Below, in pieces: positions 1-64,000 of a stretch of 64,000 nucleotides of DNA (positions are counted from its first letter, which is position 1; each line of letters opens with the position of its first letter). The stretch comes from Sinomonas atrocyanea (GTDB lineage: Bacteria > Actinomycetota > Actinomycetes > Actinomycetales > Micrococcaceae). The stretch spans positions 1-64,000 of the forward strand of contig NZ_JAUSRH010000015.1 of NCBI RefSeq assembly GCF_030811715.1, written 5' to 3'. The position numbers and the translations under genes were made by a program. Below the pieces are notes generated by a model. That model saw only the letters and a program-made list of their open reading frames with translations. It had not been told where the DNA came from and did no database searches.

Positions 1-105
1 CTTGAACGCCTTCGAGATCGCCTTCGATGGTCGGCTCTCCATCGGCCGCCGCTAGCCAACAAACAACCCAGTTACACCGAAAGATTTACAGACCCGTTCG
101 GGGGC
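1..105 (+). mobile_element. Right end of an IS256-family element (cut by window edge)
   Basis: The first 55 bases read in frame as the last 17 residues of a mutator-type transposase (LNAFEIAF... ending SIGRR, then TAG). A short stretch follows that resembles a terminal inverted repeat (AGTTACACCGAAAG then ATTTACAG near 70-95). The LNAF[EAT]I[TA]F ending is characteristic of IS256-family transposases. The rest of the element lies outside the window, so the family call and the exact end are inferred from this short tail only. Confidence 0.5.
2..55 (+). CDS. IS256-family transposase, C-terminal end only (partial)
   Basis: Partial coding sequence whose 5' part precedes the window. Only 17 codons and a TAG stop are visible. 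The residues LNAFEIAFDGR match the usual C-terminal signature of mutator-type transposases, which carry a DDE catalytic domain further upstream. Nothing can be said about whether the gene is intact. Confidence 0.5.
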   Translation: MNAFEIAFDGRLSIGRR

Positions 106-134
106 CTAGTTTCTGCCTCCGCTGCGGGGGGTGT

Positions 135-494
135 TCAGTCGCGGTAGCCCTGTTGGGCGATGGCGTTCTGCGCTTCGGAGAGCTGTTCGCCGAGATCGGC
201 GGCGAGCTGTGCGGCCAGGCGCATGTGCCCGGCCGCGGCGGCGATGTTCAGGACCGGGTCCGAGCCGTCGTCCTGGTACACCTCGTACTCGTCCAGGGAA
301 CGTACCAGGCCGTCGGCGAGCTGGTTCAGCGCTTGGGCGAGCATGGGCCCGGCGGCGCCCTTGAGGTTCCCCAGCACCCGGTACACCGTCGGTGCCGGCT
401 GGGTCTCGCTGTGGTGGCAGATGGTGCGGACGGACTCGTAGATGGCGTCGGCCTCCTGGACGACGATCGGGTCCTGGTCCTGGTTTTCGCTCAT
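135..494 (-). CDS. Hypothetical plasmid protein, 119 aa
   Basis: I do not recognise a family. The product is acidic, mostly alpha-helical and soluble, with no signal peptide or membrane segment. The start MSENQDQDP lies behind a GGAGGAAACAC-type ribosome binding site. It is the last gene of a leftward series of plasmid maintenance genes (SSB, redoxin and others upstream to the right). Codon use is strongly GC-biased like its neighbours, and the competing plus-strand frames are low-complexity, so the minus frame is the real one. Confidence 0.7.
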   Translation of the reverse strand: MSENQDQDPIVVQEADAIYESVRTICHHSETQPAPTVYRVLGNLKGAAGPMLAQALNQLADGLVRSLDEYEVYQDDGSDPVLNIAAAAGHMRLAAQLAADLGEQLSEAQNAIAQQGYRD

Positions 495-578
495 GTCCGT
501 GTTTCCTCCGGTGCTCGGGGCGGGGTGTTCCCTTGGGTGCAGCTTAGGGCCCGGGTCCGCCGTTCCCCCGGGCGAGGG

Positions 579-1367
579 TCAGCGTCCGTAGCCGCGGGCC
601 GTGGCGGCGTTCGGGGCTCGGGTTGCTGCCGGGTCCGTGCCGACGGCGGCGCCGGCTCGGGCCGGGGGCCTGCGGGTTCCGGGGCTGGTGGGGAAGCTTG
701 CTGCCTGCAGGGCGCGGATCTGGGCGATCTGCGCGGCGCTGAGCTCGGGCTCCGCGCCCGGGGCGGGCAGGGCGCTCGTCTTCTCCTCGAGGCGGGCGGG
801 CTCGGGGTTCTGGGCTGCTGCGGTCCTCGGGGCGCGGATGCTCGCGGAGGCGATGAGCGCGCCGGGGGTAGAGGCGAGGGCGCCTTCGAGGAGGTGGCCT
901 GAGGGGATCCCCCGCCCGTACAGGGCGGCCTGCTCCTGGTCGGTCCCGTCGTACCGCAGGGCGGGGGTGCCCCAGAGGGCGTGTTCGGCCTGGACAGCGG
1001 CGTCGGGGTGGGCCTGGGCGACGGCCCGGGCGGCCGCTTCGCTGACGGCCTCGGTCACGGCCTGCACGGCGGTGCGCAGCTCGTCCTCGGTGGGGCCCAG
1101 GATCATGGTTGCGGCCTCGACCATCTTGGCGATCCGGTGCTCGCTCAGCTGCCGGGGCAGGATGTAGGCGCTGCCGTCGGTGTCGTGGCACTCCACTGCC
1201 TCCTCGAAGGACAGGCGGGGCCTGCGGGCGATGTCCTCGGCTGTGGCGCGCCGCTGGTAGTCCCACTGGAGCACGGCCTCGGAGAGCTGGTGGGCCTCGT
1301 GGAGGTCTTCGGGGGTCCATGCCGTCGGCTCGGCGCCGGGGGCGGGGGTGGTGTGCTTTCCGCTCAT
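579..1367 (-). CDS. Hypothetical protein, 262 aa
   Basis: Start chosen at the ATG at 1367 (MSGKHTTP), which follows a GGAGGAAGCACACC ribosome binding site. The open frame extends further upstream, but that part is Arg/Pro-rich read-through of the neighbouring gene. Residues 20-150 are predicted helical with many Ala/Glu. The C-terminal 80 residues are Ala/Pro/Arg-rich and probably disordered. No domain was recognised. It lies in the leftward block between the SSB-side genes and the IS256 tail, so a plasmid-specific accessory role is likely but unproven. Confidence 0.65.
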   Translation of the reverse strand: MSGKHTTPAPGAEPTAWTPEDLHEAHQLSEAVLQWDYQRRATAEDIARRPRLSFEEAVECHDTDGSAYILPRQLSEHRIAKMVEAATMILGPTEDELRTAVQAVTEAVSEAAARAVAQAHPDAAVQAEHALWGTPALRYDGTDQEQAALYGRGIPSGHLLEGALASTPGALIASASIRAPRTAAAQNPEPARLEEKTSALPAPGAEPELSAAQIAQIRALQAASFPTSPGTRRPPARAGAAVGTDPAATRAPNAATARGYGR

Positions 1368-1417
1368 GGTGTGCTTCCTCCGGTGCTGGCGGGTCGGTGT
1401 CTGTGGTGTGGGCGGGT

Positions 1418-1714
1418 TCAGGAGAAGCGGAACCAGGTGCCGCGGTCTGCGTCGCGGAGGGGCCCGTGGGAGGCGAGGCAGTGGGCCGCGTCGGGGTGGT
1501 GGCCGGCGGTGATGTAGTGGCCGGGGGTGACGGGCCCGTTGGTGTAGGCGTCGGGGTTCTCGAGGACGGCCCAGGGCTGACCGTGCTCGGCGGCCTCGGC
1601 GCTGGTGTCGAAGCTGTAGTCGGTGTCGGCCTCGATGGGGTCGGGGACGGCGGTGTACTCGTCGGTCCACCAGCGCGGATCGGTTCCGGTGGTCGTGTCG
1701 GTCTCGTTCAGCAC
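1418..1714 (-). CDS. Hypothetical small protein downstream of ssb, 98 aa
   Basis: GTG start at 1714, overlapping the end of ssb by 7 bases and so translationally coupled to it. An AGGGACAG Shine-Dalgarno-like stretch precedes it. The protein is rich in Asp/His/Trp (WWTDEY near the start, ending TWFRFS), with no signal or membrane segment. The longer frame starting at 1987 is only a shadow of ssb. Function is unknown; the coupling suggests co-expression with the single-strand binding protein. Confidence 0.6.
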   Translation of the reverse strand: MLNETDTTTGTDPRWWTDEYTAVPDPIEADTDYSFDTSAEAAEHGQPWAVLENPDAYTNGPVTPGHYITAGHHPDAAHCLASHGPLRDADRGTWFRFS

Positions 1715-2394
1715 TGTTCTGTCCCTTCGACGGGAGCCTGTGCCCGGTGGTTGTGGTGGCGGCTGCGCCGGCTGATGGTGACGGGGTTGAAGAGGAGGCT
1801 TGCGCCGAGCTCGTCGACGTCGAGCTCGGAGCTGGTGCGGGTCTGGCCGTCCTTGGCCTGGTAGGTGCCGGTGGTGAGGGTGCCGGTGGCGATGACGCGG
1901 GTTCCCTTGGCCAGGGAGGCGGCGGCGTGCCGGGCGGCTTCGCGCCAGAGGGTGCAGCGGATGAAGGCGGTCTCCCCGTCCTTCCACTCCCCAGTCACAC
2001 GGTCGTAGGTGCGCGGGGCAGTGGCGATGGTGAAGTCCGCGACGGGGGTCCCGGCCGGCGTCCGGTCCAACCGTGGCGCGGCGACCAGATTGCCGGTGAC
2101 TGTCACGGTCTCCCCCGCGCGGTCGGCTTCCCGAAGCTCTATGCCGTGTGTGTTGTTCTCGTGGACGTGGTGGGTGAGCTCGTCGGCGACGGCCGCGGCC
2201 GCGCGGACAGCTGCCTGGACGTCGGGGTCTGCCTGGGGCCAGTAGCGCGCTTCGCGCAGCTGGGCGAGGGCGTGCTGGAGGGCGTGCACCTGCGGGTGGG
2301 TGCTCTGCGCCGGCTGGGCCGGTGTCGTGGGCTCCGGCCGGGTGGTGCGCCCGTCGATCCAGGCCTGGTCCTGTTCCTCCGTGTACTGGGTCAT
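1708..2394 (-). CDS. ssb: Single-stranded DNA-binding protein with N-terminal extension
   Basis: Binds single-stranded DNA during plasmid replication or after conjugative entry. An OB fold occupies roughly residues 85-190: ETVTVTGNLVAAPRLDRTP, PVADFTIATAPRTYDR, WKDGETAFIRCTLWREAA and KGTRVIATGTL all match the SSB family. Unlike the usual 150-180 aa bacterial SSB, it carries about 80 extra helical residues in front of the OB fold and lacks the acidic DDDxPF tail. Start chosen at the ATG at 2394 behind GGAGGAGACC rather than the upstream codon at 2415. The unusual N-terminus may be a plasmid-specific interaction module (inference). Confidence 0.85.
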   Translation of the reverse strand: MTQYTEEQDQAWIDGRTTRPEPTTPAQPAQSTHPQVHALQHALAQLREARYWPQADPDVQAAVRAAAAVADELTHHVHENNTHGIELREADRAGETVTVTGNLVAAPRLDRTPAGTPVADFTIATAPRTYDRVTGEWKDGETAFIRCTLWREAARHAAASLAKGTRVIATGTLTTGTYQAKDGQTRTSSELDVDELGASLLFNPVTISRRSRHHNHRAQAPVEGTEQC

Positions 2395-2422
2395 GGTCTC
2401 CTCCTCCCGGTTCACTGTCGGC

Positions 2423-2686
2423 TCAGGCGGTGGCGCCGACGGCTGCCGCTGCGTCGGAGATCTTCTGGGGCTGGAAGCCGGCCCAGTGGCTGTGGTCGTC
2501 GACGACCACGACTGGGGCCATGGAGTAGCCCAGCTCCTCGGTCACGTACTCGAGGGCGGCGGGGTTCTGGGTGAGGTCAACCTCTTGGTAGGCGAGGCCG
2601 GCCTTGTCGAGGGCCTTCTTGGTCATGGTGCACTGCACGCAGGCCGGCTTGCTGTAGAGGGTGATGGCGGGGGCGGTGTTCTCCAT
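2423..2686 (-). CDS. NrdH/glutaredoxin-like redoxin
   Basis: Small thiol-disulfide oxidoreductase of 87 aa with the redox motif CVQC at residues 12-15 of the chosen start, followed by the thioredoxin-fold signature MAPVVVVDD (cis-Pro loop) and an ending close to NrdH (HWAGFQPQKI). NrdH proteins donate electrons to class Ib ribonucleotide reductase, but no nrdI/E/F gene is nearby, so its partner is unknown. Start ATG at 2686, preceded by AAGGACTGCGACC. It lies just upstream of ssb in the same direction, which suggests a role in nucleotide supply during plasmid establishment (inference). Confidence 0.8.
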   Translation of the reverse strand: MENTAPAITLYSKPACVQCTMTKKALDKAGLAYQEVDLTQNPAALEYVTEELGYSMAPVVVVDDHSHWAGFQPQKISDAAAAVGATA

Positions 2687-3073
2687 GGTCGCAGTCCTTG
2701 GTTCCGTAGCACTTATGGTTTCGTTCGTCTGATCTGACCGGGAACTAGTTCCCCCGTCTTCATGCTTCAATTCTAGTTTATGGGCGGGTAATTGTGAAGC
2801 TTGTTCCCGCCTTTTTACGGGCCAATTCTGCGCATTCGGATGCGTTGGCGCTTCATTGCAATTCCCTTTTCCGGGCGGTTGGTGGGACCGTCATGTCCGG
2901 CCGTATGGCCACCCCCGCGGGAGTCTTCGGAATGAAGCCGTCTTTGGGGAGCTGCCCCGTGCTCCGGGTGGGTTCGGCGCCTGCCCTGGCTGTGGCGGTG
3001 GTCTGCGCCTGTCCTGTGCCTGGCGTTGTCCTGGGGCCTGAGTTCTGTCGGATCGGCGTGGGAGGATCGGTGC
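2687..3073. other. Intergenic region between divergent genes, locally AT-rich
   Basis: About 390 bases separate the leftward redoxin gene from the rightward small membrane gene. The part at 2,735-2,870 is markedly AT-richer than the surroundings and includes the palindrome GAACTAGTTC (near 2,740) and minus-strand TAGAAT-like hexamers, so it probably holds the promoter of the leftward operon. Open frames here are low-complexity Arg/Pro/Gly shadows. I see no convincing gene. Confidence 0.4.
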
Positions 3074-3343
3074 ATGAGCGGATTTGGAATTGCTGCGGTG
3101 TGGGGGCTCCCCGTGGTGCTGCTGCTGGCGCTGGCATGCCGGCGGCGGGCGGCCGGATCCCGGAAGGGTGCGGCGCGGGCGTGCGCTGCGGGGATCGGCG
3201 CGGTCATCGTCCTCGAGTCCGCCTGGATGGCCCTCGCTGGGGCTCTGGGCGATCAGCCGAATGTGCTGATGGTGGTCTTCGGGGTCGTGCTGGCCATTGC
3301 CGGGGTCATGGTCAGCTCGGTGTATTGGCGCACTGTGCGCTGA
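3074..3343 (+). CDS. Small two-segment membrane protein, 89 aa
   Basis: Start ATG at 3074 behind GGAGGATCGGTGC. Two or three hydrophobic segments are visible (residues about 5-22, 35-55 and 62-82), separated by an Arg-rich cytoplasmic loop (CRRRAAGSRKGAARA). No family recognised. It is an isolated rightward gene ended by a strong hairpin. Many Gram-positive plasmids encode such small integral membrane proteins; function unknown. Confidence 0.55.
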   Translation: MSGFGIAAVWGLPVVLLLALACRRRAAGSRKGAARACAAGIGAVIVLESAWMALAGALGDQPNVLMVVFGVVLAIAGVMVSSVYWRTVR

Positions 3344-3354
3344 ATTCAGGGACG

Positions 3355-3411
3355 AAGAAGCGGGACGGCGCGGTTCACCACAAACCGCATTTGTATGCCG
3401 TCCCGCTTCTT
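3355..3411. terminator. Hairpin terminator
   Basis: Perfect 15-bp inverted repeat AAGAAGCGGGACGGC (3355-3369) and its complement (3397-3411), with a nested 6-bp stem in the loop (3370-3375 / 3383-3388) and TGTTTT downstream. It directly follows the small membrane gene. Confidence 0.8.
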
Positions 3412-3493
3412 GTTTTCCCAACCACAGGAAATCTAGGGGAATTCTATTTAATTGGTGTCGGCGCCTGCTGGGCGGGGTTTGTCGCTTCTGGGC

Positions 3494-3646
3494 CTAGTCG
3501 GTGCCCTGGGGGCCGGTCTCGTCGTCGGCCGGGCGGGCGATGTCGGTGGGCCCGAAGTGGGGCTGGCCGAAGGCGTCGGCCTCGGTGAGGGCGTTCTGGA
3601 GTGCCTGCTCGAAGGGGGTGCCCTCCGGGGTGTCGGGATTGTCCAT
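3494..3646 (-). CDS. Hypothetical 50-aa protein
   Basis: Start ATG at 3646 (MDNPDTPEG). The upstream part of the frame is low-complexity. The product is acidic, helical in the middle (FEQALQNALTEAD) and otherwise probably disordered. It follows the DUF4192 gene and its terminator, and is preceded by one copy of the GCTCCGG palindromic element. The ribosome binding site is weak. Function unknown. Confidence 0.45.
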   Translation of the reverse strand: MDNPDTPEGTPFEQALQNALTEADAFGQPHFGPTDIARPADDETGPQGTD

Positions 3647-3722
3647 GGTCTTCAGGGTAGCCGCCGGCGCACGGCGGCCCGGGCGGGGGTGCTGCGCTGG
3701 GGCGGCCGGTCCGGGTCGGGCC

Positions 3723-3762
3723 GTGCTCCGGGCCGGAGCGCGGGGCGCACGGGCCGGCCGCA
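3723..3762. repeat. Palindromic element, copy 1 of 3
   Basis: Contains GCTCCGGGCCGGAGC (3725-3739; 7-bp arms around one base), followed by GCGGGGCGCACGGGCCGGC. Copies 2 and 3 lie at 5139-5174 and 8455-8480. Each sits upstream of a leftward gene. Confidence 0.7.
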
Positions 3763-3768
3763 CCGGTT

Positions 3769-3799
3769 CCCGCGGCCGCCCGGTGTGGGCGGCCGCGGG
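3769..3799 (-). terminator. Terminator of the DUF4192 gene
   Basis: Perfect 13-bp inverted repeat CCCGCGGCCGCCC (3769-3781) and its complement (3787-3799) with a 5-base loop, only 10 bases past the stop of the DUF4192 gene. There is no clear T-run, as is common in high-GC actinobacteria. Confidence 0.7.
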
Positions 3800-3808
3800 G
3801 CTGTGGGG

Positions 3809-4795
3809 TCAGGCTCGGTTGCGGCGGTAGGCGGCGTCGGGGTCGAGGGCGATGGGGGCGATCTCGCGGTCGATGAGCTGCTCGAGGAGCAGGGCGAGGC
3901 GGTGGCGGGGCTCGTCCTGCCGTGCCCGGTTGATCCAGGCGTGGGCGGCGGTGCCGCGGCCCTGGAGCCAGGACAGCCAGCCGAGGGCGGACAGGATCCC
4001 GGCGCGGTGCCCTGCCGGGGTGTTGGCGAGGGCTGCGGTGAGGGCTTGGATGGCCTTCTCGGCCCGGCTCCAGTCCGGGGCGGTGCCGGGCTGGCCGAGC
4101 AGCAGGGCCCGCAGCTCGGGCATGGGCTCGTTCCCGGTGGCGATGGTCGCGGCGATCAGGCGGTCGCGGACCTCGTCGGCGCGGGAGAGGGCGGCGGCGA
4201 GCTGGTAGGCGTCGGCGGGCAGGAGTACCCGGTCGGCGTTGATCAGGGCGTGCCACCACGCCACGGCGGCGCGGGCGCTCTTGGGGGCGATGGCGGCGAT
4301 CCGCTCGGCCGCGTCGGGGGCTCCGGTGAAGGGGACGTCGTCGGGGGCGGCGTCGAGGACGACGGAGCCGCGGGCGACCAGCTCGGCGTTGATGAGGCTG
4401 TCGCGGACCTGCTCGGCGGTGCCGCCCTGTCCGGGGAGGTCGAGCCGTTCCCAGCCGGTGCCGGTGACGTGAACGCTGGCGAGCAGGCCGATGCCCAGGC
4501 ACGCGGCCCGGGCGTGGACGTGCGCGCCGATGACGGCGGCCTGTTCCCGGTCGGGGGTGTAGACGGCGACGAAGACGGACTCGGTCGTGGTCGCGCCGGT
4601 GGCGAGGTGGAAGACGCGGGCGGCGGCCTCGTCGGGGTCCTGGTCGGCGGTCAGGAGCATCCGCAGGCCTGCGCCGAGGCGCCTGTCGGGGCCGATGGTG
4701 ATCAGGACGAGGGAGTCCTCGGGGGTGCGGCCGAACTGGTGGTCGATGTGGGCGAGCATCGAGGCGGGGCCGTCGACCTTGAGCGTTGCCTTCAT
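3809..4795 (-). CDS. DUF4192 family protein
   Basis: 328 aa. The N-terminus (MLAHIDHQFGRTPEDSLVLITIG at about 12-34) matches the start of DUF4192, an actinobacterial family of unknown biochemical function found on chromosomes and plasmids. The rest is alpha/beta then helical (QLAAALSRADEVRDRLIAA, HRAGILSALGWLSWLQG). Start ATG at 4795 behind AAGGAGAAGACACC; the frame upstream is read-through of the long leader. It is monocistronic, with its own terminator and a leader shared with the DUF3846 gene, so the two are likely co-regulated. Confidence 0.75.
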   Translation of the reverse strand: MKATLKVDGPASMLAHIDHQFGRTPEDSLVLITIGPDRRLGAGLRMLLTADQDPDEAAARVFHLATGATTTESVFVAVYTPDREQAAVIGAHVHARAACLGIGLLASVHVTGTGWERLDLPGQGGTAEQVRDSLINAELVARGSVVLDAAPDDVPFTGAPDAAERIAAIAPKSARAAVAWWHALINADRVLLPADAYQLAAALSRADEVRDRLIAATIATGNEPMPELRALLLGQPGTAPDWSRAEKAIQALTAALANTPAGHRAGILSALGWLSWLQGRGTAAHAWINRARQDEPRHRLALLLEQLIDREIAPIALDPDAAYRRNRA

Positions 4796-5138
4796 GGTGT
4801 CTTCTCCTTGTGGTTGGTGGGCCGGGAGGGTGTGGTGACCAGCCGGTGCCTCTCCCCCGCCCCATCGTTTTTTCGGCTGGCGAACTTGTTCGCTTGCACC
4901 CGCGGAGCCGGCAGCAACCCGAAGGGCAAGCCCCGGGCGAATCTGCGGAGGAAACAAGCGACGGAGGAGCGCCGGAGCTGATTCGTCCGGGGCGCAGGCC
5001 CCGACGGAGGAGGGGCTTGTGCCGGTGGAGCGGGTGCGTACAATCCGCAGGACAGCCGAAAGAACGATTCGAGGGCCCGGGACCCGGACGGGGCCGGAGC
5101 GCAGCGGAGGGCACCAGTGCCGGCCCGGGCCGGGCCGC
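4796..5138 (-). promoter_or_regulatory. Conserved long leader, copy A (upstream of DUF4192 gene)
   Basis: No gene here. Reading leftward, blocks nearly identical to copy B (8052-8454) occur in the same order. These are GTGCGTACAATCCGCAGGAC (about 5034-5053), CCCCGACGGAGGAGGGGCT (about 5000-5018), AATCTGCGGAGGAAA with GCGCCGGAGC (4940-4978), and the palindrome GCGAACTTGTTCGC (4880-4893) followed on the minus strand by AAAAAA. Differences lie mainly between blocks and in loops. This suggests a roughly 240-nt 5' leader with conserved structure or shared protein sites. Function is inferred. Confidence 0.6.
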
Positions 5139-5174
5139 GCTCCGGGCCGGAGCGCGGGGCGCACGGGCCGGCCG
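5139..5174. repeat. Palindromic element, copy 2 of 3
   Basis: GCTCCGGGCCGGAGC at 5139-5153, followed by the same GCGGGGCGCACGGGCC extension as copy 1. It sits between leader A and the terminator at 5177-5206. Confidence 0.7.
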
Positions 5175-5176
5175 CG

Positions 5177-5206
5177 CCACGGGCCCCCTTGGCAGGGGGC
5201 CCGTGG
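5177..5206 (-). terminator. Terminator originally serving the ParB-like gene
   Basis: Perfect 12-bp inverted repeat CCACGGGCCCCC (5177-5188) and its complement (5195-5206) with a TTGGCA loop. Before IS481 inserted, it would have lain just past the stop of the ParB-like gene now at 6304. Confidence 0.7.
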
Positions 5207-5220
5207 CCGTGGGCCGCTAG

Positions 5221-6302
5221 TTGTACCCGGTCATGAGGTTGGTTGCAGTCGGCTGGTGGGGGGTTTGCCTCCGAGTGCGCTGTGACAGCGTTCAGTGTTG
5301 TAGTGCTCGATCCAGGGTGCAAGGGCGGCTGTTCGTTGGTCGTTGCTGGTGAACGGCTGGCGGTAGGCCCACTCGGTGGCCAGGGTGCGGTTGAGCCTTT
5401 CGACCTTGCCGTTCTGCCAGGGGCAGTGGGGGCGGATGAACTTCTGCCTGATCTCCAGTGCGGCGCAGACGCGCTTGAGGTCGTTGGAGTGGCGGTAGGC
5501 GAAGGCGTTGTCGGTCATGAGCCGCTCGATCCGGGCGATGCCCTTGGCCGCGAAGTAGGCCGCGGCGCGTTCGAGGAAGCCGGCGCAGGTGGGGCCCTTC
5601 TCGTCCGGGAGGATCTCGGAGTAGGCCAGCCGGGAGTGGTCATCGACCATCGAGTGGACGTAGTCGTAGCCGATCGGGGTCTTGCGGTCGCGGTTTCCCC
5701 CGGCCCGGCCGAGGGCGCGCCAGCCTCCGCCCTCGGGGATCCGGCCCAGCTTCTTCACGTCCATGTGGACCAGCTCCCCGGGCCGGGCCCGCTCGTAGCG
5801 GACCGCGGTGGACTTCGAGGAGCGGATCGGGTCCCCGGTCATCGGGTCGCACTCGCGCAGGTGCGGCACCCCGTGCCGGCGGAGGATCCGCGACACCGTC
5901 CTGGCCGGGACGCCGACTTTGGGCCCGAGCGCGTCCGGACCCTGCCGGTGCTCGGCCCGGGCCGCGAGGACCTTCTGCTCGACCTCGGGTGCGGTCCGGG
6001 TGGGCGTCGTGTGCGGCCTCGAGGAGCGGGTCTCCAGGCCGGCCTCGCCCTCGGCCCGGTGCCGGTCGATCCAGGTCTTCACGCACTTGCGGGAGACACC
6101 CATCGCCGCGGCGATATGGGCCTGCTTCCAACCGGCCCGGTGCCGGTCGACGATCAGCTTCCGGCCATGGACGGTCAGCCGGGCATTACGGTGGGACATG
6201 AGAGCCTCCGGGTTGGAGTGGGCCTTAGACAAGCCACATCCCACCCGGAGGTTCTCCCACGTTCAACCAGACGCGCCGCAACCAACGTCCTGGCCGGGTA
6301 CA
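5221..6302 (-). mobile_element. IS481-family insertion sequence
   Basis: About 1.08 kb. The ends are imperfect inverted repeats: left TGTACCCGGTCATGAGG (5222 on) against the complement of the right end TGTACCCGGCCAGGACG (to 6302), then GTTGGTTGC in both. GCTAG flanks both sides (5216-5220 and 6303-6307) and is probably a 5-bp target duplication. It encodes one intact DDE transposase. The insertion falls exactly on the stop codon of the ParB-like gene. Confidence 0.85.
5231..6199 (-). CDS. IS481-family transposase
   Basis: 322 aa from the ATG at 6199 (MSHRNARLTVHGRK), preceded by a GGAGG-like stretch. The N-terminal helix-turn-helix (WKQAHIAAAMGVSRKCVKTWIDR) binds the inverted repeats. The central and C-terminal integrase core carries the DDE residues: D in HMDVKKLG, D in MTDNAFAY and E in NGKVERLNRTL. 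Length and motifs agree with complete IS481 transposases, so the element may be active. Catalyses cut-and-paste or copy-paste transposition of its own element. Confidence 0.92.
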   Translation of the reverse strand: MSHRNARLTVHGRKLIVDRHRAGWKQAHIAAAMGVSRKCVKTWIDRHRAEGEAGLETRSSRPHTTPTRTAPEVEQKVLAARAEHRQGPDALGPKVGVPARTVSRILRRHGVPHLRECDPMTGDPIRSSKSTAVRYERARPGELVHMDVKKLGRIPEGGGWRALGRAGGNRDRKTPIGYDYVHSMVDDHSRLAYSEILPDEKGPTCAGFLERAAAYFAAKGIARIERLMTDNAFAYRHSNDLKRVCAALEIRQKFIRPHCPWQNGKVERLNRTLATEWAYRQPFTSNDQRTAALAPWIEHYNTERCHSALGGKPPTSRLQPTS

Positions 6303-6303
6303 G

Positions 6304-7611
6304 CTAGGCGTCGTCGGTGATGATGCGCTCGACGTCGGAGGGCTGGTAGCCCCAGTCGGCCAGCTGGGTCAGGTACGCGCGCAGGGCCGCGTTGGGGGCG
6401 CGCCAGCAGTCCTTGGGCATGTTCTTCTCGAACCCGGCGAAGGCCAGGGCGAGCAGGGGCACGTGCGGCCGCCCGGGGTGGGTGGCGGCGTAGTCGGCAA
6501 TCGCGCTCCCGTTCCAGTCGTTCTCGACCGCGCACCCGGCGAGCGTCGCGGCGAGGGAGGAGTCCCGCTCCCCGGCGATGCGGTGGTGCTCGGTGAGGGC
6601 GGCGGCGAGGAACTGCGCCCAGCCCTTGGGGGCGCTCTTGCGGGCGAGCAGGTCGTGGACCCATGCGCGGCGGACCTTGGTCGCGGACTCCATGGCCTTG
6701 TTGTTTGCGATCAGGGCCTTGCGCTCGGCCTTCTGCTCCTCGGTCATCGGCCCGGTCTGCCGCTCGGTGCTGCGGTAGGGCTCGCGGGCGGTGTAGCCCT
6801 GCTCGGCCCAGCCGGTGATGCCGAGGCTGGCCTGCACGGTGCCGTCCCAGTGGTGGCGGAGGCTGACCGCGTTGGCCGCGTCCTCGTCGGGGTGGTTGCC
6901 CTCCGGGTCGGTGAGGTAGGACAGGCCGACGGCCTCGTCCTCGCGGCTCCAGCCCACGTGCTCCACGACCGTGAGGCCGCGCGCCTCGTACTCGGCGGCG
7001 GCCGCCGCGAGCTGGCGGGCACGCTCGCGCTCGTCGCGCAGGCGCTGGGCGGTGTGGTCGAGCATGTCGGGCCGGTCGGCGATCACGTCCTCCAGCATCG
7101 CGGTGGCCTCGGTGTCGTCGGCGAACTCGGCCAGGATCAGTGCCTGGTCCACGGTGTGCCCGGCGACGAGCGCGGCCGCTGCGGTGTCGTCCGTGCGGGC
7201 GGCGATGGCCTTCTCGACGGCGGTCCTGTCGGCCCCGGCGCGCTTGGCGATCTGCGCGGCGGGGACGCCGAGCAGGGCCAGCTGGTGGAACGCCTCGGCC
7301 CGGTCGGCCTCGGTCAGTCCCTGCCGCTGCTCGTTCTCCGCGACCTGCGTGGCGAGCCGGTCGGCCTCCTCGGGGGTGGCTGTGACATAGACCGGGACGG
7401 TGTCCAGCCCGGCCTGCACGGCGGCGAGGGTGCGGCGCTGGCCGTAGAGGACGCGCAGGGCGGCGTCCTCGGTGCGGCACGCCACGATGGGGACGAGGAC
7501 GCCGTTGGCGGCGATGTTGGCCACGAAGGCCTCGGTCAGGGCCGCCTCGCGGCGGACGTTGGTCTCGGTGAGCAGCTGGGTCGGGTCGACGAGCTCGATG
7601 GTCTGGGTCAT
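6304..7611 (-). CDS. ParB/RepB/Spo0J-like DNA-binding protein
   Basis: 435 aa. The ParB N-terminal domain spans about residues 1-100: LLTETNVRRE, GVLVPIVAC and the box II-like GQRRTLAA (GERR in most ParB). A KorB-like helix-turn-helix follows at about 105-145 (LGVPAAQIAKRAGADRTAVEKAI). The C-terminal 200 residues are specific, with a helical middle (EEQKAERKALIANNKAME). The partition pair is elsewhere (15,037-16,367), so this is more likely a regulator or accessory ParB-like protein than the main centromere binder. Its TAG stop lies inside the IS481 target duplication, so the product is unaffected. Good ribosome binding site (AGGAGCCAAGAAGCC). Confidence 0.85.
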   Translation of the reverse strand: MTQTIELVDPTQLLTETNVRREAALTEAFVANIAANGVLVPIVACRTEDAALRVLYGQRRTLAAVQAGLDTVPVYVTATPEEADRLATQVAENEQRQGLTEADRAEAFHQLALLGVPAAQIAKRAGADRTAVEKAIAARTDDTAAAALVAGHTVDQALILAEFADDTEATAMLEDVIADRPDMLDHTAQRLRDERERARQLAAAAAEYEARGLTVVEHVGWSREDEAVGLSYLTDPEGNHPDEDAANAVSLRHHWDGTVQASLGITGWAEQGYTAREPYRSTERQTGPMTEEQKAERKALIANNKAMESATKVRRAWVHDLLARKSAPKGWAQFLAAALTEHHRIAGERDSSLAATLAGCAVENDWNGSAIADYAATHPGRPHVPLLALAFAGFEKNMPKDCWRAPNAALRAYLTQLADWGYQPSDVERIITDDA

Positions 7612-7655
7612 GGCTTCTTGGCTCCTGTGGTGGTCACTGGGGTCTGTCCGGGAGG

Positions 7656-7689
7656 GGGTGCCCCGGCCCCTCGCGGGGCCGGGGCACCC
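7656..7689 (-). terminator. Terminator of the DUF3846 gene
   Basis: Perfect 15-bp inverted repeat GGGTGCCCCGGCCCC (7656-7670) and complement (7675-7689) with a TCGC tetraloop, between the DUF3846 stop and the ParB-like start. It makes the ParB-like gene depend on its own promoter. Confidence 0.8.
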
Positions 7690-7697
7690 GTGTGCGG

Positions 7698-8051
7698 TCA
7701 GGCGACGGAGAGCTCGGTCTCGAAGTAGTCCTCCGCGACCCGGAGCAGGGCGGCGGGCACGTCGGCCTCGTCCCCGTCAGGGGTCGAGCCGAGGAAGACC
7801 GCGTCCCCGGCGAAGAGGTCGCACGCCGGTACACCGGCCTCCAGCAGCAGGAACGCTGCGTGGAGGTTGGGCCTGAGGCCGAGGATCTTGCCCTCCGCGT
7901 GGAGGTAGACGTGCGCGGAGCCGAAGGCCACGGCCTCGATGTCGCCCCCGACGAGGCCCTGCAGGGTCGGCAGGTCCGCTGCGATGGTCTCCACGCGCGG
8001 GGCCGCCGTGCGCCCGGCCGGGACGATGAGGGCCTTCACGATGCTGGTCAT
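7698..8051 (-). CDS. DUF3846 domain protein
   Basis: 117 aa from the ATG at 8051 (MTSIVKALIVPAG), ribosome binding site AAGGAGACACACC. The stretch TIAADLPTLQGLVGGDIEAVAF followed by VYLHAEGKILGL matches DUF3846, a small family common on actinobacterial plasmids and phages. It has an (alpha+beta) layout and no catalytic motif that I can name. It shares its long leader and the upstream palindromic element with the DUF4192 gene, which argues for common control. Confidence 0.75.
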   Translation of the reverse strand: MTSIVKALIVPAGRTAAPRVETIAADLPTLQGLVGGDIEAVAFGSAHVYLHAEGKILGLRPNLHAAFLLLEAGVPACDLFAGDAVFLGSTPDGDEADVPAALLRVAEDYFETELSVA

Positions 8052-8454
8052 GGTGTGTCTCCTTGTGGTCGGTGGGCCGGGGGGCTGTGGTGACCAGCCG
8101 GGCTCCCCTCCCCCGTTCGTTTTTCGGCTGGCGAACTTGTTCGCTTGCACCCGGCCGGGACCTGCTACCCGAAGGGCGGCGCCGCCGGGAAATCTGCGGA
8201 GGAAATAAGCGACGAAGGAGCGCCGGAGCAGAATTCCCGGCGGTGACGGCCCCGACGAAGGAGGGGCTAGCCGGTTCCGGGCGGGTGCGTACAATCCGCA
8301 GGACAGCCGAAAGACGAAGAGAATCCCCGGGGCATGGACGGGGCCGGAGCGAAGCGGAGGCACCGGCCATGCCCCGGGGCCACAGCCCGAGCGCAGCGAG
8401 GACCGAATCCCCAGGGCGCAGCGGAGGGCATCAGCGCTGGCCGGGACCAGGCCG
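8052..8454 (-). promoter_or_regulatory. Conserved long leader, copy B (upstream of DUF3846 gene)
   Basis: No credible gene in this 600-base gap up to 8,653. It holds the same ordered blocks as copy A: GCGAACTTGTTCGC (8131-8144), AATCTGCGGAGGAAA (8190-8204), GACGAAGGAGCGCCGGAGC (8211-8229), CCCCGACGAAGGAGGGGCT (8250-8268) and GTGCGTACAATCCGCAGGAC (8285-8304). Conserved block spacing with drift between blocks suggests selection on RNA structure or binding sites rather than a recent duplication. Confidence 0.6.
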
Positions 8455-8480
8455 GCTCCGGGCCGGAGCGCGGGGCGGCC
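8455..8480. repeat. Palindromic element, copy 3 of 3
   Basis: GCTCCGGGCCGGAGC at 8455-8469 followed by GCGGGGCGGCC. The downstream extension diverges from copies 1 and 2 after about 22 bases. Confidence 0.65.
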
Positions 8481-8653
8481 CTTCGTGCCTGCTGTCCTCT
8501 TCGCTGCGGGCGACGCCATGGCTAGCATGGCGGCCATGGAGTCTTTCGCCTCGGGGCGCGTGCGCCGCTGATGAAGCAGCTCTGACCCGTCGGCAGCGCC
8601 GACGGAGGGCTGTTCCCTCATGCCCGTATTCCCCCGACGAAAGGCAGACTCCC

Positions 8654-9136
8654 ATGCTCACACGCCCGTACAGCCCCAGTGATGGGCCACGGATCCTCGA
8701 ACTCACCCTCTCCGTCTTCGGACCGTTCTACGAGGACTCGTTCCGCCCCCTGGTCGGCGAGGTGGTCTTCACGATCCAGCACGGCAATTGGCGCGAAGAC
8801 TACGAGAAGACGGTCCCCGGCCTCCATAACCCCGCGAACGGCAGGCACGTGGACGTCGCCGAGGACGACGGCCGGATCGCCGGCTACGTGGCCTGGCGGG
8901 TCGACCCGGAACGGGGGCACGGCGCGATCGAGATCCTCGCCGTGGACCCCGTCAACCGGCGTGCGGGCCTCGGCCGGGGCCTTTGCGAGCACGCCCTGGG
9001 ACGGATGAAGGCCCTCGGAGCGCGGATGGTGGAGATCGGAACCGGCGGCGACCCGTTCCACGCGCCGGCCCGGGCGCTCTACGAGAGCCTCGGCTGCATC
9101 CAGCTGCCTGTGGCGGTCTACTTCAAGGAGCTGTAG
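8654..9136 (+). CDS. GNAT-family N-acetyltransferase
   Basis: 160 aa from the ATG at 8654 (MLTRPYSPSDG). GNAT fold: N-terminal beta/alpha (DGPRILELTLSVFGPFYED), the motif A acetyl-CoA loop (ILAVDPVNRRAGLGRGLCEHALGRM, with R-x-x-G-x-G) and C-terminal ALYESLGC. It transfers an acetyl group from acetyl-CoA to an unknown amine; resistance-type, tRNA and protein substrates are all possible. It is a solitary rightward gene between leader B and the IS110 element, with no clear operon partner. Confidence 0.85.
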   Translation: MLTRPYSPSDGPRILELTLSVFGPFYEDSFRPLVGEVVFTIQHGNWREDYEKTVPGLHNPANGRHVDVAEDDGRIAGYVAWRVDPERGHGAIEILAVDPVNRRAGLGRGLCEHALGRMKALGARMVEIGTGGDPFHAPARALYESLGCIQLPVAVYFKEL

Positions 9137-9159
9137 CCCAGCCCCGTTACCTTTCTCGT

Positions 9160-9386
9160 GGCTCCTTGATCCGTGAGGATGAGGGTGTTGGCCGGTCGGG
9201 TTCCGGCATGACGTTCTGCCCCCAGTCGTCCATGATCCGGGGGGTGTTGTCACCGGGCCCGTCTTGGCGGTCGCGGATCGCTGATAGAGGCACGACCCAA
9301 GTAGTTCCAAGGGACCTTCGTAACGTGGATGCCGAGCGTGATCGCCTTGACCGGCCACTGCCTGACGGGAGCGGGAAGGAGAGCGC
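9160..9386 (+). ncRNA. Candidate IS110 bridge-RNA region
   Basis: IS110-group elements are known to encode a structured bridge RNA in the non-coding DNA before the transposase. It carries one loop for target DNA and one for donor DNA. Here the 5' region contains self-complementary stretches (for example GGCCGGTCGGGTTCCGGC near 9190-9207, and CCGGGCCCGTCTTGGCGG near 9253-9270) and no open frame. Position and boundaries are inferred from family knowledge; I did not fold the RNA. Confidence 0.4.
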
Positions 9387-10589
9387 ATGGGAGTGTCCGG
9401 GAGCCTGCCGGCAGTGTTCGTCGGGCTCGATGTCGGAAAGTCAGATCACCACGCCGTTGCCCTGGGCGTGGACGGGAAGGCCCTGCTGGACCGGGCCCTG
9501 CCCAACGACGAGGCCAGGCTCCGGGCCATCCTCGCAGGCCTCGCCGAACACGGCCCGGTGTTGATGGTCGTGGACCAGCCGGCCACCATTGGGGCCCTGC
9601 CGGTCGCGGTCGCCCAGTCCATGGAAGGGGTCGAGGTGGCCTACCTTCCCGGGCTGGCCATGCGCCGGATCGCGGACCTGCACCCAGGTTCGGCCAAGAC
9701 CGACGCCAGGGACGCGCTGATCATCGCCGAGGCCGCCCGGACCATGCCCCACACACTGCGCCAGATCCGGGCGGACGAGGAGCAGATCGCCGCCCTGGCC
9801 CTGCTGGCCGGGTTCGACGACGACCTCGCGCAGGAGGCCACCGCGGTCTCGAACCGGCTCCGCGGCCTGCTCACCCAGATCCACCCCGCCCTCGAGCGCG
9901 CCCTCGGGCCAAGGGTCGCCCACCCGGCGGTGGCGGACCTGCTCACCCGCTACCCGACCCCCGCCAGACTCAAGGCGGCAGGGCGCGGGCAGGTGCGGGC
10001 GAGGCTGAAGAAGCACGCCCCGCGCCTGGCCGAACGGCTCACCCAGGAGGTCTACACCGCCCTGGGCGAGCAGAGCGTCACCGTGCCCGGCACCGACGCC
10101 GCCGGGGTCGTGATCCCGATCCTGGCCGAGCAGCTCGCGACGCTCACCCGCCAGCGGGACGAGGTAGCGGCCCAGGTCGAGGCCCTCGTGGAGGCCCACC
10201 CTCTTCACGAGGTCCTGACCTCGCTCCCCGGAGTCGGGGTCAGGACCGCAGCGAGGATCCTCACCGAAGTCGTGGGCAAGGACTTCAAGGACGCCGCCCA
10301 CCTGGCCTCCTACGCCGGCATCGCCCCGGTCACCCGAAGATCCGGGACTTCGATCCGCGGCGAGCACGCCCCAAGGGGCGGGAACAAGCGCATCAAACGC
10401 GCCCTGTTCCTCTCGGCCTTCGCCTCACTGAGCCACCCGCCGTCCAGGGTCTACTACGACCGAAAACGAGCCCAGGGCAAACGGCACAACCAAGCACTCA
10501 TCGCCCTCGCCCGCCGCCGCTGCGACGTCCTCTTCGCCATGCTCCGCGACGGCACCCTCTACCAGCCCCCAGCCTCCGCCGCGGCTTGA
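9387..10589 (+). CDS. IS110-family transposase
   Basis: 400 aa, full length. The N-terminal DEDD RuvC-like domain starts with FVGLDVGKSDHHAVAL and includes SAKTDARDALIIAEAAR with the conserved acidic residues. A coiled middle follows (AEQLATLTRQRDEVAAQVEALVEA). The C-terminal Tnp20 domain has LPGVGVRTAARILTEV, ASYAGIAPVTRRSGTS and the Ser-containing region SAFASLSHPPSRVYYDRKRAQGK. Start ATG at 9387 follows GGGAAGGAGAGCGC. The enzyme recombines its element using a bridge RNA in this family, and all motifs appear intact. Confidence 0.93.
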   Translation: MGVSGSLPAVFVGLDVGKSDHHAVALGVDGKALLDRALPNDEARLRAILAGLAEHGPVLMVVDQPATIGALPVAVAQSMEGVEVAYLPGLAMRRIADLHPGSAKTDARDALIIAEAARTMPHTLRQIRADEEQIAALALLAGFDDDLAQEATAVSNRLRGLLTQIHPALERALGPRVAHPAVADLLTRYPTPARLKAAGRGQVRARLKKHAPRLAERLTQEVYTALGEQSVTVPGTDAAGVVIPILAEQLATLTRQRDEVAAQVEALVEAHPLHEVLTSLPGVGVRTAARILTEVVGKDFKDAAHLASYAGIAPVTRRSGTSIRGEHAPRGGNKRIKRALFLSAFASLSHPPSRVYYDRKRAQGKRHNQALIALARRRCDVLFAMLRDGTLYQPPASAAA

Positions 10590-10699
10590 CGAAAACCATA
10601 GAGGCACCCCCCCGCCCGCTGCGCAGACAGACCGGCACGGCGGGCCCTCTTCCACGACAGCCGGGCCCCGCGGACTGGGATCCCTGGCCACACGCGGCG

Positions 10700-10849
10700 T
10701 CAGAACAGGAGCGAGATGGCCTCGGTTATGGCCGCTCCGACCAGCGTGGAGACGGCGGCGAACGCGAGGGCGATGACCGAGGCGATGGCCTTCTCGGGAC
10801 CGGACCACGGCCGTGTGCCTGTCCTGCCGGTGTCCTCGATGATGGCCAT
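10700..10849 (-). CDS. Small single-pass membrane protein, 49 aa
   Basis: ATG at 10849 behind AGGGGAGC. The C-terminal half is one hydrophobic helix (AIASVIALAFAAVSTLVGAAITEAISLLF ends the protein, shown here as residues 21-49). The N-terminal 20 residues are polar. It lies downstream of umuC in the same direction but separated by a terminator hairpin. No family recognised. Real expression is supported by the ribosome binding site and the clean transmembrane profile only. Confidence 0.45.
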   Translation of the reverse strand: MAIIEDTGRTGTRPWSGPEKAIASVIALAFAAVSTLVGAAITEAISLLF

Positions 10850-10956
10850 GCTCCCCTGTTCCCCGTTCCGCCGTGGTCGAAGCCGATCGTACGGCAGCCG
10901 GAGCTGCAGCTGGGTCTGGGTCCGAAGGGGCTGCACCGTGCCGCCGCCGTCGGGGG

Positions 10957-10994
10957 ACGGCGAAGCCCCCGGCCATGGCTGGGGGCTTCGCCGT
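10957..10994 (-). terminator. Terminator of the umuDC operon
   Basis: Inverted repeat ACGGCGAAGCCCCC (10957-10970) and complement (10981-10994), with a loop that itself contains GCCATGGC. It lies 80 bases past the umuC stop. Confidence 0.7.
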
Positions 10995-11073
10995 TCTTGC
11001 GCGTCTACTCCCCCGGCGAGGGGTGTGATTGCGACGGGATCGACAGTAGCAGTCGCGGCTTTGCGGGCTGGGG

Positions 11074-12363
11074 TCAGCCTGCCTTGACGAGGGCGAGCTC
11101 GTCCCAGTGGGTGGTCGCGCGCGGGGAGAGCTTCTGGCGCTTCATCTGCCATTGCGGGCCGGGACGGAGCCCGCCGTGGCCGAGCCCGACCGAGCCGCCG
11201 CCGAGCTTCCTGTTCACCTGGTCGACGAGCTCGGCGATGCCCTCGTCCTCGTGCCGGAACCGGAACGGCTCGAACGCGCACTGCCCGTCCGCTGGGCGGA
11301 GGTCGGTGAGCATGATCCCGGCCCTGGCGTACCGGGTGCCCTCGTGGAGCAGGGGCAGGATCCGCCCGGCGGCCTTGGCGAGAACGACCGGGTCCGAGGT
11401 CGGGGCCGCCAGGGGCACGAGCATGTTCGGGAAGTCGCGCTGGGCGGCGAAGTGCGAGGTGCCGGCGAACACGGTCAGCAGCTTGGCCTTCTGGTGGTGC
11501 CTGACCAGCCGGGCGGCGGCCTGCTGCCCGTAGACGGAGAGGACCTGCCGCATCCCCTCCCGACTGGTGACCGGCTCCGAGAAGCTCCTGCTGAAGATGA
11601 GCTGTTCCTTCCCGATCCGCTCCTCCTCGAGCGTGATCGCCGGGGTGCCGGCCAGTTCGAGGACGGTGCGCATGACGACGACGTTGAACCGAGCCCGGAT
11701 CGCAACCGGGTCCGCGGCCCGCAGCTGCGCGACCGTGGTGATGCCCTGGGCGGCCAGGCGCCGCTCCAGCCGGGAGGCGATGCTCCACACCTCCGACACC
11801 GGCAGCCTCGCCAGGAGGGCGTCGCGCCACTCGGGCCGGGTCGAGTCCCACACGCACACCCCGTCGAACACGGGCAGCTTCTTCGCCGTCCTGTTCGCCA
11901 GCTTCGCCAGCGTGAACGTCCGGGCGATCCCCACGCACACAGGAACGCCGACGAGCCGGCGCAGGGTGTCTTTGACCTCCCGGCCGAAGGCTGCCAGGTC
12001 CGTCTCCGCCGAGCGGGGGCCGAGGAGGAGGAAGGCCTCGTCGATCGAGTACTGCAGGGTCGGGGCGAACCGTTCCAGGACCTCCATGACGCGGCGGGAC
12101 ATGTCCCCGTAGAGCTCGTAGTTCGAACTCCTCGCCTGCAGCCCGGTCATGGCGGCGCGGGGCTGGAGCTTGAACCACGGCTCGCCCAGGGGGATGCCGA
12201 GGGCCTTGGCCTCCTTCGACGCCGCGACCACGCACCCGTCGTTGTTGGACAGGACCACCGTGGGCACGCCCTCCAGCGAGGGGTCGAAGACCCGCTCGAA
12301 CGACGCGTAGGCCGAGTTCACGTCGACATGCGCGACGAGGGCCGGGTGGGGCTCAGTCGGCAC
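11074..12363 (-). CDS. umuC: Y-family DNA polymerase UmuC-like (DNA polymerase V subunit)
   Basis: 429 aa. Error-prone translesion polymerase that acts with processed UmuD. The palm catalytic residues are visible: D14 in [15 protein letters not shown] and D108-E109 in YSIDEAF. The steric-gate region precedes [15 protein letters not shown]. The little finger lies at about 240-350 and a DUF4113-like C-terminus ends [12 protein letters not shown], as in UmuC. Length is typical. It overlaps umuD by 11 bases. Plasmid-borne umuDC operons often raise mutation or damage tolerance in the host. Confidence 0.93.
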
Positions 12364-12841
12364 GTCTGGGCCCCTTGGACGTGGCCGATTCGTGCATCTG
12401 ATGCGAGCTGCCGCGGGCCCGGAGGTGGTGGATGCAGAAAGTCGCCACCCCCCAAATGAGGAGGTCGGCGGCCTCGGGGACGGGGATGTCCGGGTAGGCA
12501 GGGTTCGCCGAGCGCAGCACCACTCCCCCAGGGCCCGTGGCGAGGCGCTTCACGGTCAGCTCACCGTCGAGCACGGCCACGACGACGTCGCCGTCCTTCG
12601 GGGTGAGGGAGCGGTCCACGAGCAGCTCGTCGCCGTCGCTGATCCCGGCCCCCTCCATCGAGTGCCCGGCCACCCGCACCACGAACGTTGCGGCCTGGTC
12701 CTTCACCAGCTCCGCGGTCAGGTCGATCGGCCCGTCGTACCAGTCCTGCGCCGGTGACGGGAACCCGGCGGGGACTGCCACGGGCGCGTGCAGCAGCGGC
12801 AGGGGTGAGGCCGCCACCGGGAACACCAGCACCGAAGACAT
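12353..12841 (-). CDS. umuD: LexA-like self-cleaving mutagenesis protein UmuD
   Basis: 162 aa, S24 peptidase family. Self-cleavage would occur at A25-G26 in [11 protein letters not shown]. The catalytic Ser is in [10 protein letters not shown] and the catalytic Lys in [10 protein letters not shown]. RecA filaments promote the cleavage, and the shortened form joins UmuC. Ribosome binding site GGAGAAGGTGCGCAT. A degenerate LexA-box-like site lies 23 bases upstream. It has an extended C-terminal tail ([20 protein letters not shown]) beyond the usual 140 aa. Confidence 0.9.
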
Positions 12842-12863
12842 ATGCGCACCTTCTCCGGTTGAA

Positions 12864-12879
12864 TCGAAAACTTATTCCC
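12864..12879. promoter_or_regulatory. Degenerate SOS (LexA) box candidate
   Basis: TCGAAAACTTATTCCC upstream of umuD. The actinobacterial/Gram-positive LexA consensus is about CGAAC-N4-GTTCG. The left half fits well and the right half poorly. Position fits promoter overlap. Tentative. Confidence 0.35.
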
Positions 12880-12899
12880 AAGGATAGGTCCCGGTGCCG

Positions 12900-12980
12900 A
12901 CAGGCGAACCGGGGATGCGGCAGAGGGTGCCCCGGGAAACCCTGAACCGGTCCCCGGGGCACCCTCTGGGCGGCGCCTGT
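12900..12980 (-). terminator. Strong hairpin terminator after the nuclease gene
   Basis: Perfect 15-bp stem AGAGGGTGCCCCGGG (12922-12936) and complement (12953-12967), enclosed by an outer 7-bp stem ACAGGCG/CGCCTGT (12900-12906 / 12974-12980). It lies between the lipoprotein nuclease stop and the umuD promoter. Confidence 0.75.
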
Positions 12981-12994
12981 CGTTCCTGGTGCCG

Positions 12995-14098
12995 CTACTC
13001 GCAGGCGACCCCGTCGCGGTCGCGGTCCAATTTGGTGCTGTAGCCGGGCTGGCCGGCGTACAGGGGTGCCGCGCCGGCGGCCCGGGCCGCCGCGCAGTTC
13101 GCGTAGTACACCCCGGCCGGGGCAGGAGCCGGCGCAACGGGGGCGGGCGCAGGCTGGGCAGGGGCAGGAGCCACCGGGGCCGGGGCTGCAGGTACTGCGG
13201 GAGCAGGAGCAGCCTTGGCGGGCGCCTTCTGGTCCGTGGGGACCTGCTGGTCCGGGCAGGAGGCCAGGACCCGGGCGATCGCGTCATGCTCGGCCCGGGT
13301 CACCCACAGGCCGTAGGTCGCCTTCACCGAGACCTGCCTCGCTACGTACTGGCACCGGTACGACCTGTTCGACGGCAGCCACGTCGCGGCGTCCCCATCG
13401 CCCTTGGCCTCATTCGTCGGCCCGTCCACCGCCAGCAGGTTCAACGGGTCATTCGCCAGCGCGGTGCGCTGGGCGGCGGTGAGCTGCTGTGCCCCCTTCT
13501 GCCACGCATCCGACAGGGCCACGACGTGGTCGATCTGCACCGCCGTGCTCGTGCCATTCCCGCGCACGAAGCCGATCGCCTTCCCCGTGCACGGGTCGTC
13601 GAGGGTGCCGGAGGCGATCCGGCACCTGCTCCCGGCCGTGTACGCCGTCCCTGTCAGGTCGCGGGCGAGGATGTCGTTGCGGGTGTCGCACCCGTTGTGG
13701 TCCACGTCCGCCCACGCCTGGCCGAACTGGTCACGGGTGTACCCGGTCTTCGGGGCCCGGCCCTTCACCGGCAGCGTCGCCAGCAGGTCCACGGCCTTCG
13801 TCGCGTAGGCCGGCTGCGCCTTCGGGGCCGAGCCGTCGGCCGCGACCACGGTGTCCGGGTCCAGCGGCTCCCCCGACGTGGACGCTGTCGGCGACGCCGT
13901 GGCCGTCGGTGAAGCAGACACGACGGCCGGCGCCGTGGACAGCGTGGGCTGCGCCTTCGCAGCCGCGGACGCTCCCCCGCCGCACCCGGACAGCAGGAGC
14001 GCCAGGGCTCCGCCTCCTGCCAGGACGATGCTCTTCACCGCCCGGCCCCTCCGGCCGTCGGTGGATGACCCGGCAATGGCCGGCTGCGTAGTGCTCAT
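12995..14098 (-). CDS. Secreted lipoprotein nuclease (DUF1524 HNH domain plus excalibur domain)
   Basis: 367 aa from the ATG at 14098. Lipoprotein signal: RRGR, a hydrophobic stretch and the lipobox LLSGC with Cys39. A Ser/Thr/Pro/Ala linker runs to about 100. The DUF1524/HNH-like nuclease domain at about 110-270 contains CDTRNDILARDL, VQIDHVVALSDAW (catalytic DH) and a late motif NEAKGDGDAATWLPSN. A Pro/Ala repeat spacer follows, then a C-terminal excalibur domain ending LDRDRDGVACE with DxDxDG calcium-type residues. It probably degrades extracellular DNA or RNA at the cell surface. Single gene with its own terminator. Confidence 0.85.
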   Translation of the reverse strand: MSTTQPAIAGSSTDGRRGRAVKSIVLAGGGALALLLSGCGGGASAAAKAQPTLSTAPAVVSASPTATASPTASTSGEPLDPDTVVAADGSAPKAQPAYATKAVDLLATLPVKGRAPKTGYTRDQFGQAWADVDHNGCDTRNDILARDLTGTAYTAGSRCRIASGTLDDPCTGKAIGFVRGNGTSTAVQIDHVVALSDAWQKGAQQLTAAQRTALANDPLNLLAVDGPTNEAKGDGDAATWLPSNRSYRCQYVARQVSVKATYGLWVTRAEHDAIARVLASCPDQQVPTDQKAPAKAAPAPAVPAAPAPVAPAPAQPAPAPVAPAPAPAGVYYANCAAARAAGAAPLYAGQPGYSTKLDRDRDGVACE

Positions 14099-14255
14099 GT
14101 TCGGTTGTCCCCCAAATAGGTCTTCCAAGAATCCCGGCCCAGCGGTGCGAATGCGGGGCCGACAGGGGTGACTCTAGGTGCGCGCACCGACAGCCCACGC
14201 CCCTGAGCGTGGAAGTCCCGGCAGTGTCCGCGTTCACCGAGGCGGTGCTGTTGCG

Positions 14256-14645
14256 TCAAGGGTGATGCTGTTCGAGTGTCTGGGCCTGGCGGGGTGGAAG
14301 GGGCCAGTAGGGCCCCAGCGCCTCCTCGAGGAGCTCCGCGGCATGGGGATGGAGGCTCCCTGCCTCCCGGGCGCGGCGCTGCCGCCACAGCCAGGCACCC
14401 AGACTCCGCTCCCCCGCCGACGCCGACGGGCCGGCACCGGGCAGACGCCCCTGCTCAGCCTTGAACACCCCGAGGCGCTCCAGCTGCGGCATGAACCGGC
14501 GCAGCTCAAGGGCGCTCAGCCGCGCCGGCCCCGTTGTCAGATCCGGGGCTGACGTCGGGGCCGGCGGGACGGCCGGGACGAAGCCGCTCAGCTCGCGCAC
14601 CTGAGCGAGCAGGTCATCCCGCTCGGCAGGTCCCGAGTCAGTCAT
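14256..14645 (-). CDS. Small protein with helicase-associated (HA) domain
   Basis: 129 aa from the ATG at 14645 (MTDSGPAERDD). The C-terminal 60 residues (GVFKAEQGRLPG, then SLGAWLWRQRRAREAGSL, AAELLEEALGPYW) match the helicase-associated domain (PF03457), a short three-helix DNA-binding unit usually repeated at the end of large helicases. Here it stands alone after an N-terminal helix. It overlaps the upstream HTH gene by 8 bases, so the two are translationally coupled. The role may be in plasmid replication or partition (inference). Confidence 0.65.
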   Translation of the reverse strand: MTDSGPAERDDLLAQVRELSGFVPAVPPAPTSAPDLTTGPARLSALELRRFMPQLERLGVFKAEQGRLPGAGPSASAGERSLGAWLWRQRRAREAGSLHPHAAELLEEALGPYWPLPPRQAQTLEQHHP

Positions 14646-14910
14646 CACCCTCAGGGATGTCCGCTGCACCGGCGCGTTCGGCCGCACGGCGGTAGGCCTC
14701 AGCAATGAACTCCTCCAGCATCACCCGCTCGATCCGCCACTGCCCCCGGCCGCCGATCTGGATCGCACGCAGCTCCCCGCTCCGCACCAGCGCAAGCGCC
14801 TGCGAGGCGGAGATCTGCAGCTCCTCCTGGACGTCCTTCAGCGTCAGGAACCGCGGCCCAGACCCGCCCTGCATCACCCGCTGCTCAACCCCCTCAGCCA
14901 TAGGCATCAT
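14638..14910 (-). CDS. Excisionase/MerR-type helix-turn-helix protein
   Basis: 90 aa from the ATG at 14910 (MMPMAEG), with AGAGGGA 8 bases upstream. The HTH_17 pattern is clear: FLTLKDVQEELQISASQALALVRSGELRAIQIGGRGQWRIERVMLEEFIAEAYRR, given here as residues 20-75 in fragments. Such proteins act as small DNA-binding regulators or recombination directionality factors. No integrase is present in this window. It lies downstream of the partition operon in the same direction, with a gap of about 130 bases. Confidence 0.7.
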   Translation of the reverse strand: MMPMAEGVEQRVMQGGSGPRFLTLKDVQEELQISASQALALVRSGELRAIQIGGRGQWRIERVMLEEFIAEAYRRAAERAGAADIPEGDD

Positions 14911-15036
14911 CCCGGTCCCTCTGGCAAGGCACAGGATTGCTCGCTGACCACGCTCCGGCGGAGCGCACACAGCTGTAGGCGACGCTTCCCAGGACGCACT
15001 CACCTACTGGCTTTACTTTCATTGCAGGCTTCGCTG

Positions 15037-15453
15037 TCATCCTGAGATCTTGCGGCCCGGCTTGAGCCGTCGAGGGTTTCCCTCGTATTTCTGCCCGTCA
15101 TTGTGTAGCTGTTCCCGTCGGGCCACTTCGTTCATCAATGCGAGCTCGATGAAGTCCGACCACGACTCATCGCCTTCCACGCCCGAAGTAGCCCTGTAGG
15201 CTGCACGGGCTCTATCCCTATCTGATGAGTCCATATAAAAGGTGACCTGCGCGCGACGACTCTTGGGCACGGTCTCTACAACAGGTTCAGTGCGGTGCCC
15301 TTGTTCCTGCTCGATTGAGCGAGCAGGGTTCTCAGGGGCAAGATCTTGCTCAGGTGTCTCGGGCACGACAGCGGGTCGATTGCTTCGCAGGAGGTTCCTG
15401 ACCTTGCTCGGGTCACGGGGAGGCAGACTCAGTGCGGGCCGCATGTCGCTCAT
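15037..15453 (-). CDS. Partition partner protein (ParB/ParR-like, ribbon-helix-helix type)
   Basis: 138 aa. The first 70 residues are polar and probably disordered. The second half looks like a ribbon-helix-helix fold: AQVTFYMDSSDRDRARAAYRA then DESWSDFIELALMNEVARRE, as in centromere-binding partners of plasmid ParA. The ATG at 15453 overlaps the parA stop by 4 bases (ATGA), the usual layout of type Ib partition operons. It probably binds the repeat region at 16,368-17,200 and stimulates ParA. The short N-terminal segment PPRDPSKVRNLLRS may contain the ParA-activating Arg. Confidence 0.75.
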   Translation of the reverse strand: MSDMRPALSLPPRDPSKVRNLLRSNRPAVVPETPEQDLAPENPARSIEQEQGHRTEPVVETVPKSRRAQVTFYMDSSDRDRARAAYRATSGVEGDESWSDFIELALMNEVARREQLHNDGQKYEGNPRRLKPGRKISG

Positions 15454-16367
15454 GCGCTCACCTTCCTCGTCTCGGCGTTGGTCAATCGGCCGACTAGTTC
15501 CTGCGCAACTCGATGGAGGTCTTCAGCTACTCCCCCGGCTGATCGCGGACCGGCGATCGCCGCTGCGGCTCCTCGCACCACCTCATACCACTTGGGTCCG
15601 TCCTTGACGCTCTTCTCGAGCTCGTGGGCAAGCATGCCCCGCTCACGCATCGCGGTGGCAGTTGCTTCAGCAAAGCGGACGCTGGAATCGAACAAGACCT
15701 CCCCCGTACCGAAGGCCTCCGCGATCTTCTCTCGTGCATCGCGTCGGACCGCAGTGGCACCCGTGGTGGTGGCAGTCAAGACGACCCCCAGCAGGTCAAG
15801 TTCCGGATTCACGTCAGTGACCGTGTCCAACCTCTCAGCAACGCTAACCAGTCCCTCTCGGCTGGCTTTGTCTGTATGGGTGGGCACCAGCGCCCAGGCT
15901 GCGGCCCCCAGAGCGGCGATTTGGAGGGACTCGTTGCCCGGAGGGCAGTCAATCAAGATGATCTCGAAGTCTCGTGCGATCGGCGAGAGGCCCTTCGCAA
16001 GAGACAGCTTGGCTCCGCTCGCGTCCTTCTGTCCCTGTGCGAAAAGGCCAGCGGCAGCTGCATCGAGGTGAGCACCTCCAGGGACGACGAAGAGGTTCTC
16101 TCGTTCCGTTCGGCGCGGCACGATCGCTGATCCGAACATGAGCGCAGCTGCCAGCTCCCTCCCCTGATCGTCTGTAGGGGTCCTCGCATACCCGAGGTCG
16201 ATGCCGAGATTGCCCTGCGGGTCCATGTCCACCACGAGCACGCGGTAGCCGCTGGCGGCAAGGAGTCCCCCAACGTTCGATGTGAGTGTCGTCTTCAGCA
16301 CTCCGCCCTTGCCGTTGATGAAGGCGATCGTCCTGTCCAGAGCTGGTCGATCGATGGCGTGTTCCAT
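15450..16367 (-). CDS. parA: ParA partition ATPase
   Basis: 305 aa. Deviant Walker A FINGKGGVLKTTLTSNVGG at about residues 16-34, Walker A' VLVVDMDPQGNLGIDLG at about 43-59, and Walker B IILIDCPPG at about 135-143. There is no N-terminal HTH, so it is a type Ib ParA; DNA specificity must come from the partner gene downstream. It moves plasmid copies over the nucleoid through ATP-dependent DNA binding. The gene faces leftward from the 850-bp repeat region, which likely holds both its promoter and the centromere. Confidence 0.92.
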   Translation of the reverse strand: MEHAIDRPALDRTIAFINGKGGVLKTTLTSNVGGLLAASGYRVLVVDMDPQGNLGIDLGYARTPTDDQGRELAAALMFGSAIVPRRTERENLFVVPGGAHLDAAAAGLFAQGQKDASGAKLSLAKGLSPIARDFEIILIDCPPGNESLQIAALGAAAWALVPTHTDKASREGLVSVAERLDTVTDVNPELDLLGVVLTATTTGATAVRRDAREKIAEAFGTGEVLFDSSVRFAEATATAMRERGMLAHELEKSVKDGPKWYEVVRGAAAAIAGPRSAGGVAEDLHRVAQELVGRLTNAETRKVSA

Positions 16368-16499
16368 GCGATGCCTTCTTTACTGTCAAAGCACCTATTG
16401 GTGCTGTTGGTGCCATTGCCGTCTTTGCTCCCAGCCTATCCAGTGCGGGCATTAAAGTTAGTGAGGTCATAGCCCGTGTCGCCCTCAATGCCCCTATGG

Positions 16500-16577
16500 C
16501 CCTCGTTGCCGTCACTACAGGCACCGCCCTCGTTGCCGTCACTACAGGCACCGCCCTCGTTGCCGTCACTACAGGCA
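16500..16577. repeat. Three tandem 27-bp direct repeats
   Basis: Unit CCCTCGTTGCCGTCACTACA followed by GGCACCG: 16500-16526, 16527-16553 and 16554-16577 (the third lacks the last 3 bases). Because 27 is a multiple of 3, they read through in frame and create an artificial Val-Ala-Thr-rich open frame. Confidence 0.9.
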
Positions 16578-16628
16578 TTACAGTCAAAGACTGCACACGC
16601 AGCTCAGCGCGGGGCAGACGTAGCAACA

Positions 16629-16753
16629 GGATTACTTGCTTTACAGGTAATGCCTCCCGCGACGTTCCCGCGCCCCTGGCCGGGGTTGTCGACGCGGGGA
16701 AACCCATGAGTCCGCCGGCCAAATCCGGATTACTTGCTTTACAGGTAATGCCT
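16629..16753. repeat. Identical 27-bp repeat pair with internal palindrome
   Basis: GGATTACTTGCTTTACAGGT followed by AATGCCT occurs at 16629-16655 and 16727-16753. Each holds the imperfect palindrome ATTAC(T)TG-N-CAGGTAAT. Spacing is 98 bp start to start. Confidence 0.9.
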
Positions 16754-17099
16754 GGCGTCATACGTCTCCCTGCTGCCTCTCGAGGCGCGTCAGTAGCGCA
16801 GCATGAGGATGAAGCACGGATTACTGTCAAAGCCAGTTTTTCCAACCTCATCCATGCGGCTCGTGCTTCAGCGAGGCTGGCGCGATTCGCTGTCAATGAC
16901 AGTAGAACCTTGGACGGGCTGCCGAGGCTCTCGCCGACTCGCTTGAAGAAGAGTGGACCTGCTCGCAGAGCCGCAACCACTGTCTTTACCAGTATTGCTG
17001 GCAATCAGGGAGCGCGAACCCGAGGGATGTGAGAGAAGGTATTGCGATCATTGAGGGTGATGCCGGCATTGCCAGTATTACTCCCCGGCGGCTAAAACC

Positions 17100-17126
17100 A
17101 GTATTACAGGCATTGCCAGTAATACT
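17100..17126. repeat. 27-bp palindrome in the partition/origin region
   Basis: AGTATTAC-A-GGCATTGCC-A-GTAATACT is symmetric apart from the centre and two matched positions. Related half-sites occur at 16989-17007 and 17065-17082. A likely protein-binding site for Rep or the partition protein. Confidence 0.75.
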
Positions 17127-17218
17127 CGTGAGCCAGTCGTTGAGAAGGAACCCGCTGTAATGGTGGCCGCATGCTCAAGGGGGAGCGCCCCTCTCACACC
17201 AGCCTCGGTTGCGGGTTC

Positions 17219-19090
17219 TCAAGCTGCGTTCCAGAGGGCTGGTATGGAGGTGTCGTCGGGGGGCATCCAGTATTCGTCGCGTTCGGGGTCGTGGATGTCT
17301 GTCTCGGTGGGGTTGTCGGCGGGGTTGTGGCGGTCGAGGTAGGCGTGCCAGGCGGCGCGTTGGAGGCGGTGGAGGGTGATCTGGGCGGCGACGTCCTGGT
17401 CGACGCCGAGCCGGCGGGCGAGGCGGGGGAGGCTTGTCGTGTGGGTGATGTGCCAGCGCTGGCCTGTGTCGCGGTGGATCATGCCGTAGCCGGCCATCTC
17501 GGCGAGGACGTTCTCGGCGGTCGTGCGGGAGATGCGGGCGTGCCGGACGATATCGGCCGTGGTGGGGGAGTCCTTGGCGCGTTCTATCGCCTCATAGGCC
17601 AGGGCTGCGGCATCGCCGAGCTTGCGGAAGACCGGCCTGATGCCGAAGATCTTCCCCTTGCGCCAGGTGAGCTGTCGGGCGAGCTCCTGGTGCTGTTCTG
17701 GGAGGGCGATGAGGTAGACGTCGGCGTGCTTGTGCCGGGCCTGGGCGATCCTGGTCACGATCCCGTCGGACAGTGCGGCGAGGCGGGGGAGGAGGCGGGC
17801 AATCGTCCCGTGGTGCTTGCCCAGTGCGGTGGCAAAGGTCCGGCAGCCGACATCCAGCACGTCCGTCTCCATGGCCCTCATGTATCCGAGGAGTGCTCGC
17901 AGCAGGAACCGCAGGCTGAGGCCTTCACGCCCCAGAGCAGCGAACCGATCATCGAGCACTGAGTAGAGGACGTTCTCGAGATCGTTCACCAGCTGGTGAA
18001 CTGAAGCAGCCGATGCTCCCCCCCCGGTGGGTTGAGTGGGGCTTGTGTCGGATTTACGGGTACTCGTTCTTCCGACGCCATCGGTGGTTCTCTGCAGGGC
18101 CTTGGTCCATTCCCGGTCCAGGAGCTTCTCGAGCTGGCGGGGGGACTGGTACAGGGCCGCGAGGCCGGGGAACTGGCCGGTGAGCTCGCTGCGGACCTGC
18201 TCCAGGGTCCACCCGCAGGCGGCCAGGTGCGTCAGGACGGCCATGCGGGCCTCGGAGGCGCTGGGGTAGCGGGCGGTGTCATAGAGGCCGGTGACGGCGG
18301 TCGCGCGCAGGGGGGACTGCCACCCGCCCCGCGGTGCCGCCGCGGCCTCCGCTTGGTCGCCGCAGGCCGCGTCCTTCCGCGGGCCCTGATTGCCGAGGGC
18401 AGCGCGGCGGCCGGCCTGCTCGCGGCCGCGGCGCAGCTCCGGGGCCAGGGCCCGGCGGAGGGCCGCGAGCTGCGCAGTCCCGTTGCGGCGGCGCAGGATG
18501 TCGTAGGCAGCGCTCAGCGGGGTCACCAGCTCCTGGTGGCCCCCGCGCTTGTGCAGGGTCCCGGGGACGCGGATGCAGCCGGTGCTCGGGTTCTGGTGCG
18601 GGCTCGGGTCCAAGCTGGGGGCCAGCCGGGCCAGGGCGTCGACGAGCTCCCGCGCCTGCGGGCCGGGCAGCCGCTCCTCGAGCGGCACGTACAGGTGCCG
18701 GCCGCCGCTGGGGGAGACGTCGTGGACGTACCGCAGCCCGCACCCGGTCAGCAGGGCGCCCAGGCGCTCGGCGTCGCCGTCGACGACCGACTGGGCTGCC
18801 TTGGAGGTATCCAGGTCCAGGCACAGGGTCGCCACGGAACCATCCGCGCCGTGCACCAGGACCGCTGCAGGGGTCCTCGGCAGCGCTGCCGAGATCGGCA
18901 CGGGGGAGCCGGGGTACTGGAACTTTCCCCGGATCCAGCGGCCTGCCCGGAACGCAGGCTGGCCAGCGATCAGCGGCGCCAGGGCCCAGGCATCCCTCGG
19001 TGGAACGGGGCCCGAGGGGACGGCGGGGACGACACGCCCATCACGGGCTGCAGGCAGGGGAGGTGACAGAACGGCAGCGTGGGCTACCAT
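17219..19090 (-). CDS. rep: Plasmid replication initiator with primase-polymerase-like domain
   Basis: 623 aa from the ATG at 19090 (MVAHAAVLSPP), with GGAAGGAG 11 bases upstream; a TTG at 19120 is the alternative. The N-terminal 250 residues look like an archaeo-eukaryotic primase/primpol: CLDLDTSKAAQSVVDGDA (DxD metal site), SPSGGRHLYVPLEERL (SxGxxH) and CIRVPGTLHKRGGHQE. The C-terminal half has winged-helix-like segments (TTADIVRHARISRTTAENVLAEMAGYGMI). Actinobacterial plasmid Rep proteins often carry such a domain. It lies next to the repeat region, which may be its origin. The stop at 17219 abuts the end of the repeats. Confidence 0.8.
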   Translation of the reverse strand: MVAHAAVLSPPLPAARDGRVVPAVPSGPVPPRDAWALAPLIAGQPAFRAGRWIRGKFQYPGSPVPISAALPRTPAAVLVHGADGSVATLCLDLDTSKAAQSVVDGDAERLGALLTGCGLRYVHDVSPSGGRHLYVPLEERLPGPQARELVDALARLAPSLDPSPHQNPSTGCIRVPGTLHKRGGHQELVTPLSAAYDILRRRNGTAQLAALRRALAPELRRGREQAGRRAALGNQGPRKDAACGDQAEAAAAPRGGWQSPLRATAVTGLYDTARYPSASEARMAVLTHLAACGWTLEQVRSELTGQFPGLAALYQSPRQLEKLLDREWTKALQRTTDGVGRTSTRKSDTSPTQPTGGGASAASVHQLVNDLENVLYSVLDDRFAALGREGLSLRFLLRALLGYMRAMETDVLDVGCRTFATALGKHHGTIARLLPRLAALSDGIVTRIAQARHKHADVYLIALPEQHQELARQLTWRKGKIFGIRPVFRKLGDAAALAYEAIERAKDSPTTADIVRHARISRTTAENVLAEMAGYGMIHRDTGQRWHITHTTSLPRLARRLGVDQDVAAQITLHRLQRAAWHAYLDRHNPADNPTETDIHDPERDEYWMPPDDTSIPALWNAA

Positions 19091-19196
19091 AAGAGGGCAG
19101 ACTCCTTCCGGGGTATGCAAAGGGACCCACCCGCAAGGGAGGGTTTCGGATCCATCACCGGGTCGCCGGCAAGCAAAGCGGTGATGGGAGACTTTT

Positions 19197-19222
19197 GAGG
19201 GCCCGCTGTTCAGCGGGCCCTC
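19197..19222. terminator. Hairpin terminator
   Basis: Perfect 12-bp inverted repeat GAGGGCCCGCTG (19197-19208) and complement (19211-19222) with a 2-base centre. On the minus strand it is followed by CAAAAG-type sequence and on the plus strand by AGTCGTTT. It lies directly downstream of the ribbon-helix-helix gene. Confidence 0.8.
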
Positions 19223-19228
19223 AGTCGT

Positions 19229-19435
19229 TTAAGACGCCCGGGCGATAGGCAGTGCCTCCTGCGCCGAGCTGATCGAATCGAGATCAGCGGACTTTAGGTA
19301 GTCGTGAACGATGTCGACGATGACTTGGCCCCGGTCGCCGCCACGGATGGCAACCAGATGGTCAAGGGCCCTCATGTCATCGACAGGGAAACGGACAGTA
19401 GTCGCCTTGCGGTCGCCTCGATGTGGCTGCGGCAT
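19229..19435 (-). CDS. CopG-like ribbon-helix-helix regulator
   Basis: 68 aa from the ATG at 19435 (MPQPHRGD), strong ribosome binding site GGAGGAGAAGCTC. RHH pattern: beta strand KATTVRFPVDD, then helices MRALDHLVAI and GQVIVDIVHDYLKSA. Proteins of this type repress rep genes or toxin-antitoxin operons. It lies just upstream of rep in the same direction, and an 11-bp palindrome sits 40 bases before its start, so it is probably an autoregulated copy-number or rep regulator (inference). Confidence 0.75.
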   Translation of the reverse strand: MPQPHRGDRKATTVRFPVDDMRALDHLVAIRGGDRGQVIVDIVHDYLKSADLDSISSAQEALPIARAS

Positions 19436-19474
19436 GAGCTTCTCCTCCTTCAGTCCTTGTCCCTCATCAAACAT

Positions 19475-19506
19475 GAATCAGGTTCCGAACTAGCTGAACC
19501 TGATTC
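19475..19506. promoter_or_regulatory. Palindromic operator candidate upstream of the RHH gene
   Basis: Perfect 11-bp inverted repeat GAATCAGGTTC (19475-19485) and complement (19496-19506) with a 10-base spacer, about 40 bases before the RHH start. A typical site for a tetrameric ribbon-helix-helix autoregulator. Confidence 0.6.
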
Positions 19507-19630
19507 GGCGTGTCGCGCGGCCTCTTCTAACATGTGGCCGTGTCGTGCGCTCATGGACAAGAGCGCACGTTGCTCCCCTGTTCATCAGACAGGCCCCGAC
19601 TGACGCCGGGCGGCACCTTCGGTTCCAGTC

Positions 19631-19649
19631 ACTGAATCACTGTTTCAGT
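19631..19649. promoter_or_regulatory. 19-bp palindromic operator, upstream copy
   Basis: ACTGAATCACTGTTTCAGT, symmetric around a central C. It matches 17 of 19 bases with ACTGGAACACTGTTTCAGT at 22320-22338 at the far end of the same gene cassette. It is probably bound by the cassette's XRE regulator. Confidence 0.65.
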
Positions 19650-19761
19650 AGCCTACCCGATGATCGGAGGCCTGTTGAGGGAAGTCCGGGCTGCGACTTG
19701 CGGCACGGCACAGAGAGCCCTCGCTGATACAGTGATCCACCGGTACGTGGGAGGTTCGCTA

Positions 19762-20247
19762 ATGACTGCTCCGGTCCAAGAGCTCCGGCCGGAGTCACCG
19801 GCAGAGATTGTCGCTGCCCTCGGTCTGGAACCGAGCTCGACGTTGCAGGACATTGCTTCGCGCGTGGCTGGAATCTACGGCAAGCGGCTGATCTTCGAAG
19901 GCCTCAAGGAGGAGGGCTGGGGGAGCCTCACGGCGCTTTGGGTGGATCAGGCCGACCAGGGACTCATCTTCTACCGACAGAGGGACCCGCAGGTGTATCG
20001 GGCCCACTGCATCTTCCACGAGTTCGGTCACATCCTCCTCGGCCACTATTGGTGCAGCGCCGGCCAGCACATGGGGATGAATCTGTGGGGAGACGACCCG
20101 GTATATGCCCGCACCCTTGAGGTTCTGGGGGACGCGGCCAGGACGAACGAGGTAGAGAAAGCGGCTGAGGACATCGCCTTCCTCTTGGGGCGGATCCTTC
20201 ACAGGCCTGATTCCGAGACGGCCCGTTTCAGCGCGGTGTTCGGATGA
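19762..20247 (+). CDS. ImmA/IrrE-family metallopeptidase
   Basis: 161 aa from the ATG at 19762 behind GGGAGGTTCGCTA. Zinc-peptidase motif H86-E87-F-G-H90 in CIFHEFGHILLGH. ImmA-type enzymes cleave a cognate XRE repressor in response to a signal. Here an XRE-type gene closes the same operon (21848-22270), so a derepression switch is likely. The stop overlaps the next start by 4 bases (ATGA). Confidence 0.88.
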   Translation: MTAPVQELRPESPAEIVAALGLEPSSTLQDIASRVAGIYGKRLIFEGLKEEGWGSLTALWVDQADQGLIFYRQRDPQVYRAHCIFHEFGHILLGHYWCSAGQHMGMNLWGDDPVYARTLEVLGDAARTNEVEKAAEDIAFLLGRILHRPDSETARFSAVFG

Positions 20248-21236
20248 TCCAGCTGGCATGGACAGTCTTTCCGATTCTTCTGGGCCTCGTTCTGCTCCTC
20301 CGCATCGGCGCTCTGGTCCAGGAACGCCGGATGCCGAGTCCAGCCCTGGTCTCGGCCCTGCTTGGCTTTGCGGCTCTGTTCACGGTGGGGTTTGCCGTCC
20401 CTGAGAGCGTGGTGGACTCGTGGCTGGGCGGGACGAACCTGCTGCACCTGGTCCGCAATCTGCTCTTTCTGAGCTCGATGTGGTTCCTTCGTCGGGCAAT
20501 CTGCCTCGTCCTGGATCGTCCGAGCGGGAGGAGCGACCCCGTCCCGCTTCTGCTTCAGATGCTCGCGATGGCAGTGTTCTTCGCAGCCTCGCCTCGGGGC
20601 GCGACGACCCGCTGGTTCATCCCGGAATACGTTCATGAACCCGGCATCTGGGCATACGCCAACGTCTACATGGCTGCAGTCCTGTGGCTTGCGGTGGACA
20701 TCATCCGACTCGTTCGGAGAGCCAGCCGGCCAGCGCGGTGGTTCTGGTGGTTCTCGGCCGGCGGTGTGCTGATCTCAGCGGCCTCCGTGGTCGAACTCGT
20801 CTACATGTCCGTCGTGCCCAGGCTCGGGCGCGACTCCAGTCTTGCGCAGAGCCTCTACCCGTGGTTCACCCCGCTTCTCTATTCGGGGATCGCGGCCATC
20901 GTCCTTGGGCTGTGCATCCCCCCGGTGATCACCTTGGCGAGGCGGACTGAACTTCCGCTTCGGCTGGTGAACGCCCGGGCGAGTGTCGCCTGTGCTCCAC
21001 TGACGGGTTGCCGCCATTCCACTGCACGGGCGCTCGTGAGCGGCTTCTTGGCTGCCGATCCCCGTGGAGAGGTATACGACACCATGATCCAGCTCAGGGA
21101 CGGCACCATGATTCCCGAAGTCTCACTGACCGCGCCACAGCTCGCGCTGCTCGCGGACTTGGAGCAACGCTTCCCGTATGACCAGATGGCGATCGCCATC
21201 CCGAACGAAGTAAGGCCTGATGAAGCACGCCCGTAG
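20244..21236 (+). CDS. Multi-pass membrane protein (MAB_1171c/DUF6545-like)
   Basis: 330 aa with about six to seven hydrophobic segments in the first 235 residues (starting LAWTVFPILLGLVLLLRIG). A soluble C-terminal domain of about 95 residues follows (LRLVNARASVACAP to RPDEARP). This layout, next to ImmA and XRE genes, matches the MAB_1171c-like/DUF6545 proteins of actinobacteria, whose activity is unknown. The C-terminal domain may sense or signal. It is translationally coupled to ImmA and overlaps the next gene by 17 bases. Confidence 0.7.
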   Translation: MIQLAWTVFPILLGLVLLLRIGALVQERRMPSPALVSALLGFAALFTVGFAVPESVVDSWLGGTNLLHLVRNLLFLSSMWFLRRAICLVLDRPSGRSDPVPLLLQMLAMAVFFAASPRGATTRWFIPEYVHEPGIWAYANVYMAAVLWLAVDIIRLVRRASRPARWFWWFSAGGVLISAASVVELVYMSVVPRLGRDSSLAQSLYPWFTPLLYSGIAAIVLGLCIPPVITLARRTELPLRLVNARASVACAPLTGCRHSTARALVSGFLAADPRGEVYDTMIQLRDGTMIPEVSLTAPQLALLADLEQRFPYDQMAIAIPNEVRPDEARP

Positions 21237-21804
21237 TGTGGCCCGGTTCTGCACCGAGGTGTTCCAGCCCCCTGCCGTGGTGAGCTTCCTGCTCATCGTC
21301 GCCGGCATCCGCAGCTCGACGGGATCTCTTGGGATCTGGTGCGGTGTGATCGCTGCACTCTTCATGTGCTTGATGCCGTGGCTGGCCGTGGTCCTGCTGG
21401 CAAGGAGAGGCCGACTCAGTGATCACCATGTGGGAGACAAGCGGCAGCGCCTTCCGGTTCTGCTGGCCACGCTCGGCTCGACAGTCTTGGGCTCCGTGAT
21501 CCTCGTGGCAATGGGGGCCCCGGCCCTGGTCTTCGCCGTCCTGGTGTCCTTCGTCGCAGGGATGGTCTTCATGATGGCGGTAAGCCCATTCTGGAAGGTC
21601 TCGGGGCACGCTACTGCGTTGAGCGGGGCGGTCGCAGTGCTCATCCTCATCTTCGGCCCAGGCTTCTTCTGGCTGCTCGCCCTCCCGCCCCTCATCGGGT
21701 GGTCTCGGGTGCATCTCGGGGACCACAGCGTCAATCAGGTGTTCGCCGGGACGATCGCGGGCCCTTTGGTGATCGGGTCGGTTCTGGAGTTGATGACGCT
21801 ATGA
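21220..21804 (+). CDS. PAP2-like membrane phosphatase
   Basis: 194 aa, five to six membrane segments. The PAP2 active-site motifs are present in reduced form: KVSGHATALSGA (SGH) and GWSRVHLGDHSVNQVFAG (R-x4-5-H-x3-Q). The family removes phosphate from membrane lipids or lipid carriers. It overlaps the upstream membrane gene by 17 bases. Together with that gene it forms the membrane half of the ImmA/XRE cassette. Confidence 0.75.
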   Translation: MKHARSVARFCTEVFQPPAVVSFLLIVAGIRSSTGSLGIWCGVIAALFMCLMPWLAVVLLARRGRLSDHHVGDKRQRLPVLLATLGSTVLGSVILVAMGAPALVFAVLVSFVAGMVFMMAVSPFWKVSGHATALSGAVAVLILIFGPGFFWLLALPPLIGWSRVHLGDHSVNQVFAGTIAGPLVIGSVLELMTL

Positions 21805-21847
21805 CCACGGGGAAGACCCAGAAGCCAAAGATGGCAGGAGAGGGCCT

Positions 21848-22270
21848 TTGAACAGCCAGCCGCTCACTGATCGGGAGGTCCTGGCCTCCAAGTTGAAGCT
21901 TCTCCTCGACCTCGAGGAGCAGCGGAGTGGGGGCGCCCTGCTGTTCCCCCGGATAGAGAAGGCGATGGCCGAACGGGGCGTGCGTCTCACGCGCGTCCGG
22001 TGGTACCGGCTCCGGACAGGCTCCCCGGACAACAAGTGGGACCCTCACCTCCTCGAGTCCCTGGCCGATTTCTTCGGCGTTCCTGCGAGGTACCTGCTCG
22101 AGCGGGAGGCACAGCTTCCACCGGACCTGCAAGCCAAGGTGGAGCTGCTGGTGGCCATGAGAGCTGCGGAAGTCCAGGGGGTGGCTGCACGGATCGTCGG
22201 AGAGGTGTCCCCTGAGGCCCTCACTGAACTCGCCCGCCTCTTGGACAAGCACCGGAGACCCGGCACCTGA
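21848..22270 (+). CDS. XRE-like helix-turn-helix regulator
   Basis: 140 aa with a TTG start at 21848 behind GGAGAGGGCC. A HTH region lies at about 33-80 (RIEKAMAERGVRLTRVRWYRLRTG, then LESLADFFGVPARYLL), followed by a helical C-terminus (KVELLVAMRAAEVQGVAARI). This form is typical of repressors paired with ImmA/IrrE peptidases. It is the likely binder of the 19-bp palindromes at both ends of the cassette and the likely ImmA substrate. The ending AVE..LTELARLLDKHRR is free for cleavage control (inference). Confidence 0.75.
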   Translation: MNSQPLTDREVLASKLKLLLDLEEQRSGGALLFPRIEKAMAERGVRLTRVRWYRLRTGSPDNKWDPHLLESLADFFGVPARYLLEREAQLPPDLQAKVELLVAMRAAEVQGVAARIVGEVSPEALTELARLLDKHRRPGT

Positions 22271-22301
22271 CTGTCCCGCAGCAGCGTTGTGACAGGGCTG
22301 T

Positions 22302-22356
22302 AAACCTCGGATAGGCTCTACTGGAACACTGTTTCAGTAGAGCCTATCCGAGGTTT
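22302..22356. promoter_or_regulatory. 55-bp near-perfect palindrome containing the second 19-bp operator
   Basis: Arms of 27 bases (22302-22328 and 22330-22356) around a central C differ at one pair only. The core ACTGGAACACTGTTTCAGT (22320-22338) matches the operator at 19631-19649, and the outer arms carry AAACCTCGGATAGGCTCT. It lies between convergent genes and could also be a bidirectional terminator. Confidence 0.8.
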
Positions 22357-22421
22357 GGGATCAGATGCCGACGACCACAACGAAGAGGGTGGCCGATTCC
22401 GTCGCCGGCGGGGGGACCGAG

Positions 22422-22766
22422 TCAGTCGCGGCCGAGCAGGTGCTGCATGAAGGCCCTGTTCCGGCCCTGCAGAACCTGCTCGTCGAGGATGTAGACGGGC
22501 CCACGGCGGCTGCCATCTGCCTCGGCGAGGCGGAGGAGGCCCTCCCGCCTGAGGACTTGGACATGCTGGTACACCTGCCGGTAGTCCACATCCAGGCGCG
22601 CTGCCGATTCAACCGTTGTCGACCCCTCCGGATGGAGGGCCAAGTCCCTGATGACCTCCGCGCGCAAGCTGTTGACCTGGAACACGCTCATGGCCGCCCT
22701 GGCGTCTTCAGACGGGGCGATGGAAGGCGTATAGCGGCGCGGCACAGGTTCATTCTCTCCCACCAT
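22422..22766 (-). CDS. Winged-helix transcriptional regulator
   Basis: 114 aa from the ATG at 22766 (MVGENEPVPRRY), GAGGG upstream. The ArsR-like winged helix covers about 30-100: FQVNSLRAEVIRDLALHPEGSTTVESAARLDVDYRQVYQHVQVLRREGLL, in fragments, with a wing at EADGSRRGPVYILDE. It faces away from the conjugation operon across an AT-rich gap holding palindromes at 22809-22840, so it is the prime candidate to control transfer genes and itself. Confidence 0.75.
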   Translation of the reverse strand: MVGENEPVPRRYTPSIAPSEDARAAMSVFQVNSLRAEVIRDLALHPEGSTTVESAARLDVDYRQVYQHVQVLRREGLLRLAEADGSRRGPVYILDEQVLQGRNRAFMQHLLGRD

Positions 22767-22808
22767 CCCTCGCGGCGATTCCCACAAGCATCATCAAAAA
22801 ACGGATGC

Positions 22809-22840
22809 TAACATCATGTTAAAGATGATATTAGATCATC
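22809..22840. promoter_or_regulatory. Divergent promoter/operator of the conjugation operon
   Basis: Two palindromes, TAACATCATGTTA (22809-22821) and GATGAT-ATTAG-ATCATC (22824-22840), lie in a strikingly AT-rich 60-base stretch between the wHTH gene and the CHAP gene. They are likely binding sites for the divergently encoded regulator. Confidence 0.6.
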
Positions 22841-22925
22841 CTCGGCCAAGAGGACGTCGTCGACAGGAAGGCATCCATCGAACGCGGTGTTCCGCTTCGA
22901 CGACATCTCCGGGGGGGGGAGGGTG

Positions 22926-23975
22926 ATGAACGGGAGTAAGGTCGCGGCCGGAGCTGCCGCCGCCGTGCTGGCTGCACCGCTGATGCTGGTCGGCGCGGTG
23001 GTGATCCTGGGCGGGAACAGCGCCCAGGCGGGAACGTGCACAGCGCCGGCGGTGACCGTCGACGGGACGGCGACGCCTGCCAACGTCGCCGGCTTCGAGG
23101 GGAGCCAGCTGCGGAACGCCGCAGTGCTGATGGAGGACGCGAAGAAACTCGGCCTGCCCGTGGCCGCGCAGGTCCTGGCGGTGCAGGCCGCGATCGGCGA
23201 GTCGACGCTCCGCAGCATCGACTACACGGACGCCGCGGGCACCGTCAACGGCGTCGCCGTCACGATCGGCATCCTCCAGCAGGACGACTCCTACGGCCCC
23301 CGCGCGGACCGGCTGGATGTGGCGAAGGCGGGCACGGGGTTCCTGTCCCGGCTCAAGGACGTCCCCGGCTGGGAGTCGCTGGAGCCGACCATCGCGATCC
23401 ACCGGGTCCAGCGCAACGCCGACCCCCAGCACTATGCGAAGTACCGCGACGCCGCGCTCCAGGTCGTGCAGTCGCTCTCCGGGGCCAAGGTGTCCGCCGG
23501 GGAATGCGGCGGCGGCGCCGCATCGGGCGCAGGCGATGACCTGCCGTGGGGCCACGGGCCCGTCGACGTCTCAAATGATCTGGGCATGTACACGCGCGAG
23601 TGCGTGGACTTCGCCCTGTGGCGGGTCAACCAGGCCTACGGCTCGACCTCGGCGCCCTTCAGGTTCACCAACGCCGGCTTCCGCGGCGACGGACAGGTGC
23701 TCGGCAACGCCGCGACCTGGCTGGACGGCTGGGAGGCGAAGGGCTGGCCGGTCGGGACGACCCCCCGTGCGGGGGCGGTCGTCTACTACGCCCCGGGCGT
23801 GGGCGGCGCCGGCGACCAGGGGCACGTGGCCGTGGTGAAGGCCGTCAACCCGGACGGGACCTTCCTCGAGGAGGGCTACAACGGCAACCTCCCCCCGGAC
23901 GACCACACCTACTACACCCGCACGGTGCGGGACGGGACGCCCACGGCCTTCCTGTACGTGCCGCAGAAGGGATGA
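22926..23975 (+). CDS. Conjugation peptidoglycan hydrolase (SLT-like plus CHAP)
   Basis: 349 aa from the ATG at 22926 behind GGGGGGGAGGG. A signal/anchor segment at about 5-30 is followed by a lytic-transglycosylase-like domain (AAQVLAVQAAIGESTLRSI, GILQQDDSYG). The C-terminal CHAP domain has catalytic Cys in MYTRECVDFALW and His in GDQGHVAVVKAV. Both domains cut peptidoglycan so the transfer channel can cross the wall. It is the first gene of the tra operon, and its stop overlaps the next gene's ATG. Confidence 0.88.
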   Translation: MNGSKVAAGAAAAVLAAPLMLVGAVVILGGNSAQAGTCTAPAVTVDGTATPANVAGFEGSQLRNAAVLMEDAKKLGLPVAAQVLAVQAAIGESTLRSIDYTDAAGTVNGVAVTIGILQQDDSYGPRADRLDVAKAGTGFLSRLKDVPGWESLEPTIAIHRVQRNADPQHYAKYRDAALQVVQSLSGAKVSAGECGGGAASGAGDDLPWGHGPVDVSNDLGMYTRECVDFALWRVNQAYGSTSAPFRFTNAGFRGDGQVLGNAATWLDGWEAKGWPVGTTPRAGAVVYYAPGVGGAGDQGHVAVVKAVNPDGTFLEEGYNGNLPPDDHTYYTRTVRDGTPTAFLYVPQKG

Positions 23976-24502
23976 TCCGCATGCTGCAGAAGACCATGGC
24001 CGCCGCGGCCGGGGCCGCGCTGGCCCTCGCCTGCGCCGCGTGCGCCCCGGCCGCCCCGACGGCGCAGACGGCCCATGCCCCCAGCGCGACGCCGACGCCC
24101 TCGTGGACGTCCTCGCTGAGCGGGGGCGAGCACGCCCAGGCCCAGAGCGCCCCGCCGCTGCCCGTCCCCTCGTGGGACGCCGCCGGCGAGCAGAGCGCGA
24201 AGGACACGGCCTCGAAGGCCATGGCCCTGTTCGCCCGGCCCCGGGTGGACCAGCGGCAGTGGATCACGGACCTGGCGCCGATGCTGTCCCCGGCGTACCG
24301 GGTCGAGGCCGAGTACATCAACCCGGCCCGGGTGCCTGTGGGCAGGGTCCTCTCCGGCCCGGCCCTCCAGGCCTCTCCGGGGGACCCCATGACCGTCAAG
24401 GCGGTCTTCACGACCGATGCGGGGGAGTGGGCCGTCCTCCTCCACCGCACAGCAGCGGCGCAGCCCTGGCTCGTCCAGGACATCGCCTCCAAGGACGCCT
24501 GA
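23972..24502 (+). CDS. Conjugation-associated lipoprotein
   Basis: 176 aa from the ATG at 23972, in ATGA overlap; the ATG at 23981 with AGAAGGG upstream is an equal alternative. Lipobox ALACAAC near residue 23. A Pro/Ser/Thr-rich linker precedes a compact domain (ASKAMALFARPRVDQRQWITDL, LLHRTAAAQPWLVQDI) of NTF2-like appearance, as seen in surface lipoproteins of Gram-positive transfer systems. Likely outer-face component of the secretion channel. Confidence 0.7.
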   Translation: MIRMLQKTMAAAAGAALALACAACAPAAPTAQTAHAPSATPTPSWTSSLSGGEHAQAQSAPPLPVPSWDAAGEQSAKDTASKAMALFARPRVDQRQWITDLAPMLSPAYRVEAEYINPARVPVGRVLSGPALQASPGDPMTVKAVFTTDAGEWAVLLHRTAAAQPWLVQDIASKDA

Positions 24503-24521
24503 GAACAAGGAGAGAACCCAG

Positions 24522-25937
24522 ATGGCGATCGACAAGAGCAGGATCCGCGAATTCCCCCCGGTCAGCATCACCATCAGCGGTGAGGACAGCGGGGAGCTGC
24601 TCATCGGAGCATCCCGCCAGACCGTGGCCGGCGGCAGCGAGGTCGAGGTCCGACGCGAGCTGCTGGGACTGGTGGTCGCGCACGCCCGCACGGGCGGCTC
24701 CCCGGTCAGGGTCACCACCCGCGACCAGGAGAGCATCGGCGTGCTGCTGGTCTCCCCGGAAGGGCAGATCGAGGAGGAGTACTCCGAGTCTCTGGACGAG
24801 ACGGTGGAGCCGGTCCCGGCCGGCGTGGAGACGCCCCGGCCCAAGCCCCAGGCCCGGCGTGGAGAGGGGCCGGCTGCCGAGTCGGCAGCCCCGGGCAGGG
24901 CTGCGGACAGCTTCGACAGCATCGTCAAAGGCCTCGAAGAGGGCGACCCAGCGCCTGCTGAGCCTGCAGCTCCCGCCGATCCTGAGGCTCACGTCGAGCC
25001 TGCCCCCGCGGCGGTGCGCAGGTCCCTGCGGGATTCGCAGTCCTTCCTCGCAGTGCAGGACAACATCGAGCCGGCCAGGAAGGGCTGGCAGGGCAGGGTG
25101 AACAATCTCGGGCTCTCCCTCGGCCCGGGTGCTGCGGAGCTCGCCGAGCGCGCGGACGAGCACCTGGTCTCCCGCATCTACTCGGGCCCGCGCACCATCG
25201 CCGTGGTGAACCAGAAGGGCGGGGCCTCGAAGACGCCGACGGCGATCTGCCTCGCGGCCGTCTTCGGCCGTGCCGGCGGCTCGGTGCTGGCCTGGGACAA
25301 CAACGAGACCACCGGTTCCCTGCCGTGGCGGGTGGAGCGCGGCGACCACGCCCGCTCGGCCCTGCACGTGCTGGAGCGCTCGTCCCATCTGCTCTCCGAC
25401 ACCGCCCGCGCCGCGGACGTCAACGCCTTCGTCCACCGCCAGGCCGCCGACAAGTACGACGCGCTGTTCTCCGACCAGGACATCGACGGCGAGCACGAGA
25501 TCACGGCCTCCGAGGTCGACGTGCTGCACGCGGTCGCGTCGAAGTACTTCAACGTGATCCTGATGGACTCGGGCAACAACCACCGGGCCGCGAACTGGCG
25601 GCAGATGATCGGCCACACGGACCAGCTCGTCGTCACTGCGACCACGGTGGAGGACAGGGTCGAGGGGGCCCGCCTGACCCTGCAGGGCCTGGCCGGCCGC
25701 GACGGGCGCACCGCGCAGCTTGCCGCGGACGCCGTGGTGATCGTGTCCCAGGAGCAGCCCGGGCACGAGAAGCTGGCCCAGCTGCACGCCGAGAAGTTCC
25801 GCCCCTACGTGCGCGAGGTCCATGTGATCCCGTTCGACCCGGCCCTCAAGGACGGCGTGATCCACTTCGGTGCCCTCCGTCCCGCGACGCAGCGGGCCTG
25901 GCTGGCCGCGGCCGCATCGGTCGCGAAGGGCCTCTGA
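24522..25937 (+). CDS. ParA/MinD-like ATPase of the transfer operon
   Basis: 471 aa. The N-terminal 190 residues are polar and Pro/Ala/Glu-rich and include a small beta-rich start (FPPVSITISGEDSGELLIG). The ATPase domain starts at about 225 with AVVNQKGGASKTPTAICLAA (Walker A; Pro where Thr/Ser-Leu is usual). VLAWDNNETTGSLPWR replaces the usual DxDPQ loop, and ILMDSGNNHRAANWR is the Walker B equivalent. It is not a plasmid partition ATPase in context. It may position the secretion machine or substrate at the membrane. TGA overlaps the next ATG. Confidence 0.75.
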   Translation: MAIDKSRIREFPPVSITISGEDSGELLIGASRQTVAGGSEVEVRRELLGLVVAHARTGGSPVRVTTRDQESIGVLLVSPEGQIEEEYSESLDETVEPVPAGVETPRPKPQARRGEGPAAESAAPGRAADSFDSIVKGLEEGDPAPAEPAAPADPEAHVEPAPAAVRRSLRDSQSFLAVQDNIEPARKGWQGRVNNLGLSLGPGAAELAERADEHLVSRIYSGPRTIAVVNQKGGASKTPTAICLAAVFGRAGGSVLAWDNNETTGSLPWRVERGDHARSALHVLERSSHLLSDTARAADVNAFVHRQAADKYDALFSDQDIDGEHEITASEVDVLHAVASKYFNVILMDSGNNHRAANWRQMIGHTDQLVVTATTVEDRVEGARLTLQGLAGRDGRTAQLAADAVVIVSQEQPGHEKLAQLHAEKFRPYVREVHVIPFDPALKDGVIHFGALRPATQRAWLAAAASVAKGL

Positions 25938-26563
25938 TGGCTGCCGCCGCCCGCCCTTCCGCCTCGAAGTGGCTCCAGGCCCTCGAGGCCGCGCCGGAGC
26001 TCGCAGCGGCCCCGGCGCTCCGGGAGGCCCCAGCCGGTCCCACTCGGCCGCAGCGGGGCGTGCGGCAGGTGTCGGAAGCCGGCGTTCCCCGCGCCACCGT
26101 CGCGGGACCGTCCCCGTCCGTGTGGGTCATGGGGGCCCACGGCGGGGCGGGGGAGAGCACGACGGCGGCGCTGATAGAGGGCGCGGTCGCCACAGACCAC
26201 GCGTGGCCCGTCCGCCAGAACGATGACGGCCAGGGGCGCGGCGGCCAGGACGTGGTGCTGCTGGTCTGCCGCTCGAACGCTGCCGGGCTGCGCGCCGCCC
26301 AGCTCGCCGCCATCGAGTACGGCTCCGGGGCCCTGCCGGGGTCGCTGGCCGGGCTCGTGGTCATGGCCGATGCCCCCGGGCGGCTGCCGAAGGCCCTGGC
26401 CGACCGGCTCCGGCTCGTCGCCGGTGCCGTGCCCCACCTGTGGCAGGTGCCCTGGGTGGAGGGCTGGCGCCTGACCGGGACGCCGGACCCTGCCTCGCTG
26501 CCCCCATCGGTGCGCAGCGTCCTCGACAAGATCCGGCTGCACACCGCCGCCGGCAACCAGTGA
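25937..26563 (+). CDS. DUF6668-like protein with degenerate P-loop
   Basis: 208 aa from the ATG at 25937. It starts with a SKWLQALEAAP motif that recurs at the very end of the TraG protein (SKWLQAARHD), perhaps a shared docking peptide. The fold resembles ParA but the nucleotide loop is degenerate: VMGAHGGAGESTTAALI has His and Glu where ParA has Lys. A Walker-B-like VVLLVCRSNAAGLR follows. Families of this kind (DUF6668) are found only in actinobacterial transfer operons. Likely non-hydrolysing partner of the preceding ATPase. Confidence 0.7.
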   Translation: MAAAARPSASKWLQALEAAPELAAAPALREAPAGPTRPQRGVRQVSEAGVPRATVAGPSPSVWVMGAHGGAGESTTAALIEGAVATDHAWPVRQNDDGQGRGGQDVVLLVCRSNAAGLRAAQLAAIEYGSGALPGSLAGLVVMADAPGRLPKALADRLRLVAGAVPHLWQVPWVEGWRLTGTPDPASLPPSVRSVLDKIRLHTAAGNQ

Positions 26564-26576
26564 AGGAGACAGAACA

Positions 26577-26882
26577 ATGCACCTTGAAGCGCTCAACCTC
26601 GCCGCGGACGTCCTCGCCGCAATCCCCAACCCCTCCCCGGAGGAGCCCCCGGGCGGTGCCGGGTTCCTGAAGATCCTCGGCTGGGGCGCGTGGATCGTCT
26701 TCGGCCTCGGCGTCCTGGGCATCCTGTTCGCCGCCGGCAAGATGATGATCGACCAGAAGAGCGGCCACGGAGGCGGCCAGCACGCCCAGTCCCTCGGCAT
26801 GGTCCTCGTCGGCTGCATCGTCGCCTCAGTGGCCTCGGGCATCGTCGGCGGTGTCGTGGCGGCCGCCGGGGGCATGGCATGA
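26577..26882 (+). CDS. VirB2/TrbC-like pilin-type membrane protein
   Basis: 101 aa, two membrane helices (FLKILGWGAWIVFGLGVLGILFAAGK in part, and LGMVLVGCIVASVASGIVGGVVAAAGG in part) joined by a short Gly/His/Gln loop. No clear signal cleavage site. Size, topology and position ahead of VirB8-like and VirB6-like genes match the small hydrophobic pilin-like subunits of type IV secretion systems. Ribosome binding site GAAGGAGACAGAAC. ATGA overlap with the next gene. Confidence 0.75.
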   Translation: MHLEALNLAADVLAAIPNPSPEEPPGGAGFLKILGWGAWIVFGLGVLGILFAAGKMMIDQKSGHGGGQHAQSLGMVLVGCIVASVASGIVGGVVAAAGGMA

Positions 26883-27610
26883 GCCAGCCCACCGAAGGCC
26901 AGAGCCCCCCTCGGGACCAGAGCCCGTGGACCCGGCCCCGGTTCATCGCCAGCGCAGCCGTCGTCGTCGTCCTCGCCGCCCTGGGCATCGTCTATCTGGC
27001 GCTGCCATCCCCGAGCGGCGGGCAGGCCCCGGCACCCGCCCCTTCGGCGATGGCCACCGCCACGGCCACGGCGCAGACTGGCCAGAGCGTATGCGGGCTT
27101 CCCGCAGGAGACCAGCGCTACCCGTCCGTCGGCCTGCCCACCAAGTGGGAGCTGCTGGGCCGGATCGCCGTCCCGACCGATCCCAAGGGCATCGGGCCGG
27201 GCAAGACCGACGGGAACGTGCGTACCTGCTACCAGCACAGCCCCACCGGAGCCCTCTACGCCGCGGCCAATATCGCGGCGGCAGCGTTCCTGCCTGACGG
27301 CGAATCGATCGGTGTGAAGGACCTGTCCGCACCCGGTCCGCGCCGGGACCAGTTCCTGGCTTCTCCCCATCCGTCGGCGGCATCGCCGGATCAGTCACAG
27401 GGAGCGCAGATCGGCGGCTTCCAGATCCAGTCCTACGCCGATCAGGCCGCTTCTGTGGTGATCGGTCTCAAGAACTCGCAGGGCGGCCATGGATCGTTGA
27501 CCCTGCCCCTCAAGTGGGTCAACGGAGATTGGAAGCTCGACTACGACTCCAGCGGGTCGATCACCACCGTCAATGACCTGAGCACATTCGTTCCGTGGTC
27601 GGGAGCCTGA
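26879..27610 (+). CDS. VirB8/TcpC-like transfer protein (DUF8175-like)
   Basis: 243 aa. Cytoplasmic start, one membrane helix at about 20-45 (FIASAAVVVVLAALGIVYLAL), a low-complexity Ala/Thr/Pro spacer, then a soluble domain: VCGLPAGDQRYPSVGLPTKWELLG, CYQHSPTGALYAAANIAAAAF and LPLKWVNGDWKLDYDSSG, in fragments. The layout and the NTF2-like ending match VirB8-type channel proteins of Gram-positive systems. Three bases separate it from the VirB6-like gene. Confidence 0.7.
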   Translation: MSQPTEGQSPPRDQSPWTRPRFIASAAVVVVLAALGIVYLALPSPSGGQAPAPAPSAMATATATAQTGQSVCGLPAGDQRYPSVGLPTKWELLGRIAVPTDPKGIGPGKTDGNVRTCYQHSPTGALYAAANIAAAAFLPDGESIGVKDLSAPGPRRDQFLASPHPSAASPDQSQGAQIGGFQIQSYADQAASVVIGLKNSQGGHGSLTLPLKWVNGDWKLDYDSSGSITTVNDLSTFVPWSGA

Positions 27611-27612
27611 AA

Positions 27613-28905
27613 ATGATTCCCCTTGTAGACACACCTCAGAAGGACTGCGGCTTTCTCGGCTCCAGCTGCTGGGTCGGGGATGCAGCGAAGGCGGTTGCCG
27701 GCGGCGCTCTGGATCAGCTTCGGGATGCTGTGATCGAGGCGTGGGGGAAGTCGATCGCGTGGCTGGGCACCTTCTGGGTGAACGTGGACACCACGCCCGT
27801 GATCACTCCGGGCACGGTGGACCAGCAGTCTGATGTGGTGTGGTGGGCGCAGAACCAGCTGTGGTGGTACACCCTCGTCCTGGTGGTCTTCGGCATCCTC
27901 GTCGGGGCCGGCCGGCTGGTGTGGGAGCAGCGCAGCAAGCATTTGATGGACATCGTGAAGCAGCTGATCACCTTCACGCTGGTGACCGGCTCCGGGGTGG
28001 CGGTGCTCCAGCTGCTCATCACCGGCTTCGACGAGATGGCCAAGGCCCTGCTGGACAATGCCACGAAGGGGACCGGGTTCGCGCAGAGCGTCGCAGGGAT
28101 GATCTCTCTGACCGGTGGCCTCGGGGTCCTGCTGGCCATCATCTTCGGCGTGCTGGCGATCCTCGTGTCCCTGGTGCAGCTGGTGATGATGGTGTTCCGC
28201 TCCGGGATCCTGATCCTGCTGGCCGGCGGCCTGCCCACCGCCGCGGCGTTCACGAATACCGAGACGGGCAAGCAGTGGTTCCAGCGGTTCCTGTCCTGGC
28301 TGATCGCCTTCACCCTCTACAAGCCGGCGGCCGCGCTCTGCTACGCGGTGGCCTTCAAGCTCACCGCCTCGGACATCTTCGCCTCCGCCGATGGCGGGGT
28401 GAAGGCCATCGTGGGGCTGTCCCTGATGGTCCTGGCACTGGTGGCGCTGCCTGCGCTGATGCGCCTGGTCACCCCGATGGTCGCCGCAGCGGCCGGCGGG
28501 GGAGGGGGCGCGGCCGCGATCGGCGCCGCGGCCGGGACGCTCGCCACCGGCGCAATCGACCGCGCACTCAGCCGCGGGGGGCGCAGCAGCGCAGCCCACA
28601 CCAGCAGCAGCAGCACGACCAGTAGCAGCAGCAGCAAGACCGACCAGCAGGCCTCCGGGGCCACGACGAGCCCGTCCCAGCCCAAGGCCGCCTCCGCTGC
28701 CCCCGCCGGGGCGAGCGCGGGAGCAGCGGGCAGCACGGGTGCCGGGGCAGCGGGAGCGGGAGCCGGTGGGGCAGGTGCCGCCGCCGGCCCGGCCGGGGTC
28801 GCAGCGGCCGTCGGCGTGCAGGCCGTGAAGAAGGGCGCAGCCGCCGTGCAGGGCGCCGCAGAGTCAGCAGCGGGCGAGGGCCCGTCCGGAAGCGGGGGGA
28901 AGTAG
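27613..28905 (+). CDS. VirB6/TrbL-like polytopic channel protein
   Basis: 430 aa from the ATG at 27613. About seven hydrophobic segments between residues 75 and 310, including WWYTLVLVVFGILVGAGR, AGMISLTGGLGVLLAII and LVMMVFRSGILILLAGGLP. A long Ser/Ala/Gly/Thr-rich cytoplasmic tail of about 130 residues follows. This is the layout of TrbL/VirB6 inner-membrane channel proteins. The N-terminal region has a Cys pair (KDCGFLGSSCW) that could form a disulfide outside the membrane. Confidence 0.8.
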   Translation: MIPLVDTPQKDCGFLGSSCWVGDAAKAVAGGALDQLRDAVIEAWGKSIAWLGTFWVNVDTTPVITPGTVDQQSDVVWWAQNQLWWYTLVLVVFGILVGAGRLVWEQRSKHLMDIVKQLITFTLVTGSGVAVLQLLITGFDEMAKALLDNATKGTGFAQSVAGMISLTGGLGVLLAIIFGVLAILVSLVQLVMMVFRSGILILLAGGLPTAAAFTNTETGKQWFQRFLSWLIAFTLYKPAAALCYAVAFKLTASDIFASADGGVKAIVGLSLMVLALVALPALMRLVTPMVAAAAGGGGGAAAIGAAAGTLATGAIDRALSRGGRSSAAHTSSSSTTSSSSSKTDQQASGATTSPSQPKAASAAPAGASAGAAGSTGAGAAGAGAGGAGAAAGPAGVAAAVGVQAVKKGAAAVQGAAESAAGEGPSGSGGK

Positions 28906-28909
28906 TGAC

Positions 28910-30433
28910 ATGAGCGACCACACCATCGATGACAGGCAGCCCACATATACGGAGCCGACCTACGGGAACTGGCGCCGGCCGCGCACCGCGGGCATCGGCA
29001 AGCTGGGTGCCCTGGAGACCTGGGCCATGATCACGGCCCTGCTGGTGCTGCTGTTCGTCTTCCGCCTGGCCGGCCCGGTCTGGGGGTTCATCACCTTCCT
29101 CGTGATGGGCATCGGTCTGGGGGTCTTCACGGTGCGGGACCGGCACGGGCAGTCCCGGATCAGCCGCATGGTCGCCAAGCGCGCACACAGGAAGGCCGTG
29201 GGCCGCCGTACGAATCTCTACCGCTCCGGCCCTGTCGGGCTCATTCCCGGCGGCACGGCGCAGCTGCCGGGCCTGCTGGCCAAGTCGCAGCTGCACCAGT
29301 TCACGGACTCGTTCGACCGGGCCTTCGCCCTGGTCTTCATGCCCGACACCAATCACGCCACGGTGGTGATCGAGTGCGAGTCCACGGGGCTGGCCCTGGA
29401 GGACCCGCAGACGATTGACGCCTATGTGGCGAACTGGGGCGGCTGGCTGTCCGACCTGGGCAAGCAGTCCGACGTCGTGGCGGCGTCCGTGACGGTGGAG
29501 ACGGCCCCGGACTTCGGGGTCCGGCTTCGCCAGGCCGTGGACACCCGGCGTCATCCGGATGCCCCCGAGGCGACGGTGCAGATGATGGAGGAGGTCAAGG
29601 CGACCTTCCCGCAGTCGGCTCCGGTGACCCGGGCCTTCCTCGCCGTGACCGTCACCGCGTGGCGTCCCGGCGCTCCGCGTCCCCGCAAGGTCGAGGACCT
29701 GGGGATCGATCTGGGCGCCCGGCTGGGCAAGCTCACCGAGCACCTGGAGCAGTGCGGGGCCGGCGACGCGCACCCGGTCACCGCCCAGACCCTCTGCGAA
29801 GTCGTCCGGGCCGCCTACGATCCCGCCGTGGCCCGGCACATCGCCGCCGCGCACGCCGAGGAGGTCACTCCGTCGCTGTCCTGGAACGACGTCGGCCCCA
29901 TCGCCCACAACGCCGGGTGGGAGTGGTACCGGCACGATTCGGGGTTCTCGAAGTCCTGGGTCATGTCGGTGGCCCCGCGCGGGGAGGTGTTCTCGAACGT
30001 GCTCGAGGCGATCCTGTCCCCGACCGGGGACGTGGACCGGAAGCGGGTGACGTTCCTCTTCCGCCCGGTGTCCGCGGCGAGGGCCATGGACGTGGCGGAG
30101 AAGGACGTCAACGCGGCCAAGAACCGGGCGGCCTCGACCGGCACCCCGAACTTCCGGGCCATCGACGACTACGCCAAGACGGTCCAGACCGCCAGGGAGG
30201 TCGCCAAGGACGCCGGAATGCTCAACTTCGGCGTGGTCATCACCGCCACGATCCGCAACGCGGAGGACGCCCTGGCCGTCAGCTACGGGGTGGAGGACCT
30301 GGCCGCGGAGTCCCAGCTGACCGTCCGGCCCGCCTACGGGGCCCAGGACACCGCCTTCGCCGCGTCGCTGCCGCTGGGCCTGGTCCTGCCCGACTACGTC
30401 ATGGTCCCCTCCAAGATCCGAGAGGCAGTCTGA
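28910..30433 (+). CDS. SCO6880-family type IV secretion protein (VirB3-VirB4 N-terminal-like)
   Basis: 507 aa. Two membrane helices at about 38-75 (TWAMITALLVLLFVFRLAGPVWGFITFLVMGIG in part) followed by a large cytoplasmic domain. Its sequence (HQFTDSFDRAFALVFMP, VTAWRPGAPRPRKVEDLG, GWEWYRHDSGFSKSWVMSVAPRGEV) is that of SCO6880 proteins, which supply the VirB3-like and N-terminal VirB4-like part in actinobacteria. ATPase motifs are absent here; they are in the next gene, whose ATG overlaps the stop. Confidence 0.85.
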   Translation: MSDHTIDDRQPTYTEPTYGNWRRPRTAGIGKLGALETWAMITALLVLLFVFRLAGPVWGFITFLVMGIGLGVFTVRDRHGQSRISRMVAKRAHRKAVGRRTNLYRSGPVGLIPGGTAQLPGLLAKSQLHQFTDSFDRAFALVFMPDTNHATVVIECESTGLALEDPQTIDAYVANWGGWLSDLGKQSDVVAASVTVETAPDFGVRLRQAVDTRRHPDAPEATVQMMEEVKATFPQSAPVTRAFLAVTVTAWRPGAPRPRKVEDLGIDLGARLGKLTEHLEQCGAGDAHPVTAQTLCEVVRAAYDPAVARHIAAAHAEEVTPSLSWNDVGPIAHNAGWEWYRHDSGFSKSWVMSVAPRGEVFSNVLEAILSPTGDVDRKRVTFLFRPVSAARAMDVAEKDVNAAKNRAASTGTPNFRAIDDYAKTVQTAREVAKDAGMLNFGVVITATIRNAEDALAVSYGVEDLAAESQLTVRPAYGAQDTAFAASLPLGLVLPDYVMVPSKIREAV

Positions 30434-32001
30434 TGAACCCGCTGAACCTGCTCCCCAGGCCTGCCCCGCGCAGCCGGCACTTCGACCCGCTCAAGCGCGG
30501 GTACCGGATTGCCGGCGGCGGGTATGCGAACCTGCTGGACCTGCCCCCGGAGTACCGCGGCTCGTCCCGGCAGGTGTGCGGGCTGTGGCCGTTCTCCTCC
30601 GGCTCCGGGGCCCCGCTGGCGGGGGCGCCGCTGGGCCAGCAGATGATCACCGGCCAGGTGGTCGGGCTCGACCACTTCGGAGCCTTCGAAGAAGGCCTGA
30701 TCCCCAACCCGTCCGTGTACTTCATGTCCAACCCGGCCCTGGGGAAGTCCACCGCCGTGGGGAAGATGTGCCTGTGGCTGGCCTACCGGGGCGTTCCGAG
30801 CATGTACCTCGGCGACGTCAAGGGCGAGCACGTCCTGCGCACCCGGAAGGCGGACGGGAAGGTCAACCGCCTCGGCAGCGGGCGCGGCTACCTGAACCCG
30901 CTCGACCCGGGCGGCTCGGCCGGGGCGGTCGAGCGGCTGACCGGCACGCTCCGGGAGGAAGTGGCCCGGGGCGCGCACGAGCAGCGCAAGGCCCTGATGA
31001 TGGCCCTCATCACCGTCTCGAGGGAGTCCAAGCCCTCCGAGCAGGAGGACCTGATCCTGGGCCGGGCGCTGGAGATCCTCTACGACCGGCACGACGGCGT
31101 GCCGCTGGTGCGGGACCTGGAGAAGCTGATCGCCGAGGCGCCGGAGGACCTGCGCACGGTGGTCCTCGACCGCGGAGACATGGACCGCTACCTCGACGCC
31201 ACCGACGCCCTGCGGACCTCCCTGATCGGTATCGCCACCGGCTCCGGTCCGCTGGGGGACATGTTCTCCCGGCACACCACCGAGCAGCTGGACATGACCC
31301 GTTCCGTCTGCTTCGACCTCTCGGCGCTGCCCGACACGCAGCCGCAGAAGCAGGCCGCCGGGCTGCTGGCCTGCTGGTCGGTCGGGTTCGAGGCCGTGAA
31401 CACCGCCCAGATCCTCGCCGACGCGGGCCTGGAGCCCCGGCGGAACTACAACATCGTCCTGGACGAGTTCTGGCGCGCCCTGCGGGTCGGCCGCGGGATC
31501 GTGGACAAGGCCGACTCCCTCACCCGGCTCAACCGCAACGAGGGGGTGGGGCAGATGATGATCTCCCACACCCTCAAGGACTTCGAGGCCGTGGCCGACG
31601 AGACGGACCGCGCGAAGGCCAAGGGCTTCGTCGAACGCTGCGCCATGGTCGTCCTCGGCGGCCTCGGCGCCAAGGAGCTGTCCGAGGTCGAGCACTTCCG
31701 CCGCCTCACCCGGCAGGAGAAGCGCCGGGTGGAGTCCTGGGCCGACGTGAAGAAGATCACCACCAACCAGCACGGCAGGACGGCCCCGTACGGGCGCGGG
31801 AAGTTCCTGGTCAAGCTCGGCCAGGCCCCCGGCATCCCCGTCCAGATGAAGCTCACCGGCGTGGAGGACGAGATCTCCGACACCAACACCCGGTGGGAGA
31901 GCCTGCGCAAACAGGGCGCCTCCACCGAGGAAATCGAACGGGAGATCTTCGGAGAAGAGGGGCAGGACAACATAGGAGGAGCAGACAGTGCAGCAGCGTA
32001 G
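30433..32001 (+). CDS. VirB4-type conjugation ATPase
   Basis: 522 aa. Walker A SNPALGKSTAVGKM near residue 100, Walker B YNIVLDEFWRAL near 340, followed by RNEGVGQMMISHTL, which corresponds to the VirB4/TraE switch motif. It lacks the N-terminal region of classical VirB4, which the preceding SCO6880 protein provides, so the usual single protein is split. It powers pilus/channel assembly and substrate passage. The gene overlaps virD4/traG by 14 bases. Confidence 0.88.
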   Translation: MNPLNLLPRPAPRSRHFDPLKRGYRIAGGGYANLLDLPPEYRGSSRQVCGLWPFSSGSGAPLAGAPLGQQMITGQVVGLDHFGAFEEGLIPNPSVYFMSNPALGKSTAVGKMCLWLAYRGVPSMYLGDVKGEHVLRTRKADGKVNRLGSGRGYLNPLDPGGSAGAVERLTGTLREEVARGAHEQRKALMMALITVSRESKPSEQEDLILGRALEILYDRHDGVPLVRDLEKLIAEAPEDLRTVVLDRGDMDRYLDATDALRTSLIGIATGSGPLGDMFSRHTTEQLDMTRSVCFDLSALPDTQPQKQAAGLLACWSVGFEAVNTAQILADAGLEPRRNYNIVLDEFWRALRVGRGIVDKADSLTRLNRNEGVGQMMISHTLKDFEAVADETDRAKAKGFVERCAMVVLGGLGAKELSEVEHFRRLTRQEKRRVESWADVKKITTNQHGRTAPYGRGKFLVKLGQAPGIPVQMKLTGVEDEISDTNTRWESLRKQGASTEEIEREIFGEEGQDNIGGADSAAA

Positions 32002-33949
32002 GACCTCGCACGTCGCCCCGGGCACGTGGGCCCTGTTCATGGGCATCGGCCTGGTGGTCGCCGTCGTCCTGGTGGTCGACGCCGGGGTATACGGGGGGTC
32101 CTGGGCCAGCCGGGACGGGCAGAAGCTCCCGCTGAACCCGATGGAGGCCCCCTTCGGGCTGATCGCGGGCCGGCTCCACTGGTCGACGGCGTCCACAGGC
32201 TGCCTCGTCGCCGTCCTGGTCCTCATGGCCCTGCTCGTGGCCCTGGTGGTCTGGTTCCGCGTCCGCGCCGCCAAGGGCCGCTCCCGCGTCGACTACAAGG
32301 CCTCGCAGATGGGGCGGGGCAAGGACATCGCCATGCTCACCGAGCGGGGCGCACGCCGCGCGGCCAGGCGCTTCGGGCTCACCTGGCCCGGGATCTTCCT
32401 CGGGATCTCGGTCGCCGGGCTGTCCCGGCTCGTGGCCGACGTCGAATCCGTGGCGCTGTCGATCTTCGGCCCCCGCCAGGGCAAGTCCACCTCCCAGGTC
32501 ATCCCCGCCGTGCTGGACGCCCCGGGCGCGGTCGTCTCGACCTCGAACAAGCCCGACGTCATCGACGCCACGCGCCTGCCCCGCTCCCTCAAGGGCACCG
32601 TATGGGCGTTCAACCCGCAGAAGATCAGCCCCGACCGGGCCAGCTGGTGGTGGAACCCGCTCAGCTACGTCGTGGACGACGAGCACGCCCAGAAGCTCGC
32701 AGACATCTTCAAGGTGGCCGGCCGCGGGCCGAACACGAAGGGCGAGGACCCCTACTTCGACAACGAGGGCCGCGACATGCTCGCGGCCCTGCTGCTGGCC
32801 GCAGCCCTGGGGAAGAAGCCGATCGCGACCGTCTACGACTGGATCACCGGCGGCAACGTCGGGATGAAGGAGCCCCAGGCCATCCTCGCCGCCGCCGAGG
32901 ACGGCAAGTACGCCGCCTACGGCCTGGCGCTGGAGGCGCAGCTCCAGCTCGACCCGGGCCAGCGCGACGGCATCGTGGGCACCGCCAAGGCCATGTGCGC
33001 GGTGCTCAAGTTCACGGGTGTGCGGGACTGGGTGAACCCGACCGGCCCGGCAGACGCCCGCCCCCAGTTCAGCCCCGCCCAGTTCGTCCGGGGCACGGAC
33101 ACCCTGTACCTGCTCTCCAAGGAGGGCGGCGGGTCCGCGGCTGCGCTGACGACCGCGCTGACCGTCGCCGTGGCCGACGCCGGCGAGGCGTACGCCATGA
33201 CCCAGCCCTTCCGCCGCCTGCCGGTACCGCTGGTGTTCGCCCTCGATGAGATCGCCAACGTGTGCGTCTGGAAGGACCTGCCCGACAAGTACAGCCACTT
33301 CGGCTCCAAGGGCCTGCTGCCCATCGCCTGGCTCCAGTCCTACAGCCAGGGGGAGGAACTCTGGGGCGAGAAGGGGATGCGGAAGATCTACTCCTCCGCC
33401 ACCGTGAAGGTCATCGGCTCCGGCCTGGACGAAGAGGGCTTCCTGCGCCAGGTGTCCTCCACGCTCGGGGAATACCGCTACGACACGGTCAACGTCACTG
33501 CCGGGGACCGCCGGAGCGTGTCCATGAGCCCGGACGGCGGCAAGGAGCACATCTGGACCGTGGGCGACCTCGCGGCCATGCCGATCGGGCGGGCCATCGT
33601 CAAGCGCGCCGGAGCGCCCGGAGCGCTCATCAGGACGGTGCGGTGGATGGACACCCCGCACGCCGATGCCGTGTGGTTCTCCCTCGACATCAACGACCCC
33701 ACGCCCGAGAGCGCGAAGAAGGCGGCAGAGGCCCAGGCCCGGCGCACCGCGCGGACGCCGTTCGAGCGCCTGGTGCTGCGCCGTGCCGGCGAGAAGCCGG
33801 ACGCCCTCGTGAACGCCTACCGGGACGCACTGAACATGCAGAAGAACAGCAGCCTGCAAATGCAGCAGCCCATCAACACAGTTCCCCAGCCGATGCCTGC
33901 GAAGGCCACGGCTGCCTCGAAGTGGCTTCAGGCGGCACGCCATGACTGA
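31988..33949 (+). CDS. traG: VirD4/TraG coupling protein
   Basis: 653 aa with a GTG start at 31988 behind AGGAGGAGCAGACA. Two N-terminal membrane helices (about 13-35 and 68-90), Walker A FGPRQGKSTSQVI, Walker B PLVFALDEIANVC and the TraG motif LLPIAWLQSYSQGEELWG. It recruits the relaxase-DNA complex to the channel. The C-terminal tail ends ASKWLQAARHD, echoing the N-terminus of the DUF6668-like protein. Confidence 0.9.
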   Translation: MQQRRTSHVAPGTWALFMGIGLVVAVVLVVDAGVYGGSWASRDGQKLPLNPMEAPFGLIAGRLHWSTASTGCLVAVLVLMALLVALVVWFRVRAAKGRSRVDYKASQMGRGKDIAMLTERGARRAARRFGLTWPGIFLGISVAGLSRLVADVESVALSIFGPRQGKSTSQVIPAVLDAPGAVVSTSNKPDVIDATRLPRSLKGTVWAFNPQKISPDRASWWWNPLSYVVDDEHAQKLADIFKVAGRGPNTKGEDPYFDNEGRDMLAALLLAAALGKKPIATVYDWITGGNVGMKEPQAILAAAEDGKYAAYGLALEAQLQLDPGQRDGIVGTAKAMCAVLKFTGVRDWVNPTGPADARPQFSPAQFVRGTDTLYLLSKEGGGSAAALTTALTVAVADAGEAYAMTQPFRRLPVPLVFALDEIANVCVWKDLPDKYSHFGSKGLLPIAWLQSYSQGEELWGEKGMRKIYSSATVKVIGSGLDEEGFLRQVSSTLGEYRYDTVNVTAGDRRSVSMSPDGGKEHIWTVGDLAAMPIGRAIVKRAGAPGALIRTVRWMDTPHADAVWFSLDINDPTPESAKKAAEAQARRTARTPFERLVLRRAGEKPDALVNAYRDALNMQKNSSLQMQQPINTVPQPMPAKATAASKWLQAARHD

Positions 33950-34658
33950 CAGCTCCCATAGGCCTGAGCCGGTCGACGCCTGGGACGAGTCCCCGGGCCC
34001 GGAGGCCGCGGCGCCCGCCGCCGTGGACGGCGGGGAGGACGGGCGCGGCTTCCTGCTCAGTGTCACGGACGTCCTCGCCCAGATCGCCGAGGAGGCCGAG
34101 CCGATCAGGGCCGGCCGCTGGCGGTCCCTCGTCATGCACGGCAAGGCACCGGCCCCACTGGACTGGGAGCCGCCGCAGTGGGACTACGACGCGGTGGAGG
34201 CGTGGATCGCCCAGGCCCTGGAGGACGGGACCCTCAGTCCGGCACCGAAGGCGACGTCCGAGGCGGTCCCGGAGCCCGAGCTGGTGTACGGGTCCACGGC
34301 GGAGTGGGTGGCCAAGTTCCTGGTGCCGGTCTACCGGCGCCAGCTGACCGCCACCGGGGACAGGACGACCTGGTGCCCGGAGTGGTGGAAGCACGCGGAG
34401 GCGATCATCCGCCTCGAGGCCCTGTGGCGGGCGTGGGAGCACCTGCGCCTGGACGGGCGCACCGGCATGAGCGTGTGGCTCAAGGACCATCTGGACCACC
34501 ATCTGCCGGTCCTCACCGACGCCACCAGCGGCCCGTTCAACGGCTGCAAGCCGGACAGGCACGCGGAGAGCCCCCTGGGCCCGTTCCAACTGGTGGCCCC
34601 GCCACCGGCGCTGTTCCCCGACGTGCGCGAATCCAAGGATGAAGGAGGTACCCAGTGA
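33942..34658 (+). CDS. DUF4913 family protein
   Basis: 238 aa, soluble. Matches DUF4913: WVAKFLVPVYRRQL, RTTWCPEWWKHAEAIIRLEALWRAWEHLR, GMSVWLKDHLDHHLPVLTD and GPFNGC. The family is confined to actinobacterial conjugative elements and has unknown activity; the many Trp/His residues in WCPEWWKH suggest a protein-interaction surface. It overlaps both neighbours by a few bases and is therefore part of the transfer operon. Confidence 0.85.
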   Translation: MTDSSHRPEPVDAWDESPGPEAAAPAAVDGGEDGRGFLLSVTDVLAQIAEEAEPIRAGRWRSLVMHGKAPAPLDWEPPQWDYDAVEAWIAQALEDGTLSPAPKATSEAVPEPELVYGSTAEWVAKFLVPVYRRQLTATGDRTTWCPEWWKHAEAIIRLEALWRAWEHLRLDGRTGMSVWLKDHLDHHLPVLTDATSGPFNGCKPDRHAESPLGPFQLVAPPPALFPDVRESKDEGGTQ

Positions 34659-35800
34659 TGAGCACCCACCACTCAGACGGCGTGGGCGAGGCAGTGGACG
34701 ACATGCTGCGCCAGGCGGTCATGGTCGCCGCCCGGCTCGGCGAGATCGCCGCCCGGGCCCGGCAGGAGCGCCTCGCCCAGGCCCGTGCGGCCTCCGAACG
34801 GGCAGGCCGCGAGCTCGCGGCCCGTTTCGAGGCCGAGCGCGGGGCGGCGCGCGCCTCCCTCGCGGGGGCCCGGTCCGACTCCTGGTGGGCCGAGGCCGAC
34901 CCGGAGCGGATCGGGGCCGCGTACAAGACGGCCGTGTCCTGGGCCGGCCAGGACGCGGAGATCGCCCAGACGCTGCGGCACATGGACGAGCAGCTCGCCG
35001 AGCGCGGCGTGCACGTCACGGCCTCGATGCCCGAACGGGTCACCGACCTGCTGCGCTCACGGCAGTGGGTCGCCGAGCACGATCCGTTCATGGACGGGGC
35101 ATGGACCCGGGAGATGAGCCAGGCCCGCAGCCCCGAGGAGCGGGACCGCCTCAACATCGCCCTGGTCAGCGCCTGGCTGGCCCGTCCGGAAGCACAGCAG
35201 ACCGACTCCGCGGCCGACGAGCTGGAGGCCGCGAAGGCCTGGGCCGCCTCTGCCGACCCGGAGCGGTTCGCGCAGTGGGCCCGCAGCCACGCCGCCGCCG
35301 ACACGGTGGCGGCCGCGCGGTCCGACGAGACCGAGCTGATCCGCCGCTGGAAGGCCGAGACGGGCCAGCCCGCCGACGCACAGGCTGCGTCCGTGAAGGC
35401 GGACAGGCTCACCGGGCAGGCAGTGAGGGAGGCCGGCTCCGCGGACGGCCACCGTGTCGACGCTGACCGGGCCACGGGCCGGTCCCAAGAGTGGGACGGG
35501 ATGGCAATGGACCTGGACGGTCCCTCCGAGGAGGACTTGCCGTGGGCCGCTCGGCAGGAGCAGCAGCAGGAGGAATCCGTGGCGCACGACCAGTGGGACG
35601 CCGCGCAGCGGCGCGGAGAGTTCGCCGCGTCCCTCCAAGGCCTGGCCGACCAGACTGCCGTGGACGCCCGCGTGCTGGCCGACGTCAGCCAGGGCACCCA
35701 CCCCCGCCAGGCCGTCGCCACGGCACCACGCAACGCCCCCGCTGCGCGGCCGAACAGCAGCGCTGCCCGCAAGGCCCAGCTGACGAAGGGGAGCCGGTGA
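34655..35800 (+). CDS. Coiled-coil transfer accessory protein
   Basis: 381 aa (ATG at 34655 or 34658). Long Ala/Arg/Glu-rich helices (RLGEIAARARQERLAQARAASERAGREL) suggest a coiled coil. A middle region (SWWAEADPERIGAAYKTAVSW, WVAEHDPFMDGAWTREM) recalls accessory proteins after traG in actinobacterial elements. The C-terminus is disordered and Gln/Ala-rich. It is the last gene of the operon. A tiny frame starting at its stop (35800-35835, 11 aa) may be a remnant or a coupled leader. Confidence 0.6.
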   Translation: MMSTHHSDGVGEAVDDMLRQAVMVAARLGEIAARARQERLAQARAASERAGRELAARFEAERGAARASLAGARSDSWWAEADPERIGAAYKTAVSWAGQDAEIAQTLRHMDEQLAERGVHVTASMPERVTDLLRSRQWVAEHDPFMDGAWTREMSQARSPEERDRLNIALVSAWLARPEAQQTDSAADELEAAKAWAASADPERFAQWARSHAAADTVAAARSDETELIRRWKAETGQPADAQAASVKADRLTGQAVREAGSADGHRVDADRATGRSQEWDGMAMDLDGPSEEDLPWAARQEQQQEESVAHDQWDAAQRRGEFAASLQGLADQTAVDARVLADVSQGTHPRQAVATAPRNAPAARPNSSAARKAQLTKGSR

Positions 35801-35894
35801 TGCAGCTGATCAGCATGTTCCGCGGGAACTCCTAAAACACTGACCGCCATGCACGCTCGCAGCGGATGCCTTACCGGACGCGGCCATGGGAAAG

Positions 35895-35939
35895 AGGGAC
35901 GGCCGGCGTTTGGCCTTCTGCCGCGTGTCGGCCGTCCCT
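35895..35939. terminator. Terminator between the tra operon and the catabolic cluster
   Basis: 11-bp inverted repeat AGGGACGGCCG (35895-35905) and complement (35929-35939). It sits between convergent genes and probably works in both directions. Confidence 0.7.
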
Positions 35940-35965
35940 GGCGTTTCCCCGTTCCCTGCGTCCTC

Positions 35966-36169
35966 CTAGCCTCGGGCGGCCGCGTTGCGTTCGGCGATCG
36001 TCTGGTCGGCCTTGGACCAGTGCTCGGTGCTCACCTCCCGGATGATCACTGTGGTGTTCTCGGGCAGTGCGCCTACGCTCTCCTCGGCTGCTTTGTGGAG
36101 GGCGGAGATGAGCGAGCGGAGCTGCTCGGGGGTGCGGCCTCGGGCGATGGAGACGTCGATCAGGGGCAT
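35966..36169 (-). CDS. 4-oxalocrotonate tautomerase-family enzyme
   Basis: 67 aa from the ATG at 36169. Begins MPLIDVSIARGRTPEQ with the catalytic Pro that becomes N-terminal after Met removal. Arg residues in IREVSTEHWSKAD fit the family. Length is typical. It is the last gene of the leftward catabolic operon and probably isomerises or dehalogenates an enol/keto acid formed after ring cleavage (inference). Confidence 0.88.
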   Translation of the reverse strand: MPLIDVSIARGRTPEQLRSLISALHKAAEESVGALPENTTVIIREVSTEHWSKADQTIAERNAAARG

Positions 36170-36230
36170 GGCGTGCTCCTCATGGTCATGGTCATGGTCG
36201 GGGGAGGCCCGGCCGATACGGAGGTGGTGG

Positions 36231-37325
36231 TCAGCGCGCCGAGGCCCCGAGAGACTCCTGGGCCTCAGCCTGAGCGGCCTGCTGCTGGAATGCAGGGACG
36301 ACGTGCTCGATGAAGAGCTGCAGCGATTCACGCTTGGCCTCGTGGCTCATGCTGTTGTCGATCCAGAAGCTGTACTCGTCGACGCCGAGCGCCTCGTAGT
36401 CGCGCAGGCGCGCGATGACCTCCTCCGGAGTGCCGATCATGGCCGTCCGGTGCAGGGACTCCGGCTGGAACTCCGGACGTCCCTCGAACTTCGACTCAGG
36501 GCTGGGCTCGAGGAAGCCGTTCACCGGGGTGGACTTGTTGCCGAACCACGCATCGAAGGTTCGGTAGAAGCGGTTGATCGCCTCCGCGGCGGGACGCCAG
36601 CCGTCCGGGTCCTCGGGGGAGTGGACGTGGGTGTGGCGCAGCACCATGAGATCGGGGCGGGGAACCTCGGGGTTGTTGGCGCAGGCATCGTCGAACTTCC
36701 GCTTGAGGTCAACGACCTCCTCGTCACCCTTCATCAACGGGGTCACCATGACATTGCAGCCCTGGGACACCGCGAAGTTGTGCGAGTCAGGGTCACGGGC
36801 CGCGACCCACATCGGCGGGTTCGGCTGCTGGACCGGCTTGGGAACGCTGGTCGAGGTGGGGAACTGCCAGATCTCACCGTTGTGCGCGTAGTCGCCGCGC
36901 CACAGCTCGCGCACGGCCGGCACGAGCTCGCGCAGGTGCTTCCCGCCGTCGGTCGCGGGAAGGCCCCCGGCGATCCGGTCGAACTCGATCTGGTACGCCC
37001 CGCGCGCGAGGCCGACCTCCATGCGCCCGTTGCTGATCACGTCCAAGAGGGCGCACTCACCGGCCACACGGATCGGGTTCCAGAACGGCGCGATGATCGT
37101 GCCGGCCCCGAGTCGGATCGTCGAGGTCTGGCCGGCAAGATAGGCCAGCAGCGGGATCGGGCTGGGCGAGATGGTGTATTCCATGGCGTGGTGCTCGCCG
37201 ATCCAGACCGTGCTGAATCCGCCGGCCTCCGCCATCAGCGTGAGTTCGGTGAGGTTCTCGAACAGCTCGCGGTGGGTGACTGACTCATCCCAGCGCTCCA
37301 TGTGGACGAATAGGGAAAATCGCAT
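36231..37325 (-). CDS. Luciferase-like flavin-dependent monooxygenase (RutA-like role)
   Basis: 364 aa from the ATG at 37325 (MRFSLFVHMERWDES). Bacterial-luciferase TIM barrel: LMAEAGGFSTVWIGEHH, LGAGTIIAPFWNPIRVAGECALLD, NGRMEVGLARGAYQIEFDR and a late MIGTPEEVIARLRDYEALGV. Members use reduced flavin supplied by a separate reductase, which is encoded divergently at 41715. By analogy to RutA, the likely reaction is oxygenation that opens an N-heterocyclic ring. The substrate is not known. Confidence 0.85.
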   Translation of the reverse strand: MRFSLFVHMERWDESVTHRELFENLTELTLMAEAGGFSTVWIGEHHAMEYTISPSPIPLLAYLAGQTSTIRLGAGTIIAPFWNPIRVAGECALLDVISNGRMEVGLARGAYQIEFDRIAGGLPATDGGKHLRELVPAVRELWRGDYAHNGEIWQFPTSTSVPKPVQQPNPPMWVAARDPDSHNFAVSQGCNVMVTPLMKGDEEVVDLKRKFDDACANNPEVPRPDLMVLRHTHVHSPEDPDGWRPAAEAINRFYRTFDAWFGNKSTPVNGFLEPSPESKFEGRPEFQPESLHRTAMIGTPEEVIARLRDYEALGVDEYSFWIDNSMSHEAKRESLQLFIEHVVPAFQQQAAQAEAQESLGASAR

Positions 37326-37440
37326 GAGTGCTCCTGACTGCGCTCGGTCCGCTCGCGGCGGAGATTGGTGCGGGAGGGCCGATGCCGGCCCATGGCGGGG
37401 GCGGAGGAGTGCCTGCTCTGCGTATGCAGCAGGCCGGAGG

Positions 37441-38922
37441 TCAGCTCCGCATGATGAAGGGGTCGGCGACAGGCTCCTCGCTGGTGTTGATCCACACGCT
37501 CTTGAGCCGCGTGTACTCGTGCATCGACTCGAGGCCGTGCTCGATGCCGACGCCGCTGGACTTGAAGCCCTCGCGGGGGGACATGGGGGACATGGCGCGG
37601 TAGGTGTTGACCCAGACCGTGCCCGCCTCGAGGTGCCTGGCCATCCTGTGGGCGCGGGCGAGGCTCTTGGTCCAGACGCCCGCGGCGAGCCCATACTCGG
37701 TGTCGTTCGCGAGTCGGAGGACTTCCTCCTCGGTGTCGAAGGGCATGATCGCCGCGACGGGTCCGAAGATCTCTTCGCGGACCACCCGCATGCGGTTGTC
37801 CACGTCGGTGAGGACCGTGGGGGAGTAGAAGTAGCCCGGGAGCCCGGTGTCGGGGCGCTGGCCGCCATAGGAGACGGTGGCGCCCTCCTCGACACCGAGG
37901 TTCACGTAGGACTCGACCTTGCTCAGCTGGTCGCCGAAGGCGAGAGGCCCGAGTTCGGTGGCGTCCTCGAGCGGGTTGCCGATGACAATCCGCTTCGCCC
38001 GCTCGGCGACGCGCTCGACGAGCTCGTCGTAGACGGACCGGTGGGCGAACACGCGGCTGCCGGCGATGCAGGTCTGGCCGGCCGCGGCGAAGATCCCGGC
38101 GACGACGCCGAGGGAGGCGCTGGCGACGTCGGCATCCTCGAAGACGATGTTCGGGCTCTTGCCGCCGAGCTCGAGGGTGCAGCCGATGAAGCGGGACGCC
38201 GCCGAGGAGGCGATCGCCCGCCCCGTCGCAGTGGAGCCGGTGAAGCTGATCTTGGCGATCCGTCGGTCCTCCACGAGCGCTGCCCCGGCTTCGCGGCCGA
38301 GGCCCGTGACGACGTTGACGACGCCGTCGGGGAAGCCCGCCTCCGAGGCGAGCTGGGCCAGGCGCAGGACCGTGCGGGAGGTGTACTCGGACGGCTTGAT
38401 GACCAGGGTGTTCCCAGCGGCCAGGGCGGGGGCGAGCTTGGAGACGGTCAGCGTCAGCGGCGAGTTCCACGGGGTGATGGCGCCGACGACCCCGAGGGGC
38501 TCGCGCACCGTGTAGTTCAGGATGGCCGGGTCCATGCCGGGGATCTGGCTTCCCTGGACCTTGTCGGCGAGCCCGGCGTAGTAGTAGAGGTACTCCGGCA
38601 GCGTGCGCAGCTGCACCCTCATCTCCCGCAGGAGCTTGCCGTTGTCCTCGGTCTCGAGCCGGGCAAGCTCGTCGCCGTGCTCTCCGACGAGGTCGGCGAG
38701 GCGGCGGAGGAGGTGTCCGCGCCGGGTGGGGGTGAGGTTGGACCAGTCTGGGCCGTCGAAGGCCTTCGAGGCCGCATCGATCGCTGCCTCGACGTCGGCC
38801 TGAGTGCCTCGGGCGGCCTCGTAGAGCACCTCGAGGGTCGCGGGGTTGGTGCTCTCGAAGTACCGTCCTTCGGCCGGCGGCGTCCAGCGGCCGCCGATGA
38901 AGTGGTCAATCCGTGCTGGCAT
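37441..38922 (-). CDS. NAD(P)-dependent aldehyde dehydrogenase
   Basis: 493 aa. All motifs are intact: GAITPWNSPL (with catalytic Asn), the general-base Glu in CTLELGGKSPN, nucleophile Cys in FAAAGQTCIAGSR, and EEIFGPVAAI. It oxidises an aldehyde to an acid. In the Rut pathway the aldehyde is malonic semialdehyde and the host uses a reductase, so here oxidation may replace that step. The start overlaps the alpha/beta hydrolase stop by 17 bases. Confidence 0.93.
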   Translation of the reverse strand: MPARIDHFIGGRWTPPAEGRYFESTNPATLEVLYEAARGTQADVEAAIDAASKAFDGPDWSNLTPTRRGHLLRRLADLVGEHGDELARLETEDNGKLLREMRVQLRTLPEYLYYYAGLADKVQGSQIPGMDPAILNYTVREPLGVVGAITPWNSPLTLTVSKLAPALAAGNTLVIKPSEYTSRTVLRLAQLASEAGFPDGVVNVVTGLGREAGAALVEDRRIAKISFTGSTATGRAIASSAASRFIGCTLELGGKSPNIVFEDADVASASLGVVAGIFAAAGQTCIAGSRVFAHRSVYDELVERVAERAKRIVIGNPLEDATELGPLAFGDQLSKVESYVNLGVEEGATVSYGGQRPDTGLPGYFYSPTVLTDVDNRMRVVREEIFGPVAAIMPFDTEEEVLRLANDTEYGLAAGVWTKSLARAHRMARHLEAGTVWVNTYRAMSPMSPREGFKSSGVGIEHGLESMHEYTRLKSVWINTSEEPVADPFIMRS

Positions 38923-39667
38923 GGTGCATCTTCCTTTCGGCCTCGTCCGCGAACTCGGCGATGAGGCGGGCGAGCTGCTCGGGCTGCTCGAGGGGGAGCA
39001 TGTGGCGTGCGCCGTCGACGACGAGCGCGCGGGCGCCTGCGACGGAGCGGCTCAGGCGCAGGGTCATCTCGGGGGTGGAGCCGGGGTCTTCGCTGCCGGT
39101 GATGGCCAGGGTCGGCGCGGTGATGAGCGGCAGCGCGTCCGAGGCGTCGCGGTCACCGGTGGCGAAGACCTCGTAGGCGTGGAGGTAGGACTCGCGGTCG
39201 TTGGCGAGCAGGACGCTGCGCACGTTCTCGACGAGGTCGGCGGGGACGCGGCCGGCGTCGGGGAACCAGCGTTCGAGGGCGGCCTCGGCGCTTGCGGCGA
39301 AGTCCTCCCGCGCTGCCTCGAGGCGGCGGGCGACGGCGGCGGCCTCTGCCTCGGTGCGCTGGCAGACGGAGCTGACGCACGTGAGGGAGAGGACCCGTCC
39401 GGGCTCCCTCGCGGCGATCTCCTGTGCCACGAGCGCCCCGAGCGAGAAGCCCACGAGGTGGGCCTTCGGCGGGAGCCTGCGGGCGACGTCGTCCGCCATC
39501 TCGGACAGGCTGGTGGGCTTCCGCAGCGGAGGCTGCCAGCCGTGCCCGGGAAGGTCGAGGGCCATGACCTCCCGCCCGGCCAGCCATAGCGCTCCGTCGA
39601 TGACCAGGGTGTCCCACATCGAGCTGTCGAGTCCCACCCCGTGGAGGAGGACGACGGGCTCGTTCAC
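38906..39667 (-). CDS. Alpha/beta-fold hydrolase (RutD-like role)
   Basis: 253 aa, GTG start at 39667. Oxyanion-hole region VVLLHGVGLDSSMW, nucleophile S75 in LVGFSLGALVAQ, acid in ITGSEDPGSTPE and His in VDGARHMLPLE. Such enzymes hydrolyse esters, amides or enamines; in the Rut pathway RutD speeds aminoacrylate hydrolysis. The position in an operon with a luciferase-type oxygenase supports an equivalent step. Confidence 0.88.
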   Translation of the reverse strand: MNEPVVLLHGVGLDSSMWDTLVIDGALWLAGREVMALDLPGHGWQPPLRKPTSLSEMADDVARRLPPKAHLVGFSLGALVAQEIAAREPGRVLSLTCVSSVCQRTEAEAAAVARRLEAAREDFAASAEAALERWFPDAGRVPADLVENVRSVLLANDRESYLHAYEVFATGDRDASDALPLITAPTLAITGSEDPGSTPEMTLRLSRSVAGARALVVDGARHMLPLEQPEQLARLIAEFADEAERKMHHASTD

Positions 39668-39668
39668 G

Positions 39669-40220
39669 CTACTGCTCGCTCGTGAGAGGGGCGAGGCGCT
39701 GCTGCGGGCGCCCTTGGGCGGCTGCAGCGAGGGCGACGACGATCTCGCCGGGGTGGGGCGCGTCGGCGATCTGGACCTCGATGGTCTGGTGGTGCGAGCG
39801 GATCGTGGCGTCGGTCTTGTGCTTGAGCGGGATGTCGAAAGTGACGCCTGCGCGGCCGCGCTTCTCCACCGCTGGCAGGAGGGTGGTGGCCTCCGCCGCC
39901 TTGCGGAAGTGGTCGCCGAACTGGAGGGTGTGGATGAGCGCGGAGCCGTGCTCGATCTCGCCGTCGAGACCGACGATGGCCGCCTTGCCGTAGGCCTCGA
40001 CCGGGGCGCCGAGCGCCTCGATCACCCGGGGCGCCAGGAGCGCGCCGAGGTCGGAGGCGTTCTGGCGGATGCCGTCGCTGAGGTCTTCAACGAAGGGCTG
40101 GCCGTCCCAGGGGTTCTCGATAACGGCGGCGACCACGGCGACGCGGGCCGCGGGCTCCACGGCGCGGCCGCCTTCGCGGGTCGTCTCATCGATGAGGGTG
40201 ACGATCTTCCTGACGTTCAT
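39669..40220 (-). CDS. PF06684 (amino acid synthesis/DUF1185) family protein, paralog 1
   Basis: 183 aa from the ATG at 40220 behind AGGAGCAACCAG. Family signatures: ARVAVVAAVIENPWDG, VEAYGKAAIVGLDGEIEHGSALIH and TIRSHHQTIEVQIADAPHPGEIVVALA. The biochemical role of PF06684 is not established; conserved Glu/His residues in GEIEHG suggest a metal- or acid-base-dependent enzyme. The stop lies one base from the hydrolase start, and it overlaps paralog 2 by 4 bases. Confidence 0.85.
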   Translation of the reverse strand: MNVRKIVTLIDETTREGGRAVEPAARVAVVAAVIENPWDGQPFVEDLSDGIRQNASDLGALLAPRVIEALGAPVEAYGKAAIVGLDGEIEHGSALIHTLQFGDHFRKAAEATTLLPAVEKRGRAGVTFDIPLKHKTDATIRSHHQTIEVQIADAPHPGEIVVALAAAAQGRPQQRLAPLTSEQ

Positions 40221-40837
40221 CTGGTTGCTCCTGCGAGTGTGCTCCATGAGACCTGGGCGTCGGTGGTCCGGTCTCCGATTCGGGCATGGGGACGTGGGCC
40301 CGTCGATGCGGCCGCGACGATGACGATCTCGTCGGGCCGGGGCGCGTCCGGGACGCGGATGTCGACGGTCTGGTAGTGGCTTCGGGTGGCTGCCGCGCTC
40401 TTGTGCCACATGGGCACCACGAGGCGCTCTCCTGCGTCGCCCCGGGAGTCGGCGAAGCAGATGATCGAGGTGCCTTCGAGGGACTCGCGCAGCAGGTTCC
40501 CGAAGTAGGGAGTGTGGATGAGGGCTCCGCCGTGCTCGATCTCGCCCGCGGTTCCGACGATCGCGCCCTTGCCGAACGCCTCGACGGCGTCCGCTCCGCC
40601 GAGCCCGGAGAGGAGCCGGTCGATGAGCGTGGCAGCGATGGTCGGTGCGAGCCAGGCGGCCGCCTCCGAGAGGTCGGCGTCCGGGCCGAGCCCGGCCCAA
40701 GGGTTGGCGACGACGGCGGCCGCGGCAGCACGGGCTGCGGGGATCCGCGGCGCCGTCCCGTTCTCGAGGAGGACCTCTTCCCTGGAGAAGACGACCTTGC
40801 GGATCAGCTCTTCCGGTTGATCTGGGATGTTGAGCAC
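40217..40837 (-). CDS. PF06684 family protein, paralog 2
   Basis: 206 aa, GTG start at 40837 sharing a base with the GntR stop (TAGTG). Same family motifs as paralog 1: AAAAAVVANPWAG, VEAFGKGAIVGTAGEIEHGGALIH and RSHYQTVDIRVPDAPRPDEIVIVAAAS. Identity to paralog 1 looks moderate, concentrated in the motifs. Two adjacent copies suggest a heteromeric enzyme or successive steps on related intermediates (inference). Confidence 0.85.
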   Translation of the reverse strand: MLNIPDQPEELIRKVVFSREEVLLENGTAPRIPAARAAAAAVVANPWAGLGPDADLSEAAAWLAPTIAATLIDRLLSGLGGADAVEAFGKGAIVGTAGEIEHGGALIHTPYFGNLLRESLEGTSIICFADSRGDAGERLVVPMWHKSAAATRSHYQTVDIRVPDAPRPDEIVIVAAASTGPRPHARIGDRTTDAQVSWSTLAGATR

Positions 40838-41574
40838 TATGGGGCCATGTCTTTCTGGTGAGAACAGCTCGAGGCTGTGGGGATTCTGTTCCGCGCCGCT
40901 GGGCTCAACGAGGAGTCCGGCATCAGTGCTTCGCGGGACGATGCGTAGACGTGGTTGCGCATGGCGGATTCCGCACCGAAGGGATCCTTGTGCTCGATCA
41001 TCTCGAGCACGCCCCGGTGCTCCTGGGTCGAGGCCGCGATGCGGCCCGGGTGCTCGACCGTGCGGAGCACGAGGCGCCGGTACGCCAACTGGTTCATCAG
41101 GCGGGCGTAGTGCTCGGCCAGTTTGCGGTTGTCGGAACCGTGCACGATCGCCCAGTGGAACTCCTCGACGAGGCGCGCATAGCGGGCGGAGTCGCCGGAC
41201 AGGACCGCCTCTTCCGAATCGGCGAGGTTGCGGCGCAGGATGCCGAGCTCGGGGACATCGCCCCGGCGCGCCATGAGGGAGGCCGCGAGGCCCTCGAGGG
41301 ACTCCTTGAGCTGGAACAGCTCCACGATCTCCCTGCGCGTGGGCTCCCGGACGAAGGTGCCCACCTTCGGGCGGATCTCCACCAGGCCCTCGTGCTGGAG
41401 CTGCTTGAGCGCCTCGCGGACCGGGGTGCGGCTGACCTCGAACTCCTGGGCGAGGTACGCCTCGGGCAGGAGCGCCCCCGGTGGGAACTCGCCCCCGAGG
41501 ACGAGCTGGCGGATCCGGTCGAGGAGTCCGCCCTGGTCGCCGTTGGCGGCGCTGAGTTCCAGAGCATCTTGCAT
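40837..41574 (-). CDS. GntR-family (FCD) repressor of the catabolic cluster
   Basis: 245 aa. N-terminal winged helix (LPEAYLAQEFEVSRTPVREALKQLQHEGLVEI) and C-terminal FCD ligand domain with metal-type residues (EEFHWAIVHGS, HRGVLEMIEHKDP). First gene of the leftward operon and divergent from the flavin reductase gene. Two identical TTGCATGCAT sites lie at and before its start, so it probably controls both directions and itself, releasing DNA on binding a pathway intermediate. Confidence 0.9.
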   Translation of the reverse strand: MQDALELSAANGDQGGLLDRIRQLVLGGEFPPGALLPEAYLAQEFEVSRTPVREALKQLQHEGLVEIRPKVGTFVREPTRREIVELFQLKESLEGLAASLMARRGDVPELGILRRNLADSEEAVLSGDSARYARLVEEFHWAIVHGSDNRKLAEHYARLMNQLAYRRLVLRTVEHPGRIAASTQEHRGVLEMIEHKDPFGAESAMRNHVYASSREALMPDSSLSPAARNRIPTASSCSHQKDMAP

Positions 41575-41599
41575 GCATCACAGGTTAGGTTGCATGCAT
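41569..41599. promoter_or_regulatory. Twin GntR operators in the divergent promoter
   Basis: TTGCATGCAT occurs at 41569-41578 (overlapping the GntR start codon) and 41590-41599, 21 bp apart, so both lie on the same DNA face. Each contains the palindrome TGCATGCA. Confidence 0.75.
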
Positions 41600-41714
41600 G
41601 AGGAGCGTCAAGGGCTGAATCTCCGAGGGTTACTTTCCCATCGAATGGCCCAGTTCCCGCGGAATCTCAATAGGGGATTGACCGATCCTTGTGAGCTGCC
41701 TTACCTTCATTGGT

Positions 41715-42659
41715 ATGCAACAGACGCTTGAACCGGTCATCACGGCAGCATGGCTCGCAGCTTGGGACAAGGGCGACCTCGACGCGCTCGATGCGCTCAT
41801 GGCGGAGGGGTACACCCGCACCAGCAAGGCCACGGGGGCGACGGTCGACCTCGCGGGCCTCAAGGCAGAGATCGCCTCGGTCAGGGAGGCCTTCCCGGAT
41901 CTGCGCACCACCCTCGACGACATCGTCGTCGGTGAGGGGACCGTCGCCGTGTTCTGGACCTCGACCGGGACCCACGCCCACGAGTACCTTGGCGTCCCCG
42001 CCACGGGACTGACTGTCCACACGCGCGGATCGAACATCCTCGTGCTCGACCCACGGGGAAGGGTCCTGCAGGAGACCGTGACCTGGGACGGCAGCGAGCT
42101 CCTCGCGGGACTCGGCATCCGTCCGTTGCGCGGCATCGCCGCCCCACCGGCTCCGGAGCCCGAGGACGAGGACGCCCAGCCGAGCCTGGACACCATGAAG
42201 GCGTTCAACCGCCAGTTCATCACCGGTGTCACCGTGGTGACCACCAAGGAGGGCGACCGGCCCAAGGGCCTGGCGGCCAACGCGTACTGTTCGGTCTCCC
42301 TGGAGCCGCCGCTCGTGCTGGTTTGCGTGCAGAAGACCTCCAGCACCTACCCGGCGCTCTTCTCCTCCAGCCACCTCGGCATCAACATCCTGGGGGCGGA
42401 CCAGAAGCCGACGGTCGGGGTCTTCGCCTCGAAGTCGCCCGACAAGTTCGCCGAGGTGGACTGGCACGAGGGGCCGCACGGCAGCCCGCTCATCGACTGT
42501 TCGGCGGCCTCGATCGAGGCCGAGATCCAGGAGCGCTTCCAGGCGAAGACCCATACGGTCTTCATCTGCCGCGTCCGGCACGCCGAGGTCGACGGCGCCG
42601 CGCCCATGGTCTACAAGGCCGGGCACTTCTTCGACGGCGGCCAGCTCGTCGAACTCTGA
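41715..42659 (+). CDS. Fused NTF2/SnoaL-like domain and flavin reductase
   Basis: 314 aa from the ATG at 41715; a GTG at 41691 is an alternative. Residues 1-130 form a SnoaL/ester-cyclase-like domain (AAWLAAWDKGDLDALDALMAEGY, FPDLRTTLDDIVVGEGTVAVFW). A linker PAPEPEDEDAQ follows, then a flavin reductase domain (MKAFNRQFITGVTVVTT, GLAANAYCSVSLEPPLVLVCV, HFFDGGQLVEL) of the RutF/HpaC type. It supplies reduced flavin to the luciferase-type monooxygenase. The NTF2 fusion is unusual and may handle an unstable product or dock the oxygenase. Confidence 0.85.
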   Translation: MQQTLEPVITAAWLAAWDKGDLDALDALMAEGYTRTSKATGATVDLAGLKAEIASVREAFPDLRTTLDDIVVGEGTVAVFWTSTGTHAHEYLGVPATGLTVHTRGSNILVLDPRGRVLQETVTWDGSELLAGLGIRPLRGIAAPPAPEPEDEDAQPSLDTMKAFNRQFITGVTVVTTKEGDRPKGLAANAYCSVSLEPPLVLVCVQKTSSTYPALFSSSHLGINILGADQKPTVGVFASKSPDKFAEVDWHEGPHGSPLIDCSAASIEAEIQERFQAKTHTVFICRVRHAEVDGAAPMVYKAGHFFDGGQLVEL

Positions 42660-42765
42660 AAGGCAGCGGCGCGGCTGAGACCTCGCACAGGACAGCAGCC
42701 GCGCCGAGCCCATCTGCTCAGACAAGCAGTGCACACAGGTGTGCACCTCCACTTTAGGACTAACC

Positions 42766-44202
42766 ATGAGCCCAGACACCGTCCGCGCAGCAGCAAGCGA
42801 GGACAGCATCGCCGAGGACCGCGGATACCGCGACAGCCTCACCAAGATCGAGCCGTACGGCATTGAGCACATTCCCGACGTCGAACGGCACGGGCGCCCT
42901 CGGTCCCAGTTCTTCCTCTGGTTCGCGGCCGGGATGAACTTCCCCATCGTCGTCCTCGGCTTCAGCGCCGCCTACTTCGGCCTGCCCTTCTGGGCCGCGG
43001 TGCTGGCCATCGTGCTCGCTGGCGTGACCTCGTCGGCCGGCATGGGGTACCTGTCAGCCATGGGCGTCCGATTGGGTGTGCCGCAGCAGATGCAGGGCCG
43101 AGGCCCGCTCGGCTTCATCGGCAACCTGTTCCCGGTCGCCTACGTCAACGTCTTCGCCGGGATCGGCTGGGCCGCCGTGACGGTCATCCTCGGCGGCAAG
43201 GCCATCGCCCTCCTCACCGGCATCCCGTTCTGGATCTCCTCCCTGGTCCTCATGGGAATCCAGCTCGGCGTCGCGGTCATCGGCTACAACCTCATCCACT
43301 TCCTCCAGCGCATCCTCTCCTACGTCCTCGTCGTCGGATTCGTCTTCATCACCGCAGTCAGCGCCGCCAACGGCCACATCGTCAACGAGGTCAACACCGC
43401 CGCGAAGGGCTTCGACGGGGTCGGCGGCTGGATCGTCTTCTTCGGCTGGTTCTTCTCCTTCATCGTCGCCTGGATGCCCTTCGCCTCCGACTACTCCCGC
43501 TACCTGCCCAACACGCCAGGCAACCGCCGCGGGGCCGGATGGGCCACCATGCTCGGCAACGCGGTCACGATGATCTGGATGGGCGTGCTCGGCACGATCC
43601 TCGGCTCCACCGCCACGGCCAGCGACAGCATCGGCGCGCTGAAGGAGATCATGGGCCCGTGGGCCCCCATCGGGCTGTGCATCGTCGCGCTGTCCTCCTT
43701 CACGCAGAACTTCCTCAACGTCTACGGCGGGGCCATCTCCATCCAGACGATGGGCATCCCCGTCAAGCGCCACGTCGGCGTGATCTTCATCTGCGTGATC
43801 TCCTACGTCGTCGCGCTCTGGGGGCAGGGCGGATTCAACGAGGGCTTCACCGCCTTCCTGAACCTCACCGCCTACTGCATCGCCCCCTACGTCGCCGTCT
43901 TGGTCTGCGACTACCTCTTCGGCGGCCGCCGCAGCGAACGAGGGCTCCGCGAGCTCTTCGACAAGAAGCGCACGTTCGAATGGGGCTTCGTGGCCTGGGC
44001 CGTCGGCGTCATCGCCTCCTCGCCCTTCTGGATGTCCTCGATCTACACCGGCCCGATCGCCAAGGCCTTCCCGCAGATCGGCGACCTCTCCTACTACGTC
44101 GGTGCGCTCGTCGCAGCCATCGTCTACTTCGCCACCTACCGGCTCAAGCGGCTCTCCGGCCACGACATGCTCGACCGCAGCGCAGCGGCACGGCAGTTCT
44201 GA
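42766..44202 (+). CDS. NCS1-family nucleobase/heterocycle permease (CodB-like)
   Basis: 478 aa from the ATG at 42766 behind AGGACTAACC. About 12 membrane helices. The N-terminal motif EHIPDVERHGRPRSQFFLWFA and the loop QQMQGRGPLGFIGN are typical of NCS1 transporters for cytosine, purines, hydantoins and allantoin. WMPFASDYSRYLP is the conserved helix-6 motif. It imports the pathway substrate with a cation and is the best clue that the substrate is a nucleobase-like or hydantoin-like ring. Confidence 0.92.
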   Translation: MSPDTVRAAASEDSIAEDRGYRDSLTKIEPYGIEHIPDVERHGRPRSQFFLWFAAGMNFPIVVLGFSAAYFGLPFWAAVLAIVLAGVTSSAGMGYLSAMGVRLGVPQQMQGRGPLGFIGNLFPVAYVNVFAGIGWAAVTVILGGKAIALLTGIPFWISSLVLMGIQLGVAVIGYNLIHFLQRILSYVLVVGFVFITAVSAANGHIVNEVNTAAKGFDGVGGWIVFFGWFFSFIVAWMPFASDYSRYLPNTPGNRRGAGWATMLGNAVTMIWMGVLGTILGSTATASDSIGALKEIMGPWAPIGLCIVALSSFTQNFLNVYGGAISIQTMGIPVKRHVGVIFICVISYVVALWGQGGFNEGFTAFLNLTAYCIAPYVAVLVCDYLFGGRRSERGLRELFDKKRTFEWGFVAWAVGVIASSPFWMSSIYTGPIAKAFPQIGDLSYYVGALVAAIVYFATYRLKRLSGHDMLDRSAAARQF

Positions 44203-44203
44203 G

Positions 44204-44749
44204 ATGGGGAGCCCGGGCCCGAACGGCCGACTCGTGGTCATCGACATGCAGCGCGCCTTCCAGGAGAAGACCGAATGGCATGTGCCACGCTTCGACGAGG
44301 CCGCCGCTGCCATCGCAAAGCTCCAAGAGACCACTGCGCTCCCGCCCGTCTACACGCGATTCGTCAGGGACGAAGCGGAGACCGGCTCCTGGTCCGCCTA
44401 CTACCAGCGCTGGAACGAGATGCGGCTGGCACCCGGAGCCGAGGAGTGGGACCTGGCCGTGCCCCTTCCGGAAGGGGCAACCGTCATCGATGCCCCGACA
44501 TTCAGCAAGTGGGGCCCGGAGCTCGCCGCGATCATCCCCGAAGGGGAGAGGATGGTCCTCACAGGAGTGGCCACCGACTGCTGCGTGCTCTCAACAGCCC
44601 TCGCGGCGGTCGACGCCGGCCGCCACGTCACCGTCGTCTCGGACGCCTGTGCCGGCGCCACCGACGAAGCCCACGAGCAGGCCCTGGCCCTGATGCAGAT
44701 GCTCTCACCGATGTGCGAGACCACAACGCTGGCCGACCTGCTCGCGTGA
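44204..44749 (+). CDS. Isochorismatase-family amidohydrolase (RutB-like role)
   Basis: 181 aa from the ATG at 44204, one base after the permease stop. Catalytic triad visible: D14 (LVVIDMQRAF), K102 (TFSKWGPE) and C126 (GVATDCCVLSTA), with the cis-peptide region before the Cys. These enzymes cut ureido, carbamoyl or amide bonds; RutB hydrolyses ureidoacrylate. The place in the cluster predicts hydrolysis of the ring-opened product. Confidence 0.9.
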   Translation: MGSPGPNGRLVVIDMQRAFQEKTEWHVPRFDEAAAAIAKLQETTALPPVYTRFVRDEAETGSWSAYYQRWNEMRLAPGAEEWDLAVPLPEGATVIDAPTFSKWGPELAAIIPEGERMVLTGVATDCCVLSTALAAVDAGRHVTVVSDACAGATDEAHEQALALMQMLSPMCETTTLADLLA

Positions 44750-44836
44750 GGTGGAGGGCCGGGGGCGCTCCCGCAACGGAGCGTCCCCGACCCCGCCTGC
44801 CCCAAGCACCATCAGACCGAATTCCCCGGAGGACCG

Positions 44837-45370
44837 ATGACGATCACCGACGAGACGACAGTCTCCTCAGCTGAAGCCCCCGGAGCTGGGACAGCAGTCC
44901 GCGAAGTCGTGGCCATCATCCTCGAACACCACGGCCGCATCGCCCTCCTCAGGCGCAGCCGCGCAGTTCACCACGATCAGGGGCTCTGGCACTGCGTCAC
45001 CGGCTACCTCGACCCCTGGACCACTCCACGGCAGCAGGCCTTCGTGGAGCTCTACGAGGAGACGGGCCTCACCCAGGAGGACATCGTGCTTGAACGCTGC
45101 CGTCCGCTCCTCCTGCCCGACAGGAGCGGCGCGCCCTGGCTTGTGCACACCTTCAGGGCCTCCACCAGCCGGCGCCACCTCCGCATCAATGGGGAGCACG
45201 ACGCGTACCGATGGGCAAAGCCCGCCAAGGTCCGCCGCTTCAGCAACCGAGTGGAATGGCTCAGTGCAGTGCTAGATGCAACCCTGCGCGGCGACCAGGA
45301 GGAATGGCCCGGCGAACTCGGCGGCCGCCCCTCGGCCAACTCCGAAGACGGCGGGAGTCGGGCGGCATGA
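44837..45370 (+). CDS. NUDIX-domain protein with degenerate Nudix box
   Basis: 177 aa behind GGAGGACCG. Nudix fold region VREVVAIILEHHGRIALLRRS, then GYLDPWTTPRQQAFVELYEETGL in place of Gx5Ex7REUxEExGU: the first Glu and the Arg are missing while EExGL is kept. It may hydrolyse a nucleoside diphosphate derivative poorly or serve as a sensor. It is the last gene of the rightward branch and 87 bases from the amidohydrolase, so the link to the pathway is weak. Confidence 0.75.
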   Translation: MTITDETTVSSAEAPGAGTAVREVVAIILEHHGRIALLRRSRAVHHDQGLWHCVTGYLDPWTTPRQQAFVELYEETGLTQEDIVLERCRPLLLPDRSGAPWLVHTFRASTSRRHLRINGEHDAYRWAKPAKVRRFSNRVEWLSAVLDATLRGDQEEWPGELGGRPSANSEDGGSRAA

Positions 45371-45756
45371 TGACCGGACCTGGCACCCATCCTCCCGCCT
45401 GTCAGGCCCCTCGGCCTTCCCCCGGGGACCTTGTCGAGTTCCGAAAGGAAGGAGAGCCGCTCCGCATAGGCATGATCGAAGCGGTCATGCCCGACGGCAG
45501 CGGGGTTCTGGATCGCGGCCTACGGCGCCGACAGCCGCGTCGGCTATGGAGAGGGGCCTTCTGCTGTTGGGCTGGCCTCGCCGTCGACATCGGCGTCTGC
45601 AGGCCGGTGGGGAAGGCCAGTGGGCGGCGCGTCAGTGCAAAGGGCGCTTCCCGGCTATCCAGCAAGCTGCTTGATAGCCGGGAAGCGCTGGTCTCGCACC
45701 TTGGTCCGGAACACCCGAGAAGAGGCATCGTGCTGGCGTTGTGCTGGGCACCGTAG
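45367..45756 (+). pseudogene. Frameshifted remnant of a small actinobacterial hypothetical gene
   Basis: Starts ATG at 45367 overlapping the Nudix stop. Residues PGDLVEFRKEGEPLRIGMIEAVMPDGSG look like a conserved start of a short family. After GGGG near 45499-45502 the sense switches frame: FWIAAYGADSRVGYG is readable only one base over. Loss of one G would restore it. The rest of the open frame is arbitrary and runs through a terminator hairpin. Confidence 0.6.
45644..45688. terminator. Bidirectional terminator between convergent genes
   Basis: Perfect 16-bp inverted repeat GCGCTTCCCGGCTATC (45644-45659) and complement (45673-45688) with a 13-base loop. It separates the Nudix branch from the leftward M20 operon. 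Confidence 0.85.
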
Positions 45757-45766
45757 GCGCGAGAGC

Positions 45767-46936
45767 CTACTCAGTGAGGCGGGTGAGGAGGCCTGCGGCG
45801 AGGGCGGCTCGTTGGAGCATGCCGGTGATGCTGATCCACTCGTTCCTGGCGTGGGCTCCTGCTCCGACCGCGCCCAGGCCGTCGAGGACGGGCAGGCCGA
45901 GTGCGGCGGCGAAGTTCCCGTCGCTGGCTCCTCCGACGGAGGCCTCCTTCAGGTCGAGGTTGAGCGCGGAGGCGACCTCGGCGGCCCGGGCGAACATCGC
46001 CGCTGTCTTCTCGGTGCGCTGCATAACGGGTCGGTTCCAGCCGCCGCTGAAGGCGATGGCTGCGAGGGGGTTCTCAGCGCGGAGGGTGGCGAAGACGCGG
46101 TCGACCCGCCGGGCCTCTTCGTCCGAGCTGACGCGAACGTCGACGTGGGCTACTGCTTTGTCGGCTTTGACGTTGGTTCGGGTGCCCCCGTGGAGGATCC
46201 CGACGTTGATGCTGGTTCCCGCTGCGAGGTCGGATGCGCCGTGCAGTTTCAGGACGACGCGTGAGATCTCGTCGATCGCGCTGGCCCCTGATTCTGGGTC
46301 GAGGCCGGCGTGGACGGCTTCGCCCTGGGCCTCGACCCGGAAGATGCCCACGCCCTTGCGTGCGGTCTTGAGGGCGCCGTCGGCACTTGCTTCGAAGACC
46401 AGCACCGCAGCGCCGCGGCGAGCTTCTTCCTCGATGACGGGGCGTGAGGACGGGCTGCCGAGCTCCTCGTCGCCGTTGAGCACGAGGCGCACATGGGGGC
46501 GGGGCGCGCCGAGGGCGTCGCAGGCCTTCAGGGCCCAGACCAGCTGGACGAGACCGGCTTTCATGTCGAAGGCTCCGGGCCCGGTGAGTGAGTCGCCATC
46601 GACCGAGACGGGCCACTCGGCCAGAGTCCCTGCCTCCCACACGGTGTCGTAGTGGCACAGGGCCGTGGCCCAAGGGGCGGCGCCCAGGGTGGGGGAGGGG
46701 TAGTCGAGGACAACGGTGTCTCCGTGCTCCCCGCCGTCGACGAGCCTTCGGGCGGCGGGAGTGCCCAGTCTCAGGCCGAGCCATCGTTCGGTCCAGTCGA
46801 GTCCCTTGATCAGCAGGTTCTTGTCGTCGGACGGGGTTTCCTGGCTGATGTAGTCCGAGAGGTCCTGGACCATCTCGTCCCTGTGGTCGTTGATCCATTG
46901 CTGAAGAGCGAGGATGGGCTTTGCACCGTCCTTCAT
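45767..46936 (-). CDS. M20-family metallohydrolase, carboxypeptidase G2-like
   Basis: 389 aa from the ATG at 46936. Metal ligands: CHYDTVWEAGT (His and Asp), GAFDMKAGLVQ (bridging Asp), NGDEELGSPSSRP (catalytic Glu-Glu) and a late AHARNEWI (His). The sequence closely follows the carboxypeptidase G2 pattern (GALKTARKGVGIFRVEAQG; VGGASDGNFAAALGLPVLDG). It removes an amino acid from an N-acyl amino acid or amide. Last gene of the leftward operon, in ATGA overlap with the reductase. Confidence 0.9.
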   Translation of the reverse strand: MKDGAKPILALQQWINDHRDEMVQDLSDYISQETPSDDKNLLIKGLDWTERWLGLRLGTPAARRLVDGGEHGDTVVLDYPSPTLGAAPWATALCHYDTVWEAGTLAEWPVSVDGDSLTGPGAFDMKAGLVQLVWALKACDALGAPRPHVRLVLNGDEELGSPSSRPVIEEEARRGAAVLVFEASADGALKTARKGVGIFRVEAQGEAVHAGLDPESGASAIDEISRVVLKLHGASDLAAGTSINVGILHGGTRTNVKADKAVAHVDVRVSSDEEARRVDRVFATLRAENPLAAIAFSGGWNRPVMQRTEKTAAMFARAAEVASALNLDLKEASVGGASDGNFAAALGLPVLDGLGAVGAGAHARNEWISITGMLQRAALAAGLLTRLTE

Positions 46937-47961
46937 GAGCGGACCCCGACGATGGCGTCCAGTGCGTCCAGGTGATGCTCGCCCATTTCGGCCTGGCCGG
47001 TCTCCAACGCCTTGATGAGGTCGACCATCTGTGTCAGGAGGGGCACGGTGATGCCGTGTTCCTGGGCTTTGGCGATGACCGGCCCGTAGTGGCAGGGGAC
47101 TTCGGTGGGGCGCTTGCGGACGGCGATGTCGCGCCAGATCCCGGACCGGGTCTTGGACTGCGTGCCGAGCCACGCCGCCAGTCCGTCGGTGGCTGCACGC
47201 CGGGCCGCCGGGTCGGCGGACTGTCGGTAGGCGTCGGGTTCGAAGGCGTCGAATCCCTCGAGCTCGATTCCTTCGGCGTCGGCGACCTCGAAGACCTCTG
47301 CGGCGAGGCCTTCCATGGCGGGGCGGTGGCGGTCGATCAGGTCGGCCATGTCCGCATCGGCGAGGGCGGTGGCGGAGAGCATGGCTCCGAAGCCGAGCTT
47401 GGACCACAGGAAGCCGTCGACGTTCGGGGTCACGACCGGGGACCCCCAGTGCTCAAGGTCCGTGGCGAGCTGGTGCACGCGGTCGCTGACACCGCCGGTG
47501 TATTCGCCCAGTGCCATGCCGCCGGCCCCGCCGTCCTTGACGAGGCCGGGTTCCATGACGTCGGCGAAGAGGTCGACGAAGGCGCTGATGGTGCGCTGGG
47601 GACCCATCTGGGCGGCGATGGCGGCCTCATTGAGCCCGTTCTGCATGGAGACGACGTACCCGTCGGGCGCGAGGCGGGGGGCGATCCACGCGGCAGCCTT
47701 GTCGGTGGCCTGGGCCTTCACTGCGAGCAGCACGCGTCCGAGCTGGGAGGGGGCGTCGTCGAGTCCGAAGACGGGCAGGTGGGCCGTGAGTGTTCCCTGT
47801 GGGGTCTGCAGCCGCAGCCCACCGTCCCGGATGGCCTGCACGTGGGCGGGGTCGGCGTCGACCAACTGGACTGGGGCTCCTTGGGCATGGAGGTGGACGG
47901 CGAGGGTGCCGCCGATGGCGCCGGCGCCGACGACGGTGTAGGGGAGGTCTGTGGCAGTCAT
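46933..47961 (-). CDS. Ketopantoate-reductase-like NAD(P) oxidoreductase
   Basis: 342 aa from the ATG at 47961. Rossmann motif TVVGAGAIGGTLAVHL at residues 9-24, the family Lys in LLAVKAQATD, and SMQNGLNE. The C-terminal helical domain holds SKLGFGAML and a Ser/Asp region. It is longer than PanE (about 300 aa). In PanE the reaction is ketopantoate to pantoate. Here the operon context suggests oxidation of a 2-hydroxy acid in catabolism rather than vitamin synthesis. Confidence 0.82.
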   Translation of the reverse strand: MTATDLPYTVVGAGAIGGTLAVHLHAQGAPVQLVDADPAHVQAIRDGGLRLQTPQGTLTAHLPVFGLDDAPSQLGRVLLAVKAQATDKAAAWIAPRLAPDGYVVSMQNGLNEAAIAAQMGPQRTISAFVDLFADVMEPGLVKDGGAGGMALGEYTGGVSDRVHQLATDLEHWGSPVVTPNVDGFLWSKLGFGAMLSATALADADMADLIDRHRPAMEGLAAEVFEVADAEGIELEGFDAFEPDAYRQSADPAARRAATDGLAAWLGTQSKTRSGIWRDIAVRKRPTEVPCHYGPVIAKAQEHGITVPLLTQMVDLIKALETGQAEMGEHHLDALDAIVGVRS

Positions 47962-48749
47962 GCGTGGGCTTCCTTCTTGGTGGCGGGCTCCCAGTGGAGG
48001 GGCAGGTTCATGGCTCCGGTGGAGGCTCCGCCGTCGACGCGGAGCACTTCGCCGGTGATCCATTCGGCGGCGTCGCTGCAGAGCCAGAGCACTGCGTTGG
48101 CGATGTCGTCCGGGCGTCCGCGGCGTCCGAGGGGGTTGGGAGAGACGGCGGCGGCGTACTCCTCGGTGACGGGGTTGGCCTCGCTGTCGACGGTGACGAA
48201 TCCGGGGGCCACGGCGTTCACCCGGATGCCCAGCGGGCCGAGTTCGAGGGCCGAGGCCCGGGTCGCCATCTCGAGCGCGGCCTTGGAAGTGGCATAGGGG
48301 GCGGCTCCGGGCCGGGCGCGCAGCGCCGCCCCCGAGGAGATGTTCACCACGACCGGCCTGCGGCCTGCCGCCGAGGCAAGCTGGGCCAGGACGACGGTGC
48401 TGAGCAGGGGAGCACGGACGTTCAGGTTCTGCACCGCGTCCCAGGTCGAAGCGTCCAAGTCGAGGAACGGTGTCGCGGGGTAGACCCCGGCAGCGTTGAC
48501 GAGGACATCGACCGGCGCGGTCTCCCAGGCGGCGCGTACTGTTGCGGCCGGCGCCTCCGGGTCCCGCAGGTCGGTCCCGTAGACGTGGACGGCCTCGGCT
48601 CCGAGGGCCTGGGCCTCCCGTGCCACTGCGGTCGCGGCGTCGGCCCGGAGGTCGACGAGGGAGAGCACAGCCCCCTGCTGGGCGAAGGCGATGGCGGTCT
48701 GGCGGCCGATGCCGCTGCCGGCGCCGGTGATCAGGACGTGGCGGTTCAA
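47958..48749 (-). CDS. Short-chain dehydrogenase/reductase
   Basis: 263 aa with a TTG start at 48749 behind GGAAAGGAAC; the stop of the MFS gene shares bases with it. Cofactor motif VLITGAGSGIGRQTA, LVNAAGVYP, catalytic Ser in NISSGAA and the YxxxK pair in PYATSKAALE, ending RVDGGAST. The acid after beta-2 (LVDLRAD) points to NAD(H). Oxidises or reduces a hydroxyl/keto intermediate. Part of the five-gene overlapped operon. Confidence 0.9.
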   Translation of the reverse strand: MNRHVLITGAGSGIGRQTAIAFAQQGAVLSLVDLRADAATAVAREAQALGAEAVHVYGTDLRDPEAPAATVRAAWETAPVDVLVNAAGVYPATPFLDLDASTWDAVQNLNVRAPLLSTVVLAQLASAAGRRPVVVNISSGAALRARPGAAPYATSKAALEMATRASALELGPLGIRVNAVAPGFVTVDSEANPVTEEYAAAVSPNPLGRRGRPDDIANAVLWLCSDAAEWITGEVLRVDGGASTGAMNLPLHWEPATKKEAHA

Positions 48750-50074
48750 TCCAGTTCCTTTCCCTTGGTCTCGGGCATCGTCAGGTAGACCACGACGCCG
48801 ATGGCCGCGGCGATGGCGCAGTAGAGCCAGACCCAGCCGCCGAGGCCGCTGGAGGTGAGCCAGGTGGTGATGTAGGGGGCCGTGCCGCCGAAGAGGGCCA
48901 CGGCCAGGGCGTAGGGCAGGCCGATCCCGGTGGCGCGGATCGCGGCCGGGAACTGCTCTGCCATGATGACCGCGCAGTTGGCGGAGTAGCCCAGCAGGAA
49001 GACCATGCCGATGACCTGGATGACCAGCAGGGTCGGGAAGGAACCGTTGAGGAAGTGGAACGCGGGCCAGGCGAAGACCAGGAACCCGCCGGCGAACGCG
49101 GTCATGGTGGGCTTGCGGCCGATCTTGTCCGAGAGCAGGCCGGCGAAGGGCAGGAGGACCAGGAAGATGAGGACCCCGATGAAGTTCGCGGTGAGGGCCT
49201 GGCTGAGGGGGATGTGGGTCGAGACGGCGGCGTAGGTGGGCATGTAGGAGGCCCACATGTAGTACAGGAGCGTGCCCGCGATGGTGACGCCGAAGACGCG
49301 CAGGGTGGCGCCGGGGTGCTTGACGAACATGGTGAACACGGCGCCGCGGGCCGGCCGGGCGCTCTGGGCGACCGTCTCCTCTGCTGCGGCCTTCGCCTTC
49401 GCGAAGGAGTCCGTCTCCTCGACCGAGGATCGGAGCCAGAGCCCGACGACGCCGAGCAGGGCGCAGACGATGAAGGCGGCCCGCCATCCCCATGCGTCGA
49501 CGGCGTCCTTCGGCAGGGTGGAGGTGATGAGGGCGCCGAGTCCGGAGGCGATGAGGATGCCCGCGCCGACCGAGACCTGCTGCCAGGAACCTGCGAACGC
49601 CCTCCGCCGTGGGGCGGCGGACTCGATGAGGAACGCCGACGAGGAGCCGAACTCACCGCCGGCGGAGAAGCCCTGCGCAAGCCGGGCCAGGAACAGGATC
49701 GCGGGAGCAAGGACGCCGATGGTGCCGAAGTCGGGAATCAGGCCGATGACCAGAGACGCGCCGGCCATCATCCCGATGGTCAGCACCAGCCCCTTCTTCC
49801 GGCCGTGCCTGTCCGCATAGGCCCCGAGCACTGCGGCCCCGACCGGGCGCATCACGAAGCCGACGGCGAAGATCGCCAGCGCGCCCAGCAACGACGCGAT
49901 CTCGTTCCCCGCAGGGAAGAAGTGGTGGGCGAAGACGGAGGAGAAGGTGGTGTAGACGGACCAGTCAACCCATTCGACGGTGTTGCCGATGGAACCGGCG
50001 ATGATGGCCTTGCGGCCGCGGGCCGAGAGTTTGGTCTGGTGAACGACGGTCTCGTTCACGCTCAGTTCGCTCAT
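48746..50074 (-). CDS. MFS transporter, metabolite:H+ symporter (MHS) family
   Basis: 442 aa from the ATG at 50074. Twelve membrane helices. The N-terminal signature GSIGNTVEWVDWSVYTTFSSVFA, the loop GAYADRHGRKKGL and RLAQGFSAGGEFGSSSAFLIE are those of MHS transporters for organic acids, betaine, proline and shikimate. Imports the anionic substrate of the operon. ATGA overlap with the gene upstream. Confidence 0.92.
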   Translation of the reverse strand: MSELSVNETVVHQTKLSARGRKAIIAGSIGNTVEWVDWSVYTTFSSVFAHHFFPAGNEIASLLGALAIFAVGFVMRPVGAAVLGAYADRHGRKKGLVLTIGMMAGASLVIGLIPDFGTIGVLAPAILFLARLAQGFSAGGEFGSSSAFLIESAAPRRRAFAGSWQQVSVGAGILIASGLGALITSTLPKDAVDAWGWRAAFIVCALLGVVGLWLRSSVEETDSFAKAKAAAEETVAQSARPARGAVFTMFVKHPGATLRVFGVTIAGTLLYYMWASYMPTYAAVSTHIPLSQALTANFIGVLIFLVLLPFAGLLSDKIGRKPTMTAFAGGFLVFAWPAFHFLNGSFPTLLVIQVIGMVFLLGYSANCAVIMAEQFPAAIRATGIGLPYALAVALFGGTAPYITTWLTSSGLGGWVWLYCAIAAAIGVVVYLTMPETKGKELD

Positions 50075-50991
50075 AATTCGGTTCCCCTTGGGGTGAGGTG
50101 GGCGGAGACGCGGTCTGCCAGTTCTGCGTGGGTGGTGACCCAGACGTCGTCGAACCCGCGGATGTAGGCCAGGAGCTCCTCGAGCACGACTAGGCGCGAG
50201 CGGTGGCCGATGATGTGCGGGTGCATCGTCAGCTGGAAGACGCCGCCGGCGGCGTAGGCGCCGTCGAACTCGTCCTTCCAGATCTGCAGCAGCTGCCGCG
50301 GAGGGGTGTAGGGCCGCAGCGACGCGAAGCGGTCCATCATCAGATAGGGGGCGTCGTCGCGGATCCACTCGACAGGGATCTCTACGACGCCGGTCGGCTC
50401 TCCCTCGGCCATCAGCTCGTAGGGCTCGTCGTCGGCCATCAGGGAGGAGTCGTACAGGAACCCGAGCTCGCGGACGACGTCCAGCGTCGAGTCGGAGAAG
50501 TCCCATGAGGGGGTGCGGATGCCGACCGGACGCACTCCGGACTGCTTGTGGAGAACCTCGACCGAGCGGCCGAGCAGGTCCAGTTCCTGCTCGTGGCTCA
50601 GCTGGGTGTTCCGTTCGTGGATCCAGCCGTGCACCGCGACCTCGTGGCCCGCGTCAGCATAGCCGGGCACCTCGTGCGGGCGCAGCAGGGCACACACGGC
50701 CGGGATGAAGAACGAGGCCTTCGCCTCGTACCGCTCCAGCAGCTCCAGGATGCGGGGCACCGCCACCCTGATGCCGTACTCGCCGGCGGCCATCTTCCCC
50801 GGGCTGGTCTCACCGTCCCGGAGGGAGGGGGTCTCGTGGTCGGAATCGAAGGAAAGCAGCACAGCAGCCTTCGCCCCGCTCTGCCATCGTTGGGCCGGGT
50901 CGGCGTCCATGAGCGGCCGGCCTGCACGGACGCGCTCCACATGGCCCCGCCACGTCTTCTCGCTCCAGCTCCATGGGGGTTCGCTGCTCAC
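50071..50991 (-). CDS. Polysaccharide-deacetylase-fold cyclic amidohydrolase (PuuE/cyclic-imide-hydrolase-like)
   Basis: 306 aa with a GTG start at 50991 behind GAGAGGCGAAAC. NodB-type barrel: VLLSFDSDHETPS (metal Asp), KASFFIPAVCA, HEVAVHGWIHER (HxxxH-like), GIRTPSWDFS and FQLTMHPHIIGHRSRL. These match the allantoinase PuuE/cyclic imide hydrolase branch, not carbohydrate enzymes; no signal peptide is present. It probably opens a cyclic imide or ureide. First gene of the leftward operon, divergent from the Lrp regulator. Confidence 0.82.
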   Translation of the reverse strand: MSSEPPWSWSEKTWRGHVERVRAGRPLMDADPAQRWQSGAKAAVLLSFDSDHETPSLRDGETSPGKMAAGEYGIRVAVPRILELLERYEAKASFFIPAVCALLRPHEVPGYADAGHEVAVHGWIHERNTQLSHEQELDLLGRSVEVLHKQSGVRPVGIRTPSWDFSDSTLDVVRELGFLYDSSLMADDEPYELMAEGEPTGVVEIPVEWIRDDAPYLMMDRFASLRPYTPPRQLLQIWKDEFDGAYAAGGVFQLTMHPHIIGHRSRLVVLEELLAYIRGFDDVWVTTHAELADRVSAHLTPRGTEL

Positions 50992-51199
50992 GTTTCGCCT
51001 CTCTTCGAAGTAGCTCTCGGGTCCGGAGGGCGGCAAGGCTGCCCCGGAAATGCGCGGTGATGTGACCTCGCTCTCATCAGAGTAGGGAAAATATCGTTCA
51101 TCGACAAGACCATGGTTGGTAAATTCGTTCTCTGCACTGATGATGTATGGCTTGATCGACCAGCGACAACGGGTGGGTTAGCGGTGCTAGTGTTCCCTC

Positions 51200-52288
51200 A
51201 TGAGCGCTGACCCGACTCCTGTCCGCGAGGGCACTTCGCCGGTGATCGAGGACCCGGTCAGCCTGGACATCGTCGCCGCCCTGCAGATCGCGCCCCGGGT
51301 GCCCGCCGCCAAGCTCGCCGAGATCCTCGAGCAGCCCACGACTACCGTGACCCGGAAGCTCAAGCGGCTCCAGCAGGAGCGCCTCGTCAAGGTGATCGGT
51401 CGCTTCGCCTGGCCGCTGGTGACCTCGGGGAACCCGATGCAGATGTGGATCTGCTGCCAGCCCGGGCGCTCCTACGAGGTCGCCGAGAGCCTGAAGCAGT
51501 TCCCGGAGATCCAGTTCCTGATGGTCACCTCGGGCAGTGCCGACATCTATGCCGACCTCTACCCACTGCTGGGATCTGACGCCAACGACCTCATCAGCCG
51601 CAGGGTCCCCTCCATCCCAGGCATCGCCTCCGCCCGAAGCCAACTCGTGCTGAAGAGCCCCCGTGTCGGCCAGTCCTGGCGCCTGAACCGCCTCACTGAA
51701 AATCAGCAGCACGAACTGGAAGCCTGCACCGACCCGGTGGTCCTCCCGGCCTTCTCCCGGATCGAAGACCTCAGTGACATCGACTTCCAGACCCTGAAGG
51801 AACTGGGCAACAACTCGCGCATCACCGCTGCCGACCTCGCCCGCAAGCTCGCCGTGAGCAGCTCCACCGCCTACAGGAGCATCCAGGTCGTCTTGGGCTC
51901 GGGCGCCATCTCGCCCCGCGTCGAGGTCGAACCCGCGGCCGTCGGGTTCCCGCTGAACGCGAACATCTCGCTGCAGGTTGACCCCTCCGCCATCCCCGAG
52001 GTCCTGGCTGACCTCAGCCGGCACCCCTCCGCAAGGATGGTTTCCATGGTCGCGGGCAGCGCCTCGGTCACCCATAACGGAGCGTTCACCGGCCCCGCCC
52101 AGCTGGCGGACTTCATCACCGAGGACCTGGGCGCCCTCCGCGGGGTCCACTCCATGGACATCTGCATCGGCATGAACGTCCTCCGCCGCTACTGGATGGA
52201 CCGCGACGGCTTCCGCATCGGGGAGCAGGTCCCCGGCATCCTCAGACATAGGGTCACGGCCTCAGAAATCCAGCAGGAGTGTCATTAG
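51200..52288 (+). CDS. Double-length Lrp/AsnC-family regulator
   Basis: 362 aa, about twice a standard Lrp. Two HTH-RAM units in tandem: residues 20-165 (LDIVAALQIAPRVPAAKLAEIL, VTRKLKRLQQERLVKVIG) and 195-350 (FQTLKELGNNSRITAADLARKL, SSSTAYRSIQVVLGSGAI). No strong ribosome binding site, but TAGTGT sits just upstream, so it may be nearly leaderless. Divergent from the hydrolase operon and probably its substrate-responsive regulator. Confidence 0.87.
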   Translation: MSADPTPVREGTSPVIEDPVSLDIVAALQIAPRVPAAKLAEILEQPTTTVTRKLKRLQQERLVKVIGRFAWPLVTSGNPMQMWICCQPGRSYEVAESLKQFPEIQFLMVTSGSADIYADLYPLLGSDANDLISRRVPSIPGIASARSQLVLKSPRVGQSWRLNRLTENQQHELEACTDPVVLPAFSRIEDLSDIDFQTLKELGNNSRITAADLARKLAVSSSTAYRSIQVVLGSGAISPRVEVEPAAVGFPLNANISLQVDPSAIPEVLADLSRHPSARMVSMVAGSASVTHNGAFTGPAQLADFITEDLGALRGVHSMDICIGMNVLRRYWMDRDGFRIGEQVPGILRHRVTASEIQQECH

Positions 52289-52545
52289 CAGCCTTGGATG
52301 AGCGCGCGTCTTCACGGCCATCGTCCGGACGACCGCGGCGCCGACGTTGTTTGTCCTTGAACTCTCTGACGAGGTCGTGGAACTTCACCCTGGTCGCGTC
52401 GACGCAGATCATTCAGGTGGAGGCTCGGGGGTAGATGTGAAGCATTTACTTGACATAATCTCCGTTATCGGCCTGCGATCTGGACTGTGATTCGACATGT
52501 GATCGTATGGTTGTTTGGATGGGTCTTCCATGGGAGCATGGGGAC
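52289..52545. other. Intergenic stretch with a possible degenerate coding remnant
   Basis: 257 bases. On the minus strand around 52,300-52,440 a short open stretch reads MICVDATRVKFHDLVREFKD then Arg-rich sequence. It may be the end of a lost transposase or regulator, but I cannot place it. The last 100 bases (52,440-52,545) are AT-richer and probably carry the toxin-antitoxin promoter. Confidence 0.35.
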
Positions 52546-52938
52546 ATGACAGCAGTTGCAGGAGCCCGCGGCGGGCTGAAGGCGCACCAGGATTCGATCC
52601 GGCTGCCCGAGGCCGAGCTGGTCCGCGACCTCAGGGACATTCTCGGGGCGAAGCTCGTGGCGTACATCGGCTCGGTGAAGGAGACCCGCGCCGTGCGGCA
52701 GTGGGCCGACGGCGAGCGGAAGCCCTCGGCCGAGGTCATGACCCGGCTGCGCCACGCCTACCATGTCGCAGCGCTGCTGGCCGAGCGGGACTCCCGGTCG
52801 GTGGTCCAGGCCTGGTTCCAGGGCATGAACCCGCAGCTGGACGACGTCCCGCCGGCGCGGCTGCTGCGCGAAGGCCAGCTCGAGGACGCGGCGCAGGCTG
52901 TCCTCGCCGCCGCCCGGGCCTTCGCAGCGGCAGGCTGA
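52546..52938 (+). CDS. Antitoxin of a RES/Xre toxin-antitoxin pair
   Basis: 130 aa from the ATG at 52546 behind GGGAGCATGGGGAC. Helical Xre-like HTH region (LVRDLRDILGAKLVAYIGSVKETRAVRQWADGERKPSAEV) and a C-terminal toxin-binding-like segment (LLREGQLEDAAQAVLAAARAF). Binds and neutralises the RES toxin encoded 3 bases downstream and represses the operon. Order antitoxin-toxin is standard. Confidence 0.85.
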   Translation: MTAVAGARGGLKAHQDSIRLPEAELVRDLRDILGAKLVAYIGSVKETRAVRQWADGERKPSAEVMTRLRHAYHVAALLAERDSRSVVQAWFQGMNPQLDDVPPARLLREGQLEDAAQAVLAAARAFAAAG

Positions 52939-52941
52939 CGG

Positions 52942-53649
52942 GTGGGCCTCGGACAACAACTGGCAACGGTCACTGCGGACGCCCGGGTATGGCGCATCGG
53001 CTTCCGCCCCGAGCCCTGGGCGTGGAGCGGCTGGGAATGGGCGACCGACGGCCGGTTCCCGGGCCGGTGGGATGACCTCCACGGGAACTTCCGCACCCTC
53101 TACGCAGGCTCCACCCTGCACGCCTGCCTGCTCGAGGTGCTCGCCGGATTCCGCCGCGACGCTCGCCTCGCCGCCGAGCTGGACGAGATCGTCGAGGACG
53201 ACGAAGACGCCGTTCTGCACCCCACCGTGGCCCCAGGCGAGGTTCCGCGGGAATGGCTCGACGCCCGTACTGCCACCTCGGCCGAACTGTCCGGGACCTA
53301 CTGCGCCGTCACGGACTCTCGGACCGTCGCCGTGCTGTACCCGCACTTCATCGGCCTCGCCCTCACCCTCGGCCTTGCGGACTTCGACGCCGCAGCCCTG
53401 AAGGACGCCCGCCCGCGGCAGCTCACCCAGGCCGTGGCCGCATGGCTGTACGAGACCACCGACGTCGACGGTGTCACGTTCTCATCCCGCCACGGAGACG
53501 ACCTCCGCCTGTGGGCCCTGTTCGAACGCCCCGGCGACCCGCCAGTAAGCCCCATGCTCGCGGGCATTCGACCCGAGGAACTCGACCCTGACAGCGCTGC
53601 AGTCAAAGAGGCCTTCCAAACACTCGGCCTGACCTGGAAGAGCGAATAG
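52942..53649 (+). CDS. RES-domain toxin (NAD+-degrading type)
   Basis: 235 aa with a GTG start at 52942. RES domain: Arg in VWRIGFRPEPW, the YAGSTLHACLLEVLAGFR segment with conserved Glu, and Ser in DGVTFSSRHGDDLRLWALFE. Members studied in mycobacteria and other bacteria deplete NAD+. This copy is longer than many (about 150-200 aa), with a tail EELDPDSAAVKEAFQTLGL. Probably stabilises the plasmid by post-segregational killing or guards against phage. Confidence 0.87.
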   Translation: MGLGQQLATVTADARVWRIGFRPEPWAWSGWEWATDGRFPGRWDDLHGNFRTLYAGSTLHACLLEVLAGFRRDARLAAELDEIVEDDEDAVLHPTVAPGEVPREWLDARTATSAELSGTYCAVTDSRTVAVLYPHFIGLALTLGLADFDAAALKDARPRQLTQAVAAWLYETTDVDGVTFSSRHGDDLRLWALFERPGDPPVSPMLAGIRPEELDPDSAAVKEAFQTLGLTWKSE

Positions 53650-53705
53650 GCCTCATCTGGCCCCCGTAACGGCGGCGGCCGCGCGGTTCATGAGAGCATG
53701 ACGCC

Positions 53706-54023
53706 ATGCTCGCATCGCTGAACATGCCAGCCGCCCTCGAGACCCGGTCCGGTGCAGTGACGCTGCGGCGAGCGGCAGAGGACGACTTGGATGAGCTGAT
53801 GGGCTTGCTCTCGGACGATCCGATCAGCGCTTCCCGCGGCGACATCGCCGCCGCGGACCGGGCGGCATACCGCCAGGCCCTGGCCTCGATCATCGCCGAT
53901 CCCTCGAACGAAGTCGTCGTCGCAGAGGACGAGCAAGCGTCCGTCGTGGGGACCATGCAGTTGACGAGGATTCCCGGGATGGCCAGAAGGGGTGCGACCC
54001 GGCTGCTGATCGAGGCTGTCTGA
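53706..54023 (+). pseudogene. Truncated GNAT acetyltransferase
   Basis: 105 aa. It starts like a GNAT (VTLRRAAEDDLDELMGLLSDDPIS, VVVAEDEQASVVGTMQLTRIPGMARRGATRLLIEAV) but stops where acetyl-CoA motif A should begin. The full family is about 150-160 aa, so the catalytic half is missing. The break at about 54,021 is followed by unrelated non-coding DNA, so a recombination junction is likely here. Confidence 0.75.
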
Positions 54024-54100
54024 GAATGTCAACCAGAACGAGGACTAGGCTGACGGCTTGATTCAGGACCAGTTCGGGGCACAGTGCCAGTGACTGGGAC

Positions 54101-54123
54101 GTTGCGTTTGTCGCGCGCTCATC
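54101..54123 (-). repeat. 23-bp repeat, left copy (inverted relative to 58343)
   Basis: The minus strand reads GATGAGCGCGCGACAAACGC then AAC. It matches 20 of 23 bases with GATGAGCGCACGACGAGCGC then AAC on the plus strand at 58343-58365. The pair brackets the immunity/membrane-protein island. Confidence 0.5.
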
Positions 54124-54282
54124 GGGCATCTGATCGCGCTGGGTAAACGTGCTCCGGGTTGGACCGCGGCTGTGAGGGGACAGCGGAACACGGCGCCGCG
54201 CACGTCGGCGGGCCCGCTCACGGGTGCGCGTCGCGAGGGTTATGGACGCGTTCGCGGTCGGCCCCCACTAGTGTTTCAGCAC

Positions 54283-54636
54283 ATGGCTCAGTTGCTGGAT
54301 TTCGTGGACCTTCCGGGCGGATTCGAATACCCGCGCGGATTCATCAGGGTGACCGAACTGGGGCTGATCCACTTGGAGCCCTGGCACCTCCTGGAGGGTG
54401 AACGGCTGCGCGAGCGAAATCGCGGACTGAAGGAACGTTATCCATCACGGACTCTCGTGCCGTTTGCACGGCGTCAGGACAACGATGACGTGGCCTGCTG
54501 GGAACCAGACGCTGGGGATGGAATCGTCGCGGTGGTTCACGACTTCGCGTCGCCTGGTTGGGAGAATCACGGTCAGTTCGGCAGTTTCTACGACTGGCTC
54601 CGACGGGCCGTTGAGGACCTGATTGAATTCGACTGA
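54283..54636 (+). CDS. SMI1/KNR4-like (SUKH) immunity-type protein
   Basis: 117 aa from the ATG at 54283 (MAQLLDFVDLPGGF). Pattern fits short SUKH proteins: YPRGFIRVTELGLIHLEPWHLLEGE, SRTLVPFARRQDNDDVACWE, GIVAVVHDFASPGWENHGQFGSFYDWLRRAVEDL, in fragments. Such proteins neutralise contact-dependent or polymorphic toxins. No cognate toxin is beside it, so it is an orphan immunity gene. Weak ribosome binding site; TAGTGT upstream may be a -10. Confidence 0.65.
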   Translation: MAQLLDFVDLPGGFEYPRGFIRVTELGLIHLEPWHLLEGERLRERNRGLKERYPSRTLVPFARRQDNDDVACWEPDAGDGIVAVVHDFASPGWENHGQFGSFYDWLRRAVEDLIEFD

Positions 54637-54748
54637 CTTTCGCCGCTGACCCTTCTCACAGAGCGGGCGCTACCAACAGGCGGTTCTGCCCGCCTCAGCG
54701 AAATTCCGGTGGAGGATCGGCTAGCGTTCCTGGGCACGCACCGCGCTT

Positions 54749-55561
54749 TCAGGGACATAGGCCTTGTGTGCCCTTCCTCAGCCGCTCAAGGCGCCCTGTC
54801 GAGATCTCGTCCTTGTAAGGGGCCATCGCGTGCTCAGTCTCCGCTAGGAGACCACACGCCATCTGATCGCCGTCGATGATGGCCAACGCCGTCGCCACAA
54901 ACAACTTCAGAGGCAGATTTGCGGGGATGACAAAATCGCGCCGATCCTTCGCATCACGATTGGCCATGAGATAGGTCCGCAGTTCCCGGCGCGACGAAAA
55001 CCCGGAAAGTCGCTGCTCAACACGGCCCATGTCTACTGAGAGGCCTGCCGAAATCTTGGATACGGCGCCGAGGCGCACAGTCGGTTCGAGACGAAACGAT
55101 TGAGCGGCGGGTGGGTGGTGGACCGTACCGGGAGTCCCGCTCAGGACGGCATCCCCGACATCTCCGCGCTGGGCTGGCCTGCCCCAAAGGAAGGGCACAG
55201 CCTCGGGACTGACCACCCCCCATTGCACGTCGTACATGCCGCGGCGAACCAACAGGGCAACAACATGCTGCAATTCACCGGCTCCCCGTATCCACGCAAG
55301 CTTCGCGCAGGGCTCGAACCCCGCAGGACGGAGTATCGCCTCGATGCCGTCCGCGACGATCCGACGCAGCGCTTCAGCACCGCGAAGCTCCTGATCGCTC
55401 AGGGCCCCAAGGTCCGACTGAGCATGTCCCGTGGTTTCCTCCGTCACCAGTGCACGATATATCGACGAATCATAAAGGGGCGACAGCGGCGGTTTGAAGC
55501 CCGCACACCAGCCCTCTAGCGGTGCAAAGGGATGTCCCGTGGCTCCCGTCCGCGCGGGCAC
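54749..55561 (-). CDS. Hypothetical protein with DUF4304-like middle region
   Basis: Up to 270 aa; the true start is uncertain (GTG at 55447 for VTEETTGHAQ is a likely alternative). The section LRRIVADGIEAILRPAGFEPCAKLAWIRGAGELQHVVALL resembles DUF4304, proteins of unknown function often found with toxin-immunity genes. The C-terminal half is helical with RRDFVIPANLPLKLFVATALAIIDGD. Lower GC than neighbours on either side. Confidence 0.5.
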   Translation of the reverse strand: MPARTGATGHPFAPLEGWCAGFKPPLSPLYDSSIYRALVTEETTGHAQSDLGALSDQELRGAEALRRIVADGIEAILRPAGFEPCAKLAWIRGAGELQHVVALLVRRGMYDVQWGVVSPEAVPFLWGRPAQRGDVGDAVLSGTPGTVHHPPAAQSFRLEPTVRLGAVSKISAGLSVDMGRVEQRLSGFSSRRELRTYLMANRDAKDRRDFVIPANLPLKLFVATALAIIDGDQMACGLLAETEHAMAPYKDEISTGRLERLRKGTQGLCP

Positions 55562-55695
55562 GGAGCCGGATCGCTGATCGGTCGCTTCTCTGCGAAACGG
55601 TATCTAGGCGCCGCGGTTCCCCGGCTCGACGCTTCTCGTCTGGCTGACGTGGCGCTCCCATGGCCCCGAGATCTGTTGCACCCCCCGTCATCCAA

Positions 55696-56109
55696 CTACG
55701 ACTTCGTCCGAGAGCGACTCGCTCGAGCTTTCCCCTCTGTACAAATCTTGCGGAAGTCCTGCGGCGGCAGGTACTCCCCTCCAGGAGAGCGGATGGATGT
55801 CCCTAGAAACGGGTCGCGTTGTTCGACGTCCTTGTGCGATCTAGGCAAGGTGGTGTATCCAGCTCGGATCTCCTTGCGTTCCTTGCTCGGAGCCCACTGG
55901 AGAAATACCGAAAATGGAACGGCGGAAATCAGGAAGACTACCATTAAGCTATCAGTGGCCCACGATTGAGGCACTCCGATCTTCATCAGAACCAGTGCAA
56001 CCAGAAAAACGAGTGCTGGCGCAAATACCCATCGACGGGCGCGCATCCATAATGCATAGGACGAGGGTCCGTTCAGAAGGTTTCTCGTCGGATTCGGCAC
56101 GGTTTTCAC
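55696..56109 (-). CDS. Two-helix membrane protein, paralog 1 of 3
   Basis: 137 aa if it starts at the GTG at 56109; the start is uncertain. N-terminal motif RNLLNGPSSYALWMRAR, two membrane helices (WVFAPALVFLVALVLMKIG; DSLMVVFLISAVPFSVFLQW), then a cytoplasmic motif EIRAGYTTLPRSHKDVEQRDPFLGT and GGEYLPPQDFRK. The same pattern occurs at 56890 and 57449. Function unknown; it may be membrane-acting toxin, immunity or signalling. Confidence 0.6.
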   Translation of the reverse strand: MKTVPNPTRNLLNGPSSYALWMRARRWVFAPALVFLVALVLMKIGVPQSWATDSLMVVFLISAVPFSVFLQWAPSKERKEIRAGYTTLPRSHKDVEQRDPFLGTSIRSPGGEYLPPQDFRKICTEGKARASRSRTKS

Positions 56110-56381
56110 CACCCCAACATCCCGAGCGGGATTGATCCCATGTCCAGCGCCCCCTTCGACACTCCAACCCGTCCTACAGCATACCGATCGTGCCCATCCA
56201 TCCCATGCCACGCCTTGTTGCGGTGTCGCAATTTCCGGCCCGGACGAGCAAGTCGACGAGGAGATTCCCGGTCTAGGCGCAGCCCCTTGGCCTGGCAGCG
56301 GATCGGAGCGCAAGGCCATCTGCTTCCGCGCCGCAGTCGTCGGCGAGCGTTCAGGGGTGGTGTTGTTTGTATCGTTCTCCC

Positions 56382-56867
56382 ATGAAGTTCGTCAGCAGGG
56401 ATGGGGCCATTTTCGAGCTGGCAGTCGACAGCTATCAATTCCCCGCCCGCGAAGGCGCCGTTTTCGGCAGGGACGCTGACAGCAACTGGCTCAATGTGCG
56501 AGGGAATCTGTCGCTCCCGGACGGGCGCTCCTCCAACTTCAGGGACCCCTGCCTCACAACTTGGGACGCCCGTGAACTGGCGGATTGGCTCAGATCTGTT
56601 AGCTGCGGACACGCGCCGAGTCTGTCATCAAACGACGGACCCGGCCTGGTCTTCGACGAGCCCTGTCTTGCTTTCGATGCCGAGCAGCTCGAAGGCGACA
56701 CAGCAGTGCTCCGGGTCTACCTCTCCCTCGAAGCCGAGCCTGCATTCGTCGTCGAGGGAGCGCACGGCATGTTCGAGAACTACGTGCAACTCACGATGTC
56801 CCTAGCAGAGCTGGGTCGCGCCGCCGCAGAATGGGATGCCGAAATAAAGGCCTACCCCGTTCGATAG
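56382..56867 (+). CDS. WapI-family immunity protein
   Basis: 161 aa from the ATG at 56382 (MKFVSRDGAIF). Matches the WapI immunity family: ELAVDSYQFPAREGAVFGRDADSNWLNVRG, FRDPCLTTWDARELADWL and a late MFENYVQLTMSLAELGRAAAEW, in fragments. Such proteins protect against WapA-type contact toxins. It is inserted between two members of the membrane-protein paralog set and points the opposite way. No toxin gene is visible. Confidence 0.75.
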   Translation: MKFVSRDGAIFELAVDSYQFPAREGAVFGRDADSNWLNVRGNLSLPDGRSSNFRDPCLTTWDARELADWLRSVSCGHAPSLSSNDGPGLVFDEPCLAFDAEQLEGDTAVLRVYLSLEAEPAFVVEGAHGMFENYVQLTMSLAELGRAAAEWDAEIKAYPVR

Positions 56868-56889
56868 TGGAGCGATGGCGGATCCTTCA

Positions 56890-57309
56890 TCACGCCGCTC
56901 CATCCCCAGAGGAACGGGATCGGCTTTGCATGGCCGTTCTCTTGATTGTGGACCTGAAGCTCTCGGCTTCGAGATGTTCATGGCCAGGGAGCCTGAGCGT
57001 GTACCCCATATAGGGGTCACGCTGCTCCAAATCTTTGTGGCCGATTGGAAAGGTCGTGTAGCCGGCTCGTGACTCGGCCCCTTCCTTGAGGTCCCTCCAA
57101 GTCCAAACTAGTGCCAGTGCAACTCCCATTCCCATTGTGGCGATGAAGATGATGTAGGTGAACACGGACACAGGAAGCCTGACGACATACAGCATGAAGA
57201 TGAGCAATACACACATTGCCACGAAGATGATCGAGATCATCATCTGTGCTCTATTTAAGACGTAGGCGGAAGGCCCGGTGAGCAGATTCTTGCGGCGGGG
57301 TTTGGTCAT
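56890..57309 (-). CDS. Two-helix membrane protein, paralog 2 of 3
   Basis: 139 aa from the ATG at 57309 (MTKPRRKNLLTGPSAY); an ATG at 57318 is possible. Membrane helices at about 20-45 (MISIIFVAMCVLLIFMLYVV) and 52-75 (FTYIIFIATMGMGVALALVW), then ESRAGYTTFPIGHKDLEQRDPYMG and a final HEHLEAESFRSTIKR. Clearly homologous to paralogs 1 and 3 in the NLL(D/N/T)GPS and EQRDP(Y/F) motifs. Confidence 0.65.
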   Translation of the reverse strand: MTKPRRKNLLTGPSAYVLNRAQMMISIIFVAMCVLLIFMLYVVRLPVSVFTYIIFIATMGMGVALALVWTWRDLKEGAESRAGYTTFPIGHKDLEQRDPYMGYTLRLPGHEHLEAESFRSTIKRTAMQSRSRSSGDGAA

Positions 57310-57448
57310 ATGTTCCATTCGAAGCCACCACCCAATAGTGAAGACACATTGCCCGGGAGGCCCCCGTCGTTTGACTCGGCCGATTGCAGAGAACGTCTTG
57401 CTCCTGCCATCGGTGTCCACGGCGCCAAGGTCGAACATCCACTTCTGC

Positions 57449-58147
57449 TCATAGTCTCGGCCTGTCTAGCCGCCGTGCCCGCCGGATGCACAAGATGACG
57501 ACGGACGTGGCTGCCAGGAAGCAGAGGATCGCGATCGACGCACGCGGCACTGGCACTTCTCCGGTGGACCACACCACGAGGATGGTCATCGGGTTCCATC
57601 CCCACGGAGAATCCGAGTACCAAGTCGCGCCGGTCGGCGTGAGCTGCTCACCGCCCCAAGCGGAAACAGGAACAGAGATGAGGGACAGAGCCAGCCACCG
57701 TGCGGGCGTCCAATAGGGCTGGTGCGCTGTGCTCGAGGACGCGGGGCCGATGGCTCGAAGCGCTGAGGCCACGAAGCGTGCCTGTGCACGGGAATGCTTC
57801 AGGAGGACCGCGAATTCAGGTTTCGCCAGATATTCGTCGTCTGCTGCACGTATCAGTGTTCCGAGGTAAGGGTCGCGTTGCTCAAGCTCCGTAAACCGGC
57901 GGGACAGTGTCGTGTAGGCAGCGCGCCTCTCGGCCGCTGCCTTTGCCCGCGCCCAGATGACGAACATGCACCATACCGCCGCAGAGAAGAGTCCGATGGC
58001 TAGGAACCCGCCCGTAATCGATTCCGGAGCGCTGAAAGCCATCAGCAGCACGAGAACTATCCACGATGCGCCGCTGATGACGGCGGACCAGTTTCCGACG
58101 CGCGTGAGCATATAGGCCGAAGGGCCATCGAGAAGGTTCCGGTCCAC
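57449..58147 (-). CDS. Membrane protein, paralog 3 of 3, extended
   Basis: 232 aa with a GTG start at 58147 behind AGGGGGCG. Starts MDRNLLDGPSAYMLTRVGN. Two helices, then the shared RRAAYTTLSRRFTELEQRDPYLGTLI, followed by about 110 extra residues with two more membrane helices (WLALSLISVPVSAW; ASIAILCFLAATSVVILCIRRARR). The extra half could be a fusion or a related second gene. It heads the paralog series. Confidence 0.65.
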   Translation of the reverse strand: MDRNLLDGPSAYMLTRVGNWSAVISGASWIVLVLLMAFSAPESITGGFLAIGLFSAAVWCMFVIWARAKAAAERRAAYTTLSRRFTELEQRDPYLGTLIRAADDEYLAKPEFAVLLKHSRAQARFVASALRAIGPASSSTAHQPYWTPARWLALSLISVPVSAWGGEQLTPTGATWYSDSPWGWNPMTILVVWSTGEVPVPRASIAILCFLAATSVVILCIRRARRLDRPRL

Positions 58148-58342
58148 GCATCGCCCCCTGAGTCCGTCGGTGGATCGAAGCGAAGGCTACGCGCCTAATC
58201 GAACCGTCGGAAGTGCGCCGCGCACGGCGGTTCAAATTTAGGTGCGCAAGCCGGCCGACCAACGTGCGCGGCGCCATGTTCCGTTGTCCCTTACAACCTC
58301 GGGCCGACCGGAGGAGCGTTTACCCCGCGCGATGAGATGCGC

Positions 58343-58365
58343 GATGAGCGCACGACGAGCGCAAC
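58343..58365 (+). repeat. 23-bp repeat, right copy
   Basis: GATGAGCGCACGACGAGCGC then AAC. Inverted counterpart of 54101-54123. It lies in the 296-base non-coding gap between the membrane-protein series and the relaxase gene, which otherwise shows no gene. Confidence 0.5.
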
Positions 58366-58443
58366 CTCCCCGCCGCCGTTTGGTGTCTCGCTGGGCTCAG
58401 CCGGGCCGCCGCTCATGCTTGGGGAGCGGCCCTGCCGGCATGG

Positions 58444-60054
58444 TCAGCGGCCCCGTCCTCGGTCCTTGTCCCTGCCGGGCGTGGGCTTGGGTCCCACGGT
58501 CCGCTCCGGGGCGTCCCCGGGAGCCTGGGTCGGTGCCCCCGGGAACGACTGGGCGACGAGGCGCCGCACCTGCTCCTCCTCGCTCTCCACGCGCGGGGCA
58601 GCGGCGAGCCAGCCGGACCCCGCGGCGGCCGGGGCCTGCTCGGTCGCGTGCTGGGTCTGGAGGGCCTGGAGGTCTCCGCGGACGATGGTGAGCTTGTCCA
58701 TGGCCGCGGCCCTGACACGCTCGGCGTCGCCGAGCCTGTCGGCGGCCTTGTGCATGTCGTGGATGGCGCGCATGGTGTTGCGCAGCTGGGCCAGCAGCAG
58801 GGCGTGGCCGGCTGCCGTGGACGGCCCCACGGAGGTCTGCATGAGCAGCATGCCCGCGCCCTTCGCGCTGGGCATGGGCGCGTGCTCGACCCTGGGCGGG
58901 AAGCGGCGCAGCTGGGCCGTGCGGGCCAGCGCCTTGGCGGTGTCCGCCAGCGGCCCGGGCACCGCCTCGGTGCGCAGGCTCCAGGCGGCGAAGGCGCCGG
59001 AGGTTTCGCGCGCGATCTGGGCCCAGAGGGCGTCATCGTCGAGCGGGATCGTCTTCATCCGCTCGTAGAGCTGGCCGACTTCGGCGGTGGCCTTCTCCCA
59101 CTCGGCGGCAGTGGGCTCGTGGACCTCGCGGCCCTCGGTGGTCGGGCGCTTCCCCTGGGCGGCCGCCTGCCATTCGGCAAGGGCTGCGGCCACGGTCTCG
59201 TCCGTGACGTTCCAGCCCTTGCGCAGCTGCGGCAGGGTCAGGTCCCGGGCGATCTTTCCGCCGCCGAACCACACCGGCTTCTCCGCCTTGCTCTCTGGCC
59301 GGAGGGCGACTGAGTAGCCGGCAATTGCCCCGGCGCCTCCCTGGGCGAAGCGGGGTCGTACGAGGACCCCGGAGCGGCGCAGGCGCCGGACGAACTCGGC
59401 CTCGTCCATGCTCGCGGTGGACGCCGCGCGCAGGACGCGCTGGAGGCGGTCACGGCCCAGCTCTGCCGCGCCCATCGCGACGGCGCGTTCCCGTTCCTTG
59501 GGGTGGTAGCCGCGCTCGGCATGCGGCCCGCGCACGACGCGCAGACCGTGCTCGGCCTCGAGCTCCGCGCAGGCGTCCTGGGCGCGCTTGAAGTCCTTGT
59601 GCTGGCTCCACCGGGTGCCGTCCTCCCGGACCATGGAGACGGCAAGGTGGATGTGGTCATTGCCCGCCGTACTGGACCCGTGGTGGATGGCGATCCACCG
59701 GCACGGCGGCTTGCCGTCGCTGCCGGTGAAACCCATCTTCTCCGCGAAGCCGTGGGCGATCTTCCCCCACGCTTCATCACTGAGCTGTCCTTCATCGGCG
59801 GGCAGGCTCAGCGAGACGTGGAAGACGTGCCTGGCCCCTTCCCTGCCGGCACCGAAGACGGACTTGGGGATGTCCATCTCGCGGCCGAGAGCAAGGGCCG
59901 AGCCGGCGTCCAGGCGCTGCCCGACCTCGACACTGACGATCGACTCGGACGCCGCGATCAGCCGCTGGTCCTTGTGCTCGTTCGCGCGTCCCCGGCCCAC
60001 CAGGTAGTTGATCAGCCCGACCATGCGGTCGCCCTTGGTGACGTTCGGGATCAT
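58444..60054 (-). CDS. Conjugative relaxase (MOBP-like)
   Basis: 536 aa. Relaxase domain at about 1-200: N-terminal MIPNVTKGDRMVGLINYLVG with candidate catalytic Tyr17, histidines in RHVFHVSLSLPAD, and the three-His metal site around HHGSSTAGNDHIHLAVS. Then a helical C-terminus that may bind the coupling protein. Nicks oriT and pilots the strand into the recipient. The start overlaps the MobC-like gene by 4 bases. It lies about 22 kb from traG, so the mob and channel genes are separate blocks. Confidence 0.9.
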   Translation of the reverse strand: MIPNVTKGDRMVGLINYLVGRGRANEHKDQRLIAASESIVSVEVGQRLDAGSALALGREMDIPKSVFGAGREGARHVFHVSLSLPADEGQLSDEAWGKIAHGFAEKMGFTGSDGKPPCRWIAIHHGSSTAGNDHIHLAVSMVREDGTRWSQHKDFKRAQDACAELEAEHGLRVVRGPHAERGYHPKERERAVAMGAAELGRDRLQRVLRAASTASMDEAEFVRRLRRSGVLVRPRFAQGGAGAIAGYSVALRPESKAEKPVWFGGGKIARDLTLPQLRKGWNVTDETVAAALAEWQAAAQGKRPTTEGREVHEPTAAEWEKATAEVGQLYERMKTIPLDDDALWAQIARETSGAFAAWSLRTEAVPGPLADTAKALARTAQLRRFPPRVEHAPMPSAKGAGMLLMQTSVGPSTAAGHALLLAQLRNTMRAIHDMHKAADRLGDAERVRAAAMDKLTIVRGDLQALQTQHATEQAPAAAGSGWLAAAPRVESEEEQVRRLVAQSFPGAPTQAPGDAPERTVGPKPTPGRDKDRGRGR

Positions 60055-60443
60055 GGGCGCATCACCGCCACCACGGCCTCGTCGATGCGGGCCATGAGAC
60101 GACGCGCAGCGGCCACCGCCGCGGCGGCGTCATCGGGGAATTCTCCGGTGGCGTTCGCGTGCCGGGCGATCTGGTTCACGTTGTTCGACACAGCCCCGAG
60201 AAGGGTCCGGATCCCCAGCAGCTCCTGCGCGAGGTTGCGCCGGTCGAAAGCAGTCTCCCCCGGCTGGGCCATGGCGCTCTCGAACAGCAGACGCGGCGGC
60301 GTCACACCCTGCTGCTCGGCCTTGACGACGACAGCGGCCTTCTCCTCCGGGGAGCACCAGACCTTGATGTACTCCTTGCGGCCGCCACGCTCGTTGTCAC
60401 GGCGCGACTTGCCGAGGCGGCGTACCGTCTTGGCCTCACCCAT
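60051..60443 (-). CDS. mobC: MobC-like relaxosome protein
   Basis: 130 aa from the ATG at 60443 behind GGAGCGTC. Basic N-terminus and RHH-like segment (RKEYIKVWCSPEEKAAVVVKAEQQGVTPPRLLFESAM) followed by the MobC signature LLGIRTLLGAVSNNVNQIARHANATGEFP. It opens or bends oriT so the relaxase can nick. Translationally coupled to the relaxase. Confidence 0.88.
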   Translation of the reverse strand: MGEAKTVRRLGKSRRDNERGGRKEYIKVWCSPEEKAAVVVKAEQQGVTPPRLLFESAMAQPGETAFDRRNLAQELLGIRTLLGAVSNNVNQIARHANATGEFPDDAAAAVAAARRLMARIDEAVVAVMRP

Positions 60444-60656
60444 GACGCTCCTCCCGGCCCAGCGCAGCGACCCCGAACCTCGGGGACCCACACGCCAGTG
60501 TGCCAGAAGCCCGACCCCCGGTCGAGCTTCAAAGCCATTTACGGGCACGTAAATGCATAGCTTGCTCCTCCCTGGGGGCTCCGCCGGTTTCCGAAACCCT
60601 CGGTTCGACGACGGCAAAAGCATGCCTCACAGGGGGTGCGTCGTTAGGCTGGAGCC
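60444..60656. promoter_or_regulatory. Candidate origin of transfer (oriT)
   Basis: 213 non-coding bases upstream of mobC. It holds the palindrome CATTTACG-GGCA-CGTAAATG (60536-60555), GAACCTCGGGGACCC repeats near 60475-60489, and at 60631-60646 AGGGGGTGCGTCGTTA, whose complement TAACGACGCACCCCCT resembles known nic regions (TAAGTGCGCCCT type). Position directly before mobC-relaxase fits an oriT. The nick site is inferred. Confidence 0.5.
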
Positions 60657-60974
60657 ATGGACATCCAGCAAATCGAAGAGGCCGCGAACCGCAAGCTTGA
60701 ACAGGACCGGAACGACCGGATCACCGCGGTGCGCGAGTACGCCGCAGCGGCCAAGCGCAGCGCCGAGGCCCGCGCCGAACTCGCCGCCGCCGACGACGAC
60801 CACCTCGCCAAGTACCGCGCCGCCATCCGGCACGGCTGGACCGAATCGGACCTAAAGGGATTCGGCATCGAGCCCCCCACCAAGAAGCTCGGCGGCCGGC
60901 CCCGCAAGCCCCGTACCGCGCCCCGACAGCGCCCCGCCGAAACCCCGGCGGAATCCCCCGCAGTCCAGCACTGA
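60657..60974 (+). CDS. Hypothetical leading-region protein, 105 aa
   Basis: Start ATG at 60657 after GGCTGGAGCC. Highly helical and charged (IQQIEEAANRKLEQDRNDRI, VREYAAAAKRSAEARAELAAADDDHLAKYRAAIRHGWTESDLKGFGI in fragments) with a basic Pro-rich tail (LGGRPRKPRTAPRQRP). The tail resembles an AT-hook-like DNA contact. It is the first gene on the other side of the candidate oriT and may act in early establishment (inference). Confidence 0.6.
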   Translation: MDIQQIEEAANRKLEQDRNDRITAVREYAAAAKRSAEARAELAAADDDHLAKYRAAIRHGWTESDLKGFGIEPPTKKLGGRPRKPRTAPRQRPAETPAESPAVQH

Positions 60975-61058
60975 CCGCTGCCGGCCAACCGGCCGCCGTG
61001 GTCACCTGAGGAGGGCCCAGGACGAGGCCCTGGGCGGCCGCCATGTGGGGCGGGCGTC

Positions 61059-61085
61059 GGAGGGAACCGGCGGACGGTTCCCTCC
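61059..61085. terminator. Hairpin terminator
   Basis: Perfect 11-bp inverted repeat GGAGGGAACCG (61059-61069) and complement (61075-61085) with a GCGGA loop, then TTCTAGG. It lies between the small rightward gene and the leftward helicase, which converge here. Confidence 0.75.
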
Positions 61086-61190
61086 TTCTAGGACGGCCTC
61101 ATTCCGCGGACGCGGAATCGTGCGAGCCGTGCGGACGGGCCCACCAGGATCCCCGCAGCACCCGGCCCGCGGGTCACACACTGCCGACGG

Positions 61191-64000
61191 CTACCGCCCC
61201 CGGCCGAGATCCCTCCGCTGGGCCGGGGTGTACCCCTTCTCTTCGTCTCCGGAGCGTCCCCCGCCGCCTCGTGCGGCGCGCGGGAAGGTGACCGCCACGA
61301 GCCCCGCAAGGGCCCGCGTCTCCTCGTCCAGTCCGTCCGGCTCCGCCGCACCGGCGGGCTCAGCCGGGCCGCTGCGCGCGGCGATCGCCGCGTCCACCCG
61401 CTCCACCTCAGCACGGGCGGCCGCGAGGGCTTCCACGTGCTTGAAGGGCCGGTCCAGCATGGCCTCCGCCTCGGCGATCTTGCCCTCGGCTTCCGCCGCC
61501 CGCTCAGCCGTCCGCTGGGCGAGCCGCGGCAGGCCCGCGACGCGGTTCTCTAGCTGGCGGATGGTGCCGAGGTCGGCATTGACCAGGGCGTCCCGGTCGA
61601 GCTCGAACGACGTCCGCGGCACACCGTCCAGGCTCAGTTCGGCGGTCGGCTTCTGTCCCGGGAACGGGGCGACGAGCCGGGCCCGGACCGCGTGACCGCC
61701 GACCTCGGCGAGGACGCCGAGGTCGGTGCGCGCGTACGGGTTCATCACGTGGTGCGAGTTCGCCGCCGCCCAGCCCTGCACGGCCGCGGCCGCCTCCGTC
61801 CGTGACGTGAACCGGGCGCCGCGGACGGTCATCGCGAACGCCTCCCCGGACGTGTCGACCGCGCGCTCGACGGCGGGCTCGATGAGGGGCAGGTCGGCCT
61901 GCGCCGCCTCGAGCGCAGTGCGCTCGGCGCTACGTGTGTGCTCGACCGCGACGAGGTTGCGGTGGTGGGCCCGCTCGAGCCGGGAGAGCCGGTTGTACTC
62001 CTGGTCGGCGTTGGCCTTCTCCAGCACCAGCGGGTTGCCGGAGGTGATGGCCTTGGCCTGGGCGAAGGAGAGCGTGTTGTCCCCAATGTCCTCGATCTCG
62101 CGTACATCGAGGCGGCCCTTCATGATGGCGTTGATGAAGCGGCTCTTGCGCTCCAGCCCCTGCCACATGAACGAGTCGAACGAGGCGACCGTGACGAACT
62201 GCGAGATCCGCACCTCGGGGTTCTGGTTGCCCTGGCGGATGATGCGCCCGTGGCGCTGCTCGACGTCGGCCGGCCGCCATGGGGCGTCCATGTCGACCAG
62301 ATGGATCGCGCGCTTCTGGATGTTCGTCCCGACGCCCATCTTCTGCGTCGAGCCGACCAGGACCGCGATGTGGCCGGCCCTCGCGTCGGCGAACAGCCGC
62401 GCCTTCTCCGAGTCGTTGCGCGCCTCGTGCATGAAGCGCACCATGTGCCCGGGCACTCCGCGCACGACGAGCTGGCGCTTGAGCTCGTCGTAGACGTTCC
62501 ACCCGTCCCCGGGGGTGCCCTGGTCGCAGAAGACGATCTGCAGCGCGCCCGGCACCGGCTCGGGCTCGCCCGTCGCCGGGTCCGTGTACACGGCGTCCTT
62601 GTTCTCGGCATACACCCGGGCGAGGAGCGCGGCCGCCGCGGAGGCCTTCGTCTCCCCGAACGGCTCCAGGACCGGGTCCACCAGGCGCATGTCCAGAGCA
62701 GCCTTGCGCCCGTCCGTGGAGACCTTGAGCATGTTGTCCTCGGTCGGCTCCACCATGCGCGCCTCGATCGCGTCGACGCGCTCACCGATCCGCTGGATGT
62801 ACTCGCTCAGCTCGGGCGTCGGCTCCACCGGATGCAGCTCAGGGGCCCGCTGCCCGTCCCCGGCCCGCTCGGCGAGGTCCGGGACCGGGAGCTTGAGGTC
62901 CTCGGCCGTCTTGACGTCGGCGAACGTGTGGAACATGCGCAGCAGCTCGGGCACGTTCTGGAACTTCGCGAAGCGCGCCTTGAGCTTGAACCGGTCACCG
63001 CCGGCGACGGAGAGCTCCATCTCCTCCACCACCTGGCCGAACGTCGCGGCCCAGGTGTTGAAGTCCGCGATCCCGGCGTCCTCGAGCAGGTCCGGGCGCA
63101 GGTAGCGCTGCATCACGTACATCTCCGTGACCGAGTTCGCGATCGGGGTCGCCGTCGCGCCGGTGATCACCCGCCGGCCCTCCCGGGCACGCAGGTACTC
63201 GGCCTTCATGTGCAGGTCCGAGGCGCGCTTGGAGCCCTGGATCGCCGCACCCGGGATGTTCGAGGGGGTGTCGAGGTTCTTGTAGTCGTGCAGCTCGTCG
63301 ACCACGAGGTAGTCGATGCCGGACTGCTCGAAGCTCAGCCCCGGATCGGTCGGCTTGTCCAGCAGCGCCTTGATGTCCTCCTCGCGGGCGAGGACCCGCT
63401 TCTCCATCCGCTTCACCAGCCCGGCCCCGGCCATCCCCGGACCCTGGGCCTGCTGGGCCTTGACCGCTTCCAGCTCGGCGCGCAGGCGGGAGACCTCCGC
63501 ATCGAGGTACGCCGCGGCCGCTTCGCTGGTGAGCGGGAGGCGCTCGAACGCGGTGCGGGTCATGATGACCGCGTCCCAGTCGTTCGCAGCTGCCCGGGCG
63601 ACGAAGCGGCGCCGGCGGTCCTTGGCCAGGTCGTCGATGGAGGCGGCCAGGATGCGGGCCTGCGGGTAGAGTTGGAGCCACTCCCGCCCGAACTGCTCGA
63701 GCATGTGGTTGGGCACGACGACGGCCGGCTTGTTCGCCAGCCCGAGGCGCTTGAGCTCCATCACGCCCATGACCATCTCGGCGGTCTTGCCCGCACCGAC
63801 CTGGTGGAACAGCCCGACGGCGGGCTCGGCGACCATGCGGGCCACCGCGGCGCGCTGGTGCGGGCGCGGGACGAAGTCCTTCGCCAGCCCCGGCAGGGTC
63901 AGGGCCTCGCCCTCGGCGGTGTAGTCGCGCAGGACGATCGCGTTGAACCGGTCGTTGTACTCCCCGATGAGCCGGGTCGCCCGATCCGGCTTCTCCCAGA
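61191..64000 (-). CDS. Large SNF2/DEAD-like helicase of the N12 DNA-methylase-associated type (5' truncated)
   Basis: The open frame reaches the window edge, so at least 936 residues are visible and the N-terminus is missing. Upstream of the first Met in the window, the frame already reads LIGEYNDRFNAIVLRDYT and PRPHQRAAVARM, showing continuity. Motifs: AVGLFHQVGAGKTAEMVMG (Walker A), VVVPNHMLEQF, VVDELHDYKNLDTPS (DELH) and a helicase C-domain with VGSTQKMGVGTNIQKRAI and RHGRIIRQGNQNPEV. Such giants occur on actinobacterial plasmids and phages, often with a fused methylase N-terminus and anti-restriction roles. The C-terminus ends in coiled coil. Confidence 0.85.
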   Translation of the reverse strand, partial: WEKPDRATRLIGEYNDRFNAIVLRDYTAEGEALTLPGLAKDFVPRPHQRAAVARMVAEPAVGLFHQVGAGKTAEMVMGVMELKRLGLANKPAVVVPNHMLEQFGREWLQLYPQARILAASIDDLAKDRRRRFVARAAANDWDAVIMTRTAFERLPLTSEAAAAYLDAEVSRLRAELEAVKAQQAQGPGMAGAGLVKRMEKRVLAREEDIKALLDKPTDPGLSFEQSGIDYLVVDELHDYKNLDTPSNIPGAAIQGSKRASDLHMKAEYLRAREGRRVITGATATPIANSVTEMYVMQRYLRPDLLEDAGIADFNTWAATFGQVVEEMELSVAGGDRFKLKARFAKFQNVPELLRMFHTFADVKTAEDLKLPVPDLAERAGDGQRAPELHPVEPTPELSEYIQRIGERVDAIEARMVEPTEDNMLKVSTDGRKAALDMRLVDPVLEPFGETKASAAAALLARVYAENKDAVYTDPATGEPEPVPGALQIVFCDQGTPGDGWNVYDELKRQLVVRGVPGHMVRFMHEARNDSEKARLFADARAGHIAVLVGSTQKMGVGTNIQKRAIHLVDMDAPWRPADVEQRHGRIIRQGNQNPEVRISQFVTVASFDSFMWQGLERKSRFINAIMKGRLDVREIEDIGDNTLSFAQAKAITSGNPLVLEKANADQEYNRLSRLERAHHRNLVAVEHTRSAERTALEAAQADLPLIEPAVERAVDTSGEAFAMTVRGARFTSRTEAAAAVQGWAAANSHHVMNPYARTDLGVLAEVGGHAVRARLVAPFPGQKPTAELSLDGVPRTSFELDRDALVNADLGTIRQLENRVAGLPRLAQRTAERAAEAEGKIAEAEAMLDRPFKHVEALAAARAEVERVDAAIAARSGPAEPAGAAEPDGLDEETRALAGLVAVTFPRAARGGGGRSGDEEKGYTPAQRRDLGRGR

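Follow-up and report, generated by a model that had tools for sequence, protein, structure and literature searches.

The window analyzed in the current study is a 64,000 nt stretch of Sinomonas atrocyanea DNA. Its - strand carries a DUF4192 gene (3809–4795, ATG at 4795; PF13830, E=1e-19) and a DUF3846 gene (7698–8051, ATG at 8051; PF12957, E=1.2e-14), behind which lies a ParB-family gene (6304–7611). Two non-coding leaders on this strand precede them, leader 1 (about 5161 to 4796) directly before the DUF4192 gene and leader 2 (about 8481 to 8052) before the DUF3846 gene. A MOBP relaxase gene (58444–60054) is found on the same strand as the leaders, and a mobC homologue is located at 60132–60437. 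Just upstream of mobC, a conserved block containing the inverted repeat CACAC/GTGTG (approximately 60438–60620) is a candidate oriT; the search for an RP4-type oriT nick motif gave no consistent find. The contig ends showed no overlap that would indicate circular closure. In the linear contig the relaxase gene is not downstream of the leaders, and if the contig were closed it would lie about 32 kb from them via the contig end.

According to the original prediction, the two leaders share near-identical blocks in the same order. This was confirmed by pairwise alignment, which gave 82% mean column identity with the block order preserved. The 25-nt and 20-nt cores of the blocks occur exactly twice each in the 64 kb (expected 0.00). 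A palindrome, GCGAAC-AA-GTTCGC on the coding strand, is followed by an A-run and ends 85 nt (leader 1) or 80 nt (leader 2) 5' of the ATG, close to the 85 bases first proposed, and the CU-rich segments that had been pointed out (CTCCTCCGTC and CTCCTTCGTC) are likewise present in the leaders. The search for additional copies that had been recommended revealed no third copy with a comparable E-value in this genome, the next best match having E=0.0175 over 29 nt.

Outside this genome the leaders proved to be members of a family of elements of about 205 nt, which is found in Micrococcaceae and is often plasmid-borne. The 110 nhmmer hits were reduced to 82 distinct full copies (nine hits were short, the others duplicates), and 77 of the 82 formed the main alignment, i.e. 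all except L011_1687, L047_3286, L048_1812, L056_452 and L056_798. In the plasmid search, matches were confined to Micrococcaceae genera, and in a sample of the phylum one of 396 genomes carried the element, namely that of the window itself. More diverged copies were detected in other families of the same order. A single fetched stretch carried up to five copies. Some copies lie on contigs of more than 3 Mb, so not every copy is on a free plasmid.

The conserved fold is described here for the strand that serves as template of the downstream gene (T-strand, + in the window), which is the strand proposed to fold. The core of element 1 (4861–5064) is closed by helix P1 (4871–4879 with 5053–5061), followed inwards by helix P2 (4896–4902 with 5031–5037) and by helix P4, whose 5' arm (4907–4917, one bulge) pairs with 5017–5026. 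Hairpin H6 (GCGAAC-TT-GTTCGC, 4880–4893), which is the palindrome of the original prediction, forms the template side of a bubble between P1 and P2, and a mini-hairpin with a GNA loop (TCC-GCA-GGA, 5044–5052) is on the non-template side. Further inwards are hairpin H4 (CCC-GAA-GGG, 4918–4926), helix P3 (5' arm 4930–4943, pairing with 4980–4993), which is the stem varying most, and hairpins H2 (GC-GA-C(GGA)G-GA-GC, 4958–4970) and H1 (GCCCC-GA-C(GGA)G-GA-GGGGC, 4998–5016), in both of which G.A pairs are likely to form. In element 2 (core 8112–8312, +), P1 (8122–8130 with 8304–8312), H6 (8131–8144) and the mini-hairpin (8295–8303) correspond, the two hairpins having the same sequences as in element 1. 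An upstream block with more hairpins (5075–5161, + in leader 1) is common to both leaders.

The fold was strongly supported by covariation, the analysis of which had been recommended together with the original prediction. Among the 77 distinct copies, 88.6% of the paired cells could pair, compared with 77.8% after shuffling and 38–52% when the partners were slid by 1–3 columns. Compensatory changes were abundant, with 404 double-change cells versus 140.4 in the shuffled set.

Covariation as such would also be expected for a structured RNA leader at the 5' end, be it an attenuator, a riboswitch or a translational control element, that is transcribed from an upstream dsDNA promoter, folds as the coding strand and regulates translation of DUF4192 and DUF3846 through its CU-rich loops. 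The strands can be told apart by their wobble pairs. When neutral duplexes were built for each copy, with equal scores for the two kinds of wobble, P1, P2, P4 and P3 contained 121 G.T pairs on the T-strand versus 18 G.U pairs on the coding strand. The ratio was 60 to 5 in the 33 non-redundant copies (<88% identity), and fell to 66.5 to 46.2 in a control in which the strands were swapped between copies. These totals omit H1 (one wobble on the T-strand, three on the coding strand), while H2, H4 and the mini-hairpin were outside the count. In the distant copies the test was weaker (32 to 17, or 40 to 26 with a model-fitted alignment). Counts on plain MAFFT columns (T-strand versus coding strand 5 to 9 for H1, 1 to 6 for H4 and 60 to 66 for P3) were dropped in favor of the per-copy duplexes, as misaligned P3 cells were mixed in; on these columns the wobbles of H1 and H4 are mostly of the coding-strand type.

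The loops were also strand-specific. In triloop hairpins (stem of at least 4) of the upstream block and core, GNA loops numbered 53 on the T-strand and four on the coding strand (12.2 and 6.8, respectively, after shuffling), and the coding strand showed TNC where the T-strand has GNA. Of the 77 copies, 75 have the motif CG(N/NN)AGGA, the core common to H1, H2 and the bubble, on the T-strand, whereas two have it on the coding strand. On the T-strand, the counterparts of the CU-rich 'anti-Shine-Dalgarno' segments are purine-rich hairpin tips of the form GA-C(GNA)G-GA, with H2 complementary to CTCCTCCGTC and H1 to the other segment. The regular expression for the bubble motif missed most of the distant copies because these have diverged.

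Three further comparisons did not discriminate between the strands. The minimum free energy of the T-strand was lower in 77/77 copies, yet the same was true for 75/77 composition shuffles, and energy was thus not used. The RNAalifold values (-117 for the template and -103 for the coding strand) were not counted, as composition may explain the gap. The coding strand is likewise predicted to form the bubble, which therefore does not distinguish the two.

A leader RNA is consistent with the complementarity of the CU-rich segments to the Shine-Dalgarno sequence AAGGAG, with the lean of H1 and H4, with the near-constant spacing to the start codon described below, and with the case of EGeRS1 from pLS20, a structured repeat which in its published description is left unassigned between ssDNA and RNA (PMC8708921). 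It is at odds with the scarcity of coding-strand G.U pairs in P1–P4, with the TNC loops, and with promoter matches in the coding direction, which did not exceed the shuffled level (mean 6.67 versus 7.15). Rfam contained no relevant family: at the gathering threshold no family matched anywhere in the window, and at a lax threshold only two unrelated miRNA models matched within 4700–8700, both inside an insertion sequence. A leader RNA was therefore rejected as the main reading on the strand-specific wobbles and loops, and is considered unlikely. The folded molecule is probably the template DNA strand, because of the wobbles in P1, P2, P4 and P3, the GNA loops and the promoter within the fold, and the compensatory changes appear to belong to DNA.

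On the T-strand, the 3' arm carries both boxes of this promoter, -35 and -10, at sigma-70 spacing. In element 1, the -35-like hexamer TTGTGC (5017–5022) is paired in the 3' arm of P4, and the -10-like hexamer TACAAT (5039–5044) follows after 16 nt in the bubble; in element 2, TAGCCG (8268–8273) and TACAAT (8290–8295) have the same spacing. Across the family, the -35 box is a paired T[A/T]G, with T1 and G3 each conserved in 76/77 copies, the spacer is 16 nt in 76/77, and the mostly unpaired -10 box retains A2 (77/77), A5 (75/77) and T6 (77/77); these columns were picked after the alignment had been viewed. The best promoter-like match averaged 8.59 of 12 on the T-strand, 6.67 on the coding strand and 7.15 in shuffled sequences, and in 76 of the 82 copies the best T-strand match coincided with the predicted bubble. 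Among the order-wide matches, from which partial ones (model positions about 33–170) had been left out, the pattern TTGNNN-15/16-NANNNT was found in the expected stretch of 13 of the 14 distant copies, compared with one of 14 on the coding strand and 3.3% of shuffled sequences. Four further copies outside the alignment had the TTG pattern in three cases, L118 being without a match; L110 lacks T6 of the -10 box.

The boxes in the window itself are middling, and a plain consensus promoter scan reported no promoters at the two elements. T6 is also part of the mini-hairpin, and this role by itself could account for its conservation.

On double-stranded DNA the same boxes point the opposite way, and they might thus form an ordinary promoter from which an antisense or divergent RNA is transcribed away from the gene, with the hairpins serving another purpose. 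Taken on their own, the wobbles of the T-strand would be compatible with an RNA of T-strand sequence as well. An RNA initiated at these boxes would start beyond the fold, however, and hence not contain it; moreover, P2 and the -35-bearing P4 covary as helices, most of the -10 box is unpaired, and the elements are placed before start codons, all of which make an antisense promoter highly improbable.

In 102 copies, the downstream ORF was DUF4192 (29), ParB (21), a 143-aa protein (18), DprA (12) or DUF3846 (1); the remaining 21 were not assigned to these groups, one of them being ArdC. The distance from core to start codon is near-constant (median 71 nt) with a Shine-Dalgarno sequence in place, which in the DUF4192 gene is AAGGAG (4809–4804, -) before the ATG (4795–4793). 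Loci with at least two leaders had them all co-oriented (42/42), and in 18 loci, some of which overlap, every one of the 50 leaders was on the strand of the relaxase gene. The relaxase gene was downstream of the leaders in 16 of the 18 loci, the exceptions as assembled being the window contig and L111. The leaders are thus placed in the leading region with their genes reading toward the relaxase, the oriT itself being only a candidate. The original prediction had considered either a cis-acting RNA or a shared regulon. Homologues, covariation, gene set and co-orientation support the regulon, while wobbles, GNA loops and the promoter argue against the RNA.

Single-strand origins (sso) of rolling-circle plasmids are ssDNA folds used by the host RNA polymerase; they serve as primers of replication and are not known to be repeated in front of protein genes. 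The folded T-strand could similarly be mainly an ssi- or sso-like priming site where second-strand synthesis is begun by RNA polymerase or primase, with expression secondary. Several copies per plasmid, all on the relaxase strand, would agree with this, as would the report that Frpo transcripts double as DNA-synthesis primers and mRNA (PMC7736820). Pure priming would require neither a position before individual genes at near-constant distance nor a Shine-Dalgarno sequence, and this alternative is regarded as very unlikely. The elements might also be attC-like recombination sites or transposon ends that spread gene cassettes, since ssDNA-folded repeats adjoin single genes and L012, L014 and L056 share a foreign sequence at an edge. 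The near-constant start-codon distance, the conserved promoter boxes and the co-orientation with the relaxase leave this hardly credible.

Each leader is very probably a promoter that acts on single-stranded DNA, in the manner of Frpo of the F plasmid, and drives leading-region (establishment) genes. The gene layout suggests that the transferred strand is the template strand, an assignment made because the relaxase gene is usually in the lagging region according to the description in PMC11541004. This strand (+ in the window, template of the leader genes) would enter the recipient as ssDNA and fold, with P1, P2 and P4 forming a duplex-like rod. P4 would then offer the -35 box as double-stranded DNA, and the -10 box, faced by H6 on the template side, would be mostly unpaired in the bubble (about 14 nt) that separates P2 from P1, leaving the open complex largely pre-formed. 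RNA polymerase is predicted to start near the foot of P1, about 80–85 nt before the ATG (in leader 1 near 4880–4881, giving a putative 5' UTR with start codon at 4793–4881, -). DUF4192, DUF3846 and ParB could thereby be transcribed ahead of second-strand synthesis, which would remove the fold and turn the promoter off.

Activity of promoters of this kind has been demonstrated in E. coli during F mating (PMC9849209), where, as described, the ssDNA fold of Frpo presents -35 and -10 boxes (PMC9849209, PMC11541004). Frpo1/Frpo2 and ssiD of F, and ssi2/ssi3 of ColIb-P9, are likewise multi-copy, non-coding and placed before leading-region genes. The leaders differ from Frpo in the four stems of their head, in GNA loops and likely G.A steps, and in the near-fixed 16-nt spacer, and they come from a different phylum, their function being a computational prediction. 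No sequence similarity to the two F Frpo copies was detected (blastn, word size 7, E 0.1), and a profile search of the F leading region gave no match to the leader family. The literature searched contained no description of a comparable promoter for Actinomycetota. It is somewhat more probable than otherwise that Micrococcaceae and related families have, on their mobile elements, an ssDNA-only promoter type of their own without detectable Frpo similarity. Such a promoter would be formed pre-opened by folding of the transferred strand, would combine a near-fixed 16-nt register of -35 and -10 with motifs specific to DNA (c(GNA)g loops, GA/GA steps), and would be copied before several leading-region genes.

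As far as their descriptions go, two recent surveys detect ssDNA promoters via similarity to known Frpo sequences, and one of them also scanned a few islands with a consensus (PMC11541004, PMC12826799). Elements such as these leaders would escape similarity-based surveys. If the interpretation is true, zygotic expression from ssDNA exists in Gram-positive Actinomycetota and has arisen at least twice. The family also supplies leading-region proteins (DUF4192, DUF3846, the 143-aa protein and a plasmid DprA) as candidate anti-defence or establishment factors, and the covariation-based way of deciding whether DNA or RNA is the folded molecule is applicable to other plasmids.

EGeRS1 of the Bacillus plasmid pLS20 resembles the leaders in being GC-rich, structured, multi-copy and directly before the ribosome-binding sites of establishment operons (PMC8708921). 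By its published description, the transferred strand is there the non-template strand, the opposite of the layout suggested here, no promoter was found in the fold, and an ssDNA promoter was deemed highly unlikely by the authors (PMC8708921); in the leaders, by contrast, a promoter was found and it is probably the template strand that folds, with H1 and H4 leaning the other way and the distant copies giving a weaker signal. The F Frpo sequences were considered as a covariation control, but among the 25 matches listed they were 86.8–100% identical and were kept for gene layout only. This layout was alike, with ssb, ParB and psiB of F reading toward traM.

Two leaders on the minus strand of the window precede the DUF4192 gene (leader 1, about 5161 to 4796) and the DUF3846 gene (leader 2, about 8481 to 8052), both assignments being confirmed by Pfam. 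The original observation that they share ordered blocks was borne out: the block pattern was as described, with a mean column identity of 82%. The palindrome GCGAAC-TT-GTTCGC (14 nt, hairpin H6), originally placed about 85 nt before the ATGs, ends 85 and 80 nt before them. Within the window there are exactly two occurrences of the core blocks (0.00 expected), and the window's own genome holds two leader copies. A ParB-family gene sits behind the DUF3846 gene. An IS481-type insertion sequence (5217-6307) separates the ParB gene from leader 1, with its transposase on the minus strand at 5231-6199 and 30-nt inverted repeats; an IS110-type transposase (9387-10589, plus strand) lies beyond leader 2.

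The leader family is real, occurs widely across Micrococcaceae and has relatives outside it. When PLSDB was searched by distant blastn for leader 1, 119 places in 49 records matched, all from Micrococcaceae (Arthrobacter 31, Pseudarthrobacter 9, Paenarthrobacter 7, Citricoccus 2); among the matches listed, an annotated gene overlay only one of the 49 best places. Matches were found in 39 of 197 Micrococcaceae genomes, own genome counted; some lie on contigs above 3 Mb, so not every copy is on a free plasmid. Among 396 genomes from the order (as grouped by the tool, own genome counted), a covariance model found matches in 21; 11 of these belong to five other families and are more diverged, five of the 11 matching part of the model only. 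In a phylum sample of 396 genomes, no leader match was found except in the window's own genome. Iterated nhmmer searches of the fetched loci yielded 110 hits; 82 distinct full copies were kept, and 77 of the 82 make up alignment A2.

Read on the T-strand (the window plus strand, template of the genes behind the leaders), helix P1 encloses H6 and a bubble. P2 comes next, and after it P4, inside which lie hairpin H4, the long variable stem P3 carrying H2, and H1. Without any fitting of the MAFFT alignment, 88.6% of its 3871 cells were paired (77.8% when shuffled). Pairing dropped to 37.8–52.1% when partners were slid by 1–3 columns, a comparison in which the fold has an advantage, since it was picked from one of the aligned sequences and their consensus. 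The covariation check proposed for the leaders was run: both sides changed in 30 of 51 pairs, and the 404 double-side cells (140.4 shuffled) were reached by none of 500 shuffles, which ignore the relatedness of copies. In three copies (L012, L014, L056) a shared foreign sequence containing TTGACA/TGTCAA lies at an edge of P1, which looks like the result of a mobile element inserting at that point or taking the place of the stem.

The leaders were originally read as a cis-acting regulatory RNA or a shared regulon. G·T(U) pairs are tolerated on the folding strand and read A·C on the other, so that wobbles tell the strands apart. With a strand-neutral score, P1, P2, P4 and P3 together showed 121 G·T on the T-strand versus 18 G·U on the coding strand in the 77 copies, and 60 versus 5 in the 33 copies below 88% identity; a control with strands swapped between copies gave 66.5 versus 46.2. 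H1, outside these totals, had one T-strand and three coding-strand wobbles. In plain alignment columns the counts were 48 versus 3 for P1, P2 and P4; those of H1 (5 versus 9), H4 (1 versus 6) and the poorly aligned P3 (60 versus 66) leaned to the coding strand. Distant copies had a weaker T-strand bias (P1, 32 versus 17; 40 versus 26 in a coding-strand-fitted alignment).

In DNA, tandem G·A steps and loops of the kinds c(GNA)g or c(GNNA)g are known to be very stable. With each related copy counted separately, GNA triloop hairpins in the core and upstream block numbered 53 for the T-strand, as against 4 for the coding strand (12.2 and 6.8 in shuffles), and 49 of the 53 have a C-G closing pair. 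The upstream part is a second hairpin block (window 5075-5161 and 8325-8481), whose GNA loops across the family are mostly on the T-strand (32 versus 4). The tip core CG(N/NN)AGGA, also present in the bubble, was found in 75/77 copies on the T-strand and 2/77 on the coding strand. The CU-rich segments originally noted are present, and the transcript sequence CTCCTYCGTC is the complement of the GA-C(GNA)G-GA hairpin tips.

An RNA polymerase transcribing these genes from a folded template strand would need the non-template boxes in the 3′ arm, read from loop to foot. The P4 3′ arm holds a −35-like box, T(76/77)[A41/T33]G(76/77)A(61/77); a spacer of 16 nt in 76/77 copies follows, and after it a −10-like box, [T59]A(77/77)NNA(75/77)T(77/77). 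When the T-strand was folded as DNA, most of the −35 was in pairs (mean unpaired 0.19) and most of the −10 was open (0.68; A at position 2, 0.86; A at position 5, 0.92), the exception being T at position 6 (0.21), the closing base of a small TCC-GNA-GGA hairpin. Similar values on the coding strand (0.28 and 0.63) mean that box exposure does not separate the strands. The bubble TACAATCCGNAGGA, opposite H6 on the template side, has 14 nt. This is roughly the size of a transcription bubble.

The best sigma-70-like match per copy scored, on a scale to 12, a mean of 8.59 on the T-strand, 6.67 on the coding strand and 7.15 in shuffles, and fell at the predicted boxes in 76/82 T-strand copies; a stricter consensus scan of the window leaders gave 0 sites on either strand. 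TTGNNN-15/16-NANNNT was kept in 13 of 14 diverged copies outside the alignment (six from Micrococcaceae, eight from five other families, several being close relatives of one another), versus 1/14 on the coding strand and 3.3% of shuffles, and in three of four further copies, L118 failing. In other families the register is the same with different sequence (for instance TTGACG-16-CAGAGT and TTGACC-16-CAGAAT). The transcript would begin with CCAGC at the P1 foot, and GCTGG follows the core within 50 nt in 71/81 copies (4.4 expected); the new mRNA could thus fold into a 5′ hairpin of its own and so come off the template.

Leaders were co-oriented in 42/42 loci having two or more, and 50/50 lay on the relaxase strand in 18 relaxase loci; because some of the 42 overlap and L044 appears to be the same plasmid as L102, the number of distinct relaxase loci is more safely put at 17. 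The relaxase was downstream in 16/18, at 2.8–20.6 kb, the exceptions being L111 and the window contig. The latter has a MOBP relaxase and mobC at 58.4–60.4 kb; its leaders would reach mobC through the contig end, if the contig closes. A block upstream of mobC (about 60438-60620), which six MOBP plasmids have as well, is a candidate oriT; it comprises GGAGCAAGCT, a CACAC/GTGTG-type inverted repeat and CGCTGCGCTGG. The contig also carries an SSB gene and umuC/umuD-like genes, near which lies a gene (12995-14128) whose product has a GmrSD_C nuclease-like domain and an Excalibur domain.

The layout is similar in the F plasmid, with ssb, ParB and psiB genes read toward traM, next to which oriT lies. 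Samuel et al. (PMC11541004) place leading-region anti-defence genes on the T-strand in an arrangement that suggests transcription from it, and give the lagging region as the typical location of the relaxase. Couturier et al. (PMC9849209) show early, transient expression that depends on Frpo, the F ssDNA promoter. The leaders resembled neither of two F Frpo copies by blastn or profile search. EGeRS1 of Bacillus plasmid pLS20 has a resembling layout, but there the other strand is reported to be transferred and the fold to contain no promoter (PMC8708921). Among the open-access PMC matches listed, no title or opening of an abstract names such elements in Actinomycetota, nor are any described in excerpts of PMC11541004, PMC9849209, PMC8708921, PMC7736820, PMC12826799, PMC12614216 and PMC9024699. 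The leaders themselves stand, and T-strand wobbles, loops and boxes favour a ssDNA promoter family over a cis-acting RNA; on a wholly computational basis, this non-Frpo family very probably works in a manner like that of Frpo.

For 102 copies an ORF was picked automatically as the next gene; it encoded DUF4192 (29), ParB (21), a 143-aa protein (18), DprA (12) or DUF3846 (1), and the other 21 were unassigned, one of them having an ArdC antirestriction domain. The start codon followed the core at a median of 71 nt (range 10–390). The one 143-aa member scanned (L009:16983-17414) had no Pfam or PADLOC match. A plasmid DprA behind a leader (L009:20328-21236) matched PADLOC ShosA models (E=4.3e-47), and may therefore have a role in anti-defence, or one like that of an antitoxin, instead of a role in competence.
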